DNA from: Pararhizobium sp. A13
GTDB lineage: Bacteria > Pseudomonadota > Alphaproteobacteria > Rhizobiales > Rhizobiaceae
Direction of reading: 5' to 3'
Assembly: GCF_040126305.1 (NCBI RefSeq)
Contig: NZ_CP149510.1
Span: 3,731,001-3,795,000 of the forward strand
Length of the DNA stretch: 64,000 nucleotides
Part shown: piece after piece, positions 1 to 64,000 of the stretch
How the letters are laid out: every line of letters starts with the position of its first letter
How positions within the stretch are numbered: position 1 is the stretch's first letter
Notes under the pieces: model-generated
The model's database searches: none
What the model was told of the DNA's origin: nothing
What the model saw: the letters and a program-made list of their open reading frames with translations, nothing else
Made by a program: the position numbers and the translations under genes

Positions 1-649
1 TCCGCGAGCGGCGTTCGGCGAGATCGTCCTCCTCGCCATCCTGCGGCGAGAGGGTCTCCAGTTCATCCACCGACGAGCGCAAATAGTCGGCTTCGCGGGC
101 GGCCTCCTCGACCTTCTCGCGGTGCTTCTTCAGCGTACGCTCGGCATCCTTCCAGACGCGGTGGAGACCCGCCACATTCTCCGCCTCGTCGGCAAGACCG
201 CCGAAGGCATCGAGCAACGTGCGGTGGGCATGAGTATCGACGAGAGCGCGGTCGTCGTGCTGGCCGTGGATTTCGACGAGCAGCTGCCCTGCCTGGCGCA
301 TCAGCTGGACGGAAACGGGCTGGTCGTTGACATAGGCCTTGGTGCGGCCATCAGCCGATTGCACCCGGCGGAAAATCAGGTCGCCGTCGTCGTCGATGCC
401 GTTTTCGCGGATCATGATGCGGGCGGGATGGCTCATGCCGACATCGAAGACGGCCGTCACCTGCCCCTTGTCGCCGCCGTGGCGGACCAGCGAACCGTCA
501 CCGCGACCACCGAGCGCGAGCGAGAGACTGTCAAGCAGGATCGATTTTCCGGCACCGGTTTCCCCGGTCAGAACGGACAAGCCGGCGTCGAAGGACAGAT
601 CAAGCCGTTCGATCAGGACGATATCGCGGATCGAAATCTGTGAAAGCAT
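1..649 (-). CDS. recN: DNA repair protein RecN, N-terminal part (cut by window edge)
   Basis: This open frame runs off the left edge, so only the first 216 or so residues are visible. It starts MLSQISIRDIVLIERLDLSF and carries a Walker A motif GETGAGKS at residues 29-36, followed by the SLSLALGGRGD stretch typical of RecN, an SMC-like ATPase that acts early in double-strand break repair. A Q-loop-like IHGQHDD segment and the start of a charged coiled coil (KKHREKVEEAAREADYLRSS) are present. The ATG lies about 85 bases downstream of the bamD stop on the same strand, matching the bamD-recN order usual in Rhizobiales. The C-terminal half with signature and Walker B lies outside the window. Confidence 0.95.
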   Translation of the reverse strand, partial: MLSQISIRDIVLIERLDLSFDAGLSVLTGETGAGKSILLDSLSLALGGRGDGSLVRHGGDKGQVTAVFDVGMSHPARIMIRENGIDDDGDLIFRRVQSADGRTKAYVNDQPVSVQLMRQAGQLLVEIHGQHDDRALVDTHAHRTLLDAFGGLADEAENVAGLHRVWKDAERTLKKHREKVEEAAREADYLRSSVDELETLSPQDGEEDDLAERRSR

Positions 650-733
650 CCTGTTTCAAATCTCTTCGCCTAGGTCTTTGTTTTCATGCATGTCGTTGTC
701 CCAAAACCGCTATGCACTTCTGGGCGACATGCA

Positions 734-1600
734 TCAAGCGCCCAGAAGCTTCTTGCCCGCGCGCGAAATCCACGAATTGCCGCTTTCGCGCGGCTCAAGA
801 CCGCCGGTCTGCAGGAGCTTGTAAGAATCGGCGTACCACTGGCTATCCGGATAGTTGTGGCCGAGAACCGCCGCCGCCGTCTGCGCTTCGCTGGTGATGC
901 CCATGGCGAAATAGCTTTCGACAAGCCGCGACAGGGCTTCTTCCACCTGGTTGGTGTTCGGATATTGTTCGACCACGGTGCGGAAACGCGTTACGGCAGC
1001 AAGATATTCCTTGCGCTCGAGATAGTAGCGGCCGACCTGCATTTCCTTGCCGGCGAGCTGGTCCTTGGCAAACCGGATCTTGGCCTCGGCATCCTCGACA
1101 TAGTCCGAATCCGGATATTTGGTCACGACAGCCTGCATCGCCTCGATGGTCTTCATCGCCGGCTTCTGGTCCTGCGTCACTGCCGGAATCTGCTTCGAAT
1201 AGGCAAGGCCGACGATGTACTGCGCATAGGCCGCGTCTTCGGATTCTGGATAAAGATTGAGATAGCGGCTCGCGCCGTTGATGGCGTCCTGGTACTGGCC
1301 GTTGCGGTAGTTGACGAAGGACCGCATCACCAGCGCCTTGCGGGCATATTCCGAGAAGGGATGCTGCTGGTCGATCGCATCGAACTTGCGCGCCGCTTCC
1401 GTCGTCTTGCCGGCATTAAGGTTGGCAAGACCCTGATTGTAGAGGACTTCCGGCGGATCCGTTTCCGCGGTGAGCTTGGTGATATCAATGTCGGGATCGT
1501 TCTGGCAGGCGCTCACCAGCACACTGGTCGCGGAAGCCGCAAGCGCGATGACGGCAACACGCGCCATCTTCTTCAATTCAAACTGGCCTGCAAATACCAT
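734..1600 (-). CDS. bamD: Outer membrane assembly lipoprotein BamD (ComL)
   Basis: The product has 288 residues with an N-terminal lipoprotein signal: a hydrophobic run followed by the lipobox VSAC, giving a lipidated Cys at about residue 32. The body contains tetratricopeptide-like helical repeats ([67 protein letters not shown]). BamD is the essential lipoprotein of the BAM complex, which inserts beta-barrel proteins into the outer membrane from the periplasmic side. Length and repeat pattern fit the family. A second in-frame ATG (MARVAV, at 1567) preceded by GAAGAAG could also be the start. The gene lies between lpxC and recN, all on the minus strand. Confidence 0.95.
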
Positions 1601-1726
1601 TCGTAAATCCCAACTCGCACAGCGGTAAGAATACCGCCGCCTATGAACCGCGTTTTAGATCAAGATGCAACACGACCGCAACGTCATGATGATCGATTAA
1701 CGCAATTTTGTGGCGGCGGGATCATG

Positions 1727-1752
1727 AAAAAGCCGGTCAAAAGACCGGCTTT
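1727..1752 (-). terminator. Rho-independent terminator after lpxC
   Basis: The arms AAAGCCGGTC (1729-1738) and GACCGGCTTT (1743-1752) are perfect 10-bp complements around a 4-base loop. Read on the minus strand, the stem ends in a run of five T. It sits 50 bases past the lpxC stop, so it should end lpxC transcription ahead of bamD. Confidence 0.9.
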
Positions 1753-1800
1753 GGCAAAGATCAGCACTGGTTTTCCGGCTCCGGAAGACCCGAATCTGAC

Positions 1801-2739
1801 TTATGGAGCGTTGACGGCGATGACCTCGCGAGCGGTCACGCGCTGGCGACGCGTTGCAGCCTCGACGATTTCGTAGGCCGTCGGATCGCTCATCAGCGCC
1901 TTCAGCGCATTCGCGTTCATCTTGTGGCCACCGCGATAGGAACGATAGCAGCCGATGAACGGCGCGCCGGCCAGAGCCAGGTCGCCCACCGCGTCCAGCG
2001 TCTTGTGGCGAACGAATTCGTCCGTATAGCGCAGGCCTTCGATGTTGATCACCGAGTTGTCGTCAGCGATGACGACCGAATTCTCAAGCGACGAGCCGAG
2101 GCCGCGGCCGGCGGCCCACATGCGCTCGACATCGCGCATGAAACCGAAAGTGCGGGCACGCGACAGCTCGGTCTTGAAGACAGACGGCGTGATGTCGCCC
2201 TTCCAGGCCTGACGGCCGATCAGCGGGCAATCGAAATCGATCTCCACTTCGAAACGCATGCCATCATAGGGCGTGAATTCCGACCAGGACGAGCCGGATT
2301 CGATGCGAACCGGCTTGAGGATGCGGATATAGCGGCGCTTGACGGCAAGGGCCTTAATGCCCGTCTGTTCGATCGCTTCAATGAAGGGAGCCGAGCTGCC
2401 GTCCATGATCGGCATTTCGGCGCCATGCACCTCGACGAGAAGATTGTCGAGGCCGAGTGCGTAGATCGCCGCCATCACATGCTCGATCGTCGCGATCGAG
2501 GTGGACGAGGAAAAGCCGAGAACGGTGCAGAGATCGGTGTTGCCGACCTGCGAGGAGACGGCCCTGAATTCACTGATCGTCCGTTCGCCGTCAACCCGCT
2601 GAAAAACGATGCCGCTATCGGGTTCCGCCGGATGGAACGTGATTGCTACCTCGGCGCCTGAGTGAACGCCCGTGCCGCTAAGAGTTACAGAGTTTGCAAT
2701 CGTTGTCTGAAACCCAAGCAGTCCAATTCCCAGTCCCAT
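1801..2739 (-). CDS. lpxC: UDP-3-O-acyl-N-acetylglucosamine deacetylase LpxC
   Basis: This is the committed, zinc-dependent step of lipid A synthesis in the cytoplasm. The 312-residue product shows the family's metal and catalytic residues: the His of EHVMAAIYALGLDN (about residue 87), the HKTLDAVGD motif (zinc His and Asp, about 245-249) and GGHKMN (catalytic His about 272). I start at the ATG of MGLGIGLLGFQ, which has AAGG eight bases upstream; an in-frame TTG five codons earlier is less likely. lpxC follows ftsZ, as in many proteobacterial dcw clusters, but ftsZ has its own terminator and the 336-base gap suggests a separate lpxC promoter. Confidence 0.97.
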   Translation of the reverse strand: MGLGIGLLGFQTTIANSVTLSGTGVHSGAEVAITFHPAEPDSGIVFQRVDGERTISEFRAVSSQVGNTDLCTVLGFSSSTSIATIEHVMAAIYALGLDNLLVEVHGAEMPIMDGSSAPFIEAIEQTGIKALAVKRRYIRILKPVRIESGSSWSEFTPYDGMRFEVEIDFDCPLIGRQAWKGDITPSVFKTELSRARTFGFMRDVERMWAAGRGLGSSLENSVVIADDNSVINIEGLRYTDEFVRHKTLDAVGDLALAGAPFIGCYRSYRGGHKMNANALKALMSDPTAYEIVEAATRRQRVTAREVIAVNAP

Positions 2740-3022
2740 GCTTCTCGCCTTCAAATGCTTCTGGCGTTGCCGCCGAATTTCTCAAGGGGCCCGAGCTACA
2801 CGCTTTCAAACGCCGCAAGACACACAGTCCGACAGCAGCGCCGCACGCCGCCAACCGGTCCAATCTGCAAGCCAGCGATGCATCGAATCGCGGTTCAGCC
2901 CCATCAGTCCCGAGTGTGAAGATAATTGCATGGGGCCGTCATTCCAAATCACTGTTCGTTTCGCTTTGTTACGCTGGGTAAGGAACAACATTAACCACTG
3001 ATATTAATCGATAATCCATAAA
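2740..3022 (-). other. Intergenic region upstream of lpxC
   Basis: About 280 bases lie between the ftsZ terminator and the lpxC start, with no convincing coding frame. The region presumably holds the lpxC promoter; one GANTC site is seen at 2885-2889. I recognise no other conserved element here. Confidence 0.5.
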
Positions 3023-3050
3023 AAATGCCCGGGCGCAAACCCGGGCATTT
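3018..3050 (-). terminator. Rho-independent terminator after ftsZ
   Basis: AAATGCCCGGG (3023-3033) and CCCGGGCATTT (3040-3050) form a perfect 11-bp stem with a 6-base loop. On the minus strand it is followed by a run of six T. It lies 26 bases past the ftsZ stop and closes the ddlB-ftsQ-ftsA-ftsZ unit. Confidence 0.93.
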
Positions 3051-3075
3051 CGGCAAGGTGGAAGGTGGGTAAAAA

Positions 3076-4863
3076 TCAGTTCGACTGACGGCGCAGGAAC
3101 GCCGGGATTTCGAGCTGATCGTCTTCATGCACGCGCGGCTGCGAGGCAGCGCGGGCACGGTCGTCAAGGGGGGCAGCCCGGCGCGGTGCGTAGACGCTTG
3201 CTTCGGGAGACAGCGGACGGCGCTGCTGCGAGGCGGCGCTCGGCGCACCGGCGGTCATGTCCGCGGTGACATTGTGGTCTTCCTCGTCGCGGCGGCCGAG
3301 CGAACTGGTGATTCGCTTCAGCAGACCCATCGGGCCGCGTTCTTCCTGCGGCACAGGCTGGGCGCGGTGCTCGGCTTCAGCCTTCACCATCGGCGGAAAG
3401 TCTTCCACCTTCGGCATGCGGACCGGCTCGGCCTGCTGGCGGATCACCGGAGCGATCGGCTCGTGGCGAACCTGGACCTGAACGGCGGGCTGCGGCTGGT
3501 AGGCAACCGTTTCAACGGTCCGCTGCACCGGAGCGGCAGCCTGGACGACCGGCTGCTCGATCGCAGCAGCGCCAGCAAAGAGCTTGCTCTGCGGGCGGAA
3601 CTCTTCCTGCGCCTGCTGAACCGGAGCGGCTGCGCCGCCGCGCGGCATCGACAGGAACAGTTCGCGTTCGAGTTCGGCTTCGCGGATCGCGCGGGCGATG
3701 TCGTCGGAGGTCTGCGGAGCTGCCTGAGCGACTGCCTGCTGGACGACCGGAGCCGGCTGGACAGAAACCGGTGCCGGCTGCGGCTGAACGGCAACAGGCG
3801 CCTGCTGGACGGGAGCTGCCGGGATCGCGGCCGACGGACGAACGATCGGCCTTGCTACCGGACGAAAGTCAGCGGAGCGACCAGCCACCTCCGCGGCCGT
3901 GCGGTCGATACCCGTTGCTACAACCGAAACGCGGATGAGGCCTTCGAGTTCTTCGTCGAATGTTGCGCCGAGGATGATGTTGGCATCCGGATCCACTTCC
4001 TCGCGGATGCGGGTCGCAGCTTCATCGACTTCGAACAGCGTCAGATCGCGGCCGCCGGTGATCGAGATCAACAGGCCCTGAGCACCCTTCATCGAGGTTT
4101 CGTCGAGCAGCGGGTTGGCGATCGCAGCTTCGGCTGCGGCCATGGCGCGGCCTTCGCCGGACGCTTCGCCGGTGCCCATCATGGCGCGGCCCATCTCGCG
4201 CATCACCGAACGGACGTCGGCGAAGTCGAGGTTGATCAGGCCTTCCTTGACCATCAGGTCGGTGATGCAGGCAACGCCCGAATAAAGAACCTGGTCGGCC
4301 ATCGCGAATGCGTCGGCAAACGTGGTCTTGTCGTTGGCGATCCGGAACAGGTTCTGGTTCGGGATGACAATGAGGGTGTCGACCGACTTCTGCAGCTCGG
4401 CGATGCCCTGATCGGCGAGACGCATGCGGCGCTGGCCTTCGAAATGGAACGGCTTGGTGACGACGCCGACGGTCAGGATGCCCTTGTTGCGGGCCGCCTG
4501 CGCGACGACGGGCGCAGCGCCGGTACCGGTGCCGCCGCCCATGCCGGCGGTGACGAAGCACATATGCGTGCCGTTCAGGTGATCGATGATTTCATCGATG
4601 CATTCTTCAGCGGCAGCGCGGCCGACTTCGGGCTGCGAGCCGGCGCCGAGACCTTCGGTAACGGCAACACCCATCTGGATGATGCGTTCGGCCTTGGTCA
4701 TGGTCAGCGCCTGGGCATCGGTGTTGGCGACGACGAAATCGACGCCTTCGAGGCCTGCGGTGATCATGTTGTTGACAGCGTTGCCGCCGCCACCGCCGAC
4801 ACCGAAGACGGTGATGCGAGGCTTCAGCTCGGTGATATCCGGCTTTTGCAAGTTGATCGTCAT
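3076..4863 (-). CDS. ftsZ: Cell division protein FtsZ
   Basis: FtsZ is the tubulin-like GTPase that forms the cytokinetic ring. The 595-residue product has the nucleotide-binding [13 protein letters not shown] stretch (about 21-33) and the tubulin signature GGGTGTGA (109-116). The globular domain ends near residue 320. A very long, Pro/Gln/Val-rich disordered linker follows (repeated [14 protein letters not shown]), and the protein ends in the conserved tail peptide [10 protein letters not shown] that binds FtsA and other partners. The length is typical of the long rhizobial FtsZ, against about 380-400 residues in E. coli. It lies 92 bases downstream of ftsA and is followed by a strong terminator. 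Confidence 0.98.
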
Positions 4864-4955
4864 TGTACCCGTTCCTTCCTGGTTTCTGGCCGCCTTGCCG
4901 AGCCGGCCAAATCACTAAATTCCGTATTGCATCCCGTCAGCCGAAGCCGAAGGGC

Positions 4956-6287
4956 TCAAAAGCTTTCCTTCAGCCATTGGCCCATCCGGGCGATACGGCT
5001 GTTGTTTCCTGCAAGCGACGAGAGCAGACCGCCCTGTGTCGCGTGCGTTTCCATGTCCGCGACCTGCGGATAGATCATGAGGCCGACGGCCGTCGAAAAG
5101 GCCGGGCCCTTGGCTGCTGCCGGAAGCCCGGAGACGCCAAGCGGACGGCCGATGCGGACGTTGCGGGCCAGGATGCGGCGCGCCGCTTCCGGCAGGCCGG
5201 TCAACTGGCTGGCGCCGCCCGTCAGCACGACGCGCTTGCCGACGATCGGGCTGAAGCCCGAACGCTGGATACGGTCGCGGATAAGTTCGAGCGTCTCTTC
5301 GATGCGGGCGCGCACGATGCGCGAGACAAGCGCCCGTGGCACATGCGTCGGCTGGTCGCGATCGTCCTCGCCGATCGGCGCGACCGAGACGATGTCGCGT
5401 TCGTCGGCGCTGTTGGGCAGAGCCGAACCATGAACCACCTTCAGGCGCTCGGCATCCTCGATGCGGGTCGAAAGGCCACGCGCCAGATCGGTCGTGACGT
5501 GGTGACCGCCAAGCGAAACGGCGTCGGCGTGCACCAGCTTGCCTTCGGCAAAGACGGAGATCGTCGTCGTGCCGCCGCCCATGTCGATGGCGGCGCAGCC
5601 GAGCTCGACTTCATCGTCCACCAGCGCTGCCAGACCGCTTGCGTAGGGTGTTGCAACAATGCCTTCGACCGACAGGTGCGCGCGGTTGATGCAGAGTTCG
5701 AGGTTCTTCAGCGCAGCGCGTTCGGCCGTCAGCACGTGCATGTCGACACCGAGCGAATCGCCGAACATCGCCAGCGGATCGCGGATGCCGCGCTCACCGT
5801 CGAGCGAGAAGCCGGTCGGCAGCGAATGCAGGATGACGCGGTCCTGACGCAGCGACTGCTGGCCGGCAGCGGCGAGAACCTTTTTGAGGTCGGCGGCGTC
5901 GACTTCCTGTCCACCGAGATCGATGGAAGCGGTGTAGATATCGCTCTGCAGGCGGCCGGCGGAGATGTTGACGATCAGGCTGTCGATCGTCAGGCCCGCC
6001 ATGCGCTCTGCGGCATCGACCGCGAGACGAACAACGCTTTCGGCGGCATCGAGATCGGCGATCACGCCGTTCTTCATGCCGCGCGACTTATGGTGGCCGA
6101 TGCCGATGATTTCGATCGAATGGGTGCGGCCCGGCAGGATCTGGCTCTCCGCGCGCGGCGTCAGCCGACCGATCATGCAGACCACCTTGGTGGAGCCGAT
6201 ATCCAGCACCGAAACGACATGCGACCGCTTGGAGTTAAGCGGCTTCAGACGGGGCAGACCAAAATTCGAAGAACCGAAAAGACTCAT
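4956..6287 (-). CDS. ftsA: Cell division protein FtsA
   Basis: FtsA is the actin-like ATPase that tethers FtsZ polymers to the inner membrane. The 443-residue product begins with the first phosphate-binding strand (SVLDIGSTKVVCMIG), followed by the SHS2/1C region and the second phosphate loop (AAIDMGGGTTTISVF). A VVLTGGASQLTGLPE adenosine motif lies near the C-terminus. It ends in a short basic, amphipathic segment (RIARMGQWLKESF) that fits a membrane-targeting helix. The ATG overlaps the ftsQ stop in an ATGA arrangement, indicating translational coupling with ftsQ. Confidence 0.97.
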   Translation of the reverse strand: MSLFGSSNFGLPRLKPLNSKRSHVVSVLDIGSTKVVCMIGRLTPRAESQILPGRTHSIEIIGIGHHKSRGMKNGVIADLDAAESVVRLAVDAAERMAGLTIDSLIVNISAGRLQSDIYTASIDLGGQEVDAADLKKVLAAAGQQSLRQDRVILHSLPTGFSLDGERGIRDPLAMFGDSLGVDMHVLTAERAALKNLELCINRAHLSVEGIVATPYASGLAALVDDEVELGCAAIDMGGGTTTISVFAEGKLVHADAVSLGGHHVTTDLARGLSTRIEDAERLKVVHGSALPNSADERDIVSVAPIGEDDRDQPTHVPRALVSRIVRARIEETLELIRDRIQRSGFSPIVGKRVVLTGGASQLTGLPEAARRILARNVRIGRPLGVSGLPAAAKGPAFSTAVGLMIYPQVADMETHATQGGLLSSLAGNNSRIARMGQWLKESF

Positions 6288-7216
6288 ATACGGTTCTCCT
6301 GTTCCTGCTTCTTCAACATCTTCGTGCGCGCTTCCAGAACCACCTGCCGGCGGGCGGCGGCTTCGGGGGTCAACCGTATCGTGGTGCGATCCTCAAGCCG
6401 CAGGTCGACTGCGGCGATATCGCGCTCCAGCAACTGCTGCCCCTCCTCCATCGTCGACAGCACCTGCATGGCGCGGTCGATATCGTGCTCGGGCAGCTTG
6501 ATGGTGATGCCGTTGTCGAGCATCAGGTCCCAGCGGCGGCCGGCAACACGAACATAGGCTTTGACGCGCTTTGAGATTTCCGGCCACTGCGAAAAGCGCT
6601 GATAGAACTCGGCGGCAGCCGTCTCTGCGTCGCGACCGACGAACAGCGGCAGGTCCGCGAACTTGTTGTCGCGCAGTGGCGCAATCACGCTGCCGCTCGC
6701 CTCGATCAGGGAAAGATCGGAGCCGTGCTGCCAGATGCCGAAGGCCTTGCGTTCCTTGAGGCTGACTTCGATCGTACCGGGATAGACCTTGCGGACGGCA
6801 ACATCCTCGACCCAGGGCATTTCGCTGATCAGCTTGCGGGCGATATTGATGTCGAGCGCCACCAGCGACGTCGCGCCGTCGAGGCCGAGCTGCTGCAGGA
6901 TATCGATTTCCGAGGTCTGCTCGTTGCCGGAGACCTTGACGTCCTCGATCGCGAAACCAACGGCGGTCGTCGTCGTCTGCGCGAAATTCTGGCTGTGGCC
7001 ACCGAGCGACATGCCGTAGAAACCAGTCGCCGCCAGGAAGGCCAGCGCCGAGACAGTGCCGGTATGCGGGGCGAAATGGATGCGGCCGGTTCCAAGGCTG
7101 ACGAGGAAGCGCACGACCCGGCGCAGCGGGCGCGGCAGAACGCGCTGACCGTCGAGATCAGCCGCCTCCAGCGGAGCCCGCACCCTTGCTGCCTTCCTGC
7201 TTCTCAACGCAAACAC
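6284..7216 (-). CDS. ftsQ: Cell division protein FtsQ
   Basis: This is a bitopic divisome protein linking early and late division proteins in the periplasm. It has a basic cytoplasmic N-terminus, one transmembrane segment ([19 protein letters not shown]), a POTRA domain ([23 protein letters not shown]) and the beta domain ending in a region rich in Glu and Arg. I choose the GTG at 7216 ([12 protein letters not shown]) because GGAGG lies seven bases upstream. Another in-frame GTG at 7237 has no such site and would lengthen the overlap with ddlB. With the chosen start the protein has 310 residues and overlaps the ddlB end by 13 bases; its own stop overlaps the ftsA start. Confidence 0.94.
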
Positions 7217-8130
7217 GACGCGTCCTCCACCATCCACCTGAGGAATTCACCGAATGTATGGCCGGCATGCGCCGCCATTTCAGGCACCAGAGAGGTTGGA
7301 GTCATTCCGGGCTGAGTGTTAACCTCCAACCAGATGAGCTCTCCGTCTTCAGAGAAACGGTCGTCAAAGCGGAAGTCGGAGCGGCTTACGCCGCGGCATC
7401 CAATCGCCTGATGCGCCTTGACTGCGAGTGTTTGTATTTTTTGGTAAATATTCGGTAAAATATCCGCCGGAATGACGTGTTTTGAGCCGCCTTTTACATA
7501 CTTTGAATCGTAATCGTAGAAGGCATGCCCCTGCGGAATGATCTCGGTCACGCCGAGCGCCTTGTCACCCATGACGCCGCAGGTCAGCTCGCGCCCATAA
7601 ACATAACGCTCAACCATCACCCGGTCGCCGTAGCGCCACTCGCCGGAGGTGATCACCTGCGGCGGGTGAGACTGGTCTTCCTTGACAATGACAACGCCGA
7701 AGCTCGAGCCCTCGCGGACCGGCTTGACGACATAAGGCGGCTTCATCGGATGTTTCGAGCCGAAATCGTGGCGATCCATGATCAGCGCCTCGGCAACCGG
7801 AATGCCGGCGGCACTTGCGACGTGCTTTGCCTGCGCCTTATCCATGGCGAGCGCAGACGCCAGAACGCCGGAATGGGTATAGGGAATTTCGAGATATTCC
7901 AGGATGCCCTGGATCGTGCCGTCTTCTCCGAAGGGGCCGTGCAGCGCATTGAAGGCGACGTCCGGACGCAGATCCGCAAGCACAGAGGCGATGTTGCGAT
8001 CAACGTCGATGCGGGCAACGCGATAGCCCTCGGCTTCCAGAGCATCGGCGCACGCAGCCCCAGAGGACAGGCTCACCGGCCGCTCCGAAGAAAACCCGCC
8101 CATCAGGACAGCGACGTGCTTACCACTCAT
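7204..8130 (-). CDS. ddlB: D-alanine--D-alanine ligase
   Basis: This ATP-grasp enzyme joins two D-alanines for the peptidoglycan stem peptide. The sequence begins [24 protein letters not shown], the hallmark Ddl N-terminus, and contains [14 protein letters not shown] (ATP-grasp lid) and [17 protein letters not shown] (metal-binding Asn/Glu and substrate loop). Length is 308 residues. I start at the second in-frame ATG, which has GGGGA five bases upstream; the first ATG (8145) has no clear ribosome site. It is the first gene of the ddlB-ftsQ-ftsA-ftsZ unit, and its upstream region carries CtrA-like and GANTC sites. Confidence 0.96.
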
Positions 8131-8238
8131 AAAAATCCCCGACATTACGCCAGTCCTACAAATTCCCGCTTGCGCCTAGCTTGTTCACGCTCACGAGTCG
8201 TATCCCTCAGGCACAGACCCACTAGAACGGCATTATGG

Positions 8239-8265
8239 TTAATGAACCGTTTACTTTGGTTAACC
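8239..8265. promoter_or_regulatory. Candidate CtrA binding site upstream of ddlB-ftsQAZ
   Basis: TTAA (8239-8242), seven bases, then TTTAC (8250-8254) matches the alphaproteobacterial CtrA consensus TTAA-N7-TTAAC with one mismatch. GGTTAACC follows directly at 8258-8265. It lies about 110 bases upstream of the ddlB start. CtrA control of ftsQ/ftsA promoters is known in Caulobacter; its action here is inferred from sequence alone. Confidence 0.45.
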
Positions 8266-8297
8266 CGATCCAAGGGATGGATGAAATATTTGTTATC

Positions 8298-8332
8298 GAA
8301 TCAACGGCCTGTTCGATTCATCGCTTGGAATC
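8298..8332. promoter_or_regulatory. Cluster of three GANTC (CcrM) methylation sites
   Basis: GAATC at 8298-8302, GATTC at 8315-8319 and GAATC at 8328-8332 lie within 35 bases. GANTC is the target of the cell-cycle methyltransferase CcrM, and clustering in a cell division promoter region is consistent with replication-linked control. The sites are seen directly; the regulatory role is inferred. Confidence 0.5.
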
Positions 8333-8449
8333 AGAGAGTTAAATCCGATGCAACTGATTTTCGGAGACGGCGGCCGATAACATGCAAGGGGCCCGCAGCG
8401 GTTGCGCGAGGCCTCTCTATACCGGATTGACGGCGGTATTACGGAGCTG

Positions 8450-9136
8450 TCAGTCGCCTTCGCCGACAGCCTTCCAGACGATGCCGCCGATTACCGCTCC
8501 GATGATCGGAGCAAGCCAGAACAGCCACAGCTGCTGCAGCGCCCAGCCGCCGACGAAGAGCGCCTGCCCTGTCGAACGAGCCGGGTTGACGGACGTGTTG
8601 GTGACGGGGATCGAGATCAGGTGGATCAACGTCAGCGCCAGACCGATGGCGATCGGCGCAAAGCCCGCCGGCACGCCGCCGCTCGTGGCACCAAGGATGA
8701 TGAAGAGGAAGAAGGCCGTGAGCAGCACCTCGATGACCAGCGCCGAGGTCAGCGAATAGCCGCCTGGCGAGTGCTCGCCATAGCCATTCGCCGCGAAGCC
8801 ACCCAGCTGGAAGTCGGCCTTGCCACTGGCGACCAGGTAAAGGGCGCACGCCGCAACGATCGCACCGGCCACCTGGGCAATGATGTAACCGATGAGCGAA
8901 GAGGCCGGAAATTTTCCGGCGACCGTCAGGCCAACCGACACCGCCGGGTTAAAATGCCCGCCGGAAATGCCGCCCACCGCATAGGCCATGGTCAGCACGG
9001 TCAAGCCGAAGGCGAAAGAGACGCCGAGCAGGCCGATGCCGACGTCCGGAAAGGCTGCGGCCAGCACCGCGCTGCCGCAGCCGCCGAAAACGAGCCAGAA
9101 TGTCCCCAAAAATTCCGCAGAAAGCTTCTTGAACAT
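8450..9136 (-). CDS. aqpZ: Aquaporin Z-type water channel
   Basis: This is an inner membrane MIP-family channel of 228 residues with six predicted membrane helices. Both pore motifs are present: NPA in [15 protein letters not shown] and NPA in [13 protein letters not shown]. The aromatic/arginine filter Arg follows the second NPA. I start at [19 protein letters not shown], which has GGGGGA a few bases upstream; the frame stays open a further 61 codons upstream, but that part has no family character. Its position between murB and ddlB interrupts the usual dcw order. Glycerol-channel features (longer loops, GlpF-type residues) are not evident. Confidence 0.95.
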
Positions 9137-9506
9137 GATTCCCCCTTTAAACGGAGCAATGCTCCAAAAAGGCCTGATGCGCACTACCGCGTTTCCCTCC
9201 CCCCTGAATGAAACCGCATGCGCATTCCGGCCTTTTGCCACGCACGTTCGCGGGGCGCACAACCCAAGATTTGCGACAAATCGATTCCGGTCAAGGATTG
9301 TGCATGGAGAGAAATGCACGCAGTGCGTTTTTAATCATCCGGGTGATGTCGGAGGCGACTGACGCAATGGATCGCCACAGATTTGCGCCGAACAGCCCCG
9401 AAATCTTGCCATTTGTTGCGCCTGAAGGGTTTTATTGAGGGATCGTCTGCGTTAAGAGCCGCGCAGCTGCCTCCCAAGACGGCAATAACATTCCCAATAC
9501 GGGCAC
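9137..9506. other. Divergent intergenic region between aqpZ and the MFS gene
   Basis: These 370 bases separate two divergently transcribed genes and should hold both promoters. I see no convincing coding frame, repeat or strong hairpin. The aqpZ ribosome site is at its left end. Confidence 0.4.
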
Positions 9507-10817
9507 ATGATAATGAGCGACACGACATCCACGTTGTCGCCGACTGCACAGCCGTTGAACAAAGGCGCGCTCAACTCGCCCGCGCGCGTTCTCCTGGCAA
9601 GCCTGGTCGGCACGACGATCGAATTCTTCGACTTCTACGTTTATGCCACCGCCGCCGTGCTGGTGTTCCCGACGCTGTTTTTCCCGAACAGCGATCCGAC
9701 CACGGCTCTGCTCGCCTCTTTCGCAACCTTCTCGATCGCCTTCTTCGCCCGCCCGCTCGGCGCGGTCGTCTTTGGCCATTTCGGCGACCGGGTCGGACGC
9801 AAGACGACGCTTGTTGCGGCGCTTTTGACCATGGGTATCTCGACCGTCATCATCGGCCTGCTTCCCGCCTACGAGCAGATCGGCGTCATCGCGCCGCTCC
9901 TGCTTGCGTTGTGCCGCTTCGGCCAGGGTTTCGGCCTGGGAGGCGAATGGGGCGGCGCCGTGCTGCTCGCCACGGAAAATGCGCCGGAAGGCAAACGCAG
10001 CTGGTACGGCATGTTCCCGCAGCTCGGCGCGCCCGTCGGCCTGTTCCTGTCGTCCGGCGTGTTTTGGCTGCTTCTGCACGTGATCTCGCAGGACGCGCTG
10101 CTCAGCTGGGGCTGGCGCGTGCCGTTCATCGCCTCGATCATCCTGACCGCCGTCGGTCTCTGGGTGCGTCTCTCGATCACCGAAACGCCGGCCTTCCAGA
10201 AGGCGATCGACAGCCAGGAGCGCGTCGAAGTGCCGGTTGCCGAACTCTTCCGCAACCACAAGCGCAGTCTCGTGCTCGGCACCTTCGTGGCGCTGGCGAC
10301 CTTCGTCCTGTTCTACATCGGTTCGGCCTATCTCTTGTCCTACAACGTCAAGGTCCTGAAGATCCCGTTCATCGACGCGCTGGAAGTCCAGATCCTCGGC
10401 TCGGTTCTGTTCGGCATCTTCATCCCGATCGCCGGCAAGCTCGCCGAACGCTTCGGCCGCCGCGAGATCCTGATCGCAACCACCATACTGATCGGCATCT
10501 TTTCTTTCTTCCTGCCCGGTCTGATGACCAGCGGTGAAGGCTCGATCTTCGTTTTTGTCACGCTGGCGATGGCGCTGATGGGCATGACCTACGGGCTGAT
10601 TGGCACGGCGCTCGCCGCTCCTTTCCCGACGAATGTGCGCTACACCGGCTCGTCAGTCACCTTCAACTTCGCCGGCATCTTCGGCGCCTCGCTTGCGCCC
10701 TATATCGCGACCTGGCTGCAGGCGAACTACGGCATGACCTATGTCGGTTACTACCTCGGCGTGGCAGCGCTGATCACGCTCGTCTGCATCCTGCTTTCGG
10801 GTAAGGATGAGGTCTGA
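9507..10817 (+). CDS. MFS transporter, metabolite:H+ symporter (MHS) type
   Basis: This is a 436-residue inner membrane protein with about 12 hydrophobic segments. The N-terminal signature VGTTIEFFDFYVYATAA and the loop GHFGDRVGRKTTLV (cytoplasmic loop 2-3, DRxGRK) place it in the metabolite:H+ symporter branch, which includes ShiA, ProP, KgtP and citrate carriers. The second-half loop AERFGRREILI repeats the motif. The substrate cannot be read from the sequence. A second ATG six bases downstream (MSDTTST) is an equally possible start. It is the only plus-strand gene inside the dcw cluster and converges on murB, with a shared terminator between them. Confidence 0.9.
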   Translation: MIMSDTTSTLSPTAQPLNKGALNSPARVLLASLVGTTIEFFDFYVYATAAVLVFPTLFFPNSDPTTALLASFATFSIAFFARPLGAVVFGHFGDRVGRKTTLVAALLTMGISTVIIGLLPAYEQIGVIAPLLLALCRFGQGFGLGGEWGGAVLLATENAPEGKRSWYGMFPQLGAPVGLFLSSGVFWLLLHVISQDALLSWGWRVPFIASIILTAVGLWVRLSITETPAFQKAIDSQERVEVPVAELFRNHKRSLVLGTFVALATFVLFYIGSAYLLSYNVKVLKIPFIDALEVQILGSVLFGIFIPIAGKLAERFGRREILIATTILIGIFSFFLPGLMTSGEGSIFVFVTLAMALMGMTYGLIGTALAAPFPTNVRYTGSSVTFNFAGIFGASLAPYIATWLQANYGMTYVGYYLGVAALITLVCILLSGKDEV

Positions 10818-10841
10818 GGCCTCGACGTTCAACACAGACGA

Positions 10842-10875
10842 AAAAGCCGCGACGGATCGCTCCGCCGCGGCTTTT
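10842..10875. terminator. Bidirectional terminator between MFS gene and murB
   Basis: AAAAGCCGCG (10842-10851) pairs with CGCGGCTTTT (10866-10875); the A and T runs at either side serve both strands. It lies between the convergent ends of the MFS gene and murB and shows that the mraZ-murB unit ends here. Confidence 0.88.
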
Positions 10876-10897
10876 GCTTGTCTGTAAATTTGAGGGA

Positions 10898-11872
10898 TCA
10901 GGCAGTCAGCTGGCCAAGGAATTCCTTGACCTCGTAGCCGGGCATGAAATTGCCGATGCGCTTGATCTCCCATTCGAGCGTGATGCCCGAGGTTTCATAA
11001 ACCCGCTGGCGTACGGTTTCGCCGAGATATTCAAGCTCGTAGCCGCTCGCCTGGCCGGTGTTGATCATGAAGTTGCAATGCATCGGCGACATCTGGGCGC
11101 TGCCGATCATCAGGCCGCGGCAGCCCGCCTCGTCGATCAGCTTCCAGGCGGAATGACCGTCGGGGTTCTTGAAGGTCGAACCGCCGGTCTTCTCGCGGAT
11201 CGGCTGCACCGTCTCGCGGTGCTGCCGCACCGCATCCATATCGGCACGGATCTTCGCCTTGTCTTCCGGATAGCCCTCGAAGACGGCATGCGTGAAGATC
11301 AGGTCATTTGGCGCAGCGGAATGCCGGTACGTGTAGCCCATGTCGGCATTGGTGAGCACGTGCTTGTTACCCTTGCGATCGACCGCGTGAACCTCGACCA
11401 CGCGCTCGCGCGTCTCGCCGCCATTGGCGCCGGCGTTCATACGCAGTGCGCCGCCGATCGAGCCGGGGATGCCGTAGTAGAAATGGAACCCGCCGATGCC
11501 GTGATCGAGCGTCATTGCTGCAAGGTTCTTGTCCGGGCAGATCGCCCCCGCTTTGACGCGGGTCTCGGAAACCAGCTCGACGTCGCCGAACCCCTTGGCC
11601 GAGAGCCGGATGACGACACCCGGAATGCCGCCGTCGCGCACGAGCAGGTTCGAACCGACGCCTGCGACCATGACAGGCACGTCGGCTGGCAGCAGCTTCA
11701 AAAAGGCGACGAGGTCGTCGGCGTCATGCGGCTGGAACATCAGTTCGGCAAGGCCGCCGGCACGAAACCAGGTGACGCGGTCCATCGGCGCGTCCGGCGT
11801 CAAACGCCCGCGCAATTCATTCACGCCCGCCCCAAGAGAGGCTAGCAGCTTGGTACCATCAACCTGTTTCAT
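10898..11872 (-). CDS. murB: UDP-N-acetylenolpyruvoylglucosamine reductase MurB
   Basis: MurB is the cytoplasmic FAD enzyme that reduces UDP-GlcNAc-enolpyruvate to UDP-MurNAc. The 324-residue product contains [16 protein letters not shown] (FAD-binding PCMH fold), [20 protein letters not shown], the catalytic-serine region [19 protein letters not shown], and the C-terminal Glu in [12 protein letters not shown]. The start ATG overlaps the murC stop by four bases. It is the last gene of the long mraZ-to-murB unit and is followed by a strong bidirectional terminator. Confidence 0.97.
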
Positions 11873-13284
11873 GCGGAATTTCCTGAAATGCCTGCGAGTT
11901 CCTTCGGAAGGGCGGCAGCCCAGTAAGTGATGCTGCCAGCCCCCAAGAGAACCACAAAGTCACCCGGTTGCGCAATGGCGGAGACAACGGGCGCGATCAC
12001 TTCCGGGCCTTCGATGAAGCGGGCGTCGCGGTGACCACCTGCCTTGATGCGAGAGACGAGTTCCGGCGAGTTGACGCCTTCGATCGGATCCTCGCCGGCT
12101 GAATAGACCGGCGCCAGCAGGACGGTATCGGCATCATTGAAGCAGGCGGAAAAATCCTCGAACAGGCTGTGCAGCCGCGAGAAACGGTGCGGCTGGTGCA
12201 CGGCGATGACGCGGCCCTGGCAGGCTTCGCGCGCAGCTCTCAGCACGGCCTTGATCTCGACGGGGTGGTGGCCGTAGTCGTCATAGACGCGCACACCGTT
12301 CCACTCACCGGTGAAGGTGAAGCGCCGTTTGACGCCGCTGAACGCCGCCAGCCCCTTGGCGATGGCGTCCGGTTTGATGCCGAGACGCTGGGCAACCGCG
12401 ATCGCAGCCGTCGCGTTCGAGACGTTGTGACGACCCGGCATCGGCAGGCGCAGATCCGGCAATTTGATAATCTGGCCGGTTCGGCGGCGGCGGATTTCGA
12501 CGTCGAAGACCGAGGTCGCGCCGTCCATGCGGATATTGGAAAAGCGCACATCCGCCTGCGGGTTTTCGCCGTAGGTGATAACCTTGCGGTCCTCGATCTT
12601 CGACACCATGGTCTGCACCTCGGGATGATCGAGGCACATGACCCCGAAGCCGTAGAAGGGCACGTTTTCGACGAACTGGCGGAAGGCCGCACGCACGGCA
12701 TCGAAATTGCCATAGTGATCGAGATGCTCTGGGTCGATATTGGTGACGACGGCGACGTCGGCGGGCAGTTTCAGGAAGGTGCCGTCCGATTCGTCGGCCT
12801 CGACGACCATCCACTCGCCCTCGCCCATACGGGCATTGGTGCCGTAGGCATTGATGATGCCGCCATTGATGACGGTCGGGTCGAGCCCGCCGGCTTCGAG
12901 GAGCGAGGCGACCATCGACGTGGTGGTGGTCTTGCCGTGGGTGCCACCGATCGCAATCGCATTGCGGAAGCGCATCAGTTCGGCGAGCATTTCGGCGCGA
13001 CGCACCACCGGCAGCAGTTTTTCACGCGCGGCGATCAGTTCCGGGTTGCTCTTCTTGATGGCGGTCGAGACGACGACGACTTCGGCGTCACCGATGTTTT
13101 CCGCCTTATGGCCGACGAAAACCTCGATGCCCTTGTCTCGCAGGCGCTGGACATTGGCGCTGTCGGACTGGTCGGAGCCCTGCACCCGGTGGCCGAGATT
13201 GTGCAGCACTTCGGCAATACCGCTCATGCCGATACCGCCGATGCCGATGAAATGAACCAGGCCGATCGTCTGCGGCATCTTCAT
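11869..13284 (-). CDS. murC: UDP-N-acetylmuramate--L-alanine ligase MurC
   Basis: MurC is the first Mur ligase and adds L-alanine to UDP-MurNAc with ATP in the cytoplasm. The 471-residue protein has the Rossmann-like N-terminus [17 protein letters not shown], the P-loop [17 protein letters not shown], the Mur-ligase Glu/His region [10 protein letters not shown] and [12 protein letters not shown], and the C-terminal [15 protein letters not shown] characteristic of MurC. Its start overlaps the murG stop by four bases and its stop overlaps the murB start, a tightly coupled murG-murC-murB block. Confidence 0.98.
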
Positions 13285-14405
13285 GAGCGTGTTTCCTTGA
13301 ACTGTGCAATCGTCGAGCCGCTGGCAATAGCTTCAACCATGGCGGCAAGCAAGCGCGCTGCGTCCGGTTTGCCCGCCTGTTTGGCACTTTCGGCCATGCC
13401 GGTGAGCTTGGCCGGATTGTTCATGGCGCCGGTCAGTATCTTGCTCAGCTTCTCAGCCGAAAGTTCGGCCTGGGCGATCACCTTGGCCCCTCCGGTCGCG
13501 GCAAGTGCGGCCGCATTGGCGGCCTGATCATGATCGAGCGCGTAGGGGTAAGGCACCAGGATCGCCGGGCGGCCGATCACCGCTATCTCCGAGACCGTGG
13601 AGGCGCCTGAGCGGCAGATGACCAGATGAGCCTTGGCGATGCGCTCCGCCATGTCGGTAAAGAACGGTGCGATGTCCGCATTCATCTCGAGCCTGGCAAT
13701 GCAGCCTTCGACCATCGGCATGTCTTCGACGCGGGCCTGCTGGGTGACGCGCAGGCGCGCCCGCAAGCTGTCGTCGAGCAGGCTGATTGCCGTCGGCACA
13801 CTCTTCGAAAAATACTGCGCGCCCTGGCTGCCACCGAAGACGACGAGGCGGAAATCTTCACCTTCACCAGACGGCTGATACGGCACTTTGGCGGCATCCA
13901 ACACCGCCGGCCGAACAGGATTTCCCGTCGTCACGGTCTTTGCGGCATAGGGGCCATTCGTTTCCGGCAGAAAACCGCCGGCAATTGCCCTGACACGTTT
14001 GGCGAGAGCCTTGTTCGCCCTTCCCATCACAGCATTCTGCTCGTGGATCATCGAGGGAATGCCCATGCCGGTTGCGGCCAGCAATGGCGGAATCGTCGGA
14101 TAGCCACCGAAACCGACGACGACCTTCGGCCGGACCTTTGCCATCAATCGGCGGGCGATACGCATGCCGGACCAGAGCGTCCACAGCGAGCCTGCAACTT
14201 TCAAAGGGTTCTTCGAGCCAATGGTTGCCGACGGCACCACATGGATTTCATCCGCTGGAAATTTTCCCGCATAGCGCTCGGCCCGGCTGTCCGTCACCAG
14301 GTGGACGGAATAGCCGAGTGCCTTCAACTCGTGCGCCAAGGCTTCCGCCGGAAACAGATGGCCGCCGGTTCCGCCGGCGGCGAGCATAATGATGCCTTTG
14401 GTCAT
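13281..14405 (-). CDS. murG: UDP-GlcNAc:lipid I N-acetylglucosaminyltransferase MurG
   Basis: This GT-B glycosyltransferase acts at the inner face of the cytoplasmic membrane and converts lipid I to lipid II. The 374-residue product has the glycine-rich [17 protein letters not shown] loop near the N-terminus, the [12 protein letters not shown] motif, [13 protein letters not shown], and the UDP-GlcNAc-binding [27 protein letters not shown] region with [11 protein letters not shown]. All are diagnostic of MurG. It lies 23 bases downstream of ftsW and overlaps murC by four bases. Confidence 0.98.
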
Positions 14406-14428
14406 GATCAGTCCTTATTCCGCCGACC

Positions 14429-15583
14429 CTATTCCGCTGGAACGCCCATGCCTGAGCGAAACAGGCTGCGCTCGACAGCGCGCTTTTCCGGACGATGGCG
14501 GGTCAGCGCCAGGATGAAACCCGCCGTCACGCAGATCGCCACCATGGAGGAACCGCCATAGGAGATCAACGGCAGGGTCATGCCCTTGGCCGGCAGAAGC
14601 TCGAGGTTGACGCCGATATTGATCATCGACTGGATGCCGATCTGCAGCACGAGGCCGGCAACGGCGAAGCGGGTGAAGTCGTTGCGCTCGCGGAAGGCGT
14701 GGGAGAGACCGCGCATGACGAGGAAAGCGAAGATCAGCACGATGACCATGCAGAAGATAATGCCGAACTCTTCGGCCGCGACCGAGAAGATGAAGTCGGT
14801 GTGGCTATCCGGGATGATCCGCTTGACGATGCCTTCGCCCGGTCCCTGCCCCAGCCAGTCGCCGCGAATGATCGCCTCGCGCGCGGTATCGACCTGGAAG
14901 GTGTCGCCCTCCCCGGTCAGGAACCGGTCGATACGGCCGGCCACGTGCGGCAGAATGGTATAGGCGACCACGAGCCCCCCGACCGCCGAACCGCCGAGCA
15001 CGACGATCCACAGCCAGGGCATGCCGGCCATGAAGAACATGCCGCCCCAGACGGCCGTCGTCAGGATCGTCTGACCAAGGTCGGGCTGCGCTACCAGCAG
15101 CGCCACGACGATGCCGTAAAGCAGGATGGCGAACAGGTTGCCTGGAATTTCCGGCTGGCGCGCATGTTCGGAAAACAACCAGGCGCAAACGACGACGAAG
15201 GCCGGCTTCATGAACTCGGAAGGTTGAACCGACAGGCCGGCAAGCGAAATCCAGCGGCGGGAGCCCTTGACCTCGGCGCCGAAGAACAATGCCAGCACCA
15301 TGAAGGCGAGCGAGGCGAGAAGCAGGATCATCGCCGTTCGGCGCACCTGCCGCGGCGAGAGGAAGGAGATGCCGATCATAACAGCAAGCGACGGCAGGAG
15401 GAACGCGGCGTGCCTCTTGACGAAGTGGAAGCTGTCAAGATTGAGCCGCTCAGCCACCGCCGGGCTTGCGGCGAAGGACAGCATGAAGCCGATCCCCATC
15501 AACAGAATGAAGGTCGCCAGGAAGAACCTGTCGATCGTCCAGAACCAGTCGGCCACGGGGCCACGCTCGGCACGGCTTACCAT
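14429..15583 (-). CDS. ftsW: Peptidoglycan polymerase FtsW (SEDS family)
   Basis: This is a polytopic inner membrane glycosyltransferase that polymerises lipid II at the septum together with FtsI. The 384-residue protein has about ten hydrophobic segments, the extracellular loop PHVAGRIDRFLTGEGDTFQVD, the SEDS motif GEGIVKRIIPDSHTDFIFSVAAEEFG and the C-terminal PLISYGGSSM. The Asp in the long periplasmic loop is the expected catalytic region. It sits between murD (83 bases upstream) and murG (23 bases downstream). Confidence 0.96.
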   Translation of the reverse strand: MVSRAERGPVADWFWTIDRFFLATFILLMGIGFMLSFAASPAVAERLNLDSFHFVKRHAAFLLPSLAVMIGISFLSPRQVRRTAMILLLASLAFMVLALFFGAEVKGSRRWISLAGLSVQPSEFMKPAFVVVCAWLFSEHARQPEIPGNLFAILLYGIVVALLVAQPDLGQTILTTAVWGGMFFMAGMPWLWIVVLGGSAVGGLVVAYTILPHVAGRIDRFLTGEGDTFQVDTAREAIIRGDWLGQGPGEGIVKRIIPDSHTDFIFSVAAEEFGIIFCMVIVLIFAFLVMRGLSHAFRERNDFTRFAVAGLVLQIGIQSMINIGVNLELLPAKGMTLPLISYGGSSMVAICVTAGFILALTRHRPEKRAVERSLFRSGMGVPAE

Positions 15584-15666
15584 CTCTTCGTCCCCTTCAA
15601 CGGCGCGTCCGGCGCCAATCTGTCGTCAGCAGGGCTATCGGCCCTCATAAACCGCGAGTTGCGGCC

Positions 15667-17058
15667 TCATATCAGCATCGTCACGCCGTCGATCGCAGCC
15701 ACATGGCCGACGAAGGCATCGCCCCTGACTTCGAAGTTCTTATACTGGTCGAAGCTTGCGCAAGCCGGGGAGAGCATGACGGCGGATGGCCCCCCTTCGT
15801 CCTTCGCCGCGTCGGCAGCGGCATGGGCAACCGCCTGCTCCAATGTCCCGGAAATCTCGAACGGCACGGCCTCGCCCAGCGTTGCCGCGAAAGCGGGCGC
15901 CGCCTCGCCGATCAGATAGGCCTTGGCGATCTTCGGGAAGAACGGCGACAGCGTCGTGATGCCGCCCTCTTTCGGCAGGCCGCCGGCGATCCAGTAGATC
16001 CGCTCATAGCTCGACAAGGCGGGCGCTGCCGCATCCGCATTGGTCGCCTTGCTGTCGTTGACGAAAACCACCTGCCCCTTGCGACCGACCGGCTGCATGC
16101 GGTGCTTCAGCCCCGGGAAAGACGAGAGGCCTTTGACGATGTCTGCCTGCGAGACGCCGACGGCAAGGCAGGCGGCAATTGCCGCTGCCGCATTCTGGGC
16201 ATTATGGCCACCGCGCAGGGTCTGGATACCATCAAGATCAGCAAACAGGCTGATTGCTCCGGAAAGGGCCCGCACAATCCGGCTACCCTCGGCATAGAGA
16301 CCATCCGCCAGCACATGACGCCGCGAAATCCGCACGACCTTGGTGCCGGAGCGCTCGACACGATCGGCGATCAGGCTCGAAAAACTGTCATCGACGCCGA
16401 CAACGGCAACCCGGCTTCCGGCGACCAGACGTTCCTTGATGTCGGCGTAGTGCTGCATCGTACCGTGCCGATCGAGATGATCCGGCGTCAGGTTGAGCAG
16501 GATGCCGGCGGACGGATTGATCGTCGGCGCAAGGTCGATCTGGTAGGACGAGCATTCGACGACATAGAAGCGGCCGTTCTTGGGAGGATCAAGCGTCAAG
16601 ACCGCCGTGCCGATGTTGCCGCCGAGCTGGGTGTCACGGCCGCCGGTCTTGAGGATATGGGCGATCAGCGCCGTCGTCGTGGATTTTCCGTTGGTGCCGG
16701 TGATGGCGATGAAGGCGCAATCCGGCGCATGGGCCCGCCGTTCGCGCACGAAAAGCTCGACATCTCCAATGATCTCGACACCGGCTGCATGGGCAAGATC
16801 GACGGTCCAGTGCGGCTTCGGATGCGTGAGCGGAACGCCCGGCGACAAAACGAAGGCGGAAAAGGCGCTCCAGTCCGCCTGTCGCAGATCACCGGTACCG
16901 ATGCCCTCGGAAACCGCCTTGGCAACGCTCTCGGGACTGTCGTCCCAGGCCGTAACCTTAGCGCCACCGGCTACCAGCGCCTGCGCCGTCGCCAGACCGG
17001 AGCCGCCGAGACCGAAGAGCGCGACCTGCTTGCCCTGAAATGTCGTGACGGGGATCAT
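15667..17058 (-). CDS. murD: UDP-N-acetylmuramoyl-L-alanine--D-glutamate ligase MurD
   Basis: MurD adds D-glutamate to UDP-MurNAc-L-Ala in the cytoplasm. The 463-residue protein begins with a Rossmann-like [20 protein letters not shown], has the ATP P-loop [19 protein letters not shown], the [20 protein letters not shown] motif, and in the C-terminal domain [17 protein letters not shown] and [13 protein letters not shown], which are specific to MurD. It follows mraY after six bases, so the two are probably coupled. Confidence 0.97.
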
Positions 17059-17064
17059 CGGCTC

Positions 17065-18165
17065 CTACCGCAGCTTCAGGGTCGCGAGGCCGACCATGGC
17101 GAGGATGACTGAGATGATCCAGAAGCGGATGACGACCTGGCTTTCCGTCCAGCCCTTCTTTTCGAAATGATGGTGGATCGGCGCCATCAGGAAGACGCGC
17201 TTGCCGGTGCGCTTGAACCAGAACACCTGGATGATCACCGACAGGGTTTCCATGACGAACAGGCCGCCGATGATGATCATGACGATCTCGTGCTTGGTGG
17301 CGACGGCGACAGTGCCGATCAGGCCTCCCAAAGCGAGCGAACCGGTATCACCCATGAAGATGGCGGCCGGCGGCGCGTTGAACCAGAGGAAACCGAGACC
17401 TGCGCCGATGACGGCACCGAGAATGACGGCGAGTTCACCGGTGCCGGGCACGAAATGGATCTGCAGGTAGTTCGCGAACACCGCGTTGCCGGCAAGGTAG
17501 GCGATAACCCCGAAGGAGGCGGCTGCGATCATGACCGGCACGATGGCAAGTCCATCAAGGCCGTCGGTCAGGTTGACCGCGTTACCGGCACCGACGATGA
17601 CGAAGCCGCCGAACAGAATGAAGAAATAGCCGAGATTGAGGGTGAAATCCTTCAGGAACGGGAATGTCAGCGACGAGCCGAAGGTCGAGCCGGCCGTTCC
17701 TGCCGAAAGCGCCGTGCGCATCATGAAGAAGACGGCGATGGCGGCAATGAGGAATTCGAGGCCGAGACGCGCCTTGCCGGAAAAGCCCTTGTCCGACTGC
17801 TTCGTCACCTTGAGATAATCGTCGTAAAAACCGATAGCGCCGAAACCGAGCGTCACCAGCAGGGTCGAGACCACGTAGACGCTGGAAAGATCGGCCCAGA
17901 GCAGCGAGCTGCCGACAATACCGGCAAGGATCATCAGCCCGCCCATGGTCGGCGTGCCGGCCTTCTTGAAATGGGTCTGAGGCCCGTCCGCGCGGATCGG
18001 CTGGCCACGGCCCTGCCGGACACGCAGCGACGAGATCATGCGCGGGCCGAACAGGAAGACGATGATTGCCGATGTGAACAGGGCGGCGCCGGTACGGAAG
18101 GTAATGTACCGGAAGAGATTGAAGAATTGAAAATGGTCCGCCAGTTCGACAAGCCAGATGAGCAT
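17065..18165 (-). CDS. mraY: Phospho-MurNAc-pentapeptide translocase MraY
   Basis: MraY is an inner membrane enzyme with about ten helices that transfers phospho-MurNAc-pentapeptide to undecaprenyl phosphate to make lipid I. The 366-residue protein shows [19 protein letters not shown] (catalytic Asp-Asp), [26 protein letters not shown] and the cytoplasmic loop [18 protein letters not shown] with its HHH motif. It lies downstream of murF after a 123-base gap and immediately upstream of murD. Confidence 0.98.
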
Positions 18166-18288
18166 AAGGGACCTTTCCCCAAAGGTTCGTTGCAGATTCC
18201 GTCCATCAGAATCACCGAATGGAAGAATAACTGCGTGGTATCAAAAGTGTCAGCATGGAACTTCGGCCATGAAAGCCTTGTCCCAGCC

Positions 18289-19722
18289 TTATTCGGCCTG
18301 TCCCGCCTTGGATGAAGGCGGATATTTCTCAAGCAAAGCCGCAACGATCCTGCCGCAACCAGTCCCCTTGGACGACTTGATCATCACCACATCGCCAGCC
18401 GCGATCGATCCGAGGGCAAATTCCTTGAGGTCCTCGACCGTTTCGCGATATTCGACGCGGATATCCTCAGGTAGCGCATCGCGCAGCTGCGCCATCTCCG
18501 GCCCGGCGAGCCAGACATCGCGGATACCGGCTTCGACCAGCGGCGCAGCAAGCCCGGCATGGACCTTGCCAGCGAATTCGCCCATCTCCAGCATGTCGCC
18601 GAGAATGGCGACACGCCGGCCGCCCTCGGGCAGTTCGGTATCCTGGAGGAGAGCGATCGCCGCCCGCATCGAGGCCGGATTGGCGTTGTAGCTTTCATCG
18701 ATCAGAACGAAGGAACCCGAGCCGATAGGCAGACGGTACCTTGCGCCCCGCCCCTTCTCCGGCACCAGGGTGGCAAGGGCCGCAACCGCGGCATCCACGT
18801 CCGCCCCGACGACACTTGCCGCACCGAGCGCGGCCAGCGCGTTTTCGGCGATGTGACGGCCCGGCGCGCCCATCTGGATTTCCAGCGTTCTGCCGCCGAT
18901 CGCCGCCCAGAGCACCGCCCCTTCCGAGCCGCCTGCGAATTCCACCATACGGAAATCGGCCTTGGCGCTGCTGCCGAAGCTGTGCACATGGGCAACGCCC
19001 AGCACCGTTGCTGCTTTTTCCAGCGTCTCGAATCGCTCGTTGTCACGGTTGAGGATCACATGGCCGTCGTCGACGAGCCCTTCCATGATCTCCGCCTTGG
19101 CAGCGGCAATCTCGCCGAGATCTTTGAAATTACCGAGATGGGCGGCGGCGATCGTGGTGATGATCGCCACATGTGGGCGAACCATCCTGACCAGCGGCCG
19201 GATCTCATCAGCGTGGTTCATGCCGATCTCGAAGATGCCGAAATCGGTGTTTTCCGGCATGCGTGACAGCGTCAGCGGCACCCCCCAATGATTGTTGAAC
19301 GAGGCAACCGACGCATGCACCCGGCCGGATGGCGACAACAGGTGGCGCAGCATCTCCTTGGTGGTGGTCTTGCCGACGGAACCGGTGACCGCGATGATCT
19401 TCGCGGCGCTGCGGTCACGGGCGGCACAGCCGAGCCGCACCATGGCCTCCAGCACATCATCCACGACGATCATCGGCGCGATCAGCCGCCCGAGCGCCGG
19501 CAGTTTCGCCTCGCTGATGACCAGGAGTGCAGCCCCGTTGGCAATCGCGATACCGGCATAGTCGTGGCCGTCGACCCGGTCGCCCTTGATCGCGAAGAAC
19601 GCTTCACCTTTGGCGATTGAGCGGCTGTCGATCGAGATCCCAGTAATGCCTTCAGGCAGGTTTCCCATCGGGCGGCCGTGCATGGCTGCCAGCAGGTCGC
19701 TTACTGTCCAGAGAAAGCTCAA
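18289..19722 (-). CDS. murF: UDP-MurNAc-tripeptide--D-alanyl-D-alanine ligase MurF
   Basis: MurF adds the D-Ala-D-Ala dipeptide made by DdlB to finish the cytoplasmic pentapeptide precursor. The 477-residue protein has the P-loop AVTGSVGKTTTKEMLRHLL, SFNNHWGVPLTLSRMP, EIGMNHADEI, and ESYNANPASMRAAI and AILGDMLEMGEFA in the C-terminal domain. The start codon appears to be TTG at 19722, with GGGAGG about eight bases upstream; the next ATG is 13 codons later. murF begins one base after the murE stop, so translation is probably coupled. Confidence 0.96.
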   Translation of the reverse strand: MSFLWTVSDLLAAMHGRPMGNLPEGITGISIDSRSIAKGEAFFAIKGDRVDGHDYAGIAIANGAALLVISEAKLPALGRLIAPMIVVDDVLEAMVRLGCAARDRSAAKIIAVTGSVGKTTTKEMLRHLLSPSGRVHASVASFNNHWGVPLTLSRMPENTDFGIFEIGMNHADEIRPLVRMVRPHVAIITTIAAAHLGNFKDLGEIAAAKAEIMEGLVDDGHVILNRDNERFETLEKAATVLGVAHVHSFGSSAKADFRMVEFAGGSEGAVLWAAIGGRTLEIQMGAPGRHIAENALAALGAASVVGADVDAAVAALATLVPEKGRGARYRLPIGSGSFVLIDESYNANPASMRAAIALLQDTELPEGGRRVAILGDMLEMGEFAGKVHAGLAAPLVEAGIRDVWLAGPEMAQLRDALPEDIRVEYRETVEDLKEFALGSIAAGDVVMIKSSKGTGCGRIVAALLEKYPPSSKAGQAE

Positions 19723-19723
19723 A

Positions 19724-21184
19724 TCATTGACCTCCCAATGCTTTTCTCAACTCGGCATGGTCGGAGAAAGGCAGGGTAACGGAGCCGATCGTCTGCCCCT
19801 CCTCGTGCCCCTTGCCGGCGACGATCAGCGTATCGCCGGATTTCAACATAGTGACGGCAGCCTTGATCGCTTCCGCCCGGTCGCCGATTTCGGTCGCGCC
19901 CTTGGCAGCCGCCATGATCTCGCTGCGAATGATTTCGGGGACTTCCGAGCGCGGATTGTCGTCGGTGACGATCACCACGTCGGCAAGTCGCGTCGCGATC
20001 TCGCCCATGATCGGACGCTTGCCCTTGTCGCGATCACCGCCGCAGCCGAAGACCACGATGATGCGGCCGGTCGTGAACGGACGCACGGATGTCAGAACGT
20101 TTTCCAGCGCATCCGGCTTGTGGGCATAATCGACGTAGGCGAGCGCACCGTCCTTGGTATGGCCGACCAGTTCGAGACGGCCCGAAGCGCCTTGAAGCTT
20201 TTCGAGCGCCGCCATCGCCGCTTTGGCGCTGACGCCGGTGGCCATGGCAAGGCCAGCCGCGACGAGTGCATTGGAAATCTGGAAGTCGCCGGCCAGCGGT
20301 ACGTGCACGTCGAAAATCTCATCGCCGACATGAACCTCGGCGATCTGCTTGTGACGGAAATGCTCGACGCGCTTGAGGCTCAGATAATCGCCCCTGCGTC
20401 CGACGGTCAGCACCTCCTGACCGGTAGCTCTGGCTGCAGCGATCGCCTGTGCCGACCAGGCGTCGTCGGCGAAGATCACCGCCGGCGATCCCTTCGGCAA
20501 CAGACGCTCGAACAGCCGCATCTTGGCAGCCATATAGTCCTCGACGGTCGGGTGGTAATCCATGTGATCACGACCGAGATTCGTAAAACCGGCGGCGGCA
20601 AGGCGGACGCCGTCTAGCCGGCTCTGGTCGAGCCCGTGGCTGGAGGCCTCCATGGCCGCGTGGGTGACGCCGGCATTGGCCAGTTCCGCGAGCAGCTTGT
20701 GCAGCGAAACCGGATCCGGTGTCGTCAGCGAGCCATAATCGTTGCGACCGGGCGCGATGACGCCCGTCGTCCCGATCATCGCTGCCGCACGGCCGGAATG
20801 TGCCCAGATCTGGCGGGTGAACGAGGCGACCGACGTCTTTCCGGCCGTACCGGTGACGGCCACCATCGTCTGCGGCTGACGTCCGTAGAAATTCGCGGCT
20901 GCGAGCGCAAGCACGCGGCGGGGCGCCGACGCGGCAAAAACCGGTGTTGACGCATCGTTCGAGAGTTTAGCGCCTGCGACCACGGCGGCGGCGCCGCGCG
21001 CAATTGCGTCATCGATGAAGGCCTTGCCGTCCGCCTTGCTTCCCGAAAGCGCCACGAACAGCGCGCCGGGAACGACCTGCCGGCTATCCGCAGTGATGGC
21101 GGCAATGTCGATATCGCCGGCGGCGGCGTTCAACTGCGCGGCAATTTCCGGGAAATCCTTCCCGATCAGGTCTTTGATCTTCAT
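19724..21184 (-). CDS. murE: UDP-MurNAc-L-Ala-D-Glu--meso-diaminopimelate ligase MurE
   Basis: MurE adds the third stem-peptide residue in the cytoplasm. The 486-residue protein has the P-loop [17 protein letters not shown], the [15 protein letters not shown] motif, [20 protein letters not shown], and [20 protein letters not shown]. The [11 protein letters not shown] sequence contains the DNPR motif that marks selection of meso-diaminopimelate rather than lysine, as expected for a Gram-negative. It lies 63 bases downstream of ftsI and one base before murF. Confidence 0.97.
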
Positions 21185-21247
21185 GGATGCACTTTTCAGT
21201 TATACCGACCCGCCGGGCGGCGAATCCTCCAGATTGTCATTCCATGG

Positions 21248-22993
21248 TCAATAAGACACAAGCAAGGCAGAACCGTCTTCGCCGAACTTCGGCTCCACGC
21301 CAAGAAGTGGCGCAGAGCGGCTGATGATGTCGTGCACCATCGGAGCTGCCGTATTGCCTGCAAGTGCTGCGCCATTGCCCTTGTCGGTTTTTGGTTCGTC
21401 GATGAAGGTCAGGACCACGTAGCGCGGATTGTCGATCGGGAAGCCGGCCAGAAAAGCGTTGAAATTGGCGGCGCTCGAATAACGGCCGTTCACGACCTTA
21501 TCTGCGGTCCCGGTCTTGCCGCCGACATTGTAGCCCGGCACGCGCGCATTCTTGCCAGAGCCGTTGATGGCATTCCAGCGGAACAGGAAGCGCATATCGT
21601 CGCTGGTCGACTTTTTGATGACAGTCGTCGAGGCAGCCTCAGCCTCCTCCGCCGTGCGCGGCAGGAAGGTCGGTTCGATGAGGTGTCCGCCGTTCAACAG
21701 GGCGGCACCGGCCACTGCCGTCTGCAAAGGCGTCGTGGAGACGCCGTGACCAAAGGAGATGGTGATCGAGTTGATCTTCTTCCATTCGCGCGGCTGGCTC
21801 GGCATCTTCACTTCAGGCAGTTCCGTCTGCATCTTTGAAAGCAGGCCCATCCGGGTCAGGAACTCCTTGTGACCGGCGATGCCAACGATATCGGCCATCT
21901 TGGCCGTCCCGATATTGGATGAATACTGGAAGATCTCCGGCACGGTCAGAACACGATGCTTGCCGTGGAAATCCTTGATGGTGAAACCGCCAATACGAAT
22001 CGGGAAGCGCGCATCGAAGCTGTCCTTCAATGTCACCTTGCCGGAATCGAGCGCCATCGCGGTCGTAAACGACTTGAAGGTCGACCCCATCTCGAACGTG
22101 CCGTTCGACATGCGGTTCATCCAGCCTTCCTTGGCGCCATCGGCGGGCTTGTTCGGATCATAGTCGGGATAGGACACCATCGCGAGAATTTCGCCGGTCT
22201 TCACGTCCATCACCACGCCGCCTGCGGCTAGCGACTTGAACTTTCCCATGGCATCGACGACGACATCGCGCAGGATGTTCTGTACACGCAGGTCGATTGA
22301 GAGCTTGACCGGCTCGAGTTTCGCATCGCTCGTCATGCCGATGGCGGCAAGATCGGCCAGTCCTTGGTTGTCGATCCAGCGTTCCATACCGGCGATGCCG
22401 CGATTGTCTACGTTGACGTGACCGACGACATGAGACGCGGTGGCGCCGCCCGGATAGAAGCGGCGCTTCTCCGGCCGGAAGCCGATGCCGGGAATCCCGA
22501 GCGCCAGGATTTCACTCTGCTGCTTCGGCGTCAGCTGTCGACGCAGCCACTGGAACCGCGATTTGGATTTCAGCTTGTTGTAGATATCCGCGACATTGAG
22601 ATTGGGCAGGACAGTCGACAATTGTTCGACTGCCTCGTCTGCATCGACGATCTTGTGCGGCTCGGCATAGAGCGAGACCGTGCGAATGTCGGTTGCGAGG
22701 ATTTCGCCGTTACGGTCCAGAATATCGGGGCGCGAGGCCATCAGATTGTCGGCGCGACCGATGCTGGAAACCGTGTCGGGCTTGGCCAGCCCGTATTGCA
22801 CGAGGCGGCCGCCGATCACGCAATAGACCGCGGTGAAGCTGATGATGACGATCGCAACACGGCTACGCGCCTGGCTGCTGCTCTTCTTGCGGGTTCCTTC
22901 GAACGGCATTCCGATATCGCCGGGATGATTGTTGCCGCCGGCGGAGAAATGGGCCTTGCTCTTGACGACCATGATGCGGGACAGAAAAGACAT
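21248..22993 (-). CDS. ftsI: Septal peptidoglycan transpeptidase FtsI (PBP3)
   Basis: This class B penicillin-binding protein of 581 residues cross-links septal peptidoglycan with FtsW. A single N-terminal membrane segment (VAIVIISFTAVYCVIGGRLV) is followed by the PBP dimerisation region with RPDILDRNGEILATDI. The transpeptidase domain carries all three active-site motifs: STFK in FEMGSTFKSFTTAMAL, SSN in FQYSSNIGTAKMA, and KTG in VGGKTGTADKVV. Its ATG overlaps the last base of the ftsL stop, so translation is coupled to ftsL. Confidence 0.97.
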   Translation of the reverse strand: MSFLSRIMVVKSKAHFSAGGNNHPGDIGMPFEGTRKKSSSQARSRVAIVIISFTAVYCVIGGRLVQYGLAKPDTVSSIGRADNLMASRPDILDRNGEILATDIRTVSLYAEPHKIVDADEAVEQLSTVLPNLNVADIYNKLKSKSRFQWLRRQLTPKQQSEILALGIPGIGFRPEKRRFYPGGATASHVVGHVNVDNRGIAGMERWIDNQGLADLAAIGMTSDAKLEPVKLSIDLRVQNILRDVVVDAMGKFKSLAAGGVVMDVKTGEILAMVSYPDYDPNKPADGAKEGWMNRMSNGTFEMGSTFKSFTTAMALDSGKVTLKDSFDARFPIRIGGFTIKDFHGKHRVLTVPEIFQYSSNIGTAKMADIVGIAGHKEFLTRMGLLSKMQTELPEVKMPSQPREWKKINSITISFGHGVSTTPLQTAVAGAALLNGGHLIEPTFLPRTAEEAEAASTTVIKKSTSDDMRFLFRWNAINGSGKNARVPGYNVGGKTGTADKVVNGRYSSAANFNAFLAGFPIDNPRYVVLTFIDEPKTDKGNGAALAGNTAAPMVHDIISRSAPLLGVEPKFGEDGSALLVSY

Positions 22994-23391
22994 CAGCGTG
23001 CCACCGAACCTGTTGCAATATTATCCGTCTTCGCTAGCGGCTTTTTCGACTTGCCCTTGGCCATGCCCATCACTTCGAGGACATCCTCCGGCGGCGGCAG
23101 ATCGGCCTTGAGCATCGGCAACTCTTCCGGGCGCGCGAGCTGGGTCGAGACGGTGGGCGCGAGCTGCAGATCCTGCTGGTAGACGGTGACGAGCTTTTCG
23201 AGGCGATTGGGCTGGGTGAGCAGTGCCCAGTCGGCGCGCAGAAGGTCGATCGTATCTTCCTCGAGCTTTATCTCGGCCTCCAGCTTGCGCACTTCTTCCA
23301 GCTTGTTTTCCGCCCGGTGCTTGATCGTGTAGGTGACCGTCGCTGCGGCCGTCATGACGACGATCAGGACAATGTCAAAGGTGCGCAACAT
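22993..23391 (-). CDS. ftsL: Cell division protein FtsL-like
   Basis: This is a 132-residue bitopic protein with a short N-terminus, one membrane segment (FDIVLIVVMTAAATVTYTI) and a heptad-rich coiled coil (RAENKLEEVRKLEAEIKLEEDTIDLLRADWALLTQPNRLEKL). The architecture and the position between rsmH and ftsI identify FtsL, which forms the FtsQLB divisome subcomplex. Sequence conservation in this family is weak, so the call rests largely on position and topology. It begins three bases after the rsmH stop. Confidence 0.9.
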   Translation of the reverse strand: MLRTFDIVLIVVMTAAATVTYTIKHRAENKLEEVRKLEAEIKLEEDTIDLLRADWALLTQPNRLEKLVTVYQQDLQLAPTVSTQLARPEELPMLKADLPPPEDVLEVMGMAKGKSKKPLAKTDNIATGSVAR

Positions 23392-23394
23392 GTC

Positions 23395-24420
23395 TCAGCC
23401 CCCAATCTTTCCAAGGCTCGCAAGGTTCGGCAAATCGAAGATGGACAGATCATCTGCCTGAGGCGGGGCATCAGTGCGGGCGCCGACCCGCATCTTGGCG
23501 GACCGGGCGCGCGGATTGCGAGACGCTTCTTCTTCACTGGCCGCCACCATAGATTTGCCAACTGGTGCGAAAGTTGCCGCACGCTCATGCACCAGCGGCA
23601 GGTGACGCGAACCGGAGGCCTTGCCGGCGCGATCCTGGAAGAATTTCTTGACGATCCGATCTTCCAGCGAATGGAAGGTGACAACGCTCAATCGCCCGCC
23701 GGGCTTCAGCACGCGCTCGGCGGCAAACAGCGCCCGGGCAAGTTCGCCCAGCTCGTCGTTGACGAAGATGCGAAGCGCCTGGAAGACACGCGTGGCGGGA
23801 TGAATCTTGTCCTTGGCCTTGCGCGGCGTGACGATCTCGATCAGCCCCGCAAGGTCGCGTGTCGTCACGAAAGGCTCTTCGAGACGACGCTTTTCGATGG
23901 CGCGGGCGATGCGGCCAGACTGCGGCTCCTCGCCAAGGAATCCAAAGATGCGGGTAAGATCGGACACTTTTGCCCGATTGACGACGTCGGCGGCGGAAAC
24001 GCCATCCGACGACATGCGCATGTCGAGCGGGCCGCGCCTCTGAAAGGAGAAGCCACGCTCGGCCTCGTCGATCTGCATCGAGGAAACGCCGATATCCAGC
24101 ACGACGCCGTCAAGTCCGCCCTCAGGGGCATAGTGCGCAAGGTTGGAGAAACGCGAATGCACCAGGGTGAGATGGCCTTTGCTGGCGGCGACCAGCGACT
24201 GCCCGGCTTGAATGGCCGCCGGATCGCGATCAAGCGCAATCACATCGACACCGGACGCCAGAATGGCCGAGGTATAGCCGCCGGCACCAAAGGTGCCATC
24301 AAGGATGATCTTACCGGGGGCGAGATCGAGGCTCGCAAGAACCTCTGGGAGAAGAACCGGAATATGACGGACCGGTCCGCCATCGGCATCGGGTAAACCT
24401 TCGCCTTGATCCGCCATCAT
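23395..24420 (-). CDS. rsmH: 16S rRNA (cytosine-1402-N4)-methyltransferase RsmH (MraW)
   Basis: RsmH is the AdoMet-dependent enzyme that N4-methylates C1402 in the ribosomal P site. The product has 341 residues. Diagnostic motifs are [14 protein letters not shown] at the N-terminus, [16 protein letters not shown] (AdoMet motif I), [45 protein letters not shown] and [17 protein letters not shown]. The reading frame stays open far upstream through mraZ, but the real start is one of the two adjacent ATG codons at 24415-24420, 14 bases after the mraZ stop and preceded by GGAG. Confidence 0.97.
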
Positions 24421-24434
24421 TCCGCTTCTCCACT

Positions 24435-24875
24435 CTAGTCCGAACGCTGACCTCGCAACCTGCGTTCTTCCCGCGCCGCCGCTTGGCGTTCCAGAAACAC
24501 CTGCGGCGCCCACAACTGAAAATGATCCGCTCGCCCCACGAAGGTGACTTCCGTGGTTATTCCGGTGAAGTCGCGGATGAAATCCGTAACCATCAATCGG
24601 CCTTCCTGGTCGAGCTTCATGAAGACCCCGCCCCCATGAATCAGGAGCGACATCTGATTGGCCTGCGGCGAAAACGGATCCTCGCCGCCGATTTGCCTTT
24701 CGAAACGGTCCAGCAATTCCGCACCGCCGGCGCTGATAGCCGGAAAGACGAAATCCTGAAAGCAATAAAGCTCCCGAATATCGAGCGCCGACAGAACGGA
24801 GCGAAACATCGAGGGAACGGAAACCCGCCCCTTTGCATCGATCCGGTTCGTCGCATGCGATAGGAAGCGGTTCAT
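24435..24875 (-). CDS. mraZ: Transcriptional regulator MraZ
   Basis: MraZ is the first gene of the dcw cluster. In E. coli it is a DNA-binding repressor of its own promoter. The 146-residue product has two AbrB-like SpoVT/MraZ repeats: the first with the motif [16 protein letters not shown] near the N-terminus, the second as [19 protein letters not shown] start at [13 protein letters not shown]; the frame remains open upstream but that part is not conserved in character. The C-terminus ends in a basic, Arg-rich segment. A cluster of GGG triplets spaced 8-10 bases lies 36-55 bases upstream. Confidence 0.96.
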
Positions 24876-24904
24876 GACGCGATACTGCCGTTTCCGGTAA
24901 ACGC

Positions 24905-24933
24905 GCAAGCCCCAACAACCCGCGCACACCCTC
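24905..24933 (-). promoter_or_regulatory. Candidate MraZ operator repeats
   Basis: On the minus strand GGG triplets occur as AGGGT, CGGGT and TGGGG (complement CCC at 24929-24931, 24919-24921 and 24911-24913), spaced about 10 and 8 bases. E. coli MraZ binds TGGGN repeats with a 10-base period just upstream of mraZ. The resemblance in position and pattern is suggestive but the repeats are imperfect. Confidence 0.35.
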
Positions 24934-25012
24934 AAAACAAGACACAACACTCCACCAGCGGGCGACATGCCCGTTCGAAAACCCTCCGAAGGGAGGTCGC
25001 GAAACTTGCAGT

Positions 25013-25186
25013 GAATCGGCCTGAATCAGCCCGCGTATTGTGCATGAATGGGATAACATGGGACCATATGGGCGTCAATGGGATCTGCTCTATTTCAGCA
25101 CGCGTCGTAAGCAAATATTGATAGTCCGTTAAGTTTAACAAATGGTTACGACTGGCCCCTCAAGACTTTGGATTCACTGTCGAATC
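25013..25186. promoter_or_regulatory. Candidate CtrA site and GANTC pairs upstream of mraZ
   Basis: GANTC sites occur in two pairs: 25013-25017 with 25023-25027, and 25171-25175 with 25182-25186. Between them, TTAA (25135-25138), seven bases, TTAC (25146-25149) differs from the CtrA consensus TTAA-N7-TTAA by one base. The same combination is seen upstream of ddlB. Function is inferred. Confidence 0.4.
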
Positions 25187-25296
25187 CTCCTCCGGTAAAA
25201 TTATTACTTTAAATATTAGAAATATTTAAAAATAATAATCATTCAAGCGGATACACGATTTTGAAATCGCGCTGCCGGGATCAAAGACGAGGAGAA

Positions 25297-25702
25297 TTTG
25301 CCAGTTGGCCTATAAGCCGGGTTCTGTATGGCTCCGGCTCGAAAGCCGGAACGTGGCAGCCATTCATCTGGGACAACGCTTACGCGCTGCCTCCTGCAAC
25401 CCACCCGGATGACTGGCCCGGAAAAGGCCGGACCGCTTGCGCGGTCCACGTCATCCCTATTCGGTCTTGCTCCCGGTGGGGTTTGCCTTGCCACCCATGT
25501 TGCCATGGGCGCGGTGGGCTCTTACCCCACCCTTTCACCCTTACCTGCCAAAGCAGGCGGTTTCCTCTCTGTGGCACTTTCCCTGGGGTCGCCCCCGCCG
25601 GACGTTATCCGGCACCGTTTTTCCGTGGAGCCCGGACTTTCCTCCCCCCGCAGCCTTTCGGCCCTAGCGGAGAGCGGCTGCCCGGCCAACTGGCAGGCGG
25701 TG
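25297..25702 (-). ncRNA. rnpB: RNase P RNA (bacterial class A)
   Basis: This is the catalytic RNA of ribonuclease P, which trims the 5' ends of pre-tRNAs. On the minus strand the ends pair perfectly to form P1: TGCCAGTTGGCC (25684-25695) with GGCCAACTGGCA (25299-25310). Universal core elements are visible: the GAGGAAAGTCCGGGCTCC block near the 5' end, CAGGGAAAGTGCCACAGAGA (P4/J region), GGTAAGGGTGAAAGGGTG, AGAGCCCACCGCG, and AGAACCCGGCTTATAGGCC near the 3' end. The length of about 400 bases fits class A. It lies upstream of mraZ on the same strand. Exact ends are estimated from P1. Confidence 0.96.
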
Positions 25703-25764
25703 CATAGCCGACGCATCCGCCAATTGCCATAGATAAATATAAATAAGGCATCGCCGCCGTGGTT

Positions 25765-26955
25765 CTACCGGTAGCAGACCGCAAAATCCGTCTCGTATTC
25801 CGGCGCATCCAGTTGGCCGTTCTCGATCAATATCGCTCCGAGCCGCCCGATCTCATCAGAACTCTTTGCCGCCGCGCCATTGCCGCCGGTTAGCACCGCG
25901 ATGCGATCCGATCCGGTAAAGCCTATATGGGGGTAGCCGTGGCGGGTGAAGGTGGTGACGCAAGGGCTCCACTTGAGCGTAGCCGGCGCGAAAGACGGCA
26001 TGGCACGCGACAGCAAGCCTGCCATATGGTCGGCCGCCGCACGATTGGCGTCGCCACGGAACCAGGCGCGCACGTCGCTCTCGTCCGCAAGATTGATGTC
26101 GCTCGGATCACCACCGATCTTGATATAGAACTTGCCGTCCGGGTAGCGGATCGGCGGCAGCAGGTAGTAGCTCTCGTCCTGCTGCGGCGCCACGCCGATC
26201 AGCGAGGGCATGCCGGCAAATCGGGGTAGATCGTCTTCGGCTACTTCGGCAAACAGGACCGTCCGTGCCTTGACGACGAGATCAAGCGGTCGGGCCAATA
26301 ATTGCCTGGAGATCGAAAAGCCGCCGGCGGCAATGAGCACGCGACTGCCGATAAACGAGGCACCCTCCACGGTGCGCACCGCGACTGCTTTCCCGGTCTC
26401 CTCGACAGAGACCACTTCCGAGCGAATGATCGTGACTCCAGCTTTTTCAGCAAGAACTACCTGAGCCCTGACCAGCTCCCGCGGGTTGATATGGCCTGCG
26501 TTCCGGGGTTCGAACACGCCGCCGTAACCAGGCGGAAAACGGAACCAGGGAAATTGATCGGCGAGGTCGTGTTCCCCGACGAATAGCGCATCGACGCCGA
26601 GGCGGTCACGGGCAGAGATGACGTTCTCGAGATAGCTGTCCACACCACCCGGAAGAGGTGCCGCGATCAGGCAACCGGCTTCGCTGTAGAAATCGACGCC
26701 GCTCTCGTTCGCGATCTCGCCATAACGCTCGATGGAACGCCGGGCCAGCAGCGCCCACACTGGATCGGCATCGATCGTGCGGGTAATGCGGCCATTGTCG
26801 TAGTGGCTGCTGAAAACTCCGCCGTGGCTCGACCAGTCTTCCGGCTCGTCCGGCCCGATGAGCGCAATTTTAGCATCGCTGCGGGCCAGATGGCGGGCGG
26901 CGGCTGCGCCCATCATGCCCTTGCCCACAATGATGAAATCAAATGCTCCCGCCAT
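25765..26955 (-). CDS. FAD-dependent oxidoreductase, DAO/SoxA-like
   Basis: This 396-residue protein belongs to the DAO superfamily (glycine/D-amino-acid/sarcosine oxidases). The N-terminus has the dinucleotide-binding motif DFIIVGKGMMGAAAARHLA, and the central region has RVLIAAGGFSISRQLL. The C-terminal substrate domain ends in a GFTGSDRIAVLTGGNGAAAKSSDEIG FAD-contact motif. A GGVFSSHYDNGRITR segment resembles the flavin loop of monomeric sarcosine oxidase-like proteins. The substrate is unknown. I start at MAGAFDFIIVG, with AAGGA eight bases upstream. It stands alone between rnpB and a lytic transglycosylase gene. Confidence 0.85.
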   Translation of the reverse strand: MAGAFDFIIVGKGMMGAAAARHLARSDAKIALIGPDEPEDWSSHGGVFSSHYDNGRITRTIDADPVWALLARRSIERYGEIANESGVDFYSEAGCLIAAPLPGGVDSYLENVISARDRLGVDALFVGEHDLADQFPWFRFPPGYGGVFEPRNAGHINPRELVRAQVVLAEKAGVTIIRSEVVSVEETGKAVAVRTVEGASFIGSRVLIAAGGFSISRQLLARPLDLVVKARTVLFAEVAEDDLPRFAGMPSLIGVAPQQDESYYLLPPIRYPDGKFYIKIGGDPSDINLADESDVRAWFRGDANRAAADHMAGLLSRAMPSFAPATLKWSPCVTTFTRHGYPHIGFTGSDRIAVLTGGNGAAAKSSDEIGRLGAILIENGQLDAPEYETDFAVCYR

Positions 26956-27070
26956 GCTTGCCATCCTTGAAACCGATCTGGCGGAGATAACATGGCATTC
27001 GCCGGCTGGCATTTGCGAACTTGAAAAATGCCGGTACGCAAAACCTTATCCGGCACCCGGACGGGTTAAA

Positions 27071-27598
27071 TTAGTTGATGATGCTCTGGACCTTGCCGCA
27101 ATAGCGGCGCGACACCGGATTCATCTTCGTGGCGCCGTGGCCGGCATTGTAGCGAAGGATCGTGCCGCAGGTGAAACCGCCGGACAGTTCATGCGCCATG
27201 GCAAGATATTTCATACCGAACTTGATGTTGGTCTCGGGATCGAACAGCCCGCCCTTGCCCCCGGTATAACCCATCATCCGCGCCGTCGCCGGTTTGATCT
27301 GCATCAGGCCGATTTCGCCGGCGCTGCCGCGTGCCTTGGGATTGAAGTTGCTTTCCACCTTGACGACCGCATGGGCGAGATCGACCGGAACGCCATACTG
27401 CTTCGCATAGGTCTGGATCAGGCCGCTATAGGCTGAAGTCTCGACAGAGGCGCCCGACGCCGGATAGCCCGTGGTTCTCGTAACTGGCTTGATGGAGGAA
27501 GTGATGGTCTTGTCGATACCCGCGGCATACGACGTTTCAACCCCGGAAAAGAGCATGCAGAAGCATGCCGCAGTCGCAGCAAGATGCGATAGTCTCAT
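27071..27598 (-). CDS. Lytic transglycosylase, SLT domain family 1, exported
   Basis: This is a 175-residue periplasmic muramidase-type enzyme. An N-terminal signal peptide (LAATAACFCMLFSGVETSYAA) is followed by a compact SLT domain. The catalytic Glu is in AVVKVESNFNPKARGSAGEIGLMQIKP, with the ES, GLMQ and later FDPETNIKFGMKYLA and ILRYNAG motifs of the family. It cleaves the MurNAc-GlcNAc bond with formation of 1,6-anhydroMurNAc. A C-terminal CGKVQSIIN with Cys residues suggests a disulfide. No partner gene is obvious. Confidence 0.92.
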   Translation of the reverse strand: MRLSHLAATAACFCMLFSGVETSYAAGIDKTITSSIKPVTRTTGYPASGASVETSAYSGLIQTYAKQYGVPVDLAHAVVKVESNFNPKARGSAGEIGLMQIKPATARMMGYTGGKGGLFDPETNIKFGMKYLAMAHELSGGFTCGTILRYNAGHGATKMNPVSRRYCGKVQSIIN

Positions 27599-27827
27599 TT
27601 AGCTTGAAATCTCCACTTTCGGGCACAGCAGCATGTGGGCGCACCCCGCCCTGCCGTCTTGCATTCCGATCTTCGTGATCAGCAGGAGGAGGCGTTGCAC
27701 CTCGAAATCACCTGCAATTCGGTACGGCTGCAAAAGACCCCGGCATCGTGACGATCATGTGGCAGTGCACAAATTTTGTAACAGGAAGGCTTCAGGCAAT
27801 CTTCAAAAACCGTCCCGGCAAGCCCGT

Positions 27828-28592
27828 TCAGCGGCTGAAATTCGGCAGCGTGGACAAGAGCCTGTGGAGCGTATCGAGGGTCGAAATATCGGCGATGCCG
27901 TCGACCTGGGACTGGCGGAAATGGCGCTGGAAGGCGGCCAACGCACCCTCCGTCTTCTCGCAAAAAATGCCTGTCACTTCAATTCCGTAGCCATAGAGCG
28001 ACAGCATGGTCTGGACCGCTTCGACGGGCTGGCCCTGATCGCCCCTTTGGAAAAATCGTCCGCCACCGATCGGTGCTGGCGGAACCCAGTGCCCGACGCC
28101 CTTCGAATGGAGCCGTTCCCAAGGAAATTTTTCTCCCGGATCCACCTTGCGAATAGGGGCCACATCGCTGTGCGCAAGTACCCTTTCTGGGGCAACCGAC
28201 CACCGCCTGCCACAGTCCCGACACAATTCGGCGACCGCTTCGATCTGCGCCGAGGGAAAATCCGGCAATCCACCAGGGTGGCCGGCATTGGCGATCTCGA
28301 TGCCGATCGAGCGGGAATTGATGTCCGTTTCGCCCTTCCAGATGCTCTTGCCCGCGTGCCACGCGCGACGATCCTCGGCGACGAGCTGATCTACACAGCC
28401 ATCCTCATGGACGAAATAATGGCTCGAAACCTGGCTCTCCTCGCGACAGAGCCAGTCGAGTGCGGCTCGCGCCGTCTCCATGCCGGTATAGTGGAGAACG
28501 ATCATATCCGGTTTCTGCCCGCCCGCCCTTTCGCCATGGTTGGGCGATGGCACGGCGCGCGCGGCCGGGTAGTCACAGACGAAGTGCGTCAT
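27828..28592 (-). CDS. N-acetylmuramoyl-L-alanine amidase (AmpD/AmiD type) with peptidoglycan-binding domain
   Basis: This 254-residue Amidase_2 enzyme cleaves the amide bond between MurNAc and L-Ala. Zinc ligands are visible: His in MIVLHYTGM (residue 34), His in VLAHSDVAPIRKVDPGEKFPWERL together with its Asp, and HYFVHEDG/WHAGKSIWKG in the fold. The C-terminal 70 residues form a peptidoglycan-binding domain (EAVQTMLSLYGYGIEVTGIFCEKTEGALAAFQRHF). No signal peptide is seen, so it may act on recycled anhydromuropeptides in the cytoplasm, as AmpD does. It overlaps the upstream DnaJ-domain gene by four bases, implying co-translation. Confidence 0.93.
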   Translation of the reverse strand: MTHFVCDYPAARAVPSPNHGERAGGQKPDMIVLHYTGMETARAALDWLCREESQVSSHYFVHEDGCVDQLVAEDRRAWHAGKSIWKGETDINSRSIGIEIANAGHPGGLPDFPSAQIEAVAELCRDCGRRWSVAPERVLAHSDVAPIRKVDPGEKFPWERLHSKGVGHWVPPAPIGGGRFFQRGDQGQPVEAVQTMLSLYGYGIEVTGIFCEKTEGALAAFQRHFRQSQVDGIADISTLDTLHRLLSTLPNFSR

Positions 28593-29296
28593 GCGGCGCG
28601 GCGTTCTTTCTCGATCGCCTCATAAGCAGCGTTTAGTGCCGCCATGCGATCATTGGCGATCGCGTGCAATTCTTCCGGGACACCGCGGGCGACCAGCATA
28701 TCGGGATGATTTTCCGATACGAGTACGCGGTAGCGCTTGCGGATCATCGAGAAGTCGTCCTTTGGCGAGACACCGAGCACTTCGTAGGGATTGGCATCGG
28801 ACGCGTGAACATGGCGGGCCATGATCTCCTGAAACCGCTCCTCCTCCATGTGGAAGATTTCCGCCACACGAGTGAGGAACCCGATCTCCTTTTCGTGCAG
28901 GGCGCCATCTGACTTGGCGATATGAAAGAGCCCGTCGATGATATCTTCCAGCACCGGGCAGTTCTGCTCGCAAGAAGCGCAGAGCGACGCCATCTTCTCG
29001 GCATAGGCCTCGTAACCGGCGACGTCCTGACGGGCGAGATTGTAGAGCCGCGCGACGTTCTGGGCCTGATCGTCCGGAAACTTGAAGATATCGCGGAAAG
29101 CGGACACCTCGGCCTCGGTGACGATGCCGTCGGCTTTTGCCATCTTGGCGGACAGCGCGATCATGGCGACGGAGAAAGCCACCTTGCGGCGGGTCTCCGG
29201 GTCGCCTTCAAACAGCGTCCTGATCGCCTCGACCACGCCGGCAAGCGCATTGCCCGTCGCGGTGACGATGCTGAGGATGCGATCCCAGAATGACAT
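28589..29296 (-). CDS. TerB and J-domain protein (DjlA-like)
   Basis: This is a 235-residue protein. Residues about 30-150 form a TerB-like helical domain (AMIALSAKMAKADGIVTEAEVSAFRDIF and HIAKSDGALHEKEIGFLTRVAEIF). The C-terminal 65 residues form a J domain (NPYEVLGVSPKDDFSMIRKRYRVLVSENHPD) with an intact HPD motif, so it can stimulate a DnaK. This layout matches DjlA, but here there is no clear N-terminal membrane anchor, only a moderately hydrophobic first 25 residues. The start at MSFWDRILSIV was chosen because the upstream extension is not family-like. It is co-transcribed with the amidase that follows. Confidence 0.9.
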   Translation of the reverse strand: MSFWDRILSIVTATGNALAGVVEAIRTLFEGDPETRRKVAFSVAMIALSAKMAKADGIVTEAEVSAFRDIFKFPDDQAQNVARLYNLARQDVAGYEAYAEKMASLCASCEQNCPVLEDIIDGLFHIAKSDGALHEKEIGFLTRVAEIFHMEEERFQEIMARHVHASDANPYEVLGVSPKDDFSMIRKRYRVLVSENHPDMLVARGVPEELHAIANDRMAALNAAYEAIEKERRAA

Positions 29297-29609
29297 AGGC
29301 ACGTTCTTTCCCTTGATTGCTGATCCACATTGCTTTCGGGAGGCGGCGGCACGGGCAAGGCGTCCATGCGCAGGTGCAAAGAGGCAGACACAGCGATGCG
29401 GCCGCAATAGGCGGGCAGCTCACGGGACAGCATGACCAGATGTTGACGCGGATTGCAAGGCATACAACCCGCCGAATCGACCCAAATGACGAATTTGTGA
29501 TGGCACCTCACTATTTTCCATTCATTGGGGTGATCCGTCGATCATGCAAATCAATTTGACTTTGATCCTGCCGGGATGCGAGCGAAAGTTGAACATTCCC
29601 GGAGTTCCC

Positions 29610-30485
29610 ATGCGCATTTCCACCCACCCGCAGGCCATGGGCATGGCCCTTGGCCTGATCGGCGTCACGATTTTTGGCGCAACTTTGCCGATGACGCACA
29701 TTGCTCTCGGCGGCTTCTCTCCCTTCTTCATCACCTTCGGCCGCGCCGTCATCGCCTCGATCGCTGCCGGGCTGACGCTGCTTTTGCTCGGCAAACGCTG
29801 GCCGAAGGGACAGGGCGCAATCTTGCTCGGCGCGGGCATCTGCGTGGTCTACGGGTTTCCGATCTTTTCCTCGACCGCGATGCAGACGATCCCGGCAAGC
29901 CATGGCGGCGTGGTTCTCGGCCTTCTGCCGCTCCTGACCTCAATCTTTGCAGCGCTTGTCGACGGCGAGCGGCCGGGGGTGGCCTTCTGGGCCTATGGTC
30001 TCGCCGGTGCCGCCCTTGTCGTCTTCTTCTCCGTTCGCGAAAGTGGCTTTCATCTGCAACTCGGCGACGTCTGGCTTTTTCTGGCGGCGGTCACCGCATC
30101 GCTCGGCTATGTGCTGTCGGCCAAGGTGTCACGCATCATCCCGGGCTGGGAAGTGATTTCCTGGGCGCTGGTGATCACCTCGCCGCTGTCGCTCGTGGCC
30201 ACGCTTGTGGTGATGGCAAACGGCATTCATGCACCGACCAATGCCGAACTGGGTGCCCTGTCCTATCTCGGCCTGATGTCGATGTTCGGCGGCTTCGTCT
30301 TCTGGAATGCCGGCCTGGCGCTCGGCGGCATCGCTCGCGTCGCACAGGTGCAACTCCTGCAGACTTTCGTAACGCTTGCCGTATCGGCGGTGCTTCTGGG
30401 CGAAGTCATCAGCCCCACGACAATCGGCTTTGCGGCCGCAGTCGCGCTCATCGTCTGGCTCGGCCGCAAGGCACGCGTCGCATAG
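29610..30485 (+). CDS. EamA/DMT-family transporter
   Basis: This is a 291-residue inner membrane protein with about ten hydrophobic segments in two EamA repeats, the drug/metabolite transporter fold. Typical elements are GLIGVTIFGATLPMTHIALGG in the first repeat and LLQTFVTLAVSAVLLGEVISPTTIGFAAAVALIV at the end. The substrate cannot be predicted. I start at the ATG of MRISTHPQ, with GGAG seven bases upstream, rather than the ATG 22 codons earlier. The next gene downstream, pfp, has its own ribosome site 97 bases away. Confidence 0.88.
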   Translation: MRISTHPQAMGMALGLIGVTIFGATLPMTHIALGGFSPFFITFGRAVIASIAAGLTLLLLGKRWPKGQGAILLGAGICVVYGFPIFSSTAMQTIPASHGGVVLGLLPLLTSIFAALVDGERPGVAFWAYGLAGAALVVFFSVRESGFHLQLGDVWLFLAAVTASLGYVLSAKVSRIIPGWEVISWALVITSPLSLVATLVVMANGIHAPTNAELGALSYLGLMSMFGGFVFWNAGLALGGIARVAQVQLLQTFVTLAVSAVLLGEVISPTTIGFAAAVALIVWLGRKARVA

Positions 30486-30581
30486 GCAATCCGCTCGAAT
30501 TGGCAGCATGTCATTTAACTTCTATGGGAATTGCGCTAGAGAGACCTCCGACGATCTTGCCGAAATCCCGAGGAGAAATTC

Positions 30582-31796
30582 ATGCCCAAACAGAAAGTTG
30601 CAATGCTGACCGCAGGCGGCCTCGCCCCCTGCCTGTCCTCCGCCGTTGGTGGCCTGATCGAACGCTACACCGACATCGCGCCGGATATCGAGCTCGTTGC
30701 CTATCGCTCCGGCTATCAGGGTCTTCTTCTTGCCGATCGGATCGAAATCACCCGCGACATGCGCGAGAAAGCCCATATCCTGCACCGCCATGGCGGCTCG
30801 CCGATCGGCAACAGCCGCGTGAAGCTCACCAACGCCGCAGACTGTGTCAAGCGCGGCCTGGTCAAGGACGGCCAGAACCCCTTGCGGGTCGCTGCCGAGC
30901 AGCTCGCTTCGGACGGAATCTCTATTCTGCACACGATCGGCGGTGACGACACCAATACTACGGCAGCCGATCTCGCTGCCTATCTCGGCGCCAATGGCTA
31001 CGACCTGACCGTCGTCGGCCTGCCGAAGACGGTCGACAACGACGTGGTGCCGATTCGCCAGTCGCTCGGCGCCTGGACAGCCGCCGAATACGGCGCCAAA
31101 TTCTTCGACCATGTCAGCAACGAACAGAGTGCTGCGCCACGCACGCTCGTGGTCCACGAAGTCATGGGGCGCCATTGCGGCTGGCTGACGGCCGCGACCG
31201 CCCGTGCCTATATCCAGATGACCGACGACAAGGAATTCGTCGACGGCTTCATGATGGACGCCAAGATGAAGAACATCGACGGACTCTACCTCCCCGAAAC
31301 CGCCTTCAACCTCGAAGCCGAGGCCGAGCGCCTGCGCGCCACGATGGACAAGGCGGGCTTCGTCACCCTGTTCGTCAGCGAAGGCGCGTGCCTCGACGCC
31401 GTCGTCGCCGAACGGGAAGCGGCTGGCGAAGCTGTCAAGCGCGACGCCTTCGGCCACGTGAAGATCGACACGATCAATGTCGGCGGCTGGTTCTCCAAGC
31501 AGTTCGCGGCACTTCTCGGCGCCGAACGCTCGATGGTGCAGAAATCCGGCTACTACGCCCGCTCGGCGCCTGCCAACGTGGACGATCTGCGCCTTATCCA
31601 GGGCATGGTCGATCTCGCTGTCGAAAGCGCGCTGAACAAGGTCTCCGGCGTCACCGGCCACGACGAGGATCAGGGCGGCAAGCTGCGGACGATCGAATTC
31701 CCGCGCATTCGCGGCGGCAAGCATTTCGATACGTCGGTGAAGTGGTTCGGAGAGGTCATGGACGTCATCGGCCAGAAGTGGTCGCCGGCATCCTGA
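30582..31796 (+). CDS. pfp: Pyrophosphate--fructose-6-phosphate 1-phosphotransferase
   Basis: This is a cytoplasmic 6-phosphofructokinase of 404 residues. The GGDD motif (120-123), in place of the GGDG of ATP-dependent enzymes, and PKTVDND (148-154, Lys in place of the usual GTIDND Gly) indicate PPi as phosphoryl donor, which makes the step reversible. The substrate-binding EVMGRHCGW (193-201) is intact. The ribosome site GAGGAG lies seven bases before the ATG. A long hairpin with a T-run begins 26 bases past the stop. Confidence 0.95.
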   Translation: MPKQKVAMLTAGGLAPCLSSAVGGLIERYTDIAPDIELVAYRSGYQGLLLADRIEITRDMREKAHILHRHGGSPIGNSRVKLTNAADCVKRGLVKDGQNPLRVAAEQLASDGISILHTIGGDDTNTTAADLAAYLGANGYDLTVVGLPKTVDNDVVPIRQSLGAWTAAEYGAKFFDHVSNEQSAAPRTLVVHEVMGRHCGWLTAATARAYIQMTDDKEFVDGFMMDAKMKNIDGLYLPETAFNLEAEAERLRATMDKAGFVTLFVSEGACLDAVVAEREAAGEAVKRDAFGHVKIDTINVGGWFSKQFAALLGAERSMVQKSGYYARSAPANVDDLRLIQGMVDLAVESALNKVSGVTGHDEDQGGKLRTIEFPRIRGGKHFDTSVKWFGEVMDVIGQKWSPAS

Positions 31797-31821
31797 TTCC
31801 CTGCTGACAAGGCCTATTGAC

Positions 31822-31878
31822 GGCTCCGTTTGCGCATGGCTTCCTCGATGGAACGCCACGTCCAAACGGAGCCTTTTT
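31822..31878 (+). terminator. Long hairpin with T-run after pfp, overlapping the lysE-family ribosome site
   Basis: GGCTCCGTTTG (31822-31832) pairs perfectly with CAAACGGAGCC (31863-31873) and is followed by five T. The 30-base loop holds an inner stem, TGGCTTCC against GGAA-C-GCCA. It looks like the pfp terminator, but the 3' arm contains GGAG, the only ribosome site for the ATG at 31880. Folding would therefore both end transcription and hide the start of the next gene. Confidence 0.8.
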
Positions 31879-31879
31879 C

Positions 31880-32515
31880 ATGTCGATCGAACATTGGCTG
31901 GCCTTCGTCGCCGCCTCGTCCATCCTGCTCGCGATTCCCGGCCCGACCATTCTATTGGTGATCTCCTACGCGCTCGGGCACGGACGCAAGGTTGCAGGCG
32001 CCACGGTTGCCGGCGTCGCGCTTGGCGATTTCACGGCGATGACCGCCTCCATGCTCGGCCTCGGCGCACTGCTGGCAACGTCGGCGGCGATTTTTACCGT
32101 TCTGAAATGGGTGGGCGCCGCCTATATCGTCTGGCTTGGCATCAAGCTCTGGCGCACCCCGATCGCGACCGAAACCACCGACGGGACTATGGCGGTTCCG
32201 GCTGAGAAACCGTTGCGGATTTTCCTGCACACCTATGTCGTCACGGCGCTGAACCCGAAAAGCATCGTCTTCTTCGTCGCCTTCCTGCCGCAGTTCCTTG
32301 ATCTCAGCCGCCCACTGTTCAACCAGATGCTGATCTTTGAAACGACATTTCTGGTGCTCGCCACCATCAACGCAGCAGCCTACGCGCTGCTGGCTTCGGC
32401 CGCCCGCAAAACGATTCGAAAGCCGAAGGTTCAGGCCATCGTCAACCGCACCGGCGGCTCCCTGTTGATCGGCGCAGGCCTTCTGACAGCGGGCCTGCGG
32501 CGTGCAGGCGCCTGA
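31880..32515 (+). CDS. LysE-family exporter (RhtB-like)
   Basis: This is a 211-residue inner membrane protein with six predicted helices of the LysE/RhtB amino-acid exporter family. The N-terminal ILLAIPGPTILLVISYALGHG carries the family's PGP motif, followed by GVALGDFTAMTASMLGLGALL and LKWVGAAYIVWLGIKLWR. The substrate is probably an amino acid or derivative, but is not identifiable. The ATG at 31880 lies seven bases after the 3' arm of a strong hairpin that contains its Shine-Dalgarno sequence, which suggests regulated or low expression. Confidence 0.9.
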   Translation: MSIEHWLAFVAASSILLAIPGPTILLVISYALGHGRKVAGATVAGVALGDFTAMTASMLGLGALLATSAAIFTVLKWVGAAYIVWLGIKLWRTPIATETTDGTMAVPAEKPLRIFLHTYVVTALNPKSIVFFVAFLPQFLDLSRPLFNQMLIFETTFLVLATINAAAYALLASAARKTIRKPKVQAIVNRTGGSLLIGAGLLTAGLRRAGA

Positions 32516-32631
32516 AAAGGCGTCCCGTGCTTGCGGTTCCCTGCCCCATGAGTTAATGAAGTTTTGCACATGGCGGCTTTTGGCTGCTGATTTGCGAGGG
32601 CTGCGGGGCCTGACAGCACGAAAGCGACAGC

Positions 32632-33630
32632 ATGGCTAATTTCCGTTTTTCCGTTTCAAAACCGGCTGTTACGGCCTGTGCTCTGGTCTCGGTGGCGCTT
32701 GCGAGCGGTTGTTCGAGCGTCGAGCGAACGCCGATGGAACAGTTGATGGCGGTGCAGACGGTGACGCCGCTGCCGAAGCCCGGAACGGAAATGACGGCTT
32801 ACGCTCTGCCGACCCCGGATGGTGCAGCGACCGCGACAGCCGCAGCGCTTGCGGCCGAAACCGCGATGATGAAGCCCGGCGAGAATCCGTCGGCAACGCC
32901 GGTCGGTGCCAACAACGAAGGCATCCCGGCTGCCACTCAGCAGGCCGTAGCCGTTCCGACGGCAAATCCGCTCGTCACCCCTCAGGCATCGGCGACGGCG
33001 CAGGCCGCAACACCGTCCGCTCTGCCGCAAACGGCGAATGCTATGGTCCCGCCGACCGCCGGCGAGACCGCCACTGCCCTGTCTCCGCAGATTCCCGAAG
33101 GCATGATGATGGCCGCGATGGAATCGGATTTCGACACCGGCGAACCGGTTGGCCTTGAGACCTTGGTCGCCAAGCGCATGATCGTGCCAGTGCAGAAGCC
33201 TTCGATGGCGGCGGCCGCACTTGGCGGTGCCAAGGAGATGCTGGCGTCGCTGACTGGGGCGGAAAAGCCGACCAGTTCGCGTCCTGAGCTCGATCGCCTG
33301 ATCGCCTATTACGCCAAGCTCAACAATATTCCGGAAGAGCTGGTGCATCGCGTCGTGAAGCGCGAAAGCACCTACAATCCGCGCGCCTATCACGCCGGCA
33401 ACTACGGCCTGATGCAGATCCGCTACCACACGGCCAAAGGCCTTGGTTATGAAGGTCCGGCCGAAGGCCTCTTCGACGCAGAGACCAATCTAAAATATGC
33501 GACGAAGTATCTGGCCGGCGCCTGGATGGTGGCCGATAACCAGAACGACGGTGCCGTCAGGCTCTATGCCAGCGGCTATTATTACCACGCCAAGCGCAAG
33601 GGCCTGCTTGAAACGCTGGGCATGAAATAA
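32632..33630 (+). CDS. Lytic transglycosylase lipoprotein with SLT domain
   Basis: This 332-residue protein has a signal ending in the lipobox ASGC (SVALASGCSSVE), so it is likely a lipoprotein. A long low-complexity middle (about 50-200) rich in Ala, Thr and Pro follows, then a C-terminal SLT domain: ELVHRVVKRESTYNPRAYHAGNYGLMQIRYHTAKGLGY with the catalytic Glu in KRES and the GLMQI motif, then LFDAETNLKYATKYLAGAW. The spacer could carry the domain through the periplasm to the cell wall. It is a single gene with no obvious partner. Confidence 0.9.
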   Translation: MANFRFSVSKPAVTACALVSVALASGCSSVERTPMEQLMAVQTVTPLPKPGTEMTAYALPTPDGAATATAAALAAETAMMKPGENPSATPVGANNEGIPAATQQAVAVPTANPLVTPQASATAQAATPSALPQTANAMVPPTAGETATALSPQIPEGMMMAAMESDFDTGEPVGLETLVAKRMIVPVQKPSMAAAALGGAKEMLASLTGAEKPTSSRPELDRLIAYYAKLNNIPEELVHRVVKRESTYNPRAYHAGNYGLMQIRYHTAKGLGYEGPAEGLFDAETNLKYATKYLAGAWMVADNQNDGAVRLYASGYYYHAKRKGLLETLGMK

Positions 33631-33673
33631 AGCCTCTCAGTCAGCCAATATCACCGGATTTCTTCAGAGGCGG

Positions 33674-35023
33674 TCAATTGACCGCCTCAACTATTTTCGC
33701 CTCCAGCATGCGCACGTCATAGCCCGAGCTCGACGGCGTGAGCCCCAGGCGAACGACGGCAAGCCCAAGGGAGGGGACCAGCATCGCGGTCTGCCCGTCA
33801 TGGCCCTGCAGCCAATAGGCATCCTTAGGCAACGGCGGCCCGACATCCTTTCCGAACTTCGTCCAGACATGCCCCGCCCCATAGCGTCCGTTTGATGCCT
33901 TGGTGGGCGTGTGCATGAAGGTCACAAAGTCCGGCGGCAGGATCTGCTCGGTGTTCCAGCGGCCGTTCTGCAGCAGGAAGAGGCCGAACCGGGCCCAGTC
34001 CCGCGCCGTCGCATACATGTAGGAAGAGCCGACGAAAGTGCCGTGCGCATCCGGCTCCAGCACCGCGCTCGTCATGCCGAGCGGCCGGAACAGGGCCGCG
34101 CGCGGAAATGTAAGAGCCTCGCGGATGCTGCCGAAGGTATTCATCCAGAGCCGAGAAAGAATCGTCGACGTGCCGCTGGAATAGCTGAAGCGTTCGCCCG
34201 GCTGCGCCTCGAGCGGTTTTGAGGCCGAGAAATTCGCCATGTCGCCCTCGAGGAACAGCATCCGGGTGACGTCGGTCACATCGCCATAATCCTCGTTGAA
34301 CTGAAGACCGCTCTGCATGGCGAGAAGATCGGCGAGCTTTATCCGGCTGCGCGGGTCGTTTCGCCATTGCGGCAGAAGCTCGGCTCGATCGAGCGCCATC
34401 TGCCCGTCCCTGATTCGCAAGCCGATCAGCGCCGCCGTTACCGACTTGGTCATCGACCAGCCGAGCAGCGGCGTCCCACTGTTGAAACCCTCGCCATAGC
34501 TTTCCGCAACAATCCTGCCATCCTTGACGACAACGATGGCGCGCATGCCAGGCCCGGTAAGCTGCGGATCTGTCAGTAGCGTCTGCACCGCAGGATTGAC
34601 GTTCGTGCCGCTGCCGTCGGGCCAGGGTTTACCCTCATCCGATTGCGGCGGCCTGCGGCGAAGCTGCCGGTTGCCGGGAAACGCCGCGAACTCGCCCTCG
34701 GTGACATTGGTGCATCCGAGACCTTCGCGGTAGATCGCATGGCCCGGAGCAGCAAAGCCGAACATGCGGGCGGTGACCGCCTTGCGGGTTTCATCGACCG
34801 ATATGCGCACAAGACGCAGGAGGGGATGCCCGGGCGCCTGAACGTCCGCGGCAAGTACCGCATCGGCGTCCCTGCCGGCAACGAAGACATTGGAGCAGAC
34901 GATCTTGGCGGCATAGCCATCGCCGACGCGCAGCAGTTCGGGCGGCATCACAACGAGCCAGCCGGCAATCGCCGCTACGGCAACCGACACCGAGCCCGCG
35001 AGCCATAACAATCTTCTGCGCAT
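33674..35023 (-). CDS. Serine hydrolase of the beta-lactamase/PBP4-like family
   Basis: This 449-residue protein has an N-terminal membrane anchor or signal (LLWLAGSVSVAVAAIAGWLVVMP). After a 130-residue region with three Cys comes a class C-type beta-lactamase fold: SMTK with the nucleophile Ser and Lys (about 190-193), the Tyr of FSYSSGTSTIL (about 281), and a C-terminal WLQGHDGQTAMLVPSLGLAVVRLG in place of the KTG box. Such proteins are often esterases or peptidases rather than true beta-lactamases, and resistance cannot be claimed. I start at MRRRLLW (AGGGG eight bases upstream); an ATG two codons earlier is possible. Confidence 0.87.
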   Translation of the reverse strand: MRRRLLWLAGSVSVAVAAIAGWLVVMPPELLRVGDGYAAKIVCSNVFVAGRDADAVLAADVQAPGHPLLRLVRISVDETRKAVTARMFGFAAPGHAIYREGLGCTNVTEGEFAAFPGNRQLRRRPPQSDEGKPWPDGSGTNVNPAVQTLLTDPQLTGPGMRAIVVVKDGRIVAESYGEGFNSGTPLLGWSMTKSVTAALIGLRIRDGQMALDRAELLPQWRNDPRSRIKLADLLAMQSGLQFNEDYGDVTDVTRMLFLEGDMANFSASKPLEAQPGERFSYSSGTSTILSRLWMNTFGSIREALTFPRAALFRPLGMTSAVLEPDAHGTFVGSSYMYATARDWARFGLFLLQNGRWNTEQILPPDFVTFMHTPTKASNGRYGAGHVWTKFGKDVGPPLPKDAYWLQGHDGQTAMLVPSLGLAVVRLGLTPSSSGYDVRMLEAKIVEAVN

Positions 35024-35351
35024 ACGCATCGCCCCTGCTTCGCCACCGCCACAAAAACAGGATTCCATGTTTTTAGGAAGGGTTTATGGCGATCACTTTG
35101 GTGCGAGAAATGTTTCTAACCTATTGATCGCGCCGCAACCTTGGCCGGTTCGCACCGCATCCACTGCTGAAACCGCCCGGGAATCAGAAAGAACCTTTCA
35201 CGAGATGTTCGTGGCCCGAGCGAGATGGCCTCATCGAACATGCGCAAACTCAAACGATTTTTGTGAATGGGAGTTTGCATAAGCCGTCCGTCATCAAAGT
35301 GTAGCGGACTCGTCTTAGAAGCCTTCCAACTTCAACAGATGGCAGGCTGAC

Positions 35352-36602
35352 ATGACCGATCTCGCCCCCGATGCAGGCTACGGCAAAAAGAACCGCAAGC
35401 TTAAAACCGCTCTGATCCAGCACAAGGCGCTGACTCTCGACGGTTTGTCGGAACGGCTTTTCGGATTGCTTTTCACCGGTCTCGTCTATCCGCAGATCTG
35501 GGAGGACCCGGCTGTCGACATGGAGGCCATGCAAATCCGGCCGGAACACCATATCGTCACCATCGGCTCCGGCGGCTGCAACATGCTCGCCTACCTCTCC
35601 GCGGCACCCGAGCGCATCGACGTGGTCGATCTCAATCCACATCACATCGCGCTCAATCGGCTGAAGCTCGCCGCCTTCCGGCACCTGCCCGGTCATGCCG
35701 ACATCGTCCGCTTCCTTGCCCGGCATGATATCGCCAGCAATGTGCAGGCCTTCGATATGTTCATCGCACCCAAGCTCGACAATGCGACGCGGAAATACTG
35801 GAACGGCCGCGGCCTGACGGGTCAGCGCCGCATCCGGGTTTTCGGCAAGAACATCTATCGCACCGGCCTGCTCGGCCGCTTCATCGGTCTCGGTCATCTC
35901 CTGGCTCGGTTGCACGGCGTCGATCCGAGCGAGCTGGCCGATGCCCGCTCGATGCGCGAACAGCGTCAGTTCTTCGACGAACGGCTGGCGCCCCTGTTCG
36001 ACCGCCCGGTCATTCGCTGGATCACCAGCCGCAAGAGCTCCCTGTTCGGGCTTGGCATTCCGCCGCAACAGTTCGACGAGCTTGCGAGCCTCAGCGACGA
36101 AAAGTCGCTTGCCGGCGTGCTGCGCCAGCGCCTGGAAAAACTCTCCTGCCATTTCCCGCTGAAAGAAAACTATTTCGCCTGGCAGGCTTTCGCGCGCCGC
36201 TATCCGATGCCGCATGAAGGCGAGCTGCCGGTCTACCTGCAGGCCAGCCGTCACGAGACGATCCGCAACAATGCCGAGCGCGTCCACGTGCACCACGCCA
36301 GCTTCACCGAACTTCTGGCGAAGAAGCCGGCCGGATCCGTCGATCGCTACGTTCTGCTCGATGCGCAGGATTGGATGAGCGACCGCCAGCTCAACGATCT
36401 GTGGACCGAAATTACCCGGACATCGGCAGAAGCCGCCGTCGTGATCTTCCGCACTGCGGCAGAAGCCAGCATCCTGGAAGGTCGCGTGTCGCAGGCCCTG
36501 CTCGGTCAGTGGCACTACGATGCAGACAAGTCGCAGGCCCTGAACCTCAAGGACCGCTCCGCCATCTATGGCGGCTTCCATATCTACAGGAAAACGGCAT
36601 GA
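35352..36602 (+). CDS. btaA: AdoMet:diacylglycerol 3-amino-3-carboxypropyltransferase BtaA
   Basis: BtaA makes diacylglycerylhomoserine, the first step toward the phosphorus-free betaine lipid DGTS. The 416-residue protein is of the DUF3419 family: GLLFTGLVYPQIWEDPAVDMEAM at the N-terminus, the AdoMet-binding IVTIGSGGCNMLAYLSAAP and VDLNPHHIALNRLKLAAF, and later KKPAGSVDRYVLLDAQDWM. It is followed directly by btaB with overlapping ATGA, the known two-gene rhizobial arrangement. In S. meliloti this pair is induced by phosphate limitation; a half Pho-box-like CCGTCAT is seen 58 bases upstream. Confidence 0.95.
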   Translation: MTDLAPDAGYGKKNRKLKTALIQHKALTLDGLSERLFGLLFTGLVYPQIWEDPAVDMEAMQIRPEHHIVTIGSGGCNMLAYLSAAPERIDVVDLNPHHIALNRLKLAAFRHLPGHADIVRFLARHDIASNVQAFDMFIAPKLDNATRKYWNGRGLTGQRRIRVFGKNIYRTGLLGRFIGLGHLLARLHGVDPSELADARSMREQRQFFDERLAPLFDRPVIRWITSRKSSLFGLGIPPQQFDELASLSDEKSLAGVLRQRLEKLSCHFPLKENYFAWQAFARRYPMPHEGELPVYLQASRHETIRNNAERVHVHHASFTELLAKKPAGSVDRYVLLDAQDWMSDRQLNDLWTEITRTSAEAAVVIFRTAAEASILEGRVSQALLGQWHYDADKSQALNLKDRSAIYGGFHIYRKTA

Positions 36603-37279
36603 CGGCGATCGATACCGGCGCCAGCCATGCCGAGCGCATGGACCGGATGTACCGCACGCAGCGGCATTTCTACGACCTGACCCGCAAATATTATCTCCTC
36701 GGCCGCGACACGCTGATCCGGGAACTTGATGCTCCAACTGGCGGCAGCGTGCTTGAAGTTGGTTGCGGCACGGGCCGCAATCTGGCGCTGATCGGACGGC
36801 GTTTTCCGCAGGCGCGTCTGTTCGGGCTCGACATCTCGGCTGAAATGCTCGTTTCGGCCGAGGCGAAACTGGGTAGGCCCGGGCGCACAAGGACGGTTTT
36901 GCGTGTCGCCGACGCGACTGATTTCCAGCCTTCGGAATTCGGCGAAACCGGCTTCGACCGCATCGTCATTTCCTATGCGCTTTCGATGATTCCGGACTGG
37001 GAAAAGGCGATCGACGCGGCGATCGCGGCACTCAATCCCGGCGGCTCGCTTCATATCGCCGATTTCGGCCAGCAGGAACGCCTGCCGCACCTGTTCCAGC
37101 GCGGGCTCCAGGCCTGGTTGAAACGCTTTCACGTGACGCCGCGCAAGACGATGGTGACCGTCCTCAAGTCCAAGGCCAAACAGTTCGGCGACACCGTCGA
37201 GCACCGCCCGATCGGCCGCGGCTATGCCTGGCTTTTCATTTACACACGCTCGTCGAATAAGCCGGCGCAAGCCGCATAA
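36599..37279 (+). CDS. btaB: DGTS N-methyltransferase BtaB
   Basis: BtaB methylates diacylglycerylhomoserine three times with AdoMet to give diacylglyceryl-N,N,N-trimethylhomoserine at the membrane. The 226-residue class I methyltransferase has motif I VLEVGCGTGRNLALIG, LFGLDISAEMLVSAE (motif II), DATDFQ and DRIVISYALSMIPDW. The N-terminal HAERMDRMYRTQRHFYDLTRKYYLLGRD is typical of BtaB. The start ATG overlaps the btaA stop; the frame is open farther upstream inside btaA, but that is not the coding start. Confidence 0.95.
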   Translation: MTAIDTGASHAERMDRMYRTQRHFYDLTRKYYLLGRDTLIRELDAPTGGSVLEVGCGTGRNLALIGRRFPQARLFGLDISAEMLVSAEAKLGRPGRTRTVLRVADATDFQPSEFGETGFDRIVISYALSMIPDWEKAIDAAIAALNPGGSLHIADFGQQERLPHLFQRGLQAWLKRFHVTPRKTMVTVLKSKAKQFGDTVEHRPIGRGYAWLFIYTRSSNKPAQAA

Positions 37280-37480
37280 CGAACCTTCACTGAAGTCGGA
37301 TCGACCGCGGACCCGTGTTTACTTCGGGTCTGGGGTGCAAGCTTTGACAATTGCTGCTTGAAACTAACTCAATTTTTACGTTGATATGGTGAAAATGAGG
37401 TTCACGCCTCCCGGGGGATTCACATCAGCGGATATCATCGTGTGAGGCAGCATCGTCGATCGTTTCAGAACGGGAACCTC

Positions 37481-38281
37481 ATGCGCCGGCTATTCCTGGC
37501 TCTACTGCCTATTGTGACGCTTCTTTCCGCCTGTACGTCGACAGACTACGATCTCGTTTCCACCGCATCGATCCCGCCCAAGTTCCAGGACAAGGATCCG
37601 CAGGATTTCGGCGAGCGCACGCCGTATAATCACAATATCCACGGCGTCGACGTCTCGAAGTGGCAGGGCGATATCGACTGGGTCAAGGTGAAGGGATCCG
37701 GGGTTTCGTTCGCCTTCATCAAGGCGACGGAAGGCAAGGACAGGGTAGACGCGCGGTTCAACGAATACTGGCAGCGCGCCCGCGCCGCCGGCCTGCCCTA
37801 TGCGCCCTATCATTTCTACTATTTCTGCTCCACGGCCGATCAGCAGGCCGACTGGTTCATCGCCAATGTGCCGAAGAGCGCGGTCTATCTGCCGCCGGTT
37901 GTCGATGTCGAATGGAACGGCGAATCGAAGACCTGCCGCTACCGGCCTTCGCCGCTGACCGTGCAGACCGAAATGAAGCGCTTCATGGACCGGCTGGAAC
38001 AGCATTACGGCAAGCGCCCGATCATCTACACCTCGGTCGATTTCCACCGCGACAATCTTGTCGGCCAGTTCAACGACTATCATTTCTGGGTTCGCTCGGT
38101 CGCCAAGCACCCGACGGCGATCTACCCGGAGCGCCGCTGGGCCTTCTGGCAATATACCAGCACGGGTGTCATCCCCGGTATTGACGGCGATGCCGACATC
38201 AACGTCTTTGCGGGATCGCCCAAGAACTGGAAAAACTGGGTGGCGGCCGTTTCGAAAGCGCGCGAACAGGCCGAGAATTGA
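37481..38281 (+). CDS. Glycoside hydrolase family 25 lysozyme, lipoprotein
   Basis: This 266-residue GH25 (Chalaropsis-type) muramidase has a lipoprotein signal with lipobox LSAC (lipidated Cys18). The catalytic domain starts with IHGVDVSKWQGDIDWVKV (Asp of the first strand) and includes FAFIKATEGKD, APYHFYYFCS and the VVDVEWNG segment with the catalytic Asp/Glu pair, ending with AFWQYTSTGVIPGIDGDADINVFAG. It would cut glycan strands from the periplasmic side. I start at MRRLFLALL, preceded by GGGAAC; an in-frame GTG 13 codons earlier is less suitable for a signal peptide. Confidence 0.93.
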   Translation: MRRLFLALLPIVTLLSACTSTDYDLVSTASIPPKFQDKDPQDFGERTPYNHNIHGVDVSKWQGDIDWVKVKGSGVSFAFIKATEGKDRVDARFNEYWQRARAAGLPYAPYHFYYFCSTADQQADWFIANVPKSAVYLPPVVDVEWNGESKTCRYRPSPLTVQTEMKRFMDRLEQHYGKRPIIYTSVDFHRDNLVGQFNDYHFWVRSVAKHPTAIYPERRWAFWQYTSTGVIPGIDGDADINVFAGSPKNWKNWVAAVSKAREQAEN

Positions 38282-38416
38282 GCCGCTAAGGCCTGCATTT
38301 TTTCTTCTTTCCGCCCCATTGCCGTGCGACAGCCACTCTCATATTTTCTTCCAAACCGTGGCAGCCCGTTTTTCGGGTTGCATCCGGCCGGTTCGGCCCG
38401 ACAACAAGGACTTGCG

Positions 38417-39625
38417 ATGACACGCAGCACACTGCGCTCCGTTCTTTCGATCGGCTTCCTCACCCTTTTGGCCTCGTCTGCCCTTGCGCAGCAAACGGTG
38501 GCGCCTGCCGCCCCCTGCGGCGGCGACCTCGCTTCCTTCCTGCAAGGCGTCAAGGCCGAGGCGATTGCCAAGGGCATCCCGGCGGAAGCAGTCGACCGCG
38601 CGCTCGCCGGGGCGGCGATTTCCGAGAAGGTGCTGGGCCGTGACCGGGCGCAGGGCGTCTTCAAGCAGAGCTTCACCGAATTCTCCCAACGCACCGTCAG
38701 CAAGGCGCGTCTGGATATGGGCGCGAAGAAGATGAAGGAATATGCCGCCGTCTTCGAACGAGCGGAAAGCGAATTCGGCGTTCCAGCTCCGGTGATCACG
38801 GCCTTCTGGGCAATGGAGACGGATTTCGGCGCCGTTCAAGGCGATTTCAACACCCGCAACGCGCTGGTCACACTGGCGCATGACTGCCGCCGCCCTGACA
38901 TGTTCCGCCCGCAGCTGATCGCCGCAATCGAGATGGTCCAGCACGGCGATCTTGACCCGGCAACCACCACCGGCGCCTGGGCCGGTGAAATCGGACAGGT
39001 GCAGATGCTGCCGGAAGATATCATCGCCCAGGGCGTCGATGGCGATGGCGACGGCCATGTGAACCTGAAGCAAAGCTCGCCGGATGCGATCCTGACAGCC
39101 GCGAAGTTCATCAAGAGCCTCGGCTTCACGGCTGGCCAGCCTTGGATCCAGGAAGTTACCCTGCCGGAGAACTTGCCCTGGGAGAAGACCGGCTTGCAGT
39201 CCGGCATGACCGCCGGCGACTGGTTCGCACTCGGCGTCAAGCCGCGCGACGGCAACACCACCTTCCCGCAGCTCGCTGCCTCGATCGTCATCCCGCAGGG
39301 ACGCCACGGCGTCGCCTTCATGACCTATCCGAATTTCAACATCTATCTCGAATGGAACCAGTCGTTCATTTACACGACCTCGGCCGCCTATTTCGCCACC
39401 CGCCTTGCCGGCGCGCTGCCCTATGAGAGCCGCAACCCTGAACAGGGCCTGAGCGACGAAAACATGAAGGCCCTGCAGGTGAAGCTTCAGACCATGGGCC
39501 ACGATGTCGGCAAGATCGATGGCATCCTCGGTTCCGGTACGCGCGCTGCATTGCAGAAGGAACAGTTGCGCCTCGGCCTGCCGGCTGACGGCTGGGCGAC
39601 AGAAGCGGTTCTCAACGCTCTTTAA
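38417..39625 (+). CDS. Lytic murein transglycosylase, MltB-like (SLT_2) with peptidoglycan-binding domain
   Basis: This 402-residue protein has a cleavable signal peptide (FLTLLASSALAQQ). The MltB-type catalytic domain has the Glu in VITAFWAMETDFGAVQG, followed by GEIGQVQMLPEDIIAQGVDGDGDGHVNL and SPDAILTAAKFIKSLGF. The C-terminal 65 residues form a PG_binding_1 domain (NMKALQVKLQTMGHDVGKIDGILGSGTRAALQKEQ). It starts at MTRSTLRS, with AAGGA a few bases upstream. Its end overlaps the convergent antiporter gene by 14 bases. Confidence 0.93.
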   Translation: MTRSTLRSVLSIGFLTLLASSALAQQTVAPAAPCGGDLASFLQGVKAEAIAKGIPAEAVDRALAGAAISEKVLGRDRAQGVFKQSFTEFSQRTVSKARLDMGAKKMKEYAAVFERAESEFGVPAPVITAFWAMETDFGAVQGDFNTRNALVTLAHDCRRPDMFRPQLIAAIEMVQHGDLDPATTTGAWAGEIGQVQMLPEDIIAQGVDGDGDGHVNLKQSSPDAILTAAKFIKSLGFTAGQPWIQEVTLPENLPWEKTGLQSGMTAGDWFALGVKPRDGNTTFPQLAASIVIPQGRHGVAFMTYPNFNIYLEWNQSFIYTTSAAYFATRLAGALPYESRNPEQGLSDENMKALQVKLQTMGHDVGKIDGILGSGTRAALQKEQLRLGLPADGWATEAVLNAL

Positions 39626-41018
39626 CGTCTGTCTCACGCTCGCCGTGCAAACGCGCCCGCCGCCGGTGGTGGCGGGCAAGCCGCAACGCGCGATACCGCA
39701 GCCTGAGCGACCAGCGGGCGTCCGCAAGTGCTGCCCCTCCTTTCGAGACCTCGCTCAATTCGCGCGCGTAGGCGATCGCAAAAGCCTTGCGGTAGGTAGA
39801 GAGATGTTCGGAAGCAATGTTCTCCAGCCGGTGCATCACGCTGACCCACAGCGGCGATACCAGCAGCGTGACGGCGGTGACGGCGATCGCCACCTTGTAG
39901 GTATCGAACTGCAGCACACCGGCGCTCAAGCCCGCAGCCGCCAGCACGAAGGAGAATTCGCCGATCTGCGCCATCGACAGGCCGGCGATCAAGGCGATCT
40001 GCGGTGACGATCCGGTCTTGCGCAGCAGGAAGATGTTGAGCACCGTCTTGGCGGCGATGACGATCAGCGCGGCACTCAGCACAGACCAGAAATTCTCGCC
40101 GATGAAGGTCAGATCGATCAGCAACCCGATCGACAGGAAGAAGACCACCAGCAGCACGCTCTGGATCGGCTCGATTACCGGGATGACGCGGCTGCGCAGC
40201 GTGGAATTACCGATGACGATGCCGGACAGAAAGGCGCCGTAGGCCGGCGACATGCCGGCAAGACCGGAAATCGCCGCGGCGCTGAAACAAACGGCGAGCG
40301 CCCCCAGCGCCAGAATTTCGACCTTGTCCTCGACCGCTTCACTGAAGGGAATCCTGAGTTTCCCGTGCCGGCCGAACCACCATAGCAAAGCGGCGAGGAT
40401 GGCGATGGCGATCAGCATCTTGGCTGCGATCGTGCCGATGCGCGCCTCTTCGCCGCCCAGGCTCGAGACCAGGATCAGCATAGGCACGACCGCGATATCC
40501 TGGGCAATCAGTACACCAACGGCAATCCGCCCCGTTTCGCTGCGCAGTTCACCCATGTCCTCGAGCATCTTCATGGCAACGACGGTAGACGACATAGCGA
40601 TGACGAAACCGAGGATCAGCCCTTCCGCGAGGCTTGCCCCGGTCATCAAGGTAATCAGCCCAGCAGCCAGGATGGCGGCGATAACCTGACCGCCTGCGAC
40701 GAGCAGTGCCTGCCGCAGGCTAAGCACGAAGGCCTTGATCGAGAGTTCCATGCCGATGAAGAACAACAGGACGACGACGCCCATCTCGGCAAGCAGCGTG
40801 ACGTTGCCGCTCGAGGAGATGAAGCCGAATCCGGTCGGTCCGAGGGCAACGCCCGCAAGGATGAAACCTACCAGTGGCGGCTGGCGCAGACGCAGGAATC
40901 CCAGTCCCAGAAGCGCCGCGACCGCCACGACGATCGCGATGGGAATAAGCCCCTGGCCCTCATGCGCGGCGGCAGTGATGGATTGTGTCGTTAGAGGCTC
41001 CAGCAGATCGTCCTTCAT
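39612..41018 (-). CDS. Cation:proton antiporter, CPA2/KefB-like, without TrkA-N domain
   Basis: This is a 468-residue membrane protein with about 12-13 hydrophobic segments of the Na+/H+ exchanger (CPA2) fold: PPLVGFILAGVALGPTGFGF, GVVVLLFFIGMELSIKAF, GVLIAQDIAVVPMLIL (the conserved Gln-Asp of the ion site) and GLSMAQIGEFSFVLA. The C-terminus is a short basic tail (RYRALRLARHHRRRARLHGERE) in place of the Rossmann TrkA-N domain of KefB/KefC, so ligand gating of that kind is absent. The start at the ATG of MKDDLLEP is uncertain; a GTG 14 codons upstream is possible. Confidence 0.88.
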   Translation of the reverse strand: MKDDLLEPLTTQSITAAAHEGQGLIPIAIVVAVAALLGLGFLRLRQPPLVGFILAGVALGPTGFGFISSSGNVTLLAEMGVVVLLFFIGMELSIKAFVLSLRQALLVAGGQVIAAILAAGLITLMTGASLAEGLILGFVIAMSSTVVAMKMLEDMGELRSETGRIAVGVLIAQDIAVVPMLILVSSLGGEEARIGTIAAKMLIAIAILAALLWWFGRHGKLRIPFSEAVEDKVEILALGALAVCFSAAAISGLAGMSPAYGAFLSGIVIGNSTLRSRVIPVIEPIQSVLLVVFFLSIGLLIDLTFIGENFWSVLSAALIVIAAKTVLNIFLLRKTGSSPQIALIAGLSMAQIGEFSFVLAAAGLSAGVLQFDTYKVAIAVTAVTLLVSPLWVSVMHRLENIASEHLSTYRKAFAIAYARELSEVSKGGAALADARWSLRLRYRALRLARHHRRRARLHGERETDVKER

Positions 41019-41114
41019 ATCGATGGGGCTATGTTCAAGAATCGGGTGGATAAATCCCACCCTGAGCCTTAACCGTCGTTATGTTCCGAATGAGGCAAGG
41101 GAAGGTCAAGTCGC

Positions 41115-42050
41115 ATGCATGCAAAAACGGACGGTCTGCAGCATCGGATGACGCTTGCCACCTGGGGCCTGCTGGCGCTGCTCGGGCTGATCTGGGGCGG
41201 TTCATTCTTCTTCGCGCGCATCGCCATCCAGCATGTGCCGGCCTTTACCCTCGTTCTCCTGCGGGTGGCACTCGCCGCTCTGGCGCTGCACATCTATGTG
41301 TTCGGCCGCTACGACATCTACCGCGAACTCAAGGCTCGCTGGCCACAATTTCTGCTGCTCGGGCTGATCAACAATGCCATTCCGCATACGTTCATCTTTC
41401 TCGGCCAGACGCAGATAGGTGCCGGCCTCGCAGCCATCCTCAACGCGACGACACCGGTCTGGACCGTTTTGATTGCCAATGCGCTGACGCATGACGAGAA
41501 GCTGAGCCTTTCCAAGATCGCCGGCTGCCTGCTTGGCCTTGCGGGAACGGCCGTTCTGATCGGCCCGAGCGCCCTGCCCGGTCTGATGCAGTCGGGCAGC
41601 AACATTCCGCTCTGGGCTCTGCTCTTCCCGGTCATCGCGGCGATCAGCTACGGTTTCGCGGCGACCTACGGCAAGCGCTTCAGGGGGCTTGCGGCGCCCG
41701 TGACCGCAGCGGGGCAGCTGACCGCTTCGACGCTGATCATGTTGCCGCTCTCCCTGATCATCGACACGCCCTGGCAGCTGCCGGTGCCGCCGATGACCTC
41801 GGTTCTCGCCGTGCTTGCCTTGGCTCTGCTGTCCACGGCCTACGGCTATATCCTGTTCTTCCGCATCATGAGCCGCGCGGGCGCAACCAACACCTCGCTG
41901 GTGACGCTGTTGGTGCCGCCAAGCGCAATCCTGCTCGGTTTCCTGTTCCTCGGCGAAACGCTTGAACCGACAGACGTCGTCGGCATGCTGCTGATAGCCA
42001 TCGGACTGGTCGTTCTCGACGGCCGCATCCTGCCTGGCCGTCGAACCTGA
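41115..42050 (+). CDS. EamA/DMT-family transporter
   Basis: This 311-residue protein has ten hydrophobic segments in two EamA repeats. It contains LLGLIWGGSFFFARIAIQHVPAFTLVLLRV and LINNAIPHTFIFLGQTQIGAGLAAILNATTPVWTVLIA in the first half, and a second repeat ending LLVPPSAILLGFLFLGETLEPTDVVGMLLIAIGLVVLDGR. It is a metabolite exporter-type protein with unknown substrate, only distantly like the EamA protein at 29.6 kb. GGAAGG precedes the ATG by about nine bases. The antiporter gene is divergent. Confidence 0.88.
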   Translation: MHAKTDGLQHRMTLATWGLLALLGLIWGGSFFFARIAIQHVPAFTLVLLRVALAALALHIYVFGRYDIYRELKARWPQFLLLGLINNAIPHTFIFLGQTQIGAGLAAILNATTPVWTVLIANALTHDEKLSLSKIAGCLLGLAGTAVLIGPSALPGLMQSGSNIPLWALLFPVIAAISYGFAATYGKRFRGLAAPVTAAGQLTASTLIMLPLSLIIDTPWQLPVPPMTSVLAVLALALLSTAYGYILFFRIMSRAGATNTSLVTLLVPPSAILLGFLFLGETLEPTDVVGMLLIAIGLVVLDGRILPGRRT

Positions 42051-42307
42051 AGGTAGAGGAATCGGATCTGCAAGAAACGCAAATGTGTCTATTCGGCCAC
42101 TCACGGCGCATTTCGGTGCGTTACATTAACCAGATCGAAGACATTGTGAAAAAAATGTGGCAGCCGGAAAAATCTTTTTTAATCAGAAAGTTAATCCTGT
42201 GCATAACCATTTTTCAGGCTGCAGGTACTGCACCGCAGCATAACTTTTCCTTTCAACCGTGACATTTTCACCCTATGTTTCGTGCGTTAACGCAAGGAGG
42301 GCCGATT
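42051..42307 (+). other. AT-rich leader upstream of the 25-residue ORF
   Basis: About 255 bases with no coding frame, clearly AT-richer than the surroundings, with A- and T-runs at 42150-42185. It contains CATTAACC and a GCGTTAACGC palindrome just before the AAGGAGGG ribosome site of the microprotein. It may hold the promoter for that gene; no riboswitch was recognised. Confidence 0.4.
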
Positions 42308-42385
42308 ATGGGAATTACACATTCGTTGAATGTCCTCATGATAAGTGCAGCGTTCGTTTTCGTAGCAACCATGCTTTTCATCTGA
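42308..42385 (+). CDS. 25-residue hydrophobic microprotein
   Basis: The short frame encodes a 25-residue peptide starting MGITHSLNVLM and continuing as an uninterrupted hydrophobic stretch (ISAAFVFVATMLFI) long enough to span the membrane once. The ribosome site AAGGAGGG, eight bases before the ATG, is one of the strongest in the window, which argues for real translation. No function is known to me. The transcript probably extends through about 120 more bases to a strong terminator at 42506-42542. Alternative: the region is an sRNA and the frame is fortuitous. Confidence 0.6.
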   Translation: MGITHSLNVLMISAAFVFVATMLFI

Positions 42386-42505
42386 AAACGTCAGGCGAAC
42401 AGTCCAATCGGTAAAAAAGGACTATAATACCGTAAACCAATTGCAGCAGGATCGAGCAAGTTAGTCGCTCCGCCGAGCACTGCGACGCTAGGCTGCTAGA
42501 CAACA
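42386..42505 (+). ncRNA. Possible small RNA or long 3' UTR after the microprotein
   Basis: These 120 bases lie between the microprotein stop and a strong terminator and have no coding frame. A TATAAT-like -10 sequence occurs at 42423-42428, so a separate RNA of about 110 bases could start near 42435 and end in the terminator. No clear -35 element was found. The call is tentative. Confidence 0.25.
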
Positions 42506-42542
42506 AAGCCCTTGAAACCATCCGGTCTCAAGGGCTTTTTTT
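42506..42542. terminator. Terminator between the microprotein unit and metF
   Basis: AAGCCCTTGA (42506-42515) pairs perfectly with TCAAGGGCTT (42528-42537), and seven T follow on the plus strand. On the minus strand it is followed by TTTGTT, so it may also serve metF, whose stop is 27 bases away. Confidence 0.92.
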
Positions 42543-42568
42543 ATTGGCGCATCGCCATCCGATCAGAC

Positions 42569-43495
42569 TCAGGCCGCAGCGCCCGCCGCGCGGGACGGCA
42601 TGGCCGCAGAGGTGTCCCGCTCGAATCCGACGAGATCGCAAACCGCGGCGACAAGCGGCGACCGGTTCATTGTATAGACATGGAAATCACGGATACCGCG
42701 CCGTGCGAGATCAACGATCTGTTCGGCAGCGATATGGGTCGCTTCCTTGAAGCGTTCCTCGGGGCTCTCGTCGAGATGGACGAGCCGGGTGACAATCGCT
42801 TCCGGAACCCGCGCCCCGCACAATCCGGCAAACTTGCTGACCTGCGTCAGGTTGTTGATCGGCAGAATGCCCGGAACGACGGGGATGGTGATACCAGCAC
42901 GCCGGACGCGCTCGAGATAGCGCTCGAAATCATCGTTATCGAAGAAGAACTGGGTCAGCGCGCGGGTTGCGCCGCTGTCGACCTTGCGCTTCAGCATATC
43001 GATATCGGTGGCGACGTCCGGGCTTTCGGGATGCTTTTCGGGATAAGCGGACACGGAAATCTCGAAGTCGCCTCTGCCCCGGATCGCCGCGACAAGAGCG
43101 GCCGCACTTTCATAACCGCCGGGAAAGGGCTCGTAGCGGGCGCCGATCCCGCCCTGCGGGTCGCCACGCAAGGCCACGAAATGCCGCACGCCGCCATCGA
43201 TGAACTCGGTGACGATCGCATCCACCTCGTCCTTGGCCGCGCCGACGCAGGTCAGGTGCGCAGCCGTGTTCGGGAAGCCTGCCTCGTGGATCATCCGCCG
43301 CACGGCCGTCAGGGAGCGCGCCTTGGTGGAGCCGCCGGCGCCATAGGTCATCGTCACGAACGCCGGATTGAAGACCGCGAGGTCCTCGACGGTCTGGAAC
43401 AGCTGCGTTTCCATCTCGTCGTTCTTTGGCGGGAAATATTCGAAGGAAAGCCTCAAATTACCGCGTTCGGCCGGGTAAAGGGTGTGTAGCGCCAT
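42569..43495 (-). CDS. metF: Methylenetetrahydrofolate reductase MetF
   Basis: MetF is the cytoplasmic FAD enzyme that makes 5-methyl-THF for methionine synthesis. The 308-residue protein has LSFEYFPPKNDEMETQLF near the N-terminus (catalytic Glu), FVTMTYGAGGSTKARSL, HLTCVGAAKDEVDAIV, RHFVALRGDP and QFFFDNDDFERYLERVRRAGI, all family motifs. The start at MALHTLYPAERG has GGAGG eight bases upstream. The gene begins one base after the stop of the ArsR-methyltransferase gene, so the two form an operon whose promoter carries a palindromic operator. Confidence 0.96.
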   Translation of the reverse strand: MALHTLYPAERGNLRLSFEYFPPKNDEMETQLFQTVEDLAVFNPAFVTMTYGAGGSTKARSLTAVRRMIHEAGFPNTAAHLTCVGAAKDEVDAIVTEFIDGGVRHFVALRGDPQGGIGARYEPFPGGYESAAALVAAIRGRGDFEISVSAYPEKHPESPDVATDIDMLKRKVDSGATRALTQFFFDNDDFERYLERVRRAGITIPVVPGILPINNLTQVSKFAGLCGARVPEAIVTRLVHLDESPEERFKEATHIAAEQIVDLARRGIRDFHVYTMNRSPLVAAVCDLVGFERDTSAAMPSRAAGAAA

Positions 43496-43496
43496 G

Positions 43497-44525
43497 TCAT
43501 GTCCTCCCGGCATAGGCAAGGGTTTTACCACCCTCGGATAAATCGGCAGCGGCGGCCTGCCGCTGGTCTCGGGCAAGCCATATGGTCACCGTCAATTGCC
43601 TGTCTCGGTCCCTTTCCGGAGCGAGATCGACGACCTCCTCGACACTGAGCCCGGCCTTTTCCAGCCATTCCGCCATGGTCTGGCGCGAAAAGCCGAGGCG
43701 CATATGGGCATGCTCGTCGCGCAGATATTCCAGCGTGTGCGGGGCGAGATCGATGATCGCCAGCCGGCCGCCGGGCGACAGCATACGGGCCGCCTCCACA
43801 ATCGCCGCCTCGGGCTGCTGCAGGAAGTGCAGAACCTGATGGATGGTCACGAGATCGAACTGGCGCCCATCCAGCGGCAGGTTGAAGATGTCGCCATGCC
43901 GGATCGATGCCTTGGTGATGCCGGCCCGATCCAGATTGGCGCGGGCGACGGCGAGCATGTCACGGCTGGCATCGACGCCGACGCCCCGCCGGTACAGCCC
44001 CTCGAACAGTTGCAGAATGCGGCCGGTGCCGGTGCCAAGATCGAGCAGCCCGTCGACCGGTTCAGCACCGACGACCTTTTTCAGCGCAGCCTCGACATCC
44101 GCCTCGCTGACATGCAGGCGGCGCAATTCGTCCCATTCAGCGGCATTGCGGCTGAAATAGGCCTGCGCCTTCTCCGAGCGCGCCTGTTTCAGCGCCGTCA
44201 GCCGCTCGCGATCCCGCGTCAACACCGCATCGGAGAGGTCGGAAGCGGCGAGCAGATCGCGCACCAGCGCAACGCCGGCTCCCTCGCCTCTCAGGCGAAA
44301 ATAGGCCCAGGCACCTTCCTGGTAACGATCGATCAGCGCGACTTCGGCGAGCAGTTTCAGGTGGCGGGAAATTCGGGGCTGCGATTGGCCAAGAATTTCG
44401 GTAAGATCGGTAACGGTCAGGTCGCCGGCGGCCAACAGGGCGAGAAGACGCATACGCGTCGGCTCTCCCGCTGCCTTGAGGACGTCCACCAATGCGTCCA
44501 GTCCCAGCCCCTGATCTCTTGCCAT
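43497..44525 (-). CDS. ArsR-family regulator fused to an AdoMet methyltransferase-like domain
   Basis: This 342-residue protein has an N-terminal winged helix of the ArsR type (LLALLAAGDLTVTDLTEILGQSQPRISRHLKLLAEVALI) and a C-terminal class I methyltransferase fold (LLDLGTGTGRILQLFEGL, GVDASRDMLAVARANLD, DLVTIHQVLHFLQQPEAAI). Regulators of this build (SahR/SamR type) sense S-adenosylhomocysteine or AdoMet and control methionine-cycle genes. Direct linkage to metF and a perfect palindrome (44541-44562) just upstream of its start support autoregulated control of metF. The start has GAGG six bases upstream. It may also be a working methyltransferase. Confidence 0.9.
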   Translation of the reverse strand: MARDQGLGLDALVDVLKAAGEPTRMRLLALLAAGDLTVTDLTEILGQSQPRISRHLKLLAEVALIDRYQEGAWAYFRLRGEGAGVALVRDLLAASDLSDAVLTRDRERLTALKQARSEKAQAYFSRNAAEWDELRRLHVSEADVEAALKKVVGAEPVDGLLDLGTGTGRILQLFEGLYRRGVGVDASRDMLAVARANLDRAGITKASIRHGDIFNLPLDGRQFDLVTIHQVLHFLQQPEAAIVEAARMLSPGGRLAIIDLAPHTLEYLRDEHAHMRLGFSRQTMAEWLEKAGLSVEEVVDLAPERDRDRQLTVTIWLARDQRQAAAADLSEGGKTLAYAGRT

Positions 44526-44540
44526 CGCAAACCTCATCAA

Positions 44541-44562
44541 CACATAAAGATATGTTTATGTG
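44541..44562. promoter_or_regulatory. Palindromic operator upstream of the ArsR-methyltransferase/metF operon
   Basis: CACATAAA (44541-44548) and TTTATGTG (44555-44562) are perfect 8-bp inverted repeats with a 6-base centre, GATATG. The centre extends the symmetry to a CATAAAGATAT-type sequence of the kind I recall for ArsR-family methionine regulators. It begins 16 bases upstream of the ATG of the regulator gene. Confidence 0.7.
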
Positions 44563-44619
44563 ATTTTCGCGAGTGCTGCAAGATGAAATGTGGCGCAATG
44601 CCGCAACGTCCACAAACGG

Positions 44620-44645
44620 AAAAGGCGGCCACAGGAGCCGCCTTT
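44620..44645 (-). terminator. Rho-independent terminator after ettA
   Basis: AAAGGCGGC (44621-44629) pairs with GCCGCCTTT (44637-44645), a perfect 9-bp stem with a 7-base loop; four T follow on the minus strand. It lies 48 bases past the ettA stop. Confidence 0.85.
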
Positions 44646-44692
44646 CAATTGACATGTGTCATGAGGCGCCTGAGGGGGCCTCTCGGGAGCAC

Positions 44693-46342
44693 TTAGCGGG
44701 TCAGACGCTTGTAGCTGACGCGGCTCGGATTGACCGATTCCGGACCCAGGCGGCGGATCTTGTCCTTCTCGTAGTCCTCGAAGTTGCCCTCGAACCATTC
44801 GACATGGCTGTCGCCCTCGAAGGCGAGGATATGCGTGGCAAGACGGTCGAGGAACATGCGATCGTGGCTGATGATCACGGCGCAGCCGGCGAAGTTTTCC
44901 AACGCAATTTCCAGCGCCGCCAGCGTTTCGGTATCGAGGTCGTTGGTCGGTTCGTCGAGCAGCAGGACGTTGCCGCCTGCCTTCAGCATCTTGGCGAGAT
45001 GGACGCGGTTGCGCTGACCGCCGGAAAGGTTTCCGACCTTCTGCTGCTGATCGGTGCCCTTGAAGTTGAAGGCGCCGCAATAGGCGCGCGAGTTCATTTC
45101 GAGCTTGCCGAGCTTGATGACTTCGGCGCCGCCGGAAATCTCTTCCCAGACGGTCTTGTTGCCATCAAGCGCATCGCGGCTCTGGTCGACATAGCCAAGC
45201 TTCACGGAATCGCCGACGCGGAAGCTGCCGCTATCCGGCGTCTCCTGACCGGTGATCATCCGGAACAGCGTCGTCTTGCCGGCGCCGTTCGGCCCGATGA
45301 CGCCAACAATGCCACCCGGCGGCAGCTTGATCGACAGGTCGTCGATCAGCACGCGATCGCCGTAACCCTTGGTGATGTTCTCAGCTTCAATGACGACCTG
45401 ACCAAGACGTTCGCCGATCGGGATGATGATCTGCGCATCGCCGAGACGCATTTTGTCGGCGGCATCGACCAGTTCGTCATAGGCCTTGATACGCGCCTTT
45501 GATTTGGCCTGACGGGCTTTCGGGCTGGAAGCGATCCATTCCTGCTCGCGGCTGATCGCCTTGCGGCGGGAGGCGTCCTCACGGTTTTCCTGCTCCATGC
45601 GCTTGGCCTTGGCAAGCAGGTAGGCTGAGTAGTTGCCTTCATAAGGAATGCTGCGGCCGCGGTCGAGCTCGAGGATCCAGCCCGTGACGTTGTCGAGGAA
45701 GTAGCGGTCGTGGGTGATCATCATCACCGCGCCCGGATACTGGCGCAGATGGTTTTCCAGCCAGCCGATGGTTTCGGCGTCCAGATGGTTGGTGGGTTCG
45801 TCAAGCAGAAGCAGGTCGGGCTTGGAGAGCAGCAGCTTGCAGAGCGCCAGACGGCGGCGCTCACCTCCCGAAAGGCTCGTCACGTCGGCATCGCCGGGCG
45901 GGCAACGCAGCGCGTCCATCGCCATTTCGACCTGGTTTTCCAGATCCCAGAGGTTCTGGCCGTCGATGATGTCCTGAAGCCTGGCGCCCTCGTCCGCCGT
46001 CTCGTCGGAATAGTTCATCATCAGTTCGTTGTAACGCTCGATGATGGCGGTTTTGTCTGCCACGCCCTCCATGACGTTTTCCATCGCCGTCTTGGTCGGA
46101 TCAAGCTGCGGCTCCTGCGCCAGGTAGCCGACGGTCGCACCTTCGGCGACCCAGGCCTCACCGGTATACTCCTTGTCGAGCCCGGCCATGATGCGCAGCA
46201 CGGTCGACTTGCCGGCGCCGTTCGGGCCGAGGATACCGATCTTGGCGTCCGGGTAGAAGGAAAGATTGACATTCTCCAGCACCTTCTTGGTGCCGTAGGA
46301 CTTATTCAGCCCAGACATATGATAGATGAATTGACGTGCCAT
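44693..46342 (-). CDS. ettA: Energy-dependent translational throttle protein EttA (ABC-F)
   Basis: This cytoplasmic ABC-F ATPase of 549 residues binds the ribosomal E site and gates early elongation according to ATP/ADP level. It has two ABC cassettes without membrane domains: Walker A GPNGAGKS and GPNGAGKT, signatures SLSGGERRRLALC and NLSGGQRNRVHLAK, and Walker B LLLLDEPTNHLD and VLLLDEPTNDLD. The linker between cassettes is charged. The N-terminus MARQFIYHMSGLNKSYG and the length match EttA rather than Uup or YheS. It is monocistronic, ending in a terminator. Confidence 0.96.
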   Translation of the reverse strand: MARQFIYHMSGLNKSYGTKKVLENVNLSFYPDAKIGILGPNGAGKSTVLRIMAGLDKEYTGEAWVAEGATVGYLAQEPQLDPTKTAMENVMEGVADKTAIIERYNELMMNYSDETADEGARLQDIIDGQNLWDLENQVEMAMDALRCPPGDADVTSLSGGERRRLALCKLLLSKPDLLLLDEPTNHLDAETIGWLENHLRQYPGAVMMITHDRYFLDNVTGWILELDRGRSIPYEGNYSAYLLAKAKRMEQENREDASRRKAISREQEWIASSPKARQAKSKARIKAYDELVDAADKMRLGDAQIIIPIGERLGQVVIEAENITKGYGDRVLIDDLSIKLPPGGIVGVIGPNGAGKTTLFRMITGQETPDSGSFRVGDSVKLGYVDQSRDALDGNKTVWEEISGGAEVIKLGKLEMNSRAYCGAFNFKGTDQQQKVGNLSGGQRNRVHLAKMLKAGGNVLLLDEPTNDLDTETLAALEIALENFAGCAVIISHDRMFLDRLATHILAFEGDSHVEWFEGNFEDYEKDKIRRLGPESVNPSRVSYKRLTR

Positions 46343-46434
46343 AAAGAGACTGCTCCGACGGAATGGGATTTTGCCCGCTATGTAGGCGAATTATCCCGGC
46401 GGAGCAATGAAGAAACCGGCTTTAACTCAGCCAT

Positions 46435-46713
46435 TCACTGAATGCCGGCGGCGTCAACGCCCCCCCTGCCGCATTTGAAATCGGTCTCTCCGGCGGCGAG
46501 GATCAGAGGCGACAGGCCGGCGCCGGCCGAGACATTCCCCGAAAGCCCGATCGTCAATCCCGTGATGACGCTGCGGGGGCCCGCCTTCTGGCAGCGCATC
46601 CGCACCCGGTCGCCGGCACCCTTTCCGAAACTCGTGTCGAAAGCCTGCTTGATTTCGCCCTCCGTCACCTCTTGTCCGAGGCGATCGACGAACAGGCATC
46701 TTTGTCTGACCAA
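46435..46713 (-). pseudogene. Possible remnant of a ribonuclease T2-like gene (C-terminal part)
   Basis: A frame of about 92 residues from a TTG at 46713 reads EGEIKQAFDTSFGKGAGDRVRMRCQ and ends CGRGGVDAAGIQ. The order (helix with IKQAF, then V-R-M-R-C, a beta segment, then C-G-x-G-x-VD-x-AG) reminds me of the C-terminal end of bacterial RNase T2, but the catalytic CAS motifs with their histidines are absent. An in-frame TGA lies about 60 bases upstream and no ATG precedes the frame. It could be a decayed gene, or a short hypothetical protein started at TTG. Confidence 0.35.
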
Positions 46714-46817
46714 TTTTTCCTGACCTGATGCGAAACGGGCACCAAGCGGAGATTGCCTTTCGCCGACAAATCAAGTTGATAGCAGGACGTCGTGGAACTT
46801 CGCCTGGGAGGGTTGGC

Positions 46818-47753
46818 GTGTTTGCCAAGGTCGAAACGTTGCAAAGCCCGAGCGGAGCCGCCCTCGCCTGGCGCCACTGGCCGGCCGCCGCGCCGGAAAA
46901 AGGCGTCCTGATCGTCAGCCACGGCCTTGCCGAACACGCCGCCCGCTACGCCCGTTTCGCCGAATTCATGGCCGGACACGGCTTTCACATCTATGCGCAC
47001 GACCATCGCGGGCATGGCGCAACCAAAGCCGATGATGCACCGCTCGGCCGGTATGCGCACCGGCAAGGCATCGACAAGGTGCTGTCCGACGTCCGGGCGA
47101 TGCGCGACATGGCAGCGGCCAATCATTCCGGCCTTCCTATTATCCTGTTCGGCCATTCCATGGGCGGGCTGATCGCGCTCAACGCCGCAGAGAGCGATCC
47201 CGGGCTCTATGATGGGTTGGCGGTGTGGAACTCGAACTTCAATCCGGGTCTTGCCGGCCGCGCCGCGCAGGTCATTCTCGCCGCCGAAAAGATGCTGAAA
47301 GGCTCGGACGTACCAAGCGGCCTTCTGCCGAAACTGACCTTCGGCGTCTGGGGCCGGTCTATCAAGAACCGCAAGACCGAGTTCGACTGGCTCTCCCGTG
47401 ATGACGCGGAAGTCGCAAAATATGTCGCGGACCCCCTCTGCGGTTTCGACGCCAGCGTCTCTTTGTGGATCGACATGTTCGATCTGACATTCCTGGGTGC
47501 AAGGCAGGATCGCCTGCAACGGCTGCCTCAAAACCTGCCGATCCATCTCGTCGGCGGCGGCGAGGATCCGGCCACCAATGGCGCGCGGGAAATCAAGTGG
47601 CTGGCCAGGCGGATGCAAACTGTGGGGCTGAAAGGCGTGACGGCGGTCGTCTACCCGACGATGCGCCACGAGACGCTGAATGAAACGGAACGCGACAGCG
47701 CCATGCGTGATTTTGCCGCCTGGTGTCTCGCTGTCGTGGAACGGCGGATATAG
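46818..47753 (+). CDS. Alpha/beta hydrolase, monoacylglycerol lipase/lysophospholipase-like
   Basis: This 311-residue serine hydrolase belongs to the Hydrolase_4/S33 group. The nucleophile elbow is GHSMGG (LFGHSMGGLIALNAA), preceded by LIVSHGLAEHAARYARFAEFMAGHGFHIYAHDHRGHG, the oxyanion and strand motif of monoacylglycerol lipases. The acid and His are in HLVGGGEDPATNG and VVYPTMRHETLNE. The start is GTG at 46818 with GGGAGGG six bases upstream; the frame is open farther upstream but without a ribosome site. Likely substrates are lysophospholipids or monoacylglycerols. Confidence 0.88.
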   Translation: MFAKVETLQSPSGAALAWRHWPAAAPEKGVLIVSHGLAEHAARYARFAEFMAGHGFHIYAHDHRGHGATKADDAPLGRYAHRQGIDKVLSDVRAMRDMAAANHSGLPIILFGHSMGGLIALNAAESDPGLYDGLAVWNSNFNPGLAGRAAQVILAAEKMLKGSDVPSGLLPKLTFGVWGRSIKNRKTEFDWLSRDDAEVAKYVADPLCGFDASVSLWIDMFDLTFLGARQDRLQRLPQNLPIHLVGGGEDPATNGAREIKWLARRMQTVGLKGVTAVVYPTMRHETLNETERDSAMRDFAAWCLAVVERRI

Positions 47754-47881
47754 CGAAGGCATGCATGTCTGGTCTCTGAATCATCTGGCATGAACGCAGG
47801 ATCAACAAGAGCGCCAGCGTGGCGTCGGTGTCACCTGCAATCTGACAAAATAGTTTTCACGGAGCTTTGGGAGGAGCGGAC

Positions 47882-49528
47882 ATGAAGACAGGCGGAGAGT
47901 TGATCGTCGAGGCGCTGAAGGCGAATGGCGTCAAGCGCATCTCCTGCGTGCCGGGAGAGAGCTATCTGGCGGTGCTGGACGCGCTTTACGACACGGACAT
48001 CGAGGTCGTGGTCTGCCGCCAGGAGGGCGGCGCGGCCATGATGGCGGATGCCTGGGGCCGTCTCACCGGCGAACCCGGCATCTGCATGGTGACCCGCGGA
48101 CCCGGCGCCATGAACGCGTCCGCCGGCCTGCATATCTCCCGCCAGGATTCGATCCCGATGATCCTGTTCATCGGCCAGGTGCAGCGCGACGCTCGCGAGC
48201 GCGAGGCCTTCCAGGAAATCGAGTACCGCCGCGCCTTCACCGAAATCGCCAAATGGGTCGGCGAGATCGATCACCCCGCCCGCATTCCGGAATTCGTCAC
48301 CCGCGCTTTCTCGGTCGCAACCTCCGGCCGTCCGGGGCCTGTGGTACTGACTTTGCCGGAAGATATGCTGACGGAGAAGACCGAGGCTCCGGCAGCCAAA
48401 CCCTACCAGCCTGTTGAGAGCCATCCGGGCGCAAGCCAGATCAAGGCACTCGAAAGCATGCTGGCAACGGCCGCGCGGCCAATCGCCATTCTCGGCGGCA
48501 CGCGCTGGAACGAGCGAGCAGTCCGGCAATTCCAGGCCTTCGCGGAGCGGTTCGATCTGCCGGTCGGCTGCTCCTTCCGCCGACAGATGCTGTTCGATCA
48601 TCTTCATCCGAGCTACGCTGGCGATGTCGGCATCGGCATCAATCCGGCGCTCGCCAAGGAAATCCGTGAGGCGGATCTCGTGCTCCTGATCGGCGGCCGC
48701 TTCTCCGAAATGCCCTCGTCCGGCTATACGCTGCTCGATGTGCCCTACCCGCGCCAGACGCTGGTGCATGTGCATCCCGACCCCGGCGAACTCGGCCGCG
48801 TTTACCGGCCGGATGTGGCTATCGCGGCGGCCCCTGCCGATTTCGCAGCTGCCTTGGAAGAGATGAAACCCGCCGCGCCGCCGCCATGGAGCGATCGCTC
48901 CAGAGCGATGCACCAGGCCTATCTCGCCTGGTCCACGCCGCCGGAAGCCGGCCCCGGCGATGTGCAGATGGGACCGATCATGCGGTTCATCGAAGCAAAT
49001 ACGGCCGAGGACACGATCTTCACCAACGGCGCTGGAAACTATGCGACCTGGCTGCACCGCTTCCACCGATTCCGCTGCTTCAACACGCAGGCGGCGCCGA
49101 CCTCCGGCTCCATGGGATACGGCCTGCCTGCGGCTGTCGCTGCAAAACATCTCTTCCCCGAGCGCGAGGTCATCTGCTTTGCCGGCGACGGCTGCTTCAT
49201 GATGCACGGACAGGAATTCGCGACGGCGGTGCGCTACAACCTGCCGATTATCACGCTGGTGATCAACAACGGCATCTACGGCACCATCCGCATGCATCAG
49301 GAGCGCGAATATCCGGGTCGGGTCAGCGGAACCGATCTCACCAATCCGGACTTCGCAGCCTTCGCCCGCGCCTATAGCGGCCATGGCGAACTGGTGGAAA
49401 AGACGGAGGAGTTTGCTGGCGCTTTCGAGCGTGCCCGGCAGAGCGGCAAACCGTCGATCATCGAGATCAGACTTGATCCCGAGGCGATCACGCCGACGCG
49501 GACGCTGAGCCAGATCAGAAACGGCTAA
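47882..49528 (+). CDS. Thiamine diphosphate-dependent enzyme, acetolactate synthase-like
   Basis: This 548-residue protein of the acetohydroxyacid synthase large-subunit family has three domains. The N-terminal Pyr domain has the activating Glu in VVVCRQEGGAAMMADAWGR, the middle domain resembles a DHS-like FAD/ADP fold, and the C-terminal PP domain has the ThDP motif FAGDGCFMMHGQEF ending in VINNGIYGT. It is not ilvB itself: no ilvN follows and the gene stands alone, so the substrate is open. The start ATG has GGGAGGAG six bases upstream; an in-frame ATG five codons earlier overlaps that site. A GC-rich hairpin follows. Confidence 0.88.
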   Translation: MKTGGELIVEALKANGVKRISCVPGESYLAVLDALYDTDIEVVVCRQEGGAAMMADAWGRLTGEPGICMVTRGPGAMNASAGLHISRQDSIPMILFIGQVQRDAREREAFQEIEYRRAFTEIAKWVGEIDHPARIPEFVTRAFSVATSGRPGPVVLTLPEDMLTEKTEAPAAKPYQPVESHPGASQIKALESMLATAARPIAILGGTRWNERAVRQFQAFAERFDLPVGCSFRRQMLFDHLHPSYAGDVGIGINPALAKEIREADLVLLIGGRFSEMPSSGYTLLDVPYPRQTLVHVHPDPGELGRVYRPDVAIAAAPADFAAALEEMKPAAPPPWSDRSRAMHQAYLAWSTPPEAGPGDVQMGPIMRFIEANTAEDTIFTNGAGNYATWLHRFHRFRCFNTQAAPTSGSMGYGLPAAVAAKHLFPEREVICFAGDGCFMMHGQEFATAVRYNLPIITLVINNGIYGTIRMHQEREYPGRVSGTDLTNPDFAAFARAYSGHGELVEKTEEFAGAFERARQSGKPSIIEIRLDPEAITPTRTLSQIRNG

Positions 49529-49543
49529 GTCTCATGAAGGCTC

Positions 49544-49574
49544 GAACGGCGCGCAATCGAAATGCGCGCCGTTC
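49544..49574. terminator. Hairpin between convergent ThDP-enzyme and DUF442 genes
   Basis: GAACGGCGCGCA (49544-49555) and TGCGCGCCGTTC (49563-49574) are perfect 12-bp complements with a 7-base loop. It sits between two convergent genes, where a bidirectional terminator is expected, although neither side has a good T-run. Confidence 0.6.
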
Positions 49575-49585
49575 GCAAAAACGCA

Positions 49586-49924
49586 TCAGCCGCGAATGTG
49601 CTGGGTCTGCTGATACACATTGGTCGAGCGGGCGCCGGAGCGGCAATAGCCGAGCATCGGCCGTTCGAACGTATCCAGCGCATCGACCATGTCGCGCACC
49701 GCGTCTGCCGTCACGCCCATCGGGCCGACCGGGATATGGGTGATGTCGAGGCCGAGTTCCTTGGCGCGGGCGGCGATGGTTTCGAACTGCGGCTGGTCCG
49801 GCTGCTCGAAGTCCGGGCGGTGGCAGACGATGGACCTGAACCCCATCGCCTTGATCGCATCGAGGTCTTCGACGGAGATCTGTCCGGTGACCGAATATTC
49901 ATCGTTGATCTGGCGAATGTCCAT
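49586..49924 (-). CDS. TIGR01244/DUF442 family phosphatase-like or sulfurtransferase protein
   Basis: This 112-residue cytoplasmic protein has the dual-specificity-phosphatase-like fold of DUF442. It has the N-terminal QINDEYSVTGQISVEDLDAIKAMGFRSIVCHRPD and the active-site-like loop CRSGARS near the C-terminus, with the Cys and Arg of a Cx5R loop. In other bacteria the domain occurs alone or fused to the Blh sulfur dioxygenase beside BigR, which ties it to sulfide detoxification. No dioxygenase or BigR gene is adjacent here, so the role is unclear. Confidence 0.88.
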   Translation of the reverse strand: MDIRQINDEYSVTGQISVEDLDAIKAMGFRSIVCHRPDFEQPDQPQFETIAARAKELGLDITHIPVGPMGVTADAVRDMVDALDTFERPMLGYCRSGARSTNVYQQTQHIRG

Positions 49925-49999
49925 GGGAAAACCTTCCTGAAAATGGTGTCCGGACTGATGTAAGACCGCCAGCCTGAGGCGTCAATCGGAAAGCCGGTT

Positions 50000-50854
50000 T
50001 CACCGAATCTGGAAAGCCAATGCGTAGTCCACCGCCCCTCCCGGAGCGAGCATCGGCAGTTCACCGGCAACAGCAAGATCGGTCCGTTTGGCAATCCGGT
50101 GGGACACCGGCTCGATGCTGATGACGTCGGCCGACCCGCGCTGGCATCGCCACATCTGGAGGAACGGCAGGGTTGCCGTCTCGAACCGGACGATCAGCGA
50201 GCGGCCTGACAAGGCCTCGAACGGACCGAGGGTCACCTGCGCCCAGCCGTCCCGGGCCGTCGGCGCGGCCGGCAGACAGAAATGCGCGCTTTCGCCATCG
50301 CCGAAGCGCCACGGCCGTCGCTCGCTGCCGAACATCGTCCCGGCGATATGCGTGTCGTCGCCGAGCATCCAGCCGCCGATATTCATGTGATACATCAGCA
50401 TCGGGGCAAACGGTGTGGCCCCGGTGTTGGTAACCCGGTCCGACAGCAGAACCTCTGTTTCATCCCGGCTGATCGCCCAGCGCCGTGACACCAGCGCCGT
50501 TCCGCCATTGGAAAGTGGAACCTCGGTTTCGGCATTACAACCGGGTGGCTCGTCACGGCCGGACATCTCTGTCCTTCTAACCGGCGTGCCGCAAAGCGAA
50601 CCATGCAAGGGAAACCTTCGCCCGTCATCGAAACCCTCGACCGGCTCCGGATGGCGGATATGGTCCGGGCCGCAGGTGAAAAAGAAGCCCTGCAGCGCAT
50701 GGTCGATGCGCCGGTCGCCGTCCGAAGGGATCGCCGTACCCGGTGAAATATCGACGCCATCGACGACGAAGGCGCCGATATCCAGCGCCGACTGGCGGTC
50801 AAGCAGAATCTGGAATTCGCCTTCGCGACGCTGGCCGGATATCGTGATCGGCAT
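50000..50854 (-). CDS. Aldose 1-epimerase-like protein (DUF4432)
   Basis: This 284-residue protein resembles DUF4432, a galactose-mutarotase-like beta-sandwich family. Visible elements are GFFFTCGPDHIRHPEPVEG, FPLHGSLCGTP with a conserved His, the paired His and Glu residues in LMYHMNIGGWML and VISIEPVSHRIAKR, and a C-terminal FQ-I-R end. It probably binds or interconverts a sugar. The start MPITISGQRREG follows GAGGAG; an in-frame upstream extension of 15 codons is less likely. No sugar catabolic genes lie beside it. Confidence 0.8.
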   Translation of the reverse strand: MPITISGQRREGEFQILLDRQSALDIGAFVVDGVDISPGTAIPSDGDRRIDHALQGFFFTCGPDHIRHPEPVEGFDDGRRFPLHGSLCGTPVRRTEMSGRDEPPGCNAETEVPLSNGGTALVSRRWAISRDETEVLLSDRVTNTGATPFAPMLMYHMNIGGWMLGDDTHIAGTMFGSERRPWRFGDGESAHFCLPAAPTARDGWAQVTLGPFEALSGRSLIVRFETATLPFLQMWRCQRGSADVISIEPVSHRIAKRTDLAVAGELPMLAPGGAVDYALAFQIR

Positions 50855-51071
50855 TGAGCATCTCCTCGCAAAGCTTGAGTCGGCGAAAACCGCCGGCAAT
50901 CAGCCCGAGAAAGCTAACTCATAGAATGAGCCAAATCTGCCGCTTGAAACGTGCAACCCACCGAATTAAATGGATTTTAGGGAACTGTTCACAATGAATT
51001 CAGTTTATTCATATTACCGTCCCATTTGATTTGTAGGCCCCGAACACAACCGCCAGATTATAGGTTTCATC

Positions 51072-52451
51072 GTGACGTTCGTTTCCAGAGCCGGAATAGC
51101 CCTCCTCGCTGCCGTAAGCGTGCTCGCGCTTGCCTCTGCTGCAAAAGCGCAGGACAGCTTCGGCCGTTTGCCGGCCAACGCGGTTCTGGTCACACCGCAG
51201 GGTGAAATTCTCGATTATCTACCCGAATCGGGCGATGTGCAGATGATGCGCGACCGCCGTGGCCGCACCGTACTGGTCGACGCCTGGGGCAATGTGGTGG
51301 CGACGGTGATGGGCAGCGGCCGGCAGCGCAACGAAGCCCGCCGCCGCGAAATGAACCGCGACTACTACACCGATCAGGGCCTTGGTTTTTCCGAACAGGG
51401 CTATCCAGACCAGGGTTTTTCAGAACCCGGCGACGTGACCGGCTCCGTTCCCGATTACCGCGATGCGACGCCGCCGAGTGTCGAGCGCCAGGAACTGCCG
51501 GACAGCTTTTCGACGCTCCCCGACGAGAACGACATGGCCGCTCTGCCGCCGGAGGAATACCCTTCGCAGCGCCAAACCCTGCCTCCCGCCGCACAGATCA
51601 CCAAGAAATCCAGCGCTGAAATCACGGCCCTGCAGGTGTTCCTCGATCGGGAGGGATTTTCTCCCGGCGTGATCGACGGCAGGAGCGGCTCGAACGTCAC
51701 CAAGGCGATCGAGGCCTGGCAGCAGGCGACCGGCGAGACGCTCGACCCGAACAACACCGATGACATCATGGAACGGCTGCGCTTCTCCGGCGGGCTACCA
51801 ATCACCTCCTACACGATCACGGCCGCGGATGCTGCTGGCCCCTATGTTGCCTCCATTCCGGAAGACTACGCGCACAAGGCTGCTCTGCCGCATCTGTCCT
51901 TCACCTCGACCACGGAAATGCTCGGCGAAAAGTTCCACATGGACGAAGCCTATCTGCGGGAGTTGAACCCCGGCGTCGATTTCACTGTTCCCGGCACGAT
52001 CATCAAGGTGATCAACCCCGGTGAAATGAAGAAGGGCAAGGTTTCCCGCATCATCGCCGACAAGTACCGCAAACAGGTCTTCGCGTATGATGAAGCCGGC
52101 ACACTGATCGCCGCCTACCCCGCGACAATCGGTTCGTCCGATACGCCGTCGCCGTCCGGCACGGTACAGGTCGATCGTATCGCATTCGATCCCGGCTACA
52201 CCTACAACCCGAAGATCAACTTCAAGCAGGGCGAGAACGACAAGGTGCTGACCTTGCAGCCCGGTCCCAACGGTCCCGTCGGCACAGTCTGGATCGCCCT
52301 GTCGAAACCGACGTACGGCATTCACGGAACACCGGAACCGTCAAAGATCGGCAAGACCCAAAGCCATGGCTGCGTGCGCCTAACCAATTGGGATGCGACA
52401 GAGCTTGCCAAGATGGTCAGTGTCGGGACCACCGTCGAATTCCTCGACTAA
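51072..52451 (+). CDS. L,D-transpeptidase (YkuD) with peptidoglycan-binding domain
   Basis: This 459-residue periplasmic enzyme makes 3-3 cross-links in peptidoglycan or links proteins to it. A signal peptide (LLAAVSVLALASAAKAQ) is followed by a low-complexity segment with imperfect repeats (YYTDQGLGFSEQGYPDQGF), a PG_binding_1 domain (ITALQVFLDREGFSPGVIDGRSGSNVTKAIEAWQ), a LysM-like stretch (LGEKFHMDEAYLRELNPG) and the YkuD domain with the catalytic set HGTPEPSKIGKTQSHGCVRL. The start codon is GTG. Rhizobiales grow from the pole and depend heavily on L,D-transpeptidases, so this fits their cell-wall biology. Confidence 0.94.
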   Translation: MTFVSRAGIALLAAVSVLALASAAKAQDSFGRLPANAVLVTPQGEILDYLPESGDVQMMRDRRGRTVLVDAWGNVVATVMGSGRQRNEARRREMNRDYYTDQGLGFSEQGYPDQGFSEPGDVTGSVPDYRDATPPSVERQELPDSFSTLPDENDMAALPPEEYPSQRQTLPPAAQITKKSSAEITALQVFLDREGFSPGVIDGRSGSNVTKAIEAWQQATGETLDPNNTDDIMERLRFSGGLPITSYTITAADAAGPYVASIPEDYAHKAALPHLSFTSTTEMLGEKFHMDEAYLRELNPGVDFTVPGTIIKVINPGEMKKGKVSRIIADKYRKQVFAYDEAGTLIAAYPATIGSSDTPSPSGTVQVDRIAFDPGYTYNPKINFKQGENDKVLTLQPGPNGPVGTVWIALSKPTYGIHGTPEPSKIGKTQSHGCVRLTNWDATELAKMVSVGTTVEFLD

Positions 52452-52804
52452 AAAATGCGCGATCTCCCCCATTTGGGGGAGTAAAGACGGGCAAAACCTG
52501 TTAAAAATAAGGGGTGTCTGGAGCCTGTGATCATACCGCAGCGCAGCCCGGCGTTTTCAGCACGAAAACATTCACCGGACGGCCTTATCGCCCGGCCGAT
52601 GGAGTATTGCGCATACTTTCGGGAGATGGAAAACGGGGCCGCGGTGCGTAGCTTGGAAGCACCGCGGCCCCAATCGTTTCAGGGCTTCTCTCCACATCCC
52701 TTCGCTTCATGACCTCATCATCTTTTGTCATTAAAAAACATTGCCGCAATGCTCTATCTGTCGGAAGAAAGTAAGTTCAATTCCGACAGACGAGGAATGC
52801 CGTG
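52452..52804. other. Intergenic region with two perfect hairpins
   Basis: About 350 bases without a supported gene. A 7-bp hairpin CTCCCCC-ATTT-GGGGGAG lies at 52464-52481, just after the L,D-transpeptidase stop. A 13-bp perfect hairpin lies at 52635-52671. A 61-codon frame covers the second hairpin but has no family features. Confidence 0.5.
52635..52671. terminator. Very strong GC-rich hairpin, possible terminator
   Basis: GGGGCCGCGGTGC (52635-52647) and GCACCGCGGCCCC (52659-52671) are perfect 13-bp complements around an 11-base loop. On the minus strand GTTTTCC follows; on the plus strand AATCGTTTC. It may end transcription from either side, or be the end of a small RNA. No minus-strand gene adjoins it. 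Confidence 0.5.
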
Positions 52805-54094
52805 ATGGCCGCCGAACGCTCCCTTCCCAACCTCTGGCATGCCACGGCGCCTGCGGCTCCCGAGAGCCGCCCGCTTGCAAGCGACGTCATCGTCGATGTC
52901 GCGGTGATCGGCGGCGGTTTCACCGGACTTTCGGCGGCACTTCACCTTGCCGAAAAGGGCGTGAAAGTCGCCGTCGCAGAGGCGAAGATGATCGGCTTCG
53001 GCGGCTCCGGCCGCAATGTCGGCCTCGTCAATGCCGGCATGTGGACAAAACCCGACGACCTGATCGCCACGCTCGGCGTTAATGCCGGTAACCGACTTCT
53101 GACCGAACTCGGCGATGGGCCGTCCGTCGTCTACGATCTGGTCGCCAAGCACCAGATCCAATGCGAGGCCGTCCGCAACGGCACGCTGCACATGGCCGTC
53201 GGAACCGAGGGCCTGAAGGACATCCAAGACCGGGAAGCACAGTGGAAGAAATTCGGCGCTCCCGTCGAAGTGCTGTCCGCCGAGCGCACCAGGGCGCTAA
53301 CCGGTGCGGAAGGATTCGCTGGTGCCCTGCTCGACCGTCGCGCCGGTACGATCCAGCCGCTTGCCTATGCCCGCGGCCTTGCCCGAGCAGCTCTCGAAGC
53401 CGGCGCCGAGATCTACACCGAGACGCCGCTTCTTGCCGCCGAACGCAACGGCGACACCTGGAGGTTGACGATGCCGGGCGGCTCGATCACGGCCAAAAGC
53501 GTGATCCTTGCCACCAATGCCTATGGCAAGCTCATCGAGCGCACGCCTTGGTCGGCCCATACGGAAGAACTGACCATCCTGCCCTTTTTCCAGTTTGCCA
53601 CCCAACCGCTCAGCGACAATGTCGCCCGAAGCATCCTGCAGGAACGCCAGGGCTGCTGGGATACCGGCCTCGTGATGACGTCCTTCCGCATGGACCAGCA
53701 GAACCGGATGATTTTCGGCAGCGTCGGTCGGCTGGACGCAGTTGCGAAGGGAACGCACCGGGCTTTCGTCAAGCGCTCGCTGCGCAAGCTTTTCCCGATG
53801 ATCGGCGACGTCCGGTTCGAATACTGGTGGGACGGTCGCATCGGCATGACCACCAACAACCTGCCGCAGATGCACGTGATGGCGCCGAACGTCTTTTCGA
53901 TCAGCGGCTACAACGGCCGCGGCATCGCGCCGGGCACGGTCTTCGGCCGGGCACTCGCCAACCATGTCATGGGCGCGCCGAACGCCTTGCCGCTTGCCGA
54001 AACGCCCTTGACGCCCGATCCATGGCGCAGCCTCAAGTCGGTCTTCTATCACGCTGGCGCGCAAGCCAAGCACTTCATCGACCGTCGCTTCTGA
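52805..54094 (+). CDS. FAD-dependent oxidoreductase, OrdL/PuuB-like
   Basis: This 429-residue DAO-family enzyme is similar in layout to gamma-glutamylputrescine oxidase PuuB. The N-terminal leader SLPNLWHATAPAAPESRPL, the FAD motif VIGGGFTGLSAALHLAEKG and GFGGSGRNVGLVNAGMW (the GxSGRNGG-type motif of OrdL) are diagnostic. Further on come SVILATNAYG and RIGMTTNNLPQMHVMAPNVFSISGYNGRGIAPG. It probably oxidises an amine or amino acid. The start ATG has GAGGA upstream; a GTG directly precedes it. It lies a few kilobases from a glutamine-synthetase-like operon that could supply glutamylated amines. Confidence 0.88.
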   Translation: MAAERSLPNLWHATAPAAPESRPLASDVIVDVAVIGGGFTGLSAALHLAEKGVKVAVAEAKMIGFGGSGRNVGLVNAGMWTKPDDLIATLGVNAGNRLLTELGDGPSVVYDLVAKHQIQCEAVRNGTLHMAVGTEGLKDIQDREAQWKKFGAPVEVLSAERTRALTGAEGFAGALLDRRAGTIQPLAYARGLARAALEAGAEIYTETPLLAAERNGDTWRLTMPGGSITAKSVILATNAYGKLIERTPWSAHTEELTILPFFQFATQPLSDNVARSILQERQGCWDTGLVMTSFRMDQQNRMIFGSVGRLDAVAKGTHRAFVKRSLRKLFPMIGDVRFEYWWDGRIGMTTNNLPQMHVMAPNVFSISGYNGRGIAPGTVFGRALANHVMGAPNALPLAETPLTPDPWRSLKSVFYHAGAQAKHFIDRRF

Positions 54095-54156
54095 AATCTG
54101 AACCTGAAAAGGGCGCGCGGATCGCTCTGCACGGCTTTTGACTTGCAGTTGTGCGA

Positions 54157-54849
54157 TCAGGCCGCACGGCGCGCCGGATCGACCAGCCGAAGCGGCACCA
54201 GCTTGCGGACTTCGTCGCCAAAGGCGCGGGCATTTTCGCGGGCCTTGTCGAGATTGCTGACTCGGCTCGCGTCCATCGTCTGCAAGGTGCCACCACAGTC
54301 GAAGATGTCGCGGAAAGCGGCACGTTCGATGATCGGCGTATCGAGGACCGGAACGGCGCGCTCGGTGAGCAACTGCTTCACCACCTGTAGCGCCCGAGTC
54401 GTCACCAGTGAGTTGACCCGGGTCAGAACGACTGAGTGATTGATGCGGATGCCAGCTTTTTCTTGCAGGTGACAGAGCAGCTCGAGCACTTGGGCGCCAC
54501 CCTTGGCATCCATGGCACAGCCCTGGATCGGGATCATGACATGATCGGAAAGGCCGATCGCCGTTGCCATCAGCGTGTTGCGGGCGCCGGCGAGATCGAT
54601 GATGAAATAGTCGGTCTTGGCCCTGTTTTCGCTGATATGCGTCTGGATAGATGCCATCGTCACATTCGAGATGACGTCGATATTGGGGACTTCTCCCGAA
54701 ATTTCATGCCAGTGGGAGATCCAGTGCTGCGGATCGGCATCGAGAATGGTGACGCGTGCACCACAGCGTGCGAGTTCCGTCGCGAGGATAAGCGCGGCGG
54801 TCGTCTTGCCCGCGCCGCCCTTGGTGTTTGCAAATGTGATAACTGGCAT
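54157..54849 (-). CDS. ParA/MinD-family ATPase, VirC1-like
   Basis: This 230-residue deviant Walker ATPase begins MPVITFANTKGGAGKTTAAL with the KGGAGKTT motif (residues 9-16). Walker B is in YFIIDLAGARN and the switch region is in VMIPIQGCAMDAKGGAQ. It resembles the short ParA proteins represented by Agrobacterium VirC1, but no partner parB, plasmid replication gene or conjugation gene is nearby. An intact paralogue would have lain directly upstream (55.1-55.8 kb) but is broken. Its target is unknown; it may position a protein complex or DNA region. Confidence 0.88.
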   Translation of the reverse strand: MPVITFANTKGGAGKTTAALILATELARCGARVTILDADPQHWISHWHEISGEVPNIDVISNVTMASIQTHISENRAKTDYFIIDLAGARNTLMATAIGLSDHVMIPIQGCAMDAKGGAQVLELLCHLQEKAGIRINHSVVLTRVNSLVTTRALQVVKQLLTERAVPVLDTPIIERAAFRDIFDCGGTLQTMDASRVSNLDKARENARAFGDEVRKLVPLRLVDPARRAA

Positions 54850-55058
54850 TGCTGTCCCTGTCTGAAAACGTCCGAGCCCCGGCATGGCTCCCGCAAAGCC
54901 CAAGGCCCATCGCGCTCCGGTTAATCAAACCTTTCAGATCGTGGTTAAAAAAATCTAAACACGCCCCTCGCTAGAATTAACGATGCTGGCCCAAACAGGT
55001 GTGAACGTGTGGCGCAACGAGGCGAAACTCACGATAAAACTTTCCAGATTTCGAGAGA

Positions 55059-55798
55059 TCAGGGATCAGCGTGTATCGCGCTGCAATCGAAGGACAGGGC
55101 GGCGCGCGCCACCAGCGAATGTCCGGCAGGGTTTTCCGACTGCGGGATACGTTCCGGCGCCTTATAGCAGATACGCGCAAGCGAACCGCTCGATTGCAGG
55201 TGCGGCTGCCCGCGCACCAAATGCAGGACTTCCGTCGCAAGCCCTTGCATGTTTCGCTGCGCCTTGGCGAGGTTGGTGAGCTTGGCTTCATCGATCGTAT
55301 AGAGCGTTCCACCATGTTCGAACATGTCGCGGTAAGCGCTACGTTCGATGATGGGCGTGTCGAGCAGCGCCACATTGCGCCGGACAAGAAGCGCCTTGAC
55401 GCTGCGGATGGCGCGTGTCGTCACAAAGGAGCTGACGCGGGTCAGGACCACGGCATGGTTGATGGGGCTACGCGCGTTGCTTTCCACCTGCCCTATGATG
55501 TCGAGCACGTGCGCTGCGCCCTGCGCGTCCATGGCGCAGCCCTGAACAGGAATGAGCATGAGGTCGGAAAGACCGGCAGCCAGGGCAATCAGCGCGTCGC
55601 GGCAAATGTCACACCGGTCACAACGGATATACTGTCGACCGCGCCGGGCAACCCGTGCCACTTGGCCGCAAATGCAAGAGGGTCGCAGTCGAAAATGACG
55701 ACCTTCTCGCCCTTTTGCGCAAACTCCATGGCCAGAAGCAATGCTACCGTCGTCTTGCCGGATCCTCCCTTGGCATTCGCAATTGAAATTACAGCCAT
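55059..55798 (-). pseudogene. Second ParA-like gene, broken by internal deletion and frameshift
   Basis: The N-terminal part (MAVISIANAKGGSGKTTVALLLAMEF) has an intact Walker A and runs to VVTGVTFAATR, where its frame stops at about 55589. The rest continues in another frame as DALIALAAGLSDLMLIPVQGCAMDAQG through DTPIIERSAYRDMFEHGGTLYTI. Compared with the intact paralogue at 54.2 kb, about 23 codons are missing at the junction, including the whole Walker B segment (FIIDLAG in the paralogue). The size is not a multiple of three, so the frame shifts. The C-terminal tail is also unlike the paralogue. Confidence 0.85.
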
Positions 55799-55912
55799 CT
55801 CGTTCCCGTCGGCCTCCTTAGGCTGCCATCACCCCTTCGAGTAAAGGCGCTCCGTGCCCCAAGCCTTGCAAAACAGCGTTAACGAAAGACAAACAATCAT
55901 TAGCCGGGAAAT

Positions 55913-55946
55913 AAAAAACGGAGCGATCGCAGGGACCGGCTCCGTT
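55913..55946 (-). terminator. Rho-independent terminator after the alcohol dehydrogenase operon
   Basis: AACGGAGC (55917-55924) pairs with GCTCCGTT (55939-55946) around a 14-base loop; on the minus strand six T follow. It lies 45 bases past the alcohol dehydrogenase stop and ends the five-gene operon. Confidence 0.88.
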
Positions 55947-55991
55947 GAATGTTGTGGCTGAAAGCGCTGACGCCTCTAGCCATGCTTCATG

Positions 55992-57137
55992 TCAAATGCA
56001 GTCGCGGAAAAGCTGCTTGGCGGCATCAAGCGTCAGTTCGACCGGATTGCCGCCCGCCGTCGGATCGACGATCGCCATCGCGGCCATTTCGTCGATGCGG
56101 TCCGTGCCGACGCCGAGCGCCGACAGCTTGTCCGGAACACCGAGTTCTTCCCGCAGCGTCAGCACGTAGTCATAGAAGCCGTCAAAACCGCCGGAAATGC
56201 CGAGATAGGCGGCGGCCATGCCGATCTTGTCTTCAACGGCCGGGCGGTTGAAGCGCAGCACCGGCGGCATGACGATGGCATTGGTCATGCCGTGGTGGGT
56301 GTTGTAGATCGCGCCGACCGGATGCGACAGCGAGTGGATGGCACCAAGGCCCTTCTGGAAGGCGACAGCGCCCATGGCGGCCGCACTCATCATATGGGCG
56401 CGGGCCTCGATATCCGTGCCGTCCTTATGGGCGCGCGGCAGGTATTCCTTGACCAAGCGCAGGCCTTCGAGCGCGATACCGGCCGACATCGGGTGATAGA
56501 ACGGCGAGGAATAGGCTTCCAGGCAATGGGCGAAGGCGTCCATGCCGGTGCCGGCGGTGATCACCCTCGGCATGCCGACCGTCAGTTCCGGATCGCAGAT
56601 CGTCACAGCCGGCAGGAACTTCGGATGGAAGATCACCTTCTTCGTGTGCGTCTGTGAATTGGTGATGACCGAGGCGCGGCCGACTTCGGAGCCGGTACCG
56701 GCGGTCGTCGGCACAGCGATGATCGGCGCGATACCCTCGACGCTGGCGCGCGTCCACCAGTCGCCGATATCCTCGAAGTCCCAGACCGGCCGGGTCTGTC
56801 CGGCCATGAAGGCGACGCACTTGCCGAGATCAAGCCCCGAGCCGCCGCCAAAGGCGATCACGCCGTCATGGCCGCCGTCCTTGAACGCCTTGACGCCGGC
56901 CCCAAGGTTGACGTCTGTTGGGTTGGAATCGACATCGCTAAACAGCGCCCGGCCGAGCCCGGCAGCGTCGAGAATGTCGAGCGCATTCTGGGTGATCTGC
57001 ATGGGCGCAAGGCCACGGTCGGTGACCAAAAGCGGCTTCTTGATGCCAAGCGCCTTGCAGTGATCGGCAAGTTCCTTGATCCGCCCCGCCCCGAACTTGA
57101 TAGCGGTCGGATAGCTCCAGTTGGCTGTGATGGTCAT
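55992..57137 (-). CDS. Iron-containing alcohol dehydrogenase
   Basis: This 381-residue group III alcohol dehydrogenase oxidises an alcohol to an aldehyde with NAD(P). The NAD-binding GGGSGLDLGK and VPTTAGTGSEVGRASVI motifs are present. Metal ligands are expected in GTGMDAFAHCLEAYSS (Asp/His), GAIHSLSHPVGAIYNTHHGMTNAIV (His pair). It is the last gene of the operon, overlapping the aldehyde dehydrogenase gene by four bases. This pairs two consecutive oxidation steps: alcohol to aldehyde to acid. The substrate is not defined by sequence. Confidence 0.94.
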   Translation of the reverse strand: MTITANWSYPTAIKFGAGRIKELADHCKALGIKKPLLVTDRGLAPMQITQNALDILDAAGLGRALFSDVDSNPTDVNLGAGVKAFKDGGHDGVIAFGGGSGLDLGKCVAFMAGQTRPVWDFEDIGDWWTRASVEGIAPIIAVPTTAGTGSEVGRASVITNSQTHTKKVIFHPKFLPAVTICDPELTVGMPRVITAGTGMDAFAHCLEAYSSPFYHPMSAGIALEGLRLVKEYLPRAHKDGTDIEARAHMMSAAAMGAVAFQKGLGAIHSLSHPVGAIYNTHHGMTNAIVMPPVLRFNRPAVEDKIGMAAAYLGISGGFDGFYDYVLTLREELGVPDKLSALGVGTDRIDEMAAMAIVDPTAGGNPVELTLDAAKQLFRDCI

Positions 57138-58519
57138 GCTGTTACTTTCTTCAGATGGTAGGATTTCGGGCGGGTCAGGTTCTGGAAACCGATGACGGAA
57201 AGCGAGCCGCCGCGGCCCGTTTCCTTGACGCCGGTCCAGCAGAGCGCCGGATCGAGATAATCGGCGCGGTTCATGAAGACGGTGCCGGTTTCAAGGTCGT
57301 TGCCGATACGAGCAGCGCGTTCGGCGTCCTTCGTCCAAAGCGAGGCGGTCAAGCCGTACTTGCAATCGTTCATCAGGGCGAGTGCCTCGGCATCGTTCTT
57401 CACCTTCATGATGCCGACGACCGGGCCGAAGCTTTCTTCCGTCATCACCTTCATGGAGTGATCGACATCGACAAGCACCTGCGGCGCAAGATAGGCGCCG
57501 CCGTCATCCTGCGGGAACAGCTTCGGATCGACCAGCGCCCTGGCGCCCTTGGCAACGGCCTCGGCCGTCTGGGCGCGGACTTCTGCGGCAAACCGCTTGT
57601 GCGCCATCGGGCCAAGCGAGGTTTCCTGCTCGAGCGGATTGCCGAGCTTGTAGGCGGAGGCGAAGGCAACAGCCTTTTCGACGAAGGCGTCATAGAGGTT
57701 TTCGTTCACATAGATGCGCTCGATGCCGCAGCAGCACTGCCCGGAATTGAACATCGCGCCGTCCATCAGCGTATCGACGGCAGCGTCGAGATCGGCGTCT
57801 TCCATCACATAGCCCGGATCCTTGCCACCAAGTTCGAGGCCGAGCCCGGTAAAGGTGCCGGCAGCAGCCCGCTCGATCGACCGGCCACCCTCGACCGAGC
57901 CGGTGAAATTGACGAAATCGAAGCTCTTGGCCGCGATCAGCGCCGAGGTCGTGGCATGGTCGAGGAAGATGTTCTGGAACACGTCCTCCGGGACGCCCGC
58001 CTCGACAAAGGCGTGCACCATGCGCTCGCCAACGAGGATCGTCTGGCTGGCATGCTTGAGCATGACCGCATTGCCCGCCATCAGCGCCGGCGCGACGGTG
58101 TTGATTGCCGTCATATAGGGGTAGTTCCACGGCGCGATCACGAAGACGACACCGTGCGCGACACGCTCGATGCGACGCTCGAAGCTGGTGCTGTCCTCGA
58201 CGACGATCGGCGCAAGCGCGTCCGCAGCGATGGAGGCGACATAGTTGGAACGCTCGTTGAAGCCGCGGAATTCGCCGCCGTAGCGCACTGGCCGCCCCAT
58301 CTGCCAGGCGAGTTCCGGCACGACCTCGTCGACCATTTCATTGAGCCGTGCGACACCGGCCAGCACCAGCTTGACGCGGTGTTCGACCGGGCGCTTGGCC
58401 CAGTCTTTCTGCGCCGCGCGGGCGCGCGCCACAGCGGCCGAGGCGGTGGCGGCGTCAGCAGCGGGTCGTACCGCATAAACCTCCCCGTTCACCGGGGATA
58501 TGCATTGGATCATGGTCAT
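57134..58519 (-). CDS. NAD(P)-dependent aldehyde dehydrogenase
   Basis: This 461-residue ALDH has VVFVIAPWNYPYMTAINTVAPALMAGNAVMLKHA (NAD binding, with the conserved Asn), FVNFTGSVEGGRSI, the general base Glu in GLGLELGGKDPGYVMEDAD and the nucleophilic Cys in FNSGQCCCGIERIYV. The C-terminal EESFGPVVGIM is also standard. It is translationally coupled to the alcohol dehydrogenase downstream and lies 90 bases after a glutamine-synthetase-like gene. This suggests that it oxidises a glutamylated or free amino aldehyde. Confidence 0.94.
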   Translation of the reverse strand: MTMIQCISPVNGEVYAVRPAADAATASAAVARARAAQKDWAKRPVEHRVKLVLAGVARLNEMVDEVVPELAWQMGRPVRYGGEFRGFNERSNYVASIAADALAPIVVEDSTSFERRIERVAHGVVFVIAPWNYPYMTAINTVAPALMAGNAVMLKHASQTILVGERMVHAFVEAGVPEDVFQNIFLDHATTSALIAAKSFDFVNFTGSVEGGRSIERAAAGTFTGLGLELGGKDPGYVMEDADLDAAVDTLMDGAMFNSGQCCCGIERIYVNENLYDAFVEKAVAFASAYKLGNPLEQETSLGPMAHKRFAAEVRAQTAEAVAKGARALVDPKLFPQDDGGAYLAPQVLVDVDHSMKVMTEESFGPVVGIMKVKNDAEALALMNDCKYGLTASLWTKDAERAARIGNDLETGTVFMNRADYLDPALCWTGVKETGRGGSLSVIGFQNLTRPKSYHLKKVTA

Positions 58520-58609
58520 GATCGTTTTCCTGTTCTGTCGTCAAAAATTATGATCCGGTACCGCCCTTTCGGGCATCTACCGGATCGAAGCCGATTCTGA
58601 GCGATGGCG

Positions 58610-59980
58610 TTACGCCCGTTCGAATCCCCGCGCAACTTCCCAATCCGTCACGCGGCGGTCGTATTCCTCCTGCTCCCATTCGGCGGCGCGGGTGTAATGC
58701 TCGATGACATCCTCGCCGAACGCGTCGAGCAGCATCTTCGAGGAGTTCATCGCCTGCGTCGCGTCGCGCAGCGTTCCGGGGATTTCGCGGATGTTCTTGC
58801 CGCCATAGGCGTCGCCGACGAACGGCGCTTCCAGCTCCAGCTTGCCCTCGATACCGGCAATGCCGGCGGCGATCAGGGCTGCCATGGCAAGATAGGGATT
58901 GAGATCGGAGCCGCCGACGCGGCATTCGATGCGGATCGCCTTGGTACCCTCGCCGCAAAGCCGGTATCCGGCGGTGCGGTTGTCCTTGCTCCAGACGGCC
59001 TTGGTCGGCGCGAAGGTTCCGGCCATGAAGCGCTTGTAGGAATTGATGTAGGGCGCGAGGAAATAGGTGATCTCGCTCGCATGCGTCAGAAGGCCGGCGA
59101 CGTAGTGGCGCATCGTTTCCGACATGCCGTATTTGGCTTCCTTGTCGAAGAACTGCGGCGTCTTGCCATCCAGGCTCCAGAGCGACTGGTGGATGTGCGA
59201 CGACGAGCCCGCGGCATGATAATTCCACTTGGCGAGGAAAGTGATCGCCTTGCCGCGCGACCAGGCGATTTCCTTGCAGCCGTTCTTGATGATCGCGTGC
59301 CGGTCGGCCATGGTCAGGGCATCGGCGTAGCGGACGTTGATTTCCTCCTGGCCGGCGGACGCCTCGCCCTTGGAGTTTTCAACCGGAATGCCGGCGCCCT
59401 GCAGACCGTTGCGGATCGCCCGCATCACATCCTCTTCCTTGGTCGTCTGGAAGATGTGGTAGTCCTCATTGTAGCCGCTGACGAGCTTCAGGTCGCGGTA
59501 ACCGCTTTCGCGCGCATCGTCATAGCTCTGGTCGAACAGGAAGAATTCGAGTTCCGTCGCCATATAGGCCTTCAGCCCCATCGCCTCCAGTCGGGCGATC
59601 TGGCGTTTGAGGATGGCGCGCGGCGAATGCGGCACTTCCTTGTGGGTGTGATGGTCGAGCATGTCGCAGAGAACCAGCGCCGTGCCTTCCAGCCAGGGAA
59701 TGCGGCGAAGCGTCGAAAGGTCCGGCTTCATCGTATAGTCGCCGTAGCCCGCTTCCCAACTGGTCGACTTGTAGCCGGACACCGTGTCCATCTCCATGTC
59801 GGTCGCCAGCAGGTAGTTGCAGCTATGGGTCTCTTCCCAGGCGCTGTCGACGAAGAACTGCGCGTGAAAACGCTTGCCCATCAAGCGTCCCTGCATGTCC
59901 ACCTGGCAGGCCAGGACCGTATCGATGCGCCCTTCGGCGACATCCTTCTTCAATTCTTCAAACGAGTAGCTCGCGCTCAT
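58610..59980 (-). CDS. Glutamine synthetase-like gamma-glutamyl ligase (PuuA/GlnA4-type)
   Basis: This 456-residue protein has the GS catalytic fold: ATELEFFLFDQSYDDARESGYRDL (metal Glu), NSKGEASAGQEEINVRYADAL, ITFLAKWNYHAAGSSSHIHQSL and NRTAGYRLCGEGTKAIRIECRVGGSDLNPYLAMAALIAAG with the conserved ATP and ammonia-site region. It lacks the N-terminal signature and the adenylylation loop of housekeeping GlnA and resembles PuuA, IpuC and GlnA4-type ligases, which join Glu to amines or amino alcohols. Its place between a permease and two dehydrogenases supports a catabolic role. The start MSASYSFEELKK was chosen over an upstream frame extension. Confidence 0.9.
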   Translation of the reverse strand: MSASYSFEELKKDVAEGRIDTVLACQVDMQGRLMGKRFHAQFFVDSAWEETHSCNYLLATDMEMDTVSGYKSTSWEAGYGDYTMKPDLSTLRRIPWLEGTALVLCDMLDHHTHKEVPHSPRAILKRQIARLEAMGLKAYMATELEFFLFDQSYDDARESGYRDLKLVSGYNEDYHIFQTTKEEDVMRAIRNGLQGAGIPVENSKGEASAGQEEINVRYADALTMADRHAIIKNGCKEIAWSRGKAITFLAKWNYHAAGSSSHIHQSLWSLDGKTPQFFDKEAKYGMSETMRHYVAGLLTHASEITYFLAPYINSYKRFMAGTFAPTKAVWSKDNRTAGYRLCGEGTKAIRIECRVGGSDLNPYLAMAALIAAGIAGIEGKLELEAPFVGDAYGGKNIREIPGTLRDATQAMNSSKMLLDAFGEDVIEHYTRAAEWEQEEYDRRVTDWEVARGFERA

Positions 59981-60071
59981 ATCTACATCCAGTGTTGGGC
60001 GCCCGGCGCCGTCTGATTGGCAGAACAGACCGGCGGACAAGCCGCCGGCCCAGGTCTTGATCTGTCAACGA

Positions 60072-61637
60072 TCAGGCTTCGCCCACTGCCTTTTCGGCAG
60101 CGAGGATGTCGGCCTTGCGCTTTTCGATCATGTCGCCGATCGGCGGCCCTTGGAAGCGCTTGGCTTCAAAGGCGAACCAGATGCCGACTGCCAGCACGAT
60201 GAAGCCGAGCGTGACGGCAAACACCTTGTCATTCGGGGGCTGGATGGCGATGTAAATGATGATCAACATGCCGATGGCGGCAAGCACCGAGACCAGCTTG
60301 TAAACGCCGGCACCGAGATCCCAGGGACCCGCTGCAGGCCATTTTGACGTGCCGAAGGCGAAGATGCCGAGCACGATCGGGAAAACGAAGGACAGGAATA
60401 GGAAGATCAGGGTGGCGTTGACCACCGTCACGTAGAGGCTGGCCTCGCCGACCGAGATGAACAGCGCACCCCAGACGAAAAGCACTTCGAGAATACCAGC
60501 CGTCCAGATCGCCGTAACCGGCGTGCGGAACTTCGGGCTGACCGAGGACAGCGCCTTGGAACCAACCGGCAGACCCTTGTCACGCGAGAAAGCGAAGATC
60601 ATGCGCGATGCCGACGTGACCGTGGCAAGGCCGCAGAGGAACTGCGAGATGAAGATCGCGATGAACAGGACCGTGACCAGCCATGCAGGCATGATCGTGT
60701 TGACCGTGTAGAAGAACACGTTCCAGCCCTGCTTTGCACCTTCCGCCATATCCGGGATGGCGATGACGAAGGCGCTCAGCATGATCCAGCCGGCCAGCGA
60801 CGACCAGACGACTGACGAAACGATAGAGCGCGGAACCGAATTGGCCGCCTTTTTCGTTTCTTCAGACGTGTGCGCGGACGCGTCATAGCCAGTGATGGTG
60901 TAGATCGGCAGCAGAAGACCGAGGCCGAAAACGTACCACATGCTCTCGGACTGCGGCCAGACATTGCCGCCGATCTCGCCCGAGTTGTTGGTAAAGGTCC
61001 AAAGACGGCTGATTTCCCAAGTGGGTGCGAAATACAGGCAGGCGATCGTCAGAACAGCTGCGGTCACCAGAATGAGAGAGCCTGAAAAATCGGTCAGCTT
61101 GGCTGTGAGCCTGATACCGAAATGGTTGATCAGCACCTGCACGAGCGTAAAGCCCGCAACGAGCAGCACCTGCGTTCCCGGCGAAACCAGGCCATCCTCG
61201 CCGACGAGACCGAGCTGCGCGCCGAAGGTGCCACCGAGAAACAGCGCCGTGCCGATGTTGATCGCGCCCAGAACGGTGATCAGACCGAGCAGGTTGAGCC
61301 ATGCCGTCAGCCAGCCCGTGAAGCGGTTTCCCAGAATGGACGACCAATGATACAGACCACCGGCCGTCGGATAGGCCGAGGCGATCTGAGCCATGCCCAA
61401 CGCAAAGAAGCCGGAGATGATGCACCCGACCGGCCAGCCGATCCCGATTGCAGCGCCGCCGACACCGGATGTTGCCTGCGCCAATGAGTTGATGCCACCC
61501 GACAAAATGCAGATGATCGAGAATGAAATTGCGAAATTCGAGAACGAGCTCATGCTCCGTTCAAGCTCTTGGGCATAGCCCATGGAATGCAGCACGCCTA
61601 CGTCGTGCTTTTTGTCTGTATCTGTATAGTCTGACAT
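60072..61637 (-). CDS. APC-superfamily amino acid/amine permease
   Basis: This is a 521-residue inner membrane transporter with 12-14 hydrophobic segments. The start has SMSSFSNFAISFSIICILSGGINSLAQATSGVGGAAIGIGWPVG and later AQIASAYPTAGGLYHWSSILG, typical of the GABA/choline-type ACT branch of APC carriers. The loop SAHTSEETKKAANSVPRSIVSSV is also characteristic. It is probably the uptake system for the substrate of the ligase gene that follows 91 bases downstream in the same operon. Substrates known for relatives are GABA, polyamines, choline and ethanolamine. Confidence 0.92.
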   Translation of the reverse strand: MSDYTDTDKKHDVGVLHSMGYAQELERSMSSFSNFAISFSIICILSGGINSLAQATSGVGGAAIGIGWPVGCIISGFFALGMAQIASAYPTAGGLYHWSSILGNRFTGWLTAWLNLLGLITVLGAINIGTALFLGGTFGAQLGLVGEDGLVSPGTQVLLVAGFTLVQVLINHFGIRLTAKLTDFSGSLILVTAAVLTIACLYFAPTWEISRLWTFTNNSGEIGGNVWPQSESMWYVFGLGLLLPIYTITGYDASAHTSEETKKAANSVPRSIVSSVVWSSLAGWIMLSAFVIAIPDMAEGAKQGWNVFFYTVNTIMPAWLVTVLFIAIFISQFLCGLATVTSASRMIFAFSRDKGLPVGSKALSSVSPKFRTPVTAIWTAGILEVLFVWGALFISVGEASLYVTVVNATLIFLFLSFVFPIVLGIFAFGTSKWPAAGPWDLGAGVYKLVSVLAAIGMLIIIYIAIQPPNDKVFAVTLGFIVLAVGIWFAFEAKRFQGPPIGDMIEKRKADILAAEKAVGEA

Positions 61638-61749
61638 CTTTTTCCCCTGTATCGACCAGCCTCCGGCGGTATTGCCGGTCGGCTGAAGTGCCAGTGTCCA
61701 TGGAAGCCCATGGACCAGTCTCCGCGGACATGCCGCTCCCCAGGTCTTT

Positions 61750-62559
61750 TTATTGCGACAGTGCCTGAAGGCTTTCGCCCAGCAGGCCTGTCAGATAATC
61801 GGCCATGACCTTTTGACCGACTTCATCCCGAACGAGATCGTTGCGGATCTCGATCATTACGTTGAGCAGGCCATTCTTCAAGCCATGCTCGATCAATGTA
61901 TGCGTCACGCCATCGGCCGGCCCATAGGGCTCGTTGCGGCGAACATCGTAGCGTTTCGTTTTTTCGGCCGCCGCCAGCATACAGGCGGCCAGCCTTTTGT
62001 CCGTGTCATGCAGAATACCGACTTCAACGTCGCGCTGCCTGCCGTGATAAACGGGCGTGAAACTGTGCATCGTCACAAGCACCGGCGGCCGACCCTCGGT
62101 CTTTCGCGTCGAAATGAAACCCGACAGTGCATCACGAAACGGCACGTAAAGCGCCTCGGTCCTCGCCCGGCGCTCCGCTGCTGAGATCGCAGCATTGCCG
62201 GGTATCTCGAAGACTTCGCTGACGGGCGGCATGGCGGCTTCCGCTTCCGGCGGGCGATTGCAATCATACACCAGGCGAGAAAACCGCTGGTAGATCAGCG
62301 CAGCATCAAGGCTTTTCACCAGGAGTTGAGATACCGCAAGGGCGCCCGGGTCCCAGGCGATGTGGCTGGAAAGGGCCTCGGGCGACATTCCGAGCGTTCC
62401 CATTTTCTCTGGAAGACGGCGCGACGCATGCTCGCAGATCAAGAGAACCGAGCTCAATGCCTCCGGATTTTCCACTGCGACCGGCGCACCATCCGCCTCT
62501 GTCAAAAGCCCCGTCAAATGCGATTTCCTTTTCAGTTGCCTGCCAGAACTGAAAGCCAT
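61750..62559 (-). CDS. N-formylglutamate amidohydrolase-family hydrolase
   Basis: This 269-residue hydrolase is of the NFGA (HutG-like) family. It has VLLICEHASRRLPEKMG near the N-terminus (metal/active-site His), HIAWDPGALAVSQLLVK, RLVYDCNRPP, VLVTMHSFTPVYHG with the conserved His, and LNVMIEIRNDLV with the Glu/Arg pair. No histidine-utilisation genes are near, so it more likely removes glutamate from a glutamyl amide, or acts on a different N-acyl amino acid. It is the first gene of the operon and is divergent from the RpiR regulator across 169 bases. Confidence 0.88.
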   Translation of the reverse strand: MAFSSGRQLKRKSHLTGLLTEADGAPVAVENPEALSSVLLICEHASRRLPEKMGTLGMSPEALSSHIAWDPGALAVSQLLVKSLDAALIYQRFSRLVYDCNRPPEAEAAMPPVSEVFEIPGNAAISAAERRARTEALYVPFRDALSGFISTRKTEGRPPVLVTMHSFTPVYHGRQRDVEVGILHDTDKRLAACMLAAAEKTKRYDVRRNEPYGPADGVTHTLIEHGLKNGLLNVMIEIRNDLVRDEVGQKVMADYLTGLLGESLQALSQ

Positions 62560-62669
62560 ACCCCGGAAAAAGGGCCCGCAAGCATTCGTTAATGAAAAGA
62601 ATTCTTCACGATTTTACCCATGTCAATCGAAAACTGAAACGATCTCTTCAAAAAGGCCATTGACTCGAA

Positions 62670-62698
62670 TTGTGACAGCGATGTTTACTCTGTCACAA
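62670..62698. promoter_or_regulatory. Palindromic operator between the operon and the RpiR gene
   Basis: TTGTGACAG (62670-62678) and CTGTCACAA (62690-62698) are perfect 9-bp inverted repeats separated by 11 bases. They lie between the divergent regulator and catabolic operon. A possible -35 TTGACT for the regulator occurs at 62660-62665. It is a strong candidate for the RpiR protein's own operator. Confidence 0.65.
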
Positions 62699-62728
62699 AG
62701 CTGGCAAAGACCAGCCAGGGGATCGATT

Positions 62729-63607
62729 TTGACAAGCTCTGAAGGCACTGTGACGGTGTCGGATGTGATCAACGCCCATTTCTCTGTGCTGACGCGCGCG
62801 GAGAAGCAGTTGGCGGCGACGCTTCTCGACAATTACCCGGTTTCCGGACTCGGCAGCATCACGACTGTTGCCGAGAATGCAGGCGTGTCGACGCCGACCG
62901 TTGCCCGCATGGTCCAGAAGATCGGCTTCCGTGGTTTTCCGGATTTCCAGCAACGGCTCCACCAGGAACTCGAAGCGACGATCTCCAATCCGATCAGCAA
63001 ACACGACCGCTGGGCGGCGAATGCGCCGGGCACGCATATCCTCAATCGTTTCGCCGACGCAACGATGAACAACATGCGCGCCACCCTCGCCCAGCTTGAA
63101 ACGGCTGAGTTCGATGGCGCCGCGAGCCTGATCGCCGACCGCAAGCGCAATATCTATCTGGTTGGCGGCCGCATCACCCGGGCGCTTGCCGATTATTTCT
63201 TTACCCATTTGCAAGTCATTCGGTCCGGCGTCACCCAGATCGCGGCCAATTCCAGCTCCTGGCCGCATTACGTGCTCGACATGAAAAAGGGCGACGTCCT
63301 GATCATGTTCGATATCCGCCGTTACGAGCAGGAGATGGAAACACTGGCGCGCATCGCCCGCGAGCGCGGCGTCGAAATCATTCTCTTCACCGATCAGTGG
63401 AGCTCTCCGATTGCCAAGTCGGCTCGGCGTGTTTTCCGCATCCAGATCGAAGCACCGTCTGCCTGGGACAGTTCGGTCGTCATTCTTTTTGCCGTCGAGG
63501 CGCTGATCGAGGCCGTGCAGAGTTCCATCTGGGACGAGACGCGCGACCGGATGAAAACACTCGAGGGCCTGTTCGATTCAACACGGCTTTTTCGCAAGCC
63601 GCTTTAA
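62729..63607 (+). CDS. MurR/RpiR-family transcriptional regulator
   Basis: This 292-residue regulator has an N-terminal HTH_6 domain (VINAHFSVLTRAEKQLAATLLDNYPVSGLGSITTVAENAGVSTPTVARMVQKIGFRGFPDF) and a C-terminal SIS domain that usually senses a phosphorylated sugar or similar ligand (NIYLVGGRITRALADYFFTHL, DVLIMFDIRRYEQEMETLARIARERGVEIILFTD). I start at TTG 62729, preceded by AGGGGA; the upstream ATG (62682) lies inside the palindromic operator and has no ribosome site. It probably controls the divergent operon and perhaps the ABC genes downstream. Confidence 0.9.
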   Translation: MTSSEGTVTVSDVINAHFSVLTRAEKQLAATLLDNYPVSGLGSITTVAENAGVSTPTVARMVQKIGFRGFPDFQQRLHQELEATISNPISKHDRWAANAPGTHILNRFADATMNNMRATLAQLETAEFDGAASLIADRKRNIYLVGGRITRALADYFFTHLQVIRSGVTQIAANSSSWPHYVLDMKKGDVLIMFDIRRYEQEMETLARIARERGVEIILFTDQWSSPIAKSARRVFRIQIEAPSAWDSSVVILFAVEALIEAVQSSIWDETRDRMKTLEGLFDSTRLFRKPL

Positions 63608-63684
63608 AAGGAGCACCAAACAGCGAGGCGACGCCGGACCTAGAGAAGGATGTCGCGAACCGCAATTCAACAGTGGTATAATTG

Positions 63685-63706
63685 CCGCCTGCATCCAGGC
63701 GGTTTC
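63685..63706 (+). terminator. Hairpin after the RpiR gene
   Basis: CCGCCTG (63685-63691) pairs with CAGGCGG (63696-63702) with a 4-base loop, followed by TTTC. It lies 78 bases past the regulator stop, ahead of the next gene, and may end the regulator transcript. The T-run is short. Confidence 0.55.
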
Positions 63707-63847
63707 AAATTTTGAAAATAAAATGAAGGTGTTCTGGCTGCGAATGTCTTGTCGCAAAGGAGACACCACCTGTCACATAAGCTTCATCGGACCCCAGTAT
63801 CAGCTTCCATCGAAGCTGACTGATATAACCACAAGAGGAGAAGACCA

Positions 63848-64000
63848 GTGATTTCACATATGCGCCGCCTGCTTTCGCTTTCGACCGCCATGGTCGTGGC
63901 ATCGACCGCCATCGCGGCTGCCGAGCCGAGCGCCGAACTGATTGCCGCTGCCAAGGCAGAAGGCACGCTGACCACGATCGCCCTGCCCCACGACTGGTGC
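63848..64000 (+). CDS. ABC transporter extracellular solute-binding protein, N-terminal part
   Basis: Only the first 51 codons are in the window. A basic start and hydrophobic run (MRRLLSLSTAMVVASTAIAAA) form a signal peptide, followed by PSAELIAAAKAEGTLTTIALPHDWC, the mature N-terminus typical of iron(III)/spermidine/putrescine-type binding proteins. The GTG at 63848 has GAGGAG seven bases upstream and is preferred to the ATG at 63860. It is transcribed in the same direction as the RpiR gene and may begin an ABC operon under its control, since a CTGTCACAT half-site lies at 63770-63778. Confidence 0.82.
   Translation, partial: MISHMRRLLSLSTAMVVASTAIAAAEPSAELIAAAKAEGTLTTIALPHDWC

Follow-up and report, generated by a model that had tools for sequence, protein, structure and literature searches.

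A probable ethanolamine utilisation operon of the gamma-glutamyl type in Pararhizobium sp. A13, with a variable importer gene among its relatives

A five-gene operon in the window (the whole stretch of DNA analysed, 64,000 nucleotides from the soil bacterium Pararhizobium sp. A13, family Rhizobiaceae) very probably serves ethanolamine utilisation without a B12 enzyme, under a local RpiR-type regulator; there is good support for gamma-glutamylation of an amino alcohol as its mechanism. According to the open-frame list, the minus-strand genes are transcribed in the order PF05013 amidohydrolase, APC permease, glutamine synthetase (GS)-like ligase, aldehyde dehydrogenase (ALDH) and iron-containing alcohol dehydrogenase (ADH), followed by a terminator (Table 1). 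All five proteins passed their Pfam cut-offs. The intergenic gaps measure 112, 91 and 90 bp, and the ALDH and ADH genes overlap by 4 bp; the ligase start is an ATG, with a TTG at 60040 as a possible alternative. The terminator consists of a hairpin with 7 outer pairs and a subsequent U run, and the 91-nt stretch containing it folded more stably than 200 of 200 shuffles (z -3.23). A simple consensus scan found no enrichment of terminator-like sites in the region (9, against a shuffle mean of 9.9).

Table 1. Positions in the window of the operon genes, the divergent regulator gene and the associated sites.
Feature	Position	Strand	Basis
PF05013 amidohydrolase, probable gamma-glutamylglycine amidohydrolase	61750..62559	-	Pfam and PDB sequence match
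APC permease, probable ethanolamine importer	60072..61637	-	TIGR00907-nearest; neighbourhoods of homologues
GS-like ligase, probable ethanolamine gamma-glutamylase	58610..59980	-	Pfam, TIGR scores, PDB matches, residues
ALDH, probable gamma-glutamyl-aminoacetaldehyde to gamma-glutamylglycine	57134..58519	-	Pfam, TIGR models, conserved order
Iron-containing ADH, probable gamma-glutamylethanolamide dehydrogenase	55992..57137	-	Pfam, TIGR models, conserved order
Intrinsic terminator	about 55912..55945	-	Hairpin and U run; folding against shuffles
MurR/RpiR-family regulator (HTH_6 + SIS), divergent	62681..63607 (about)	+	Pfam; 78/80 loci
Probable RpiR operator 1, TGAA-N8-TTCA	62593..62608	-	Conservation in intergenic regions
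Probable RpiR operator 2	62635..62650	-	42 bp from operator 1
Inverted repeat, TGTGACA arms, spanning the RpiR start	62671..62697	.	Recurs in relatives

In the proposed pathway, the APC permease would import ethanolamine, and the ligase, judged by close homology, would use ATP to couple glutamate, through its gamma-carboxyl, to the amine of ethanolamine. The ADH and ALDH would convert the alcohol to the aldehyde and then the acid, yielding gamma-glutamylglycine. The PF05013 hydrolase would split this product into glycine and glutamate, so that the glutamate carrier would be recycled and the aldehyde kept tagged. The preliminary description of this DNA had proposed both the operon and such a route, running from uptake through glutamate attachment and oxidation of the alcohol via the aldehyde to the acid, with glutamate release by an NFGA-type hydrolase. 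The five genes, their order and the final terminator are borne out by open frames, Pfam and folding, and the route fits both the enzyme set and an operon published for Phaeobacter.

On its sequence matches, the ligase is an orthologue of ethanolamine gamma-glutamylase, and it shares its operon with a PF00465 ADH, a PF00171 ALDH and a PF05013 hydrolase. Its best PDB matches were 5dm3 (E 1.3e-204), which we take to be Csal_0679, the Chromohalobacter salexigens ligase, and 11zs (2.1e-202); the next was at 5.7e-52. For the hydrolase, the sole PDB sequence match at E <= 0.1 was 2odf, "Hypothetical protein Atu2144" (E 3.9e-96), and a PDB search with the ALDH gave no match at 1e-80. The ligase retains the residues at the aligned positions of the metal-, glutamate- and ATP-binding sites. 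The AlphaFold model of the ligase had a mean pLDDT of 36.

The preliminary description had also held this combination of genes to be undescribed, a claim contradicted by PMC10132767, which presents the four enzymes in identical order next to an RpiR gene in Phaeobacter. The pathway itself is already known; the sole difference from the published operon is the APC permease. In Phaeobacter sp. MED193, according to that account, the induced proteins, raised on phosphoethanolamine, are encoded in one operon comprising RpiR, gamma-glutamylglycine amidohydrolase, TRAP, ethanolamine gamma-glutamylase, ALDH and ADH, and EtoX binds ethanolamine with a Kd of 7.9 uM (PMC10132767). MED193_10021-10056 and the window have in common, in the same locus-number order, an RpiR gene, a PF05013-type hydrolase, a transporter, the ligase, an ALDH and an ADH; the Phaeobacter importer is the TRAP system EtoVWX (PMC10132767), whereas the operon here has a single APC permease. 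The same source refers, via Vetting 2015, to the ethanolamine pathway of C. salexigens and Agrobacterium tumefaciens C58, and Table 2 of PMC9397018 assigns C. salexigens the four Pfam families found here. It is to these two organisms that 5dm3 and 2odf (Atu2144), the nearest PDB entries of two window proteins, lead. The operon has the adjacent divergent RpiR gene of the Phaeobacter and C. salexigens type of pathway, with an APC permease in the place of EtoVWX; the C. salexigens importer includes the TRAP binding protein Csal_0678, in contrast to the APC permease found here.

The GlnA4 pathway of Streptomyces coelicolor (SCO1611-1615) likewise has a gamma-glutamylethanolamide synthetase, an ALDH and a dehydrogenase, and a formylglutamate-type hydrolase is proposed for it (PMC6529630). 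As described in that source, the cluster differs in having a short-chain dehydrogenase, a glutamine amidotransferase, the regulator EpuRI and another permease (PMC6529630).

The preliminary description had suggested looking for co-occurrence of the five families across Rhizobiales, and the arrangement proved to be conserved. Among the Rhizobiaceae, we compared the best 80 of at least 591 confirmed loci, chosen by ligase similarity; 78 of these 80 show the gene order divergent RpiR / amidohydrolase / ligase / ALDH / ADH, and contig ends truncate the remaining two. An order-wide sample of 121 genomes, drawn independently of the operon, contained the ligase at E <= 1e-120 in 60. With the Pararhizobium genome itself excluded, all four enzymes lay within about 7 kb in 34 of 59 ligase loci, some of them shortened by contig ends; in the stretch around these 59 ligases, PF05013 was not found in 18, ALDH in 16 and ADH in 13. 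An odd feature of 18 of the 80 relatives is an HTH-PIN pair between the ligase and ALDH genes, which is absent from the window.

A protein search with the ligase returned at least 8000 relatives. A Paracoccus operon of the order RpiR-hydrolase-TRAP-ligase-ALDH-ADH has a ligase with 61% identity to that of the window, and in an Aminobacter and on a Paracoccus plasmid the pathway enzymes adjoin bhc genes, which belong to the glycine/glyoxylate-using beta-hydroxyaspartate cycle. Ligases of 48-62% identity also occur in other gene settings. Neither ADH nor ALDH was found adjoining a Paraburkholderia homologue, the setting of the Rhizobium CB3171 homologue is without an ADH, and the Arthrobacter homologue is accompanied by a PuuD-type hydrolase.

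Beyond the genes, their order and their conservation, we observed that close relatives differ in the importer type at one position of the operon and that the substitute transporters carry an ethanolamine signature. In the same 80 loci (the best of at least 591), this place is occupied by a window-type APC permease in 61, a TRAP system in 12 and an Eat-type permease in 6, and is empty in one. Because the importer type differs among close relatives, we did not take TRAP as defining the pathway. Ethanolamine is the likely substrate, and the strongest evidence for it is the presence in close relatives of a 4UAB-matching TRAP system or an Eat-type permease where the window has its permease. In one such locus, whose ligase is 93% identical to that of the window, the TRAP binding protein matched 4UAB with E 8.3e-145 in a PDB sequence search (next best 4e-15); 4UAB is described as Csal_0678 with bound ethanolamine (PMC12410723). 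Two of the Eat-type occupants scored 364 and 374 bits on TIGR00908, slightly below its cut-off of 382.

The window permease is nearest to TIGR00907 (2A0304), at 189 bits against a cut-off of 598, and gave no match to TIGR00908, "ethanolamine permease", at E 0.001. Since homologues adjoin eutBC in two other bacteria, Deinococcus and G271, the permease is probably a further ethanolamine importer. No eutBC or ethanolamine genes were found, by the queries used, near the homologues of Caballeronia and Burkholderia (both 45-47%) and of G356, the neighbourhoods of two of the four Caballeronia/Burkholderia/Paraburkholderia homologues having been examined. The Deinococcus and G356 homologues neighbour an ALDH named for gamma-aminobutyraldehyde, or similar. 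In clusters of the Streptomyces type, an Eat-like permease (37%) lies close to the Embleya ligase, and close to that of Streptomyces is one resembling the window permease at 33%; an "ethanolamine/amino acid permease" without similarity to EutH or Eat has been proposed for Streptomyces (PMC6529630). Among the open-licence papers listed, none described an APC ethanolamine importer of the TIGR00907-like branch. We consider it likely that the ethanolamine importers of the APC superfamily include a further family distinct from Eat, to which the window permease belongs within this branch, used both in the gamma-glutamyl route and in eutBC operons, and that the importer is a plug-in, exchanged in place (APC subtypes, Eat-type or TRAP) with the regulator and enzymes constant.

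The same chemistry might have 2-amino-1-propanol (alaninol), 1-amino-2-propanol or a similar amino alcohol as its main target, ethanolamine being a secondary substrate. The enzyme set could in principle take other primary amino alcohols, and a second PDB entry, 4xf5, presumably a 2-amino-1-propanol complex, exists for the binding protein to which the TRAP version is related. In addition, eutB is present twice in this genome, once adjoining eutC and an Eat-type permease, so the genome holds another ethanolamine route, which leaves room for a different substrate here. That EutBC ethanolamine ammonia-lyase route, which depends on a B12 enzyme, has the probable substrate in common but lacks the glutamyl tag, and none of its genes lies in the operon. 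We nevertheless regard another main substrate as unlikely. Ethanolamine is indicated by the importers of Eat and 4UAB type that fill this position in relatives, and by the eutBC genes next to two APC homologues. Glycine as the product accords with the adjoining bhc genes, and GlnA4, a more distant relative of the ligase, is reported to be ethanolamine-specific (PMC6529630).

On model scores and missing partner genes we rejected a Puu-type route for putrescine or GABA, to which we give next to no credence. The PuuABCD putrescine route resembles the window in its GS-like ligase adding a glutamyl tag, its ALDH and its glutamate release, but has an FAD oxidase and the class I hydrolase PuuD where the window has an ADH and PF05013; we know of no place for an alcohol dehydrogenase in it. 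The ligase does match the GGPut synthetase model weakly, at 201 bits, far below the cut-off of 650, and neither a PuuB-type FAD oxidase nor a PuuD-type hydrolase was found in the operon. The FAD oxidase encoded at 52802-54094 was likewise rejected as a counterpart of PuuB: it lies on the opposite strand, does not accompany the operon in R. leguminosarum and is nearest to AmaA-type pipecolate oxidase (434 bits, below the cut-off of 600).

Despite its PF00120 catalytic domain, the ligase is most improbably a true glutamine synthetase (GSI) in an oddity of nitrogen assimilation, a reading we rejected on its score on TIGR00653 (257 bits, cut-off 429), the missing FDGSSI stretch with D50 (the ammonium-site motif) and the replacement of the GSI flap glutamate E327 by F323, and one also countered by the presence of three further genes of the GS family in this genome. 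GlnA4 has F331 in place of the flap glutamate (PMC6529630).

Absent from the preliminary description were the divergent RpiR gene adjoining the operon, whose start is uncertain (ATG 62681, GTG 62672 and TTG 62729 are all possible), and its probable operators. Upstream of the hydrolase gene lie two TGAA-N8-TTCA sites, both of which the RpiR-type regulator probably binds, as their conservation suggests. At least one such site occurs in 76 of 78 RpiR-NFGA intergenic regions, compared with 24 of 1560 segments of equal length taken from these loci, the motif having originally been chosen from those same regions, which are related by descent. A degenerate pattern derived from both operators has exact matches in the genome only at these two sites, and matches two further sites elsewhere with one mismatch. 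The inverted repeat TTGTGACA/TGTCACAA was found in 55 of 79 regions, the window included.

Many bacteria use ethanolamine, which derives from membrane lipids, as a nitrogen source. The operon would offer rhizobia a route for its use without a B12 enzyme, in which the toxic aldehyde is held tagged. If our reading of the permease is true, its branch lets ethanolamine import be spotted in genomes annotated with just an "amino acid permease". Importers of different types at one and the same position illustrate clearly how a catabolic operon can evolve in a modular way.

The five minus-strand frames of the preliminary description were confirmed in the order it gave, with all five Pfam families over cut-off; the divergent RpiR-family gene, which carries HTH_6 and SIS domains (Pfam), was missing from it. 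The operon's final two genes, encoding ALDH and Fe-ADH, overlap by 4 bases. None of 200 shuffles was as stable as the 91-nt stretch containing the terminator hairpin (z -3.23), although terminator-like sites as a class showed no excess in the region relative to shuffles (9 vs 9.9). Downstream lie two adjacent ParA/VirC1-like frames, the second of which matches models only in their later part (starting at position 91 or 105) and, from these alignments, looks like a partial copy; a ParA-like gene was near the ADH gene in 61 of the 80 Rhizobiaceae loci compared. An FAD oxidoreductase, nearest to AmaA L-pipecolate oxidase (434 bits, cut-off 600), is found near the operon in many relatives, not all.

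Features of the operon and its flanks, in window positions
Feature	Position	Strand	Basis
PF05013 amidohydrolase (FGase; hydrolase)	61750-62559	-	Pfam, over cut-off
APC permease (AA_permease_2)	60072-61637	-	Pfam, over cut-off
GS-like ligase (Gln-synt_C)	58610-59980	-	Pfam, over cut-off
ALDH (Aldedh)	57134-58519	-	Pfam, over cut-off
Fe-ADH	55992-57137	-	Pfam, over cut-off
Terminator, hairpin and U run, operon end	55912-55945	-	folding vs shuffles
First ParA/VirC1-like frame	54157-54903	-	
Second ParA/VirC1-like frame	55059-55661	-	
FAD oxidoreductase	52802-54094	+	
Inverted repeat TGTGACA-N13-TGTCACA	62671-62697		

The combination had not been recognised as described, but a claim of novelty was not supported: the pathway is known from Phaeobacter (PMC10132767), and the same families (PF00120, PF00465, PF00171 and PF05013) appear in C. 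salexigens (PMC9397018, Table 2). For Phaeobacter sp. MED193, PMC10132767 gives consecutive locus numbers to RpiR, gamma-glutamylglycine amidohydrolase, TRAP EtoVWX, ethanolamine gamma-glutamylase, ALDH and ADH, and points to C. salexigens and A. tumefaciens C58, citing Vetting 2015. The gene order is that of the window, with TRAP genes there and one APC permease here. What is new is small: the branch identity of the importer and a change of importer in one gene place.

The gamma-glutamylation mechanism itself was supported. Among PDB entries, the ligase matched 5dm3 (1.3e-204), which we take to be Csal_0679, and 11zs (2.1e-202), after which values fell to 5.7e-52. The locus numbers of Csal_0679, a putative glutamine synthetase by annotation (PMC5299690), and Csal_0678, an ethanolamine-binding TRAP protein (PMC12410723), are adjacent. 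A sequence comparison with the PDB gave the hydrolase a single relative, 2odf ('Hypothetical protein Atu2144', 3.9e-96), which is assigned to A. tumefaciens (PMC6506827). Ligase residues E143, E145, E206, E213, H262, R317, R340, E352 and R354 were invariant in a 16-sequence alignment and, matched by motifs, would correspond to the GSI residues for metal, glutamate and ATP. Compared with L004, a GS of the same genome whose canonical GlnA look was judged by motifs, the ligase has F323 at the flap Glu position and lacks the FDGSSI stretch. Streptomyces GlnA4, for which PMC6529630 reports gamma-glutamylethanolamide synthesis demonstrated biochemically and subsequent steps proposed, shows the same pattern, with F331 in place of E327 and D50 lost.

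The 80 loci are the best 80 of at least 591 by ligase similarity; a divergent RpiR gene and ordered hydrolase, ligase, ALDH and ADH genes were present in 78, the remaining 2 being cut by contig ends. In 121 genomes of the order picked independently of the operon, 60 had the ligase at E <= 1e-120. Around 59 of these ligases (own genome excluded; some loci cut by contig ends) we found ADH at 46, ALDH at 43, hydrolase at 41, RpiR at 39, a TRAP binding protein at 32, a window-type APC at 6 (omitting L186, a seventh match at 23% identity) and an Eat-type permease at 2. All four enzymes were together at 34/59. A few ligase genes in this sample lacked the other genes; ligases at <=62% identity may have other gene settings. 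Ruegeria conchae has the four enzymes and an EamA transporter, with no RpiR or TRAP genes adjoining.

In 18 of the 80 loci (L009, L011, L013, L048, L054, L056, L057, L060, L067, L069, L071, L073, L074, L078, L079, L081, L082 and L084), a toxin-antitoxin-like HTH and PIN-domain pair lies between the ligase and ALDH genes on the same strand; Pfam was used to check the domains in two of these loci. Of the 121 genomes, 12 carried the PIN family (E <= 1e-12), 5 of them in the ligase-ALDH slot, a count favoured by a query that came from that slot. Across 153 pairs, PIN identity (42-97%) did not track ligase identity (Spearman 0.02); the final ~40 residues are nearly fixed and the first half is variable. 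The window operon lacks the pair, and its genome's nearest copy (40%) is elsewhere.

Of 78 loci, 76 had TGAA-N8-TTCA at least once in the RpiR-hydrolase intergenic region, 34 of them twice, versus 24/1560 equal-length segments from the same loci; with related loci and a motif chosen from the commonest 8-mers of these very regions, this count is not independent. Two copies, separated by 42 bp, lie in the window; genome-wide, a degenerate pattern written from both had no additional exact hit and two hits with a single mismatch. The motif is probably the RpiR operator. A partly conserved inverted repeat spanning the RpiR start might be bound by a second regulator.

The best evidence on substrate comes from the transporter place between the hydrolase and ligase genes, which in the 80 loci held a window-type APC permease (61), TRAP genes (12), an Eat-type permease (6) or nothing (1), one APC and one TRAP locus being cut at a contig end. 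Locus L013, with 93% ligase identity to the window, has a TRAP binding protein that matched 4UAB at 8.3e-145 (next structure, 4e-15); that of a Paracoccus plasmid did so at 1.4e-169. 4UAB is Csal_0678 in complex with ethanolamine (PMC12410723). Against TIGR00908 ('ethanolamine permease', cut-off 382 bits), two Eat-type proteins fell slightly short, with 364 and 374 bits. Thus, the enzymes stay constant while transporters come from two ethanolamine-linked families.

The window permease did not match TIGR00908; its best model, TIGR00907 (2A0304), gave 189 bits, far under the cut-off of 598. Among 61 permeases it falls in a minority group of 6, with 54 in the majority; the groups share 66% mean identity, and their ligases 86%. 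Loci L005 and L006 have ligases 98-99% identical to the window's and permeases just 64-65% identical, and the L010 permease is 96% identical. Exchange in place is the simplest reading of this divergence between near relatives. Loss of different copies from a tandem pair is an alternative because one operon, L218 of genome G279, carries two such permeases in tandem.

Window-type permeases (E <= 1e-80) occurred in 16 of 299 genomes of the phylum. Of 15 outside the own genome, 12 (11 from the window's own family) shared an operon with ligase, ALDH and ADH genes; G238 has its permease in last position, and neither hydrolase nor RpiR was found there. In G271 it overlaps a Pfam-confirmed eutB-eutC pair; one permease has a distant GS (33%) and an ALDH nearby, and another adjoins an ALDH resembling Deinococcus gamma-aminobutyraldehyde dehydrogenase. 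A Deinococcus plasmid carries a 48% homologue flanked by this dehydrogenase and eutB-eutC; around Caballeronia and Burkholderia homologues (45-47%), the queries used found no ethanolamine gene. The simplest reading is a putative ethanolamine importer from another APC branch.

The own genome has two eutB genes, one (contig C3) adjoined by eutC and an Eat-type permease, the other (contig C2) resembling Deinococcus eutB at only 31% and accompanied by a eutC-like stretch of 25%. Given this second ethanolamine route, the operon's main substrate could be another amino alcohol, although two ethanolamine routes are possible within one cell.

Plasmids of Aminobacter aminovorans (L089) and Paracoccus pantotrophus (L090) carry an RpiR-hydrolase-ligase-ALDH-ADH block whose slot contains no transporter gene. 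The bhc genes, which belong to the beta-hydroxyaspartate cycle, come after this block, in Aminobacter behind the regulator gene bhcR; in Paracoccus, an IS5 element separates RpiR and hydrolase. Because the cycle consumes glycine and glyoxylate, these neighbours suit glycine as the end product. The plasmids were typed as conjugative and mobilizable; therefore, the ethanolamine-type cassette and bhc genes could be a transferable unit leading from ethanolamine to central metabolism.
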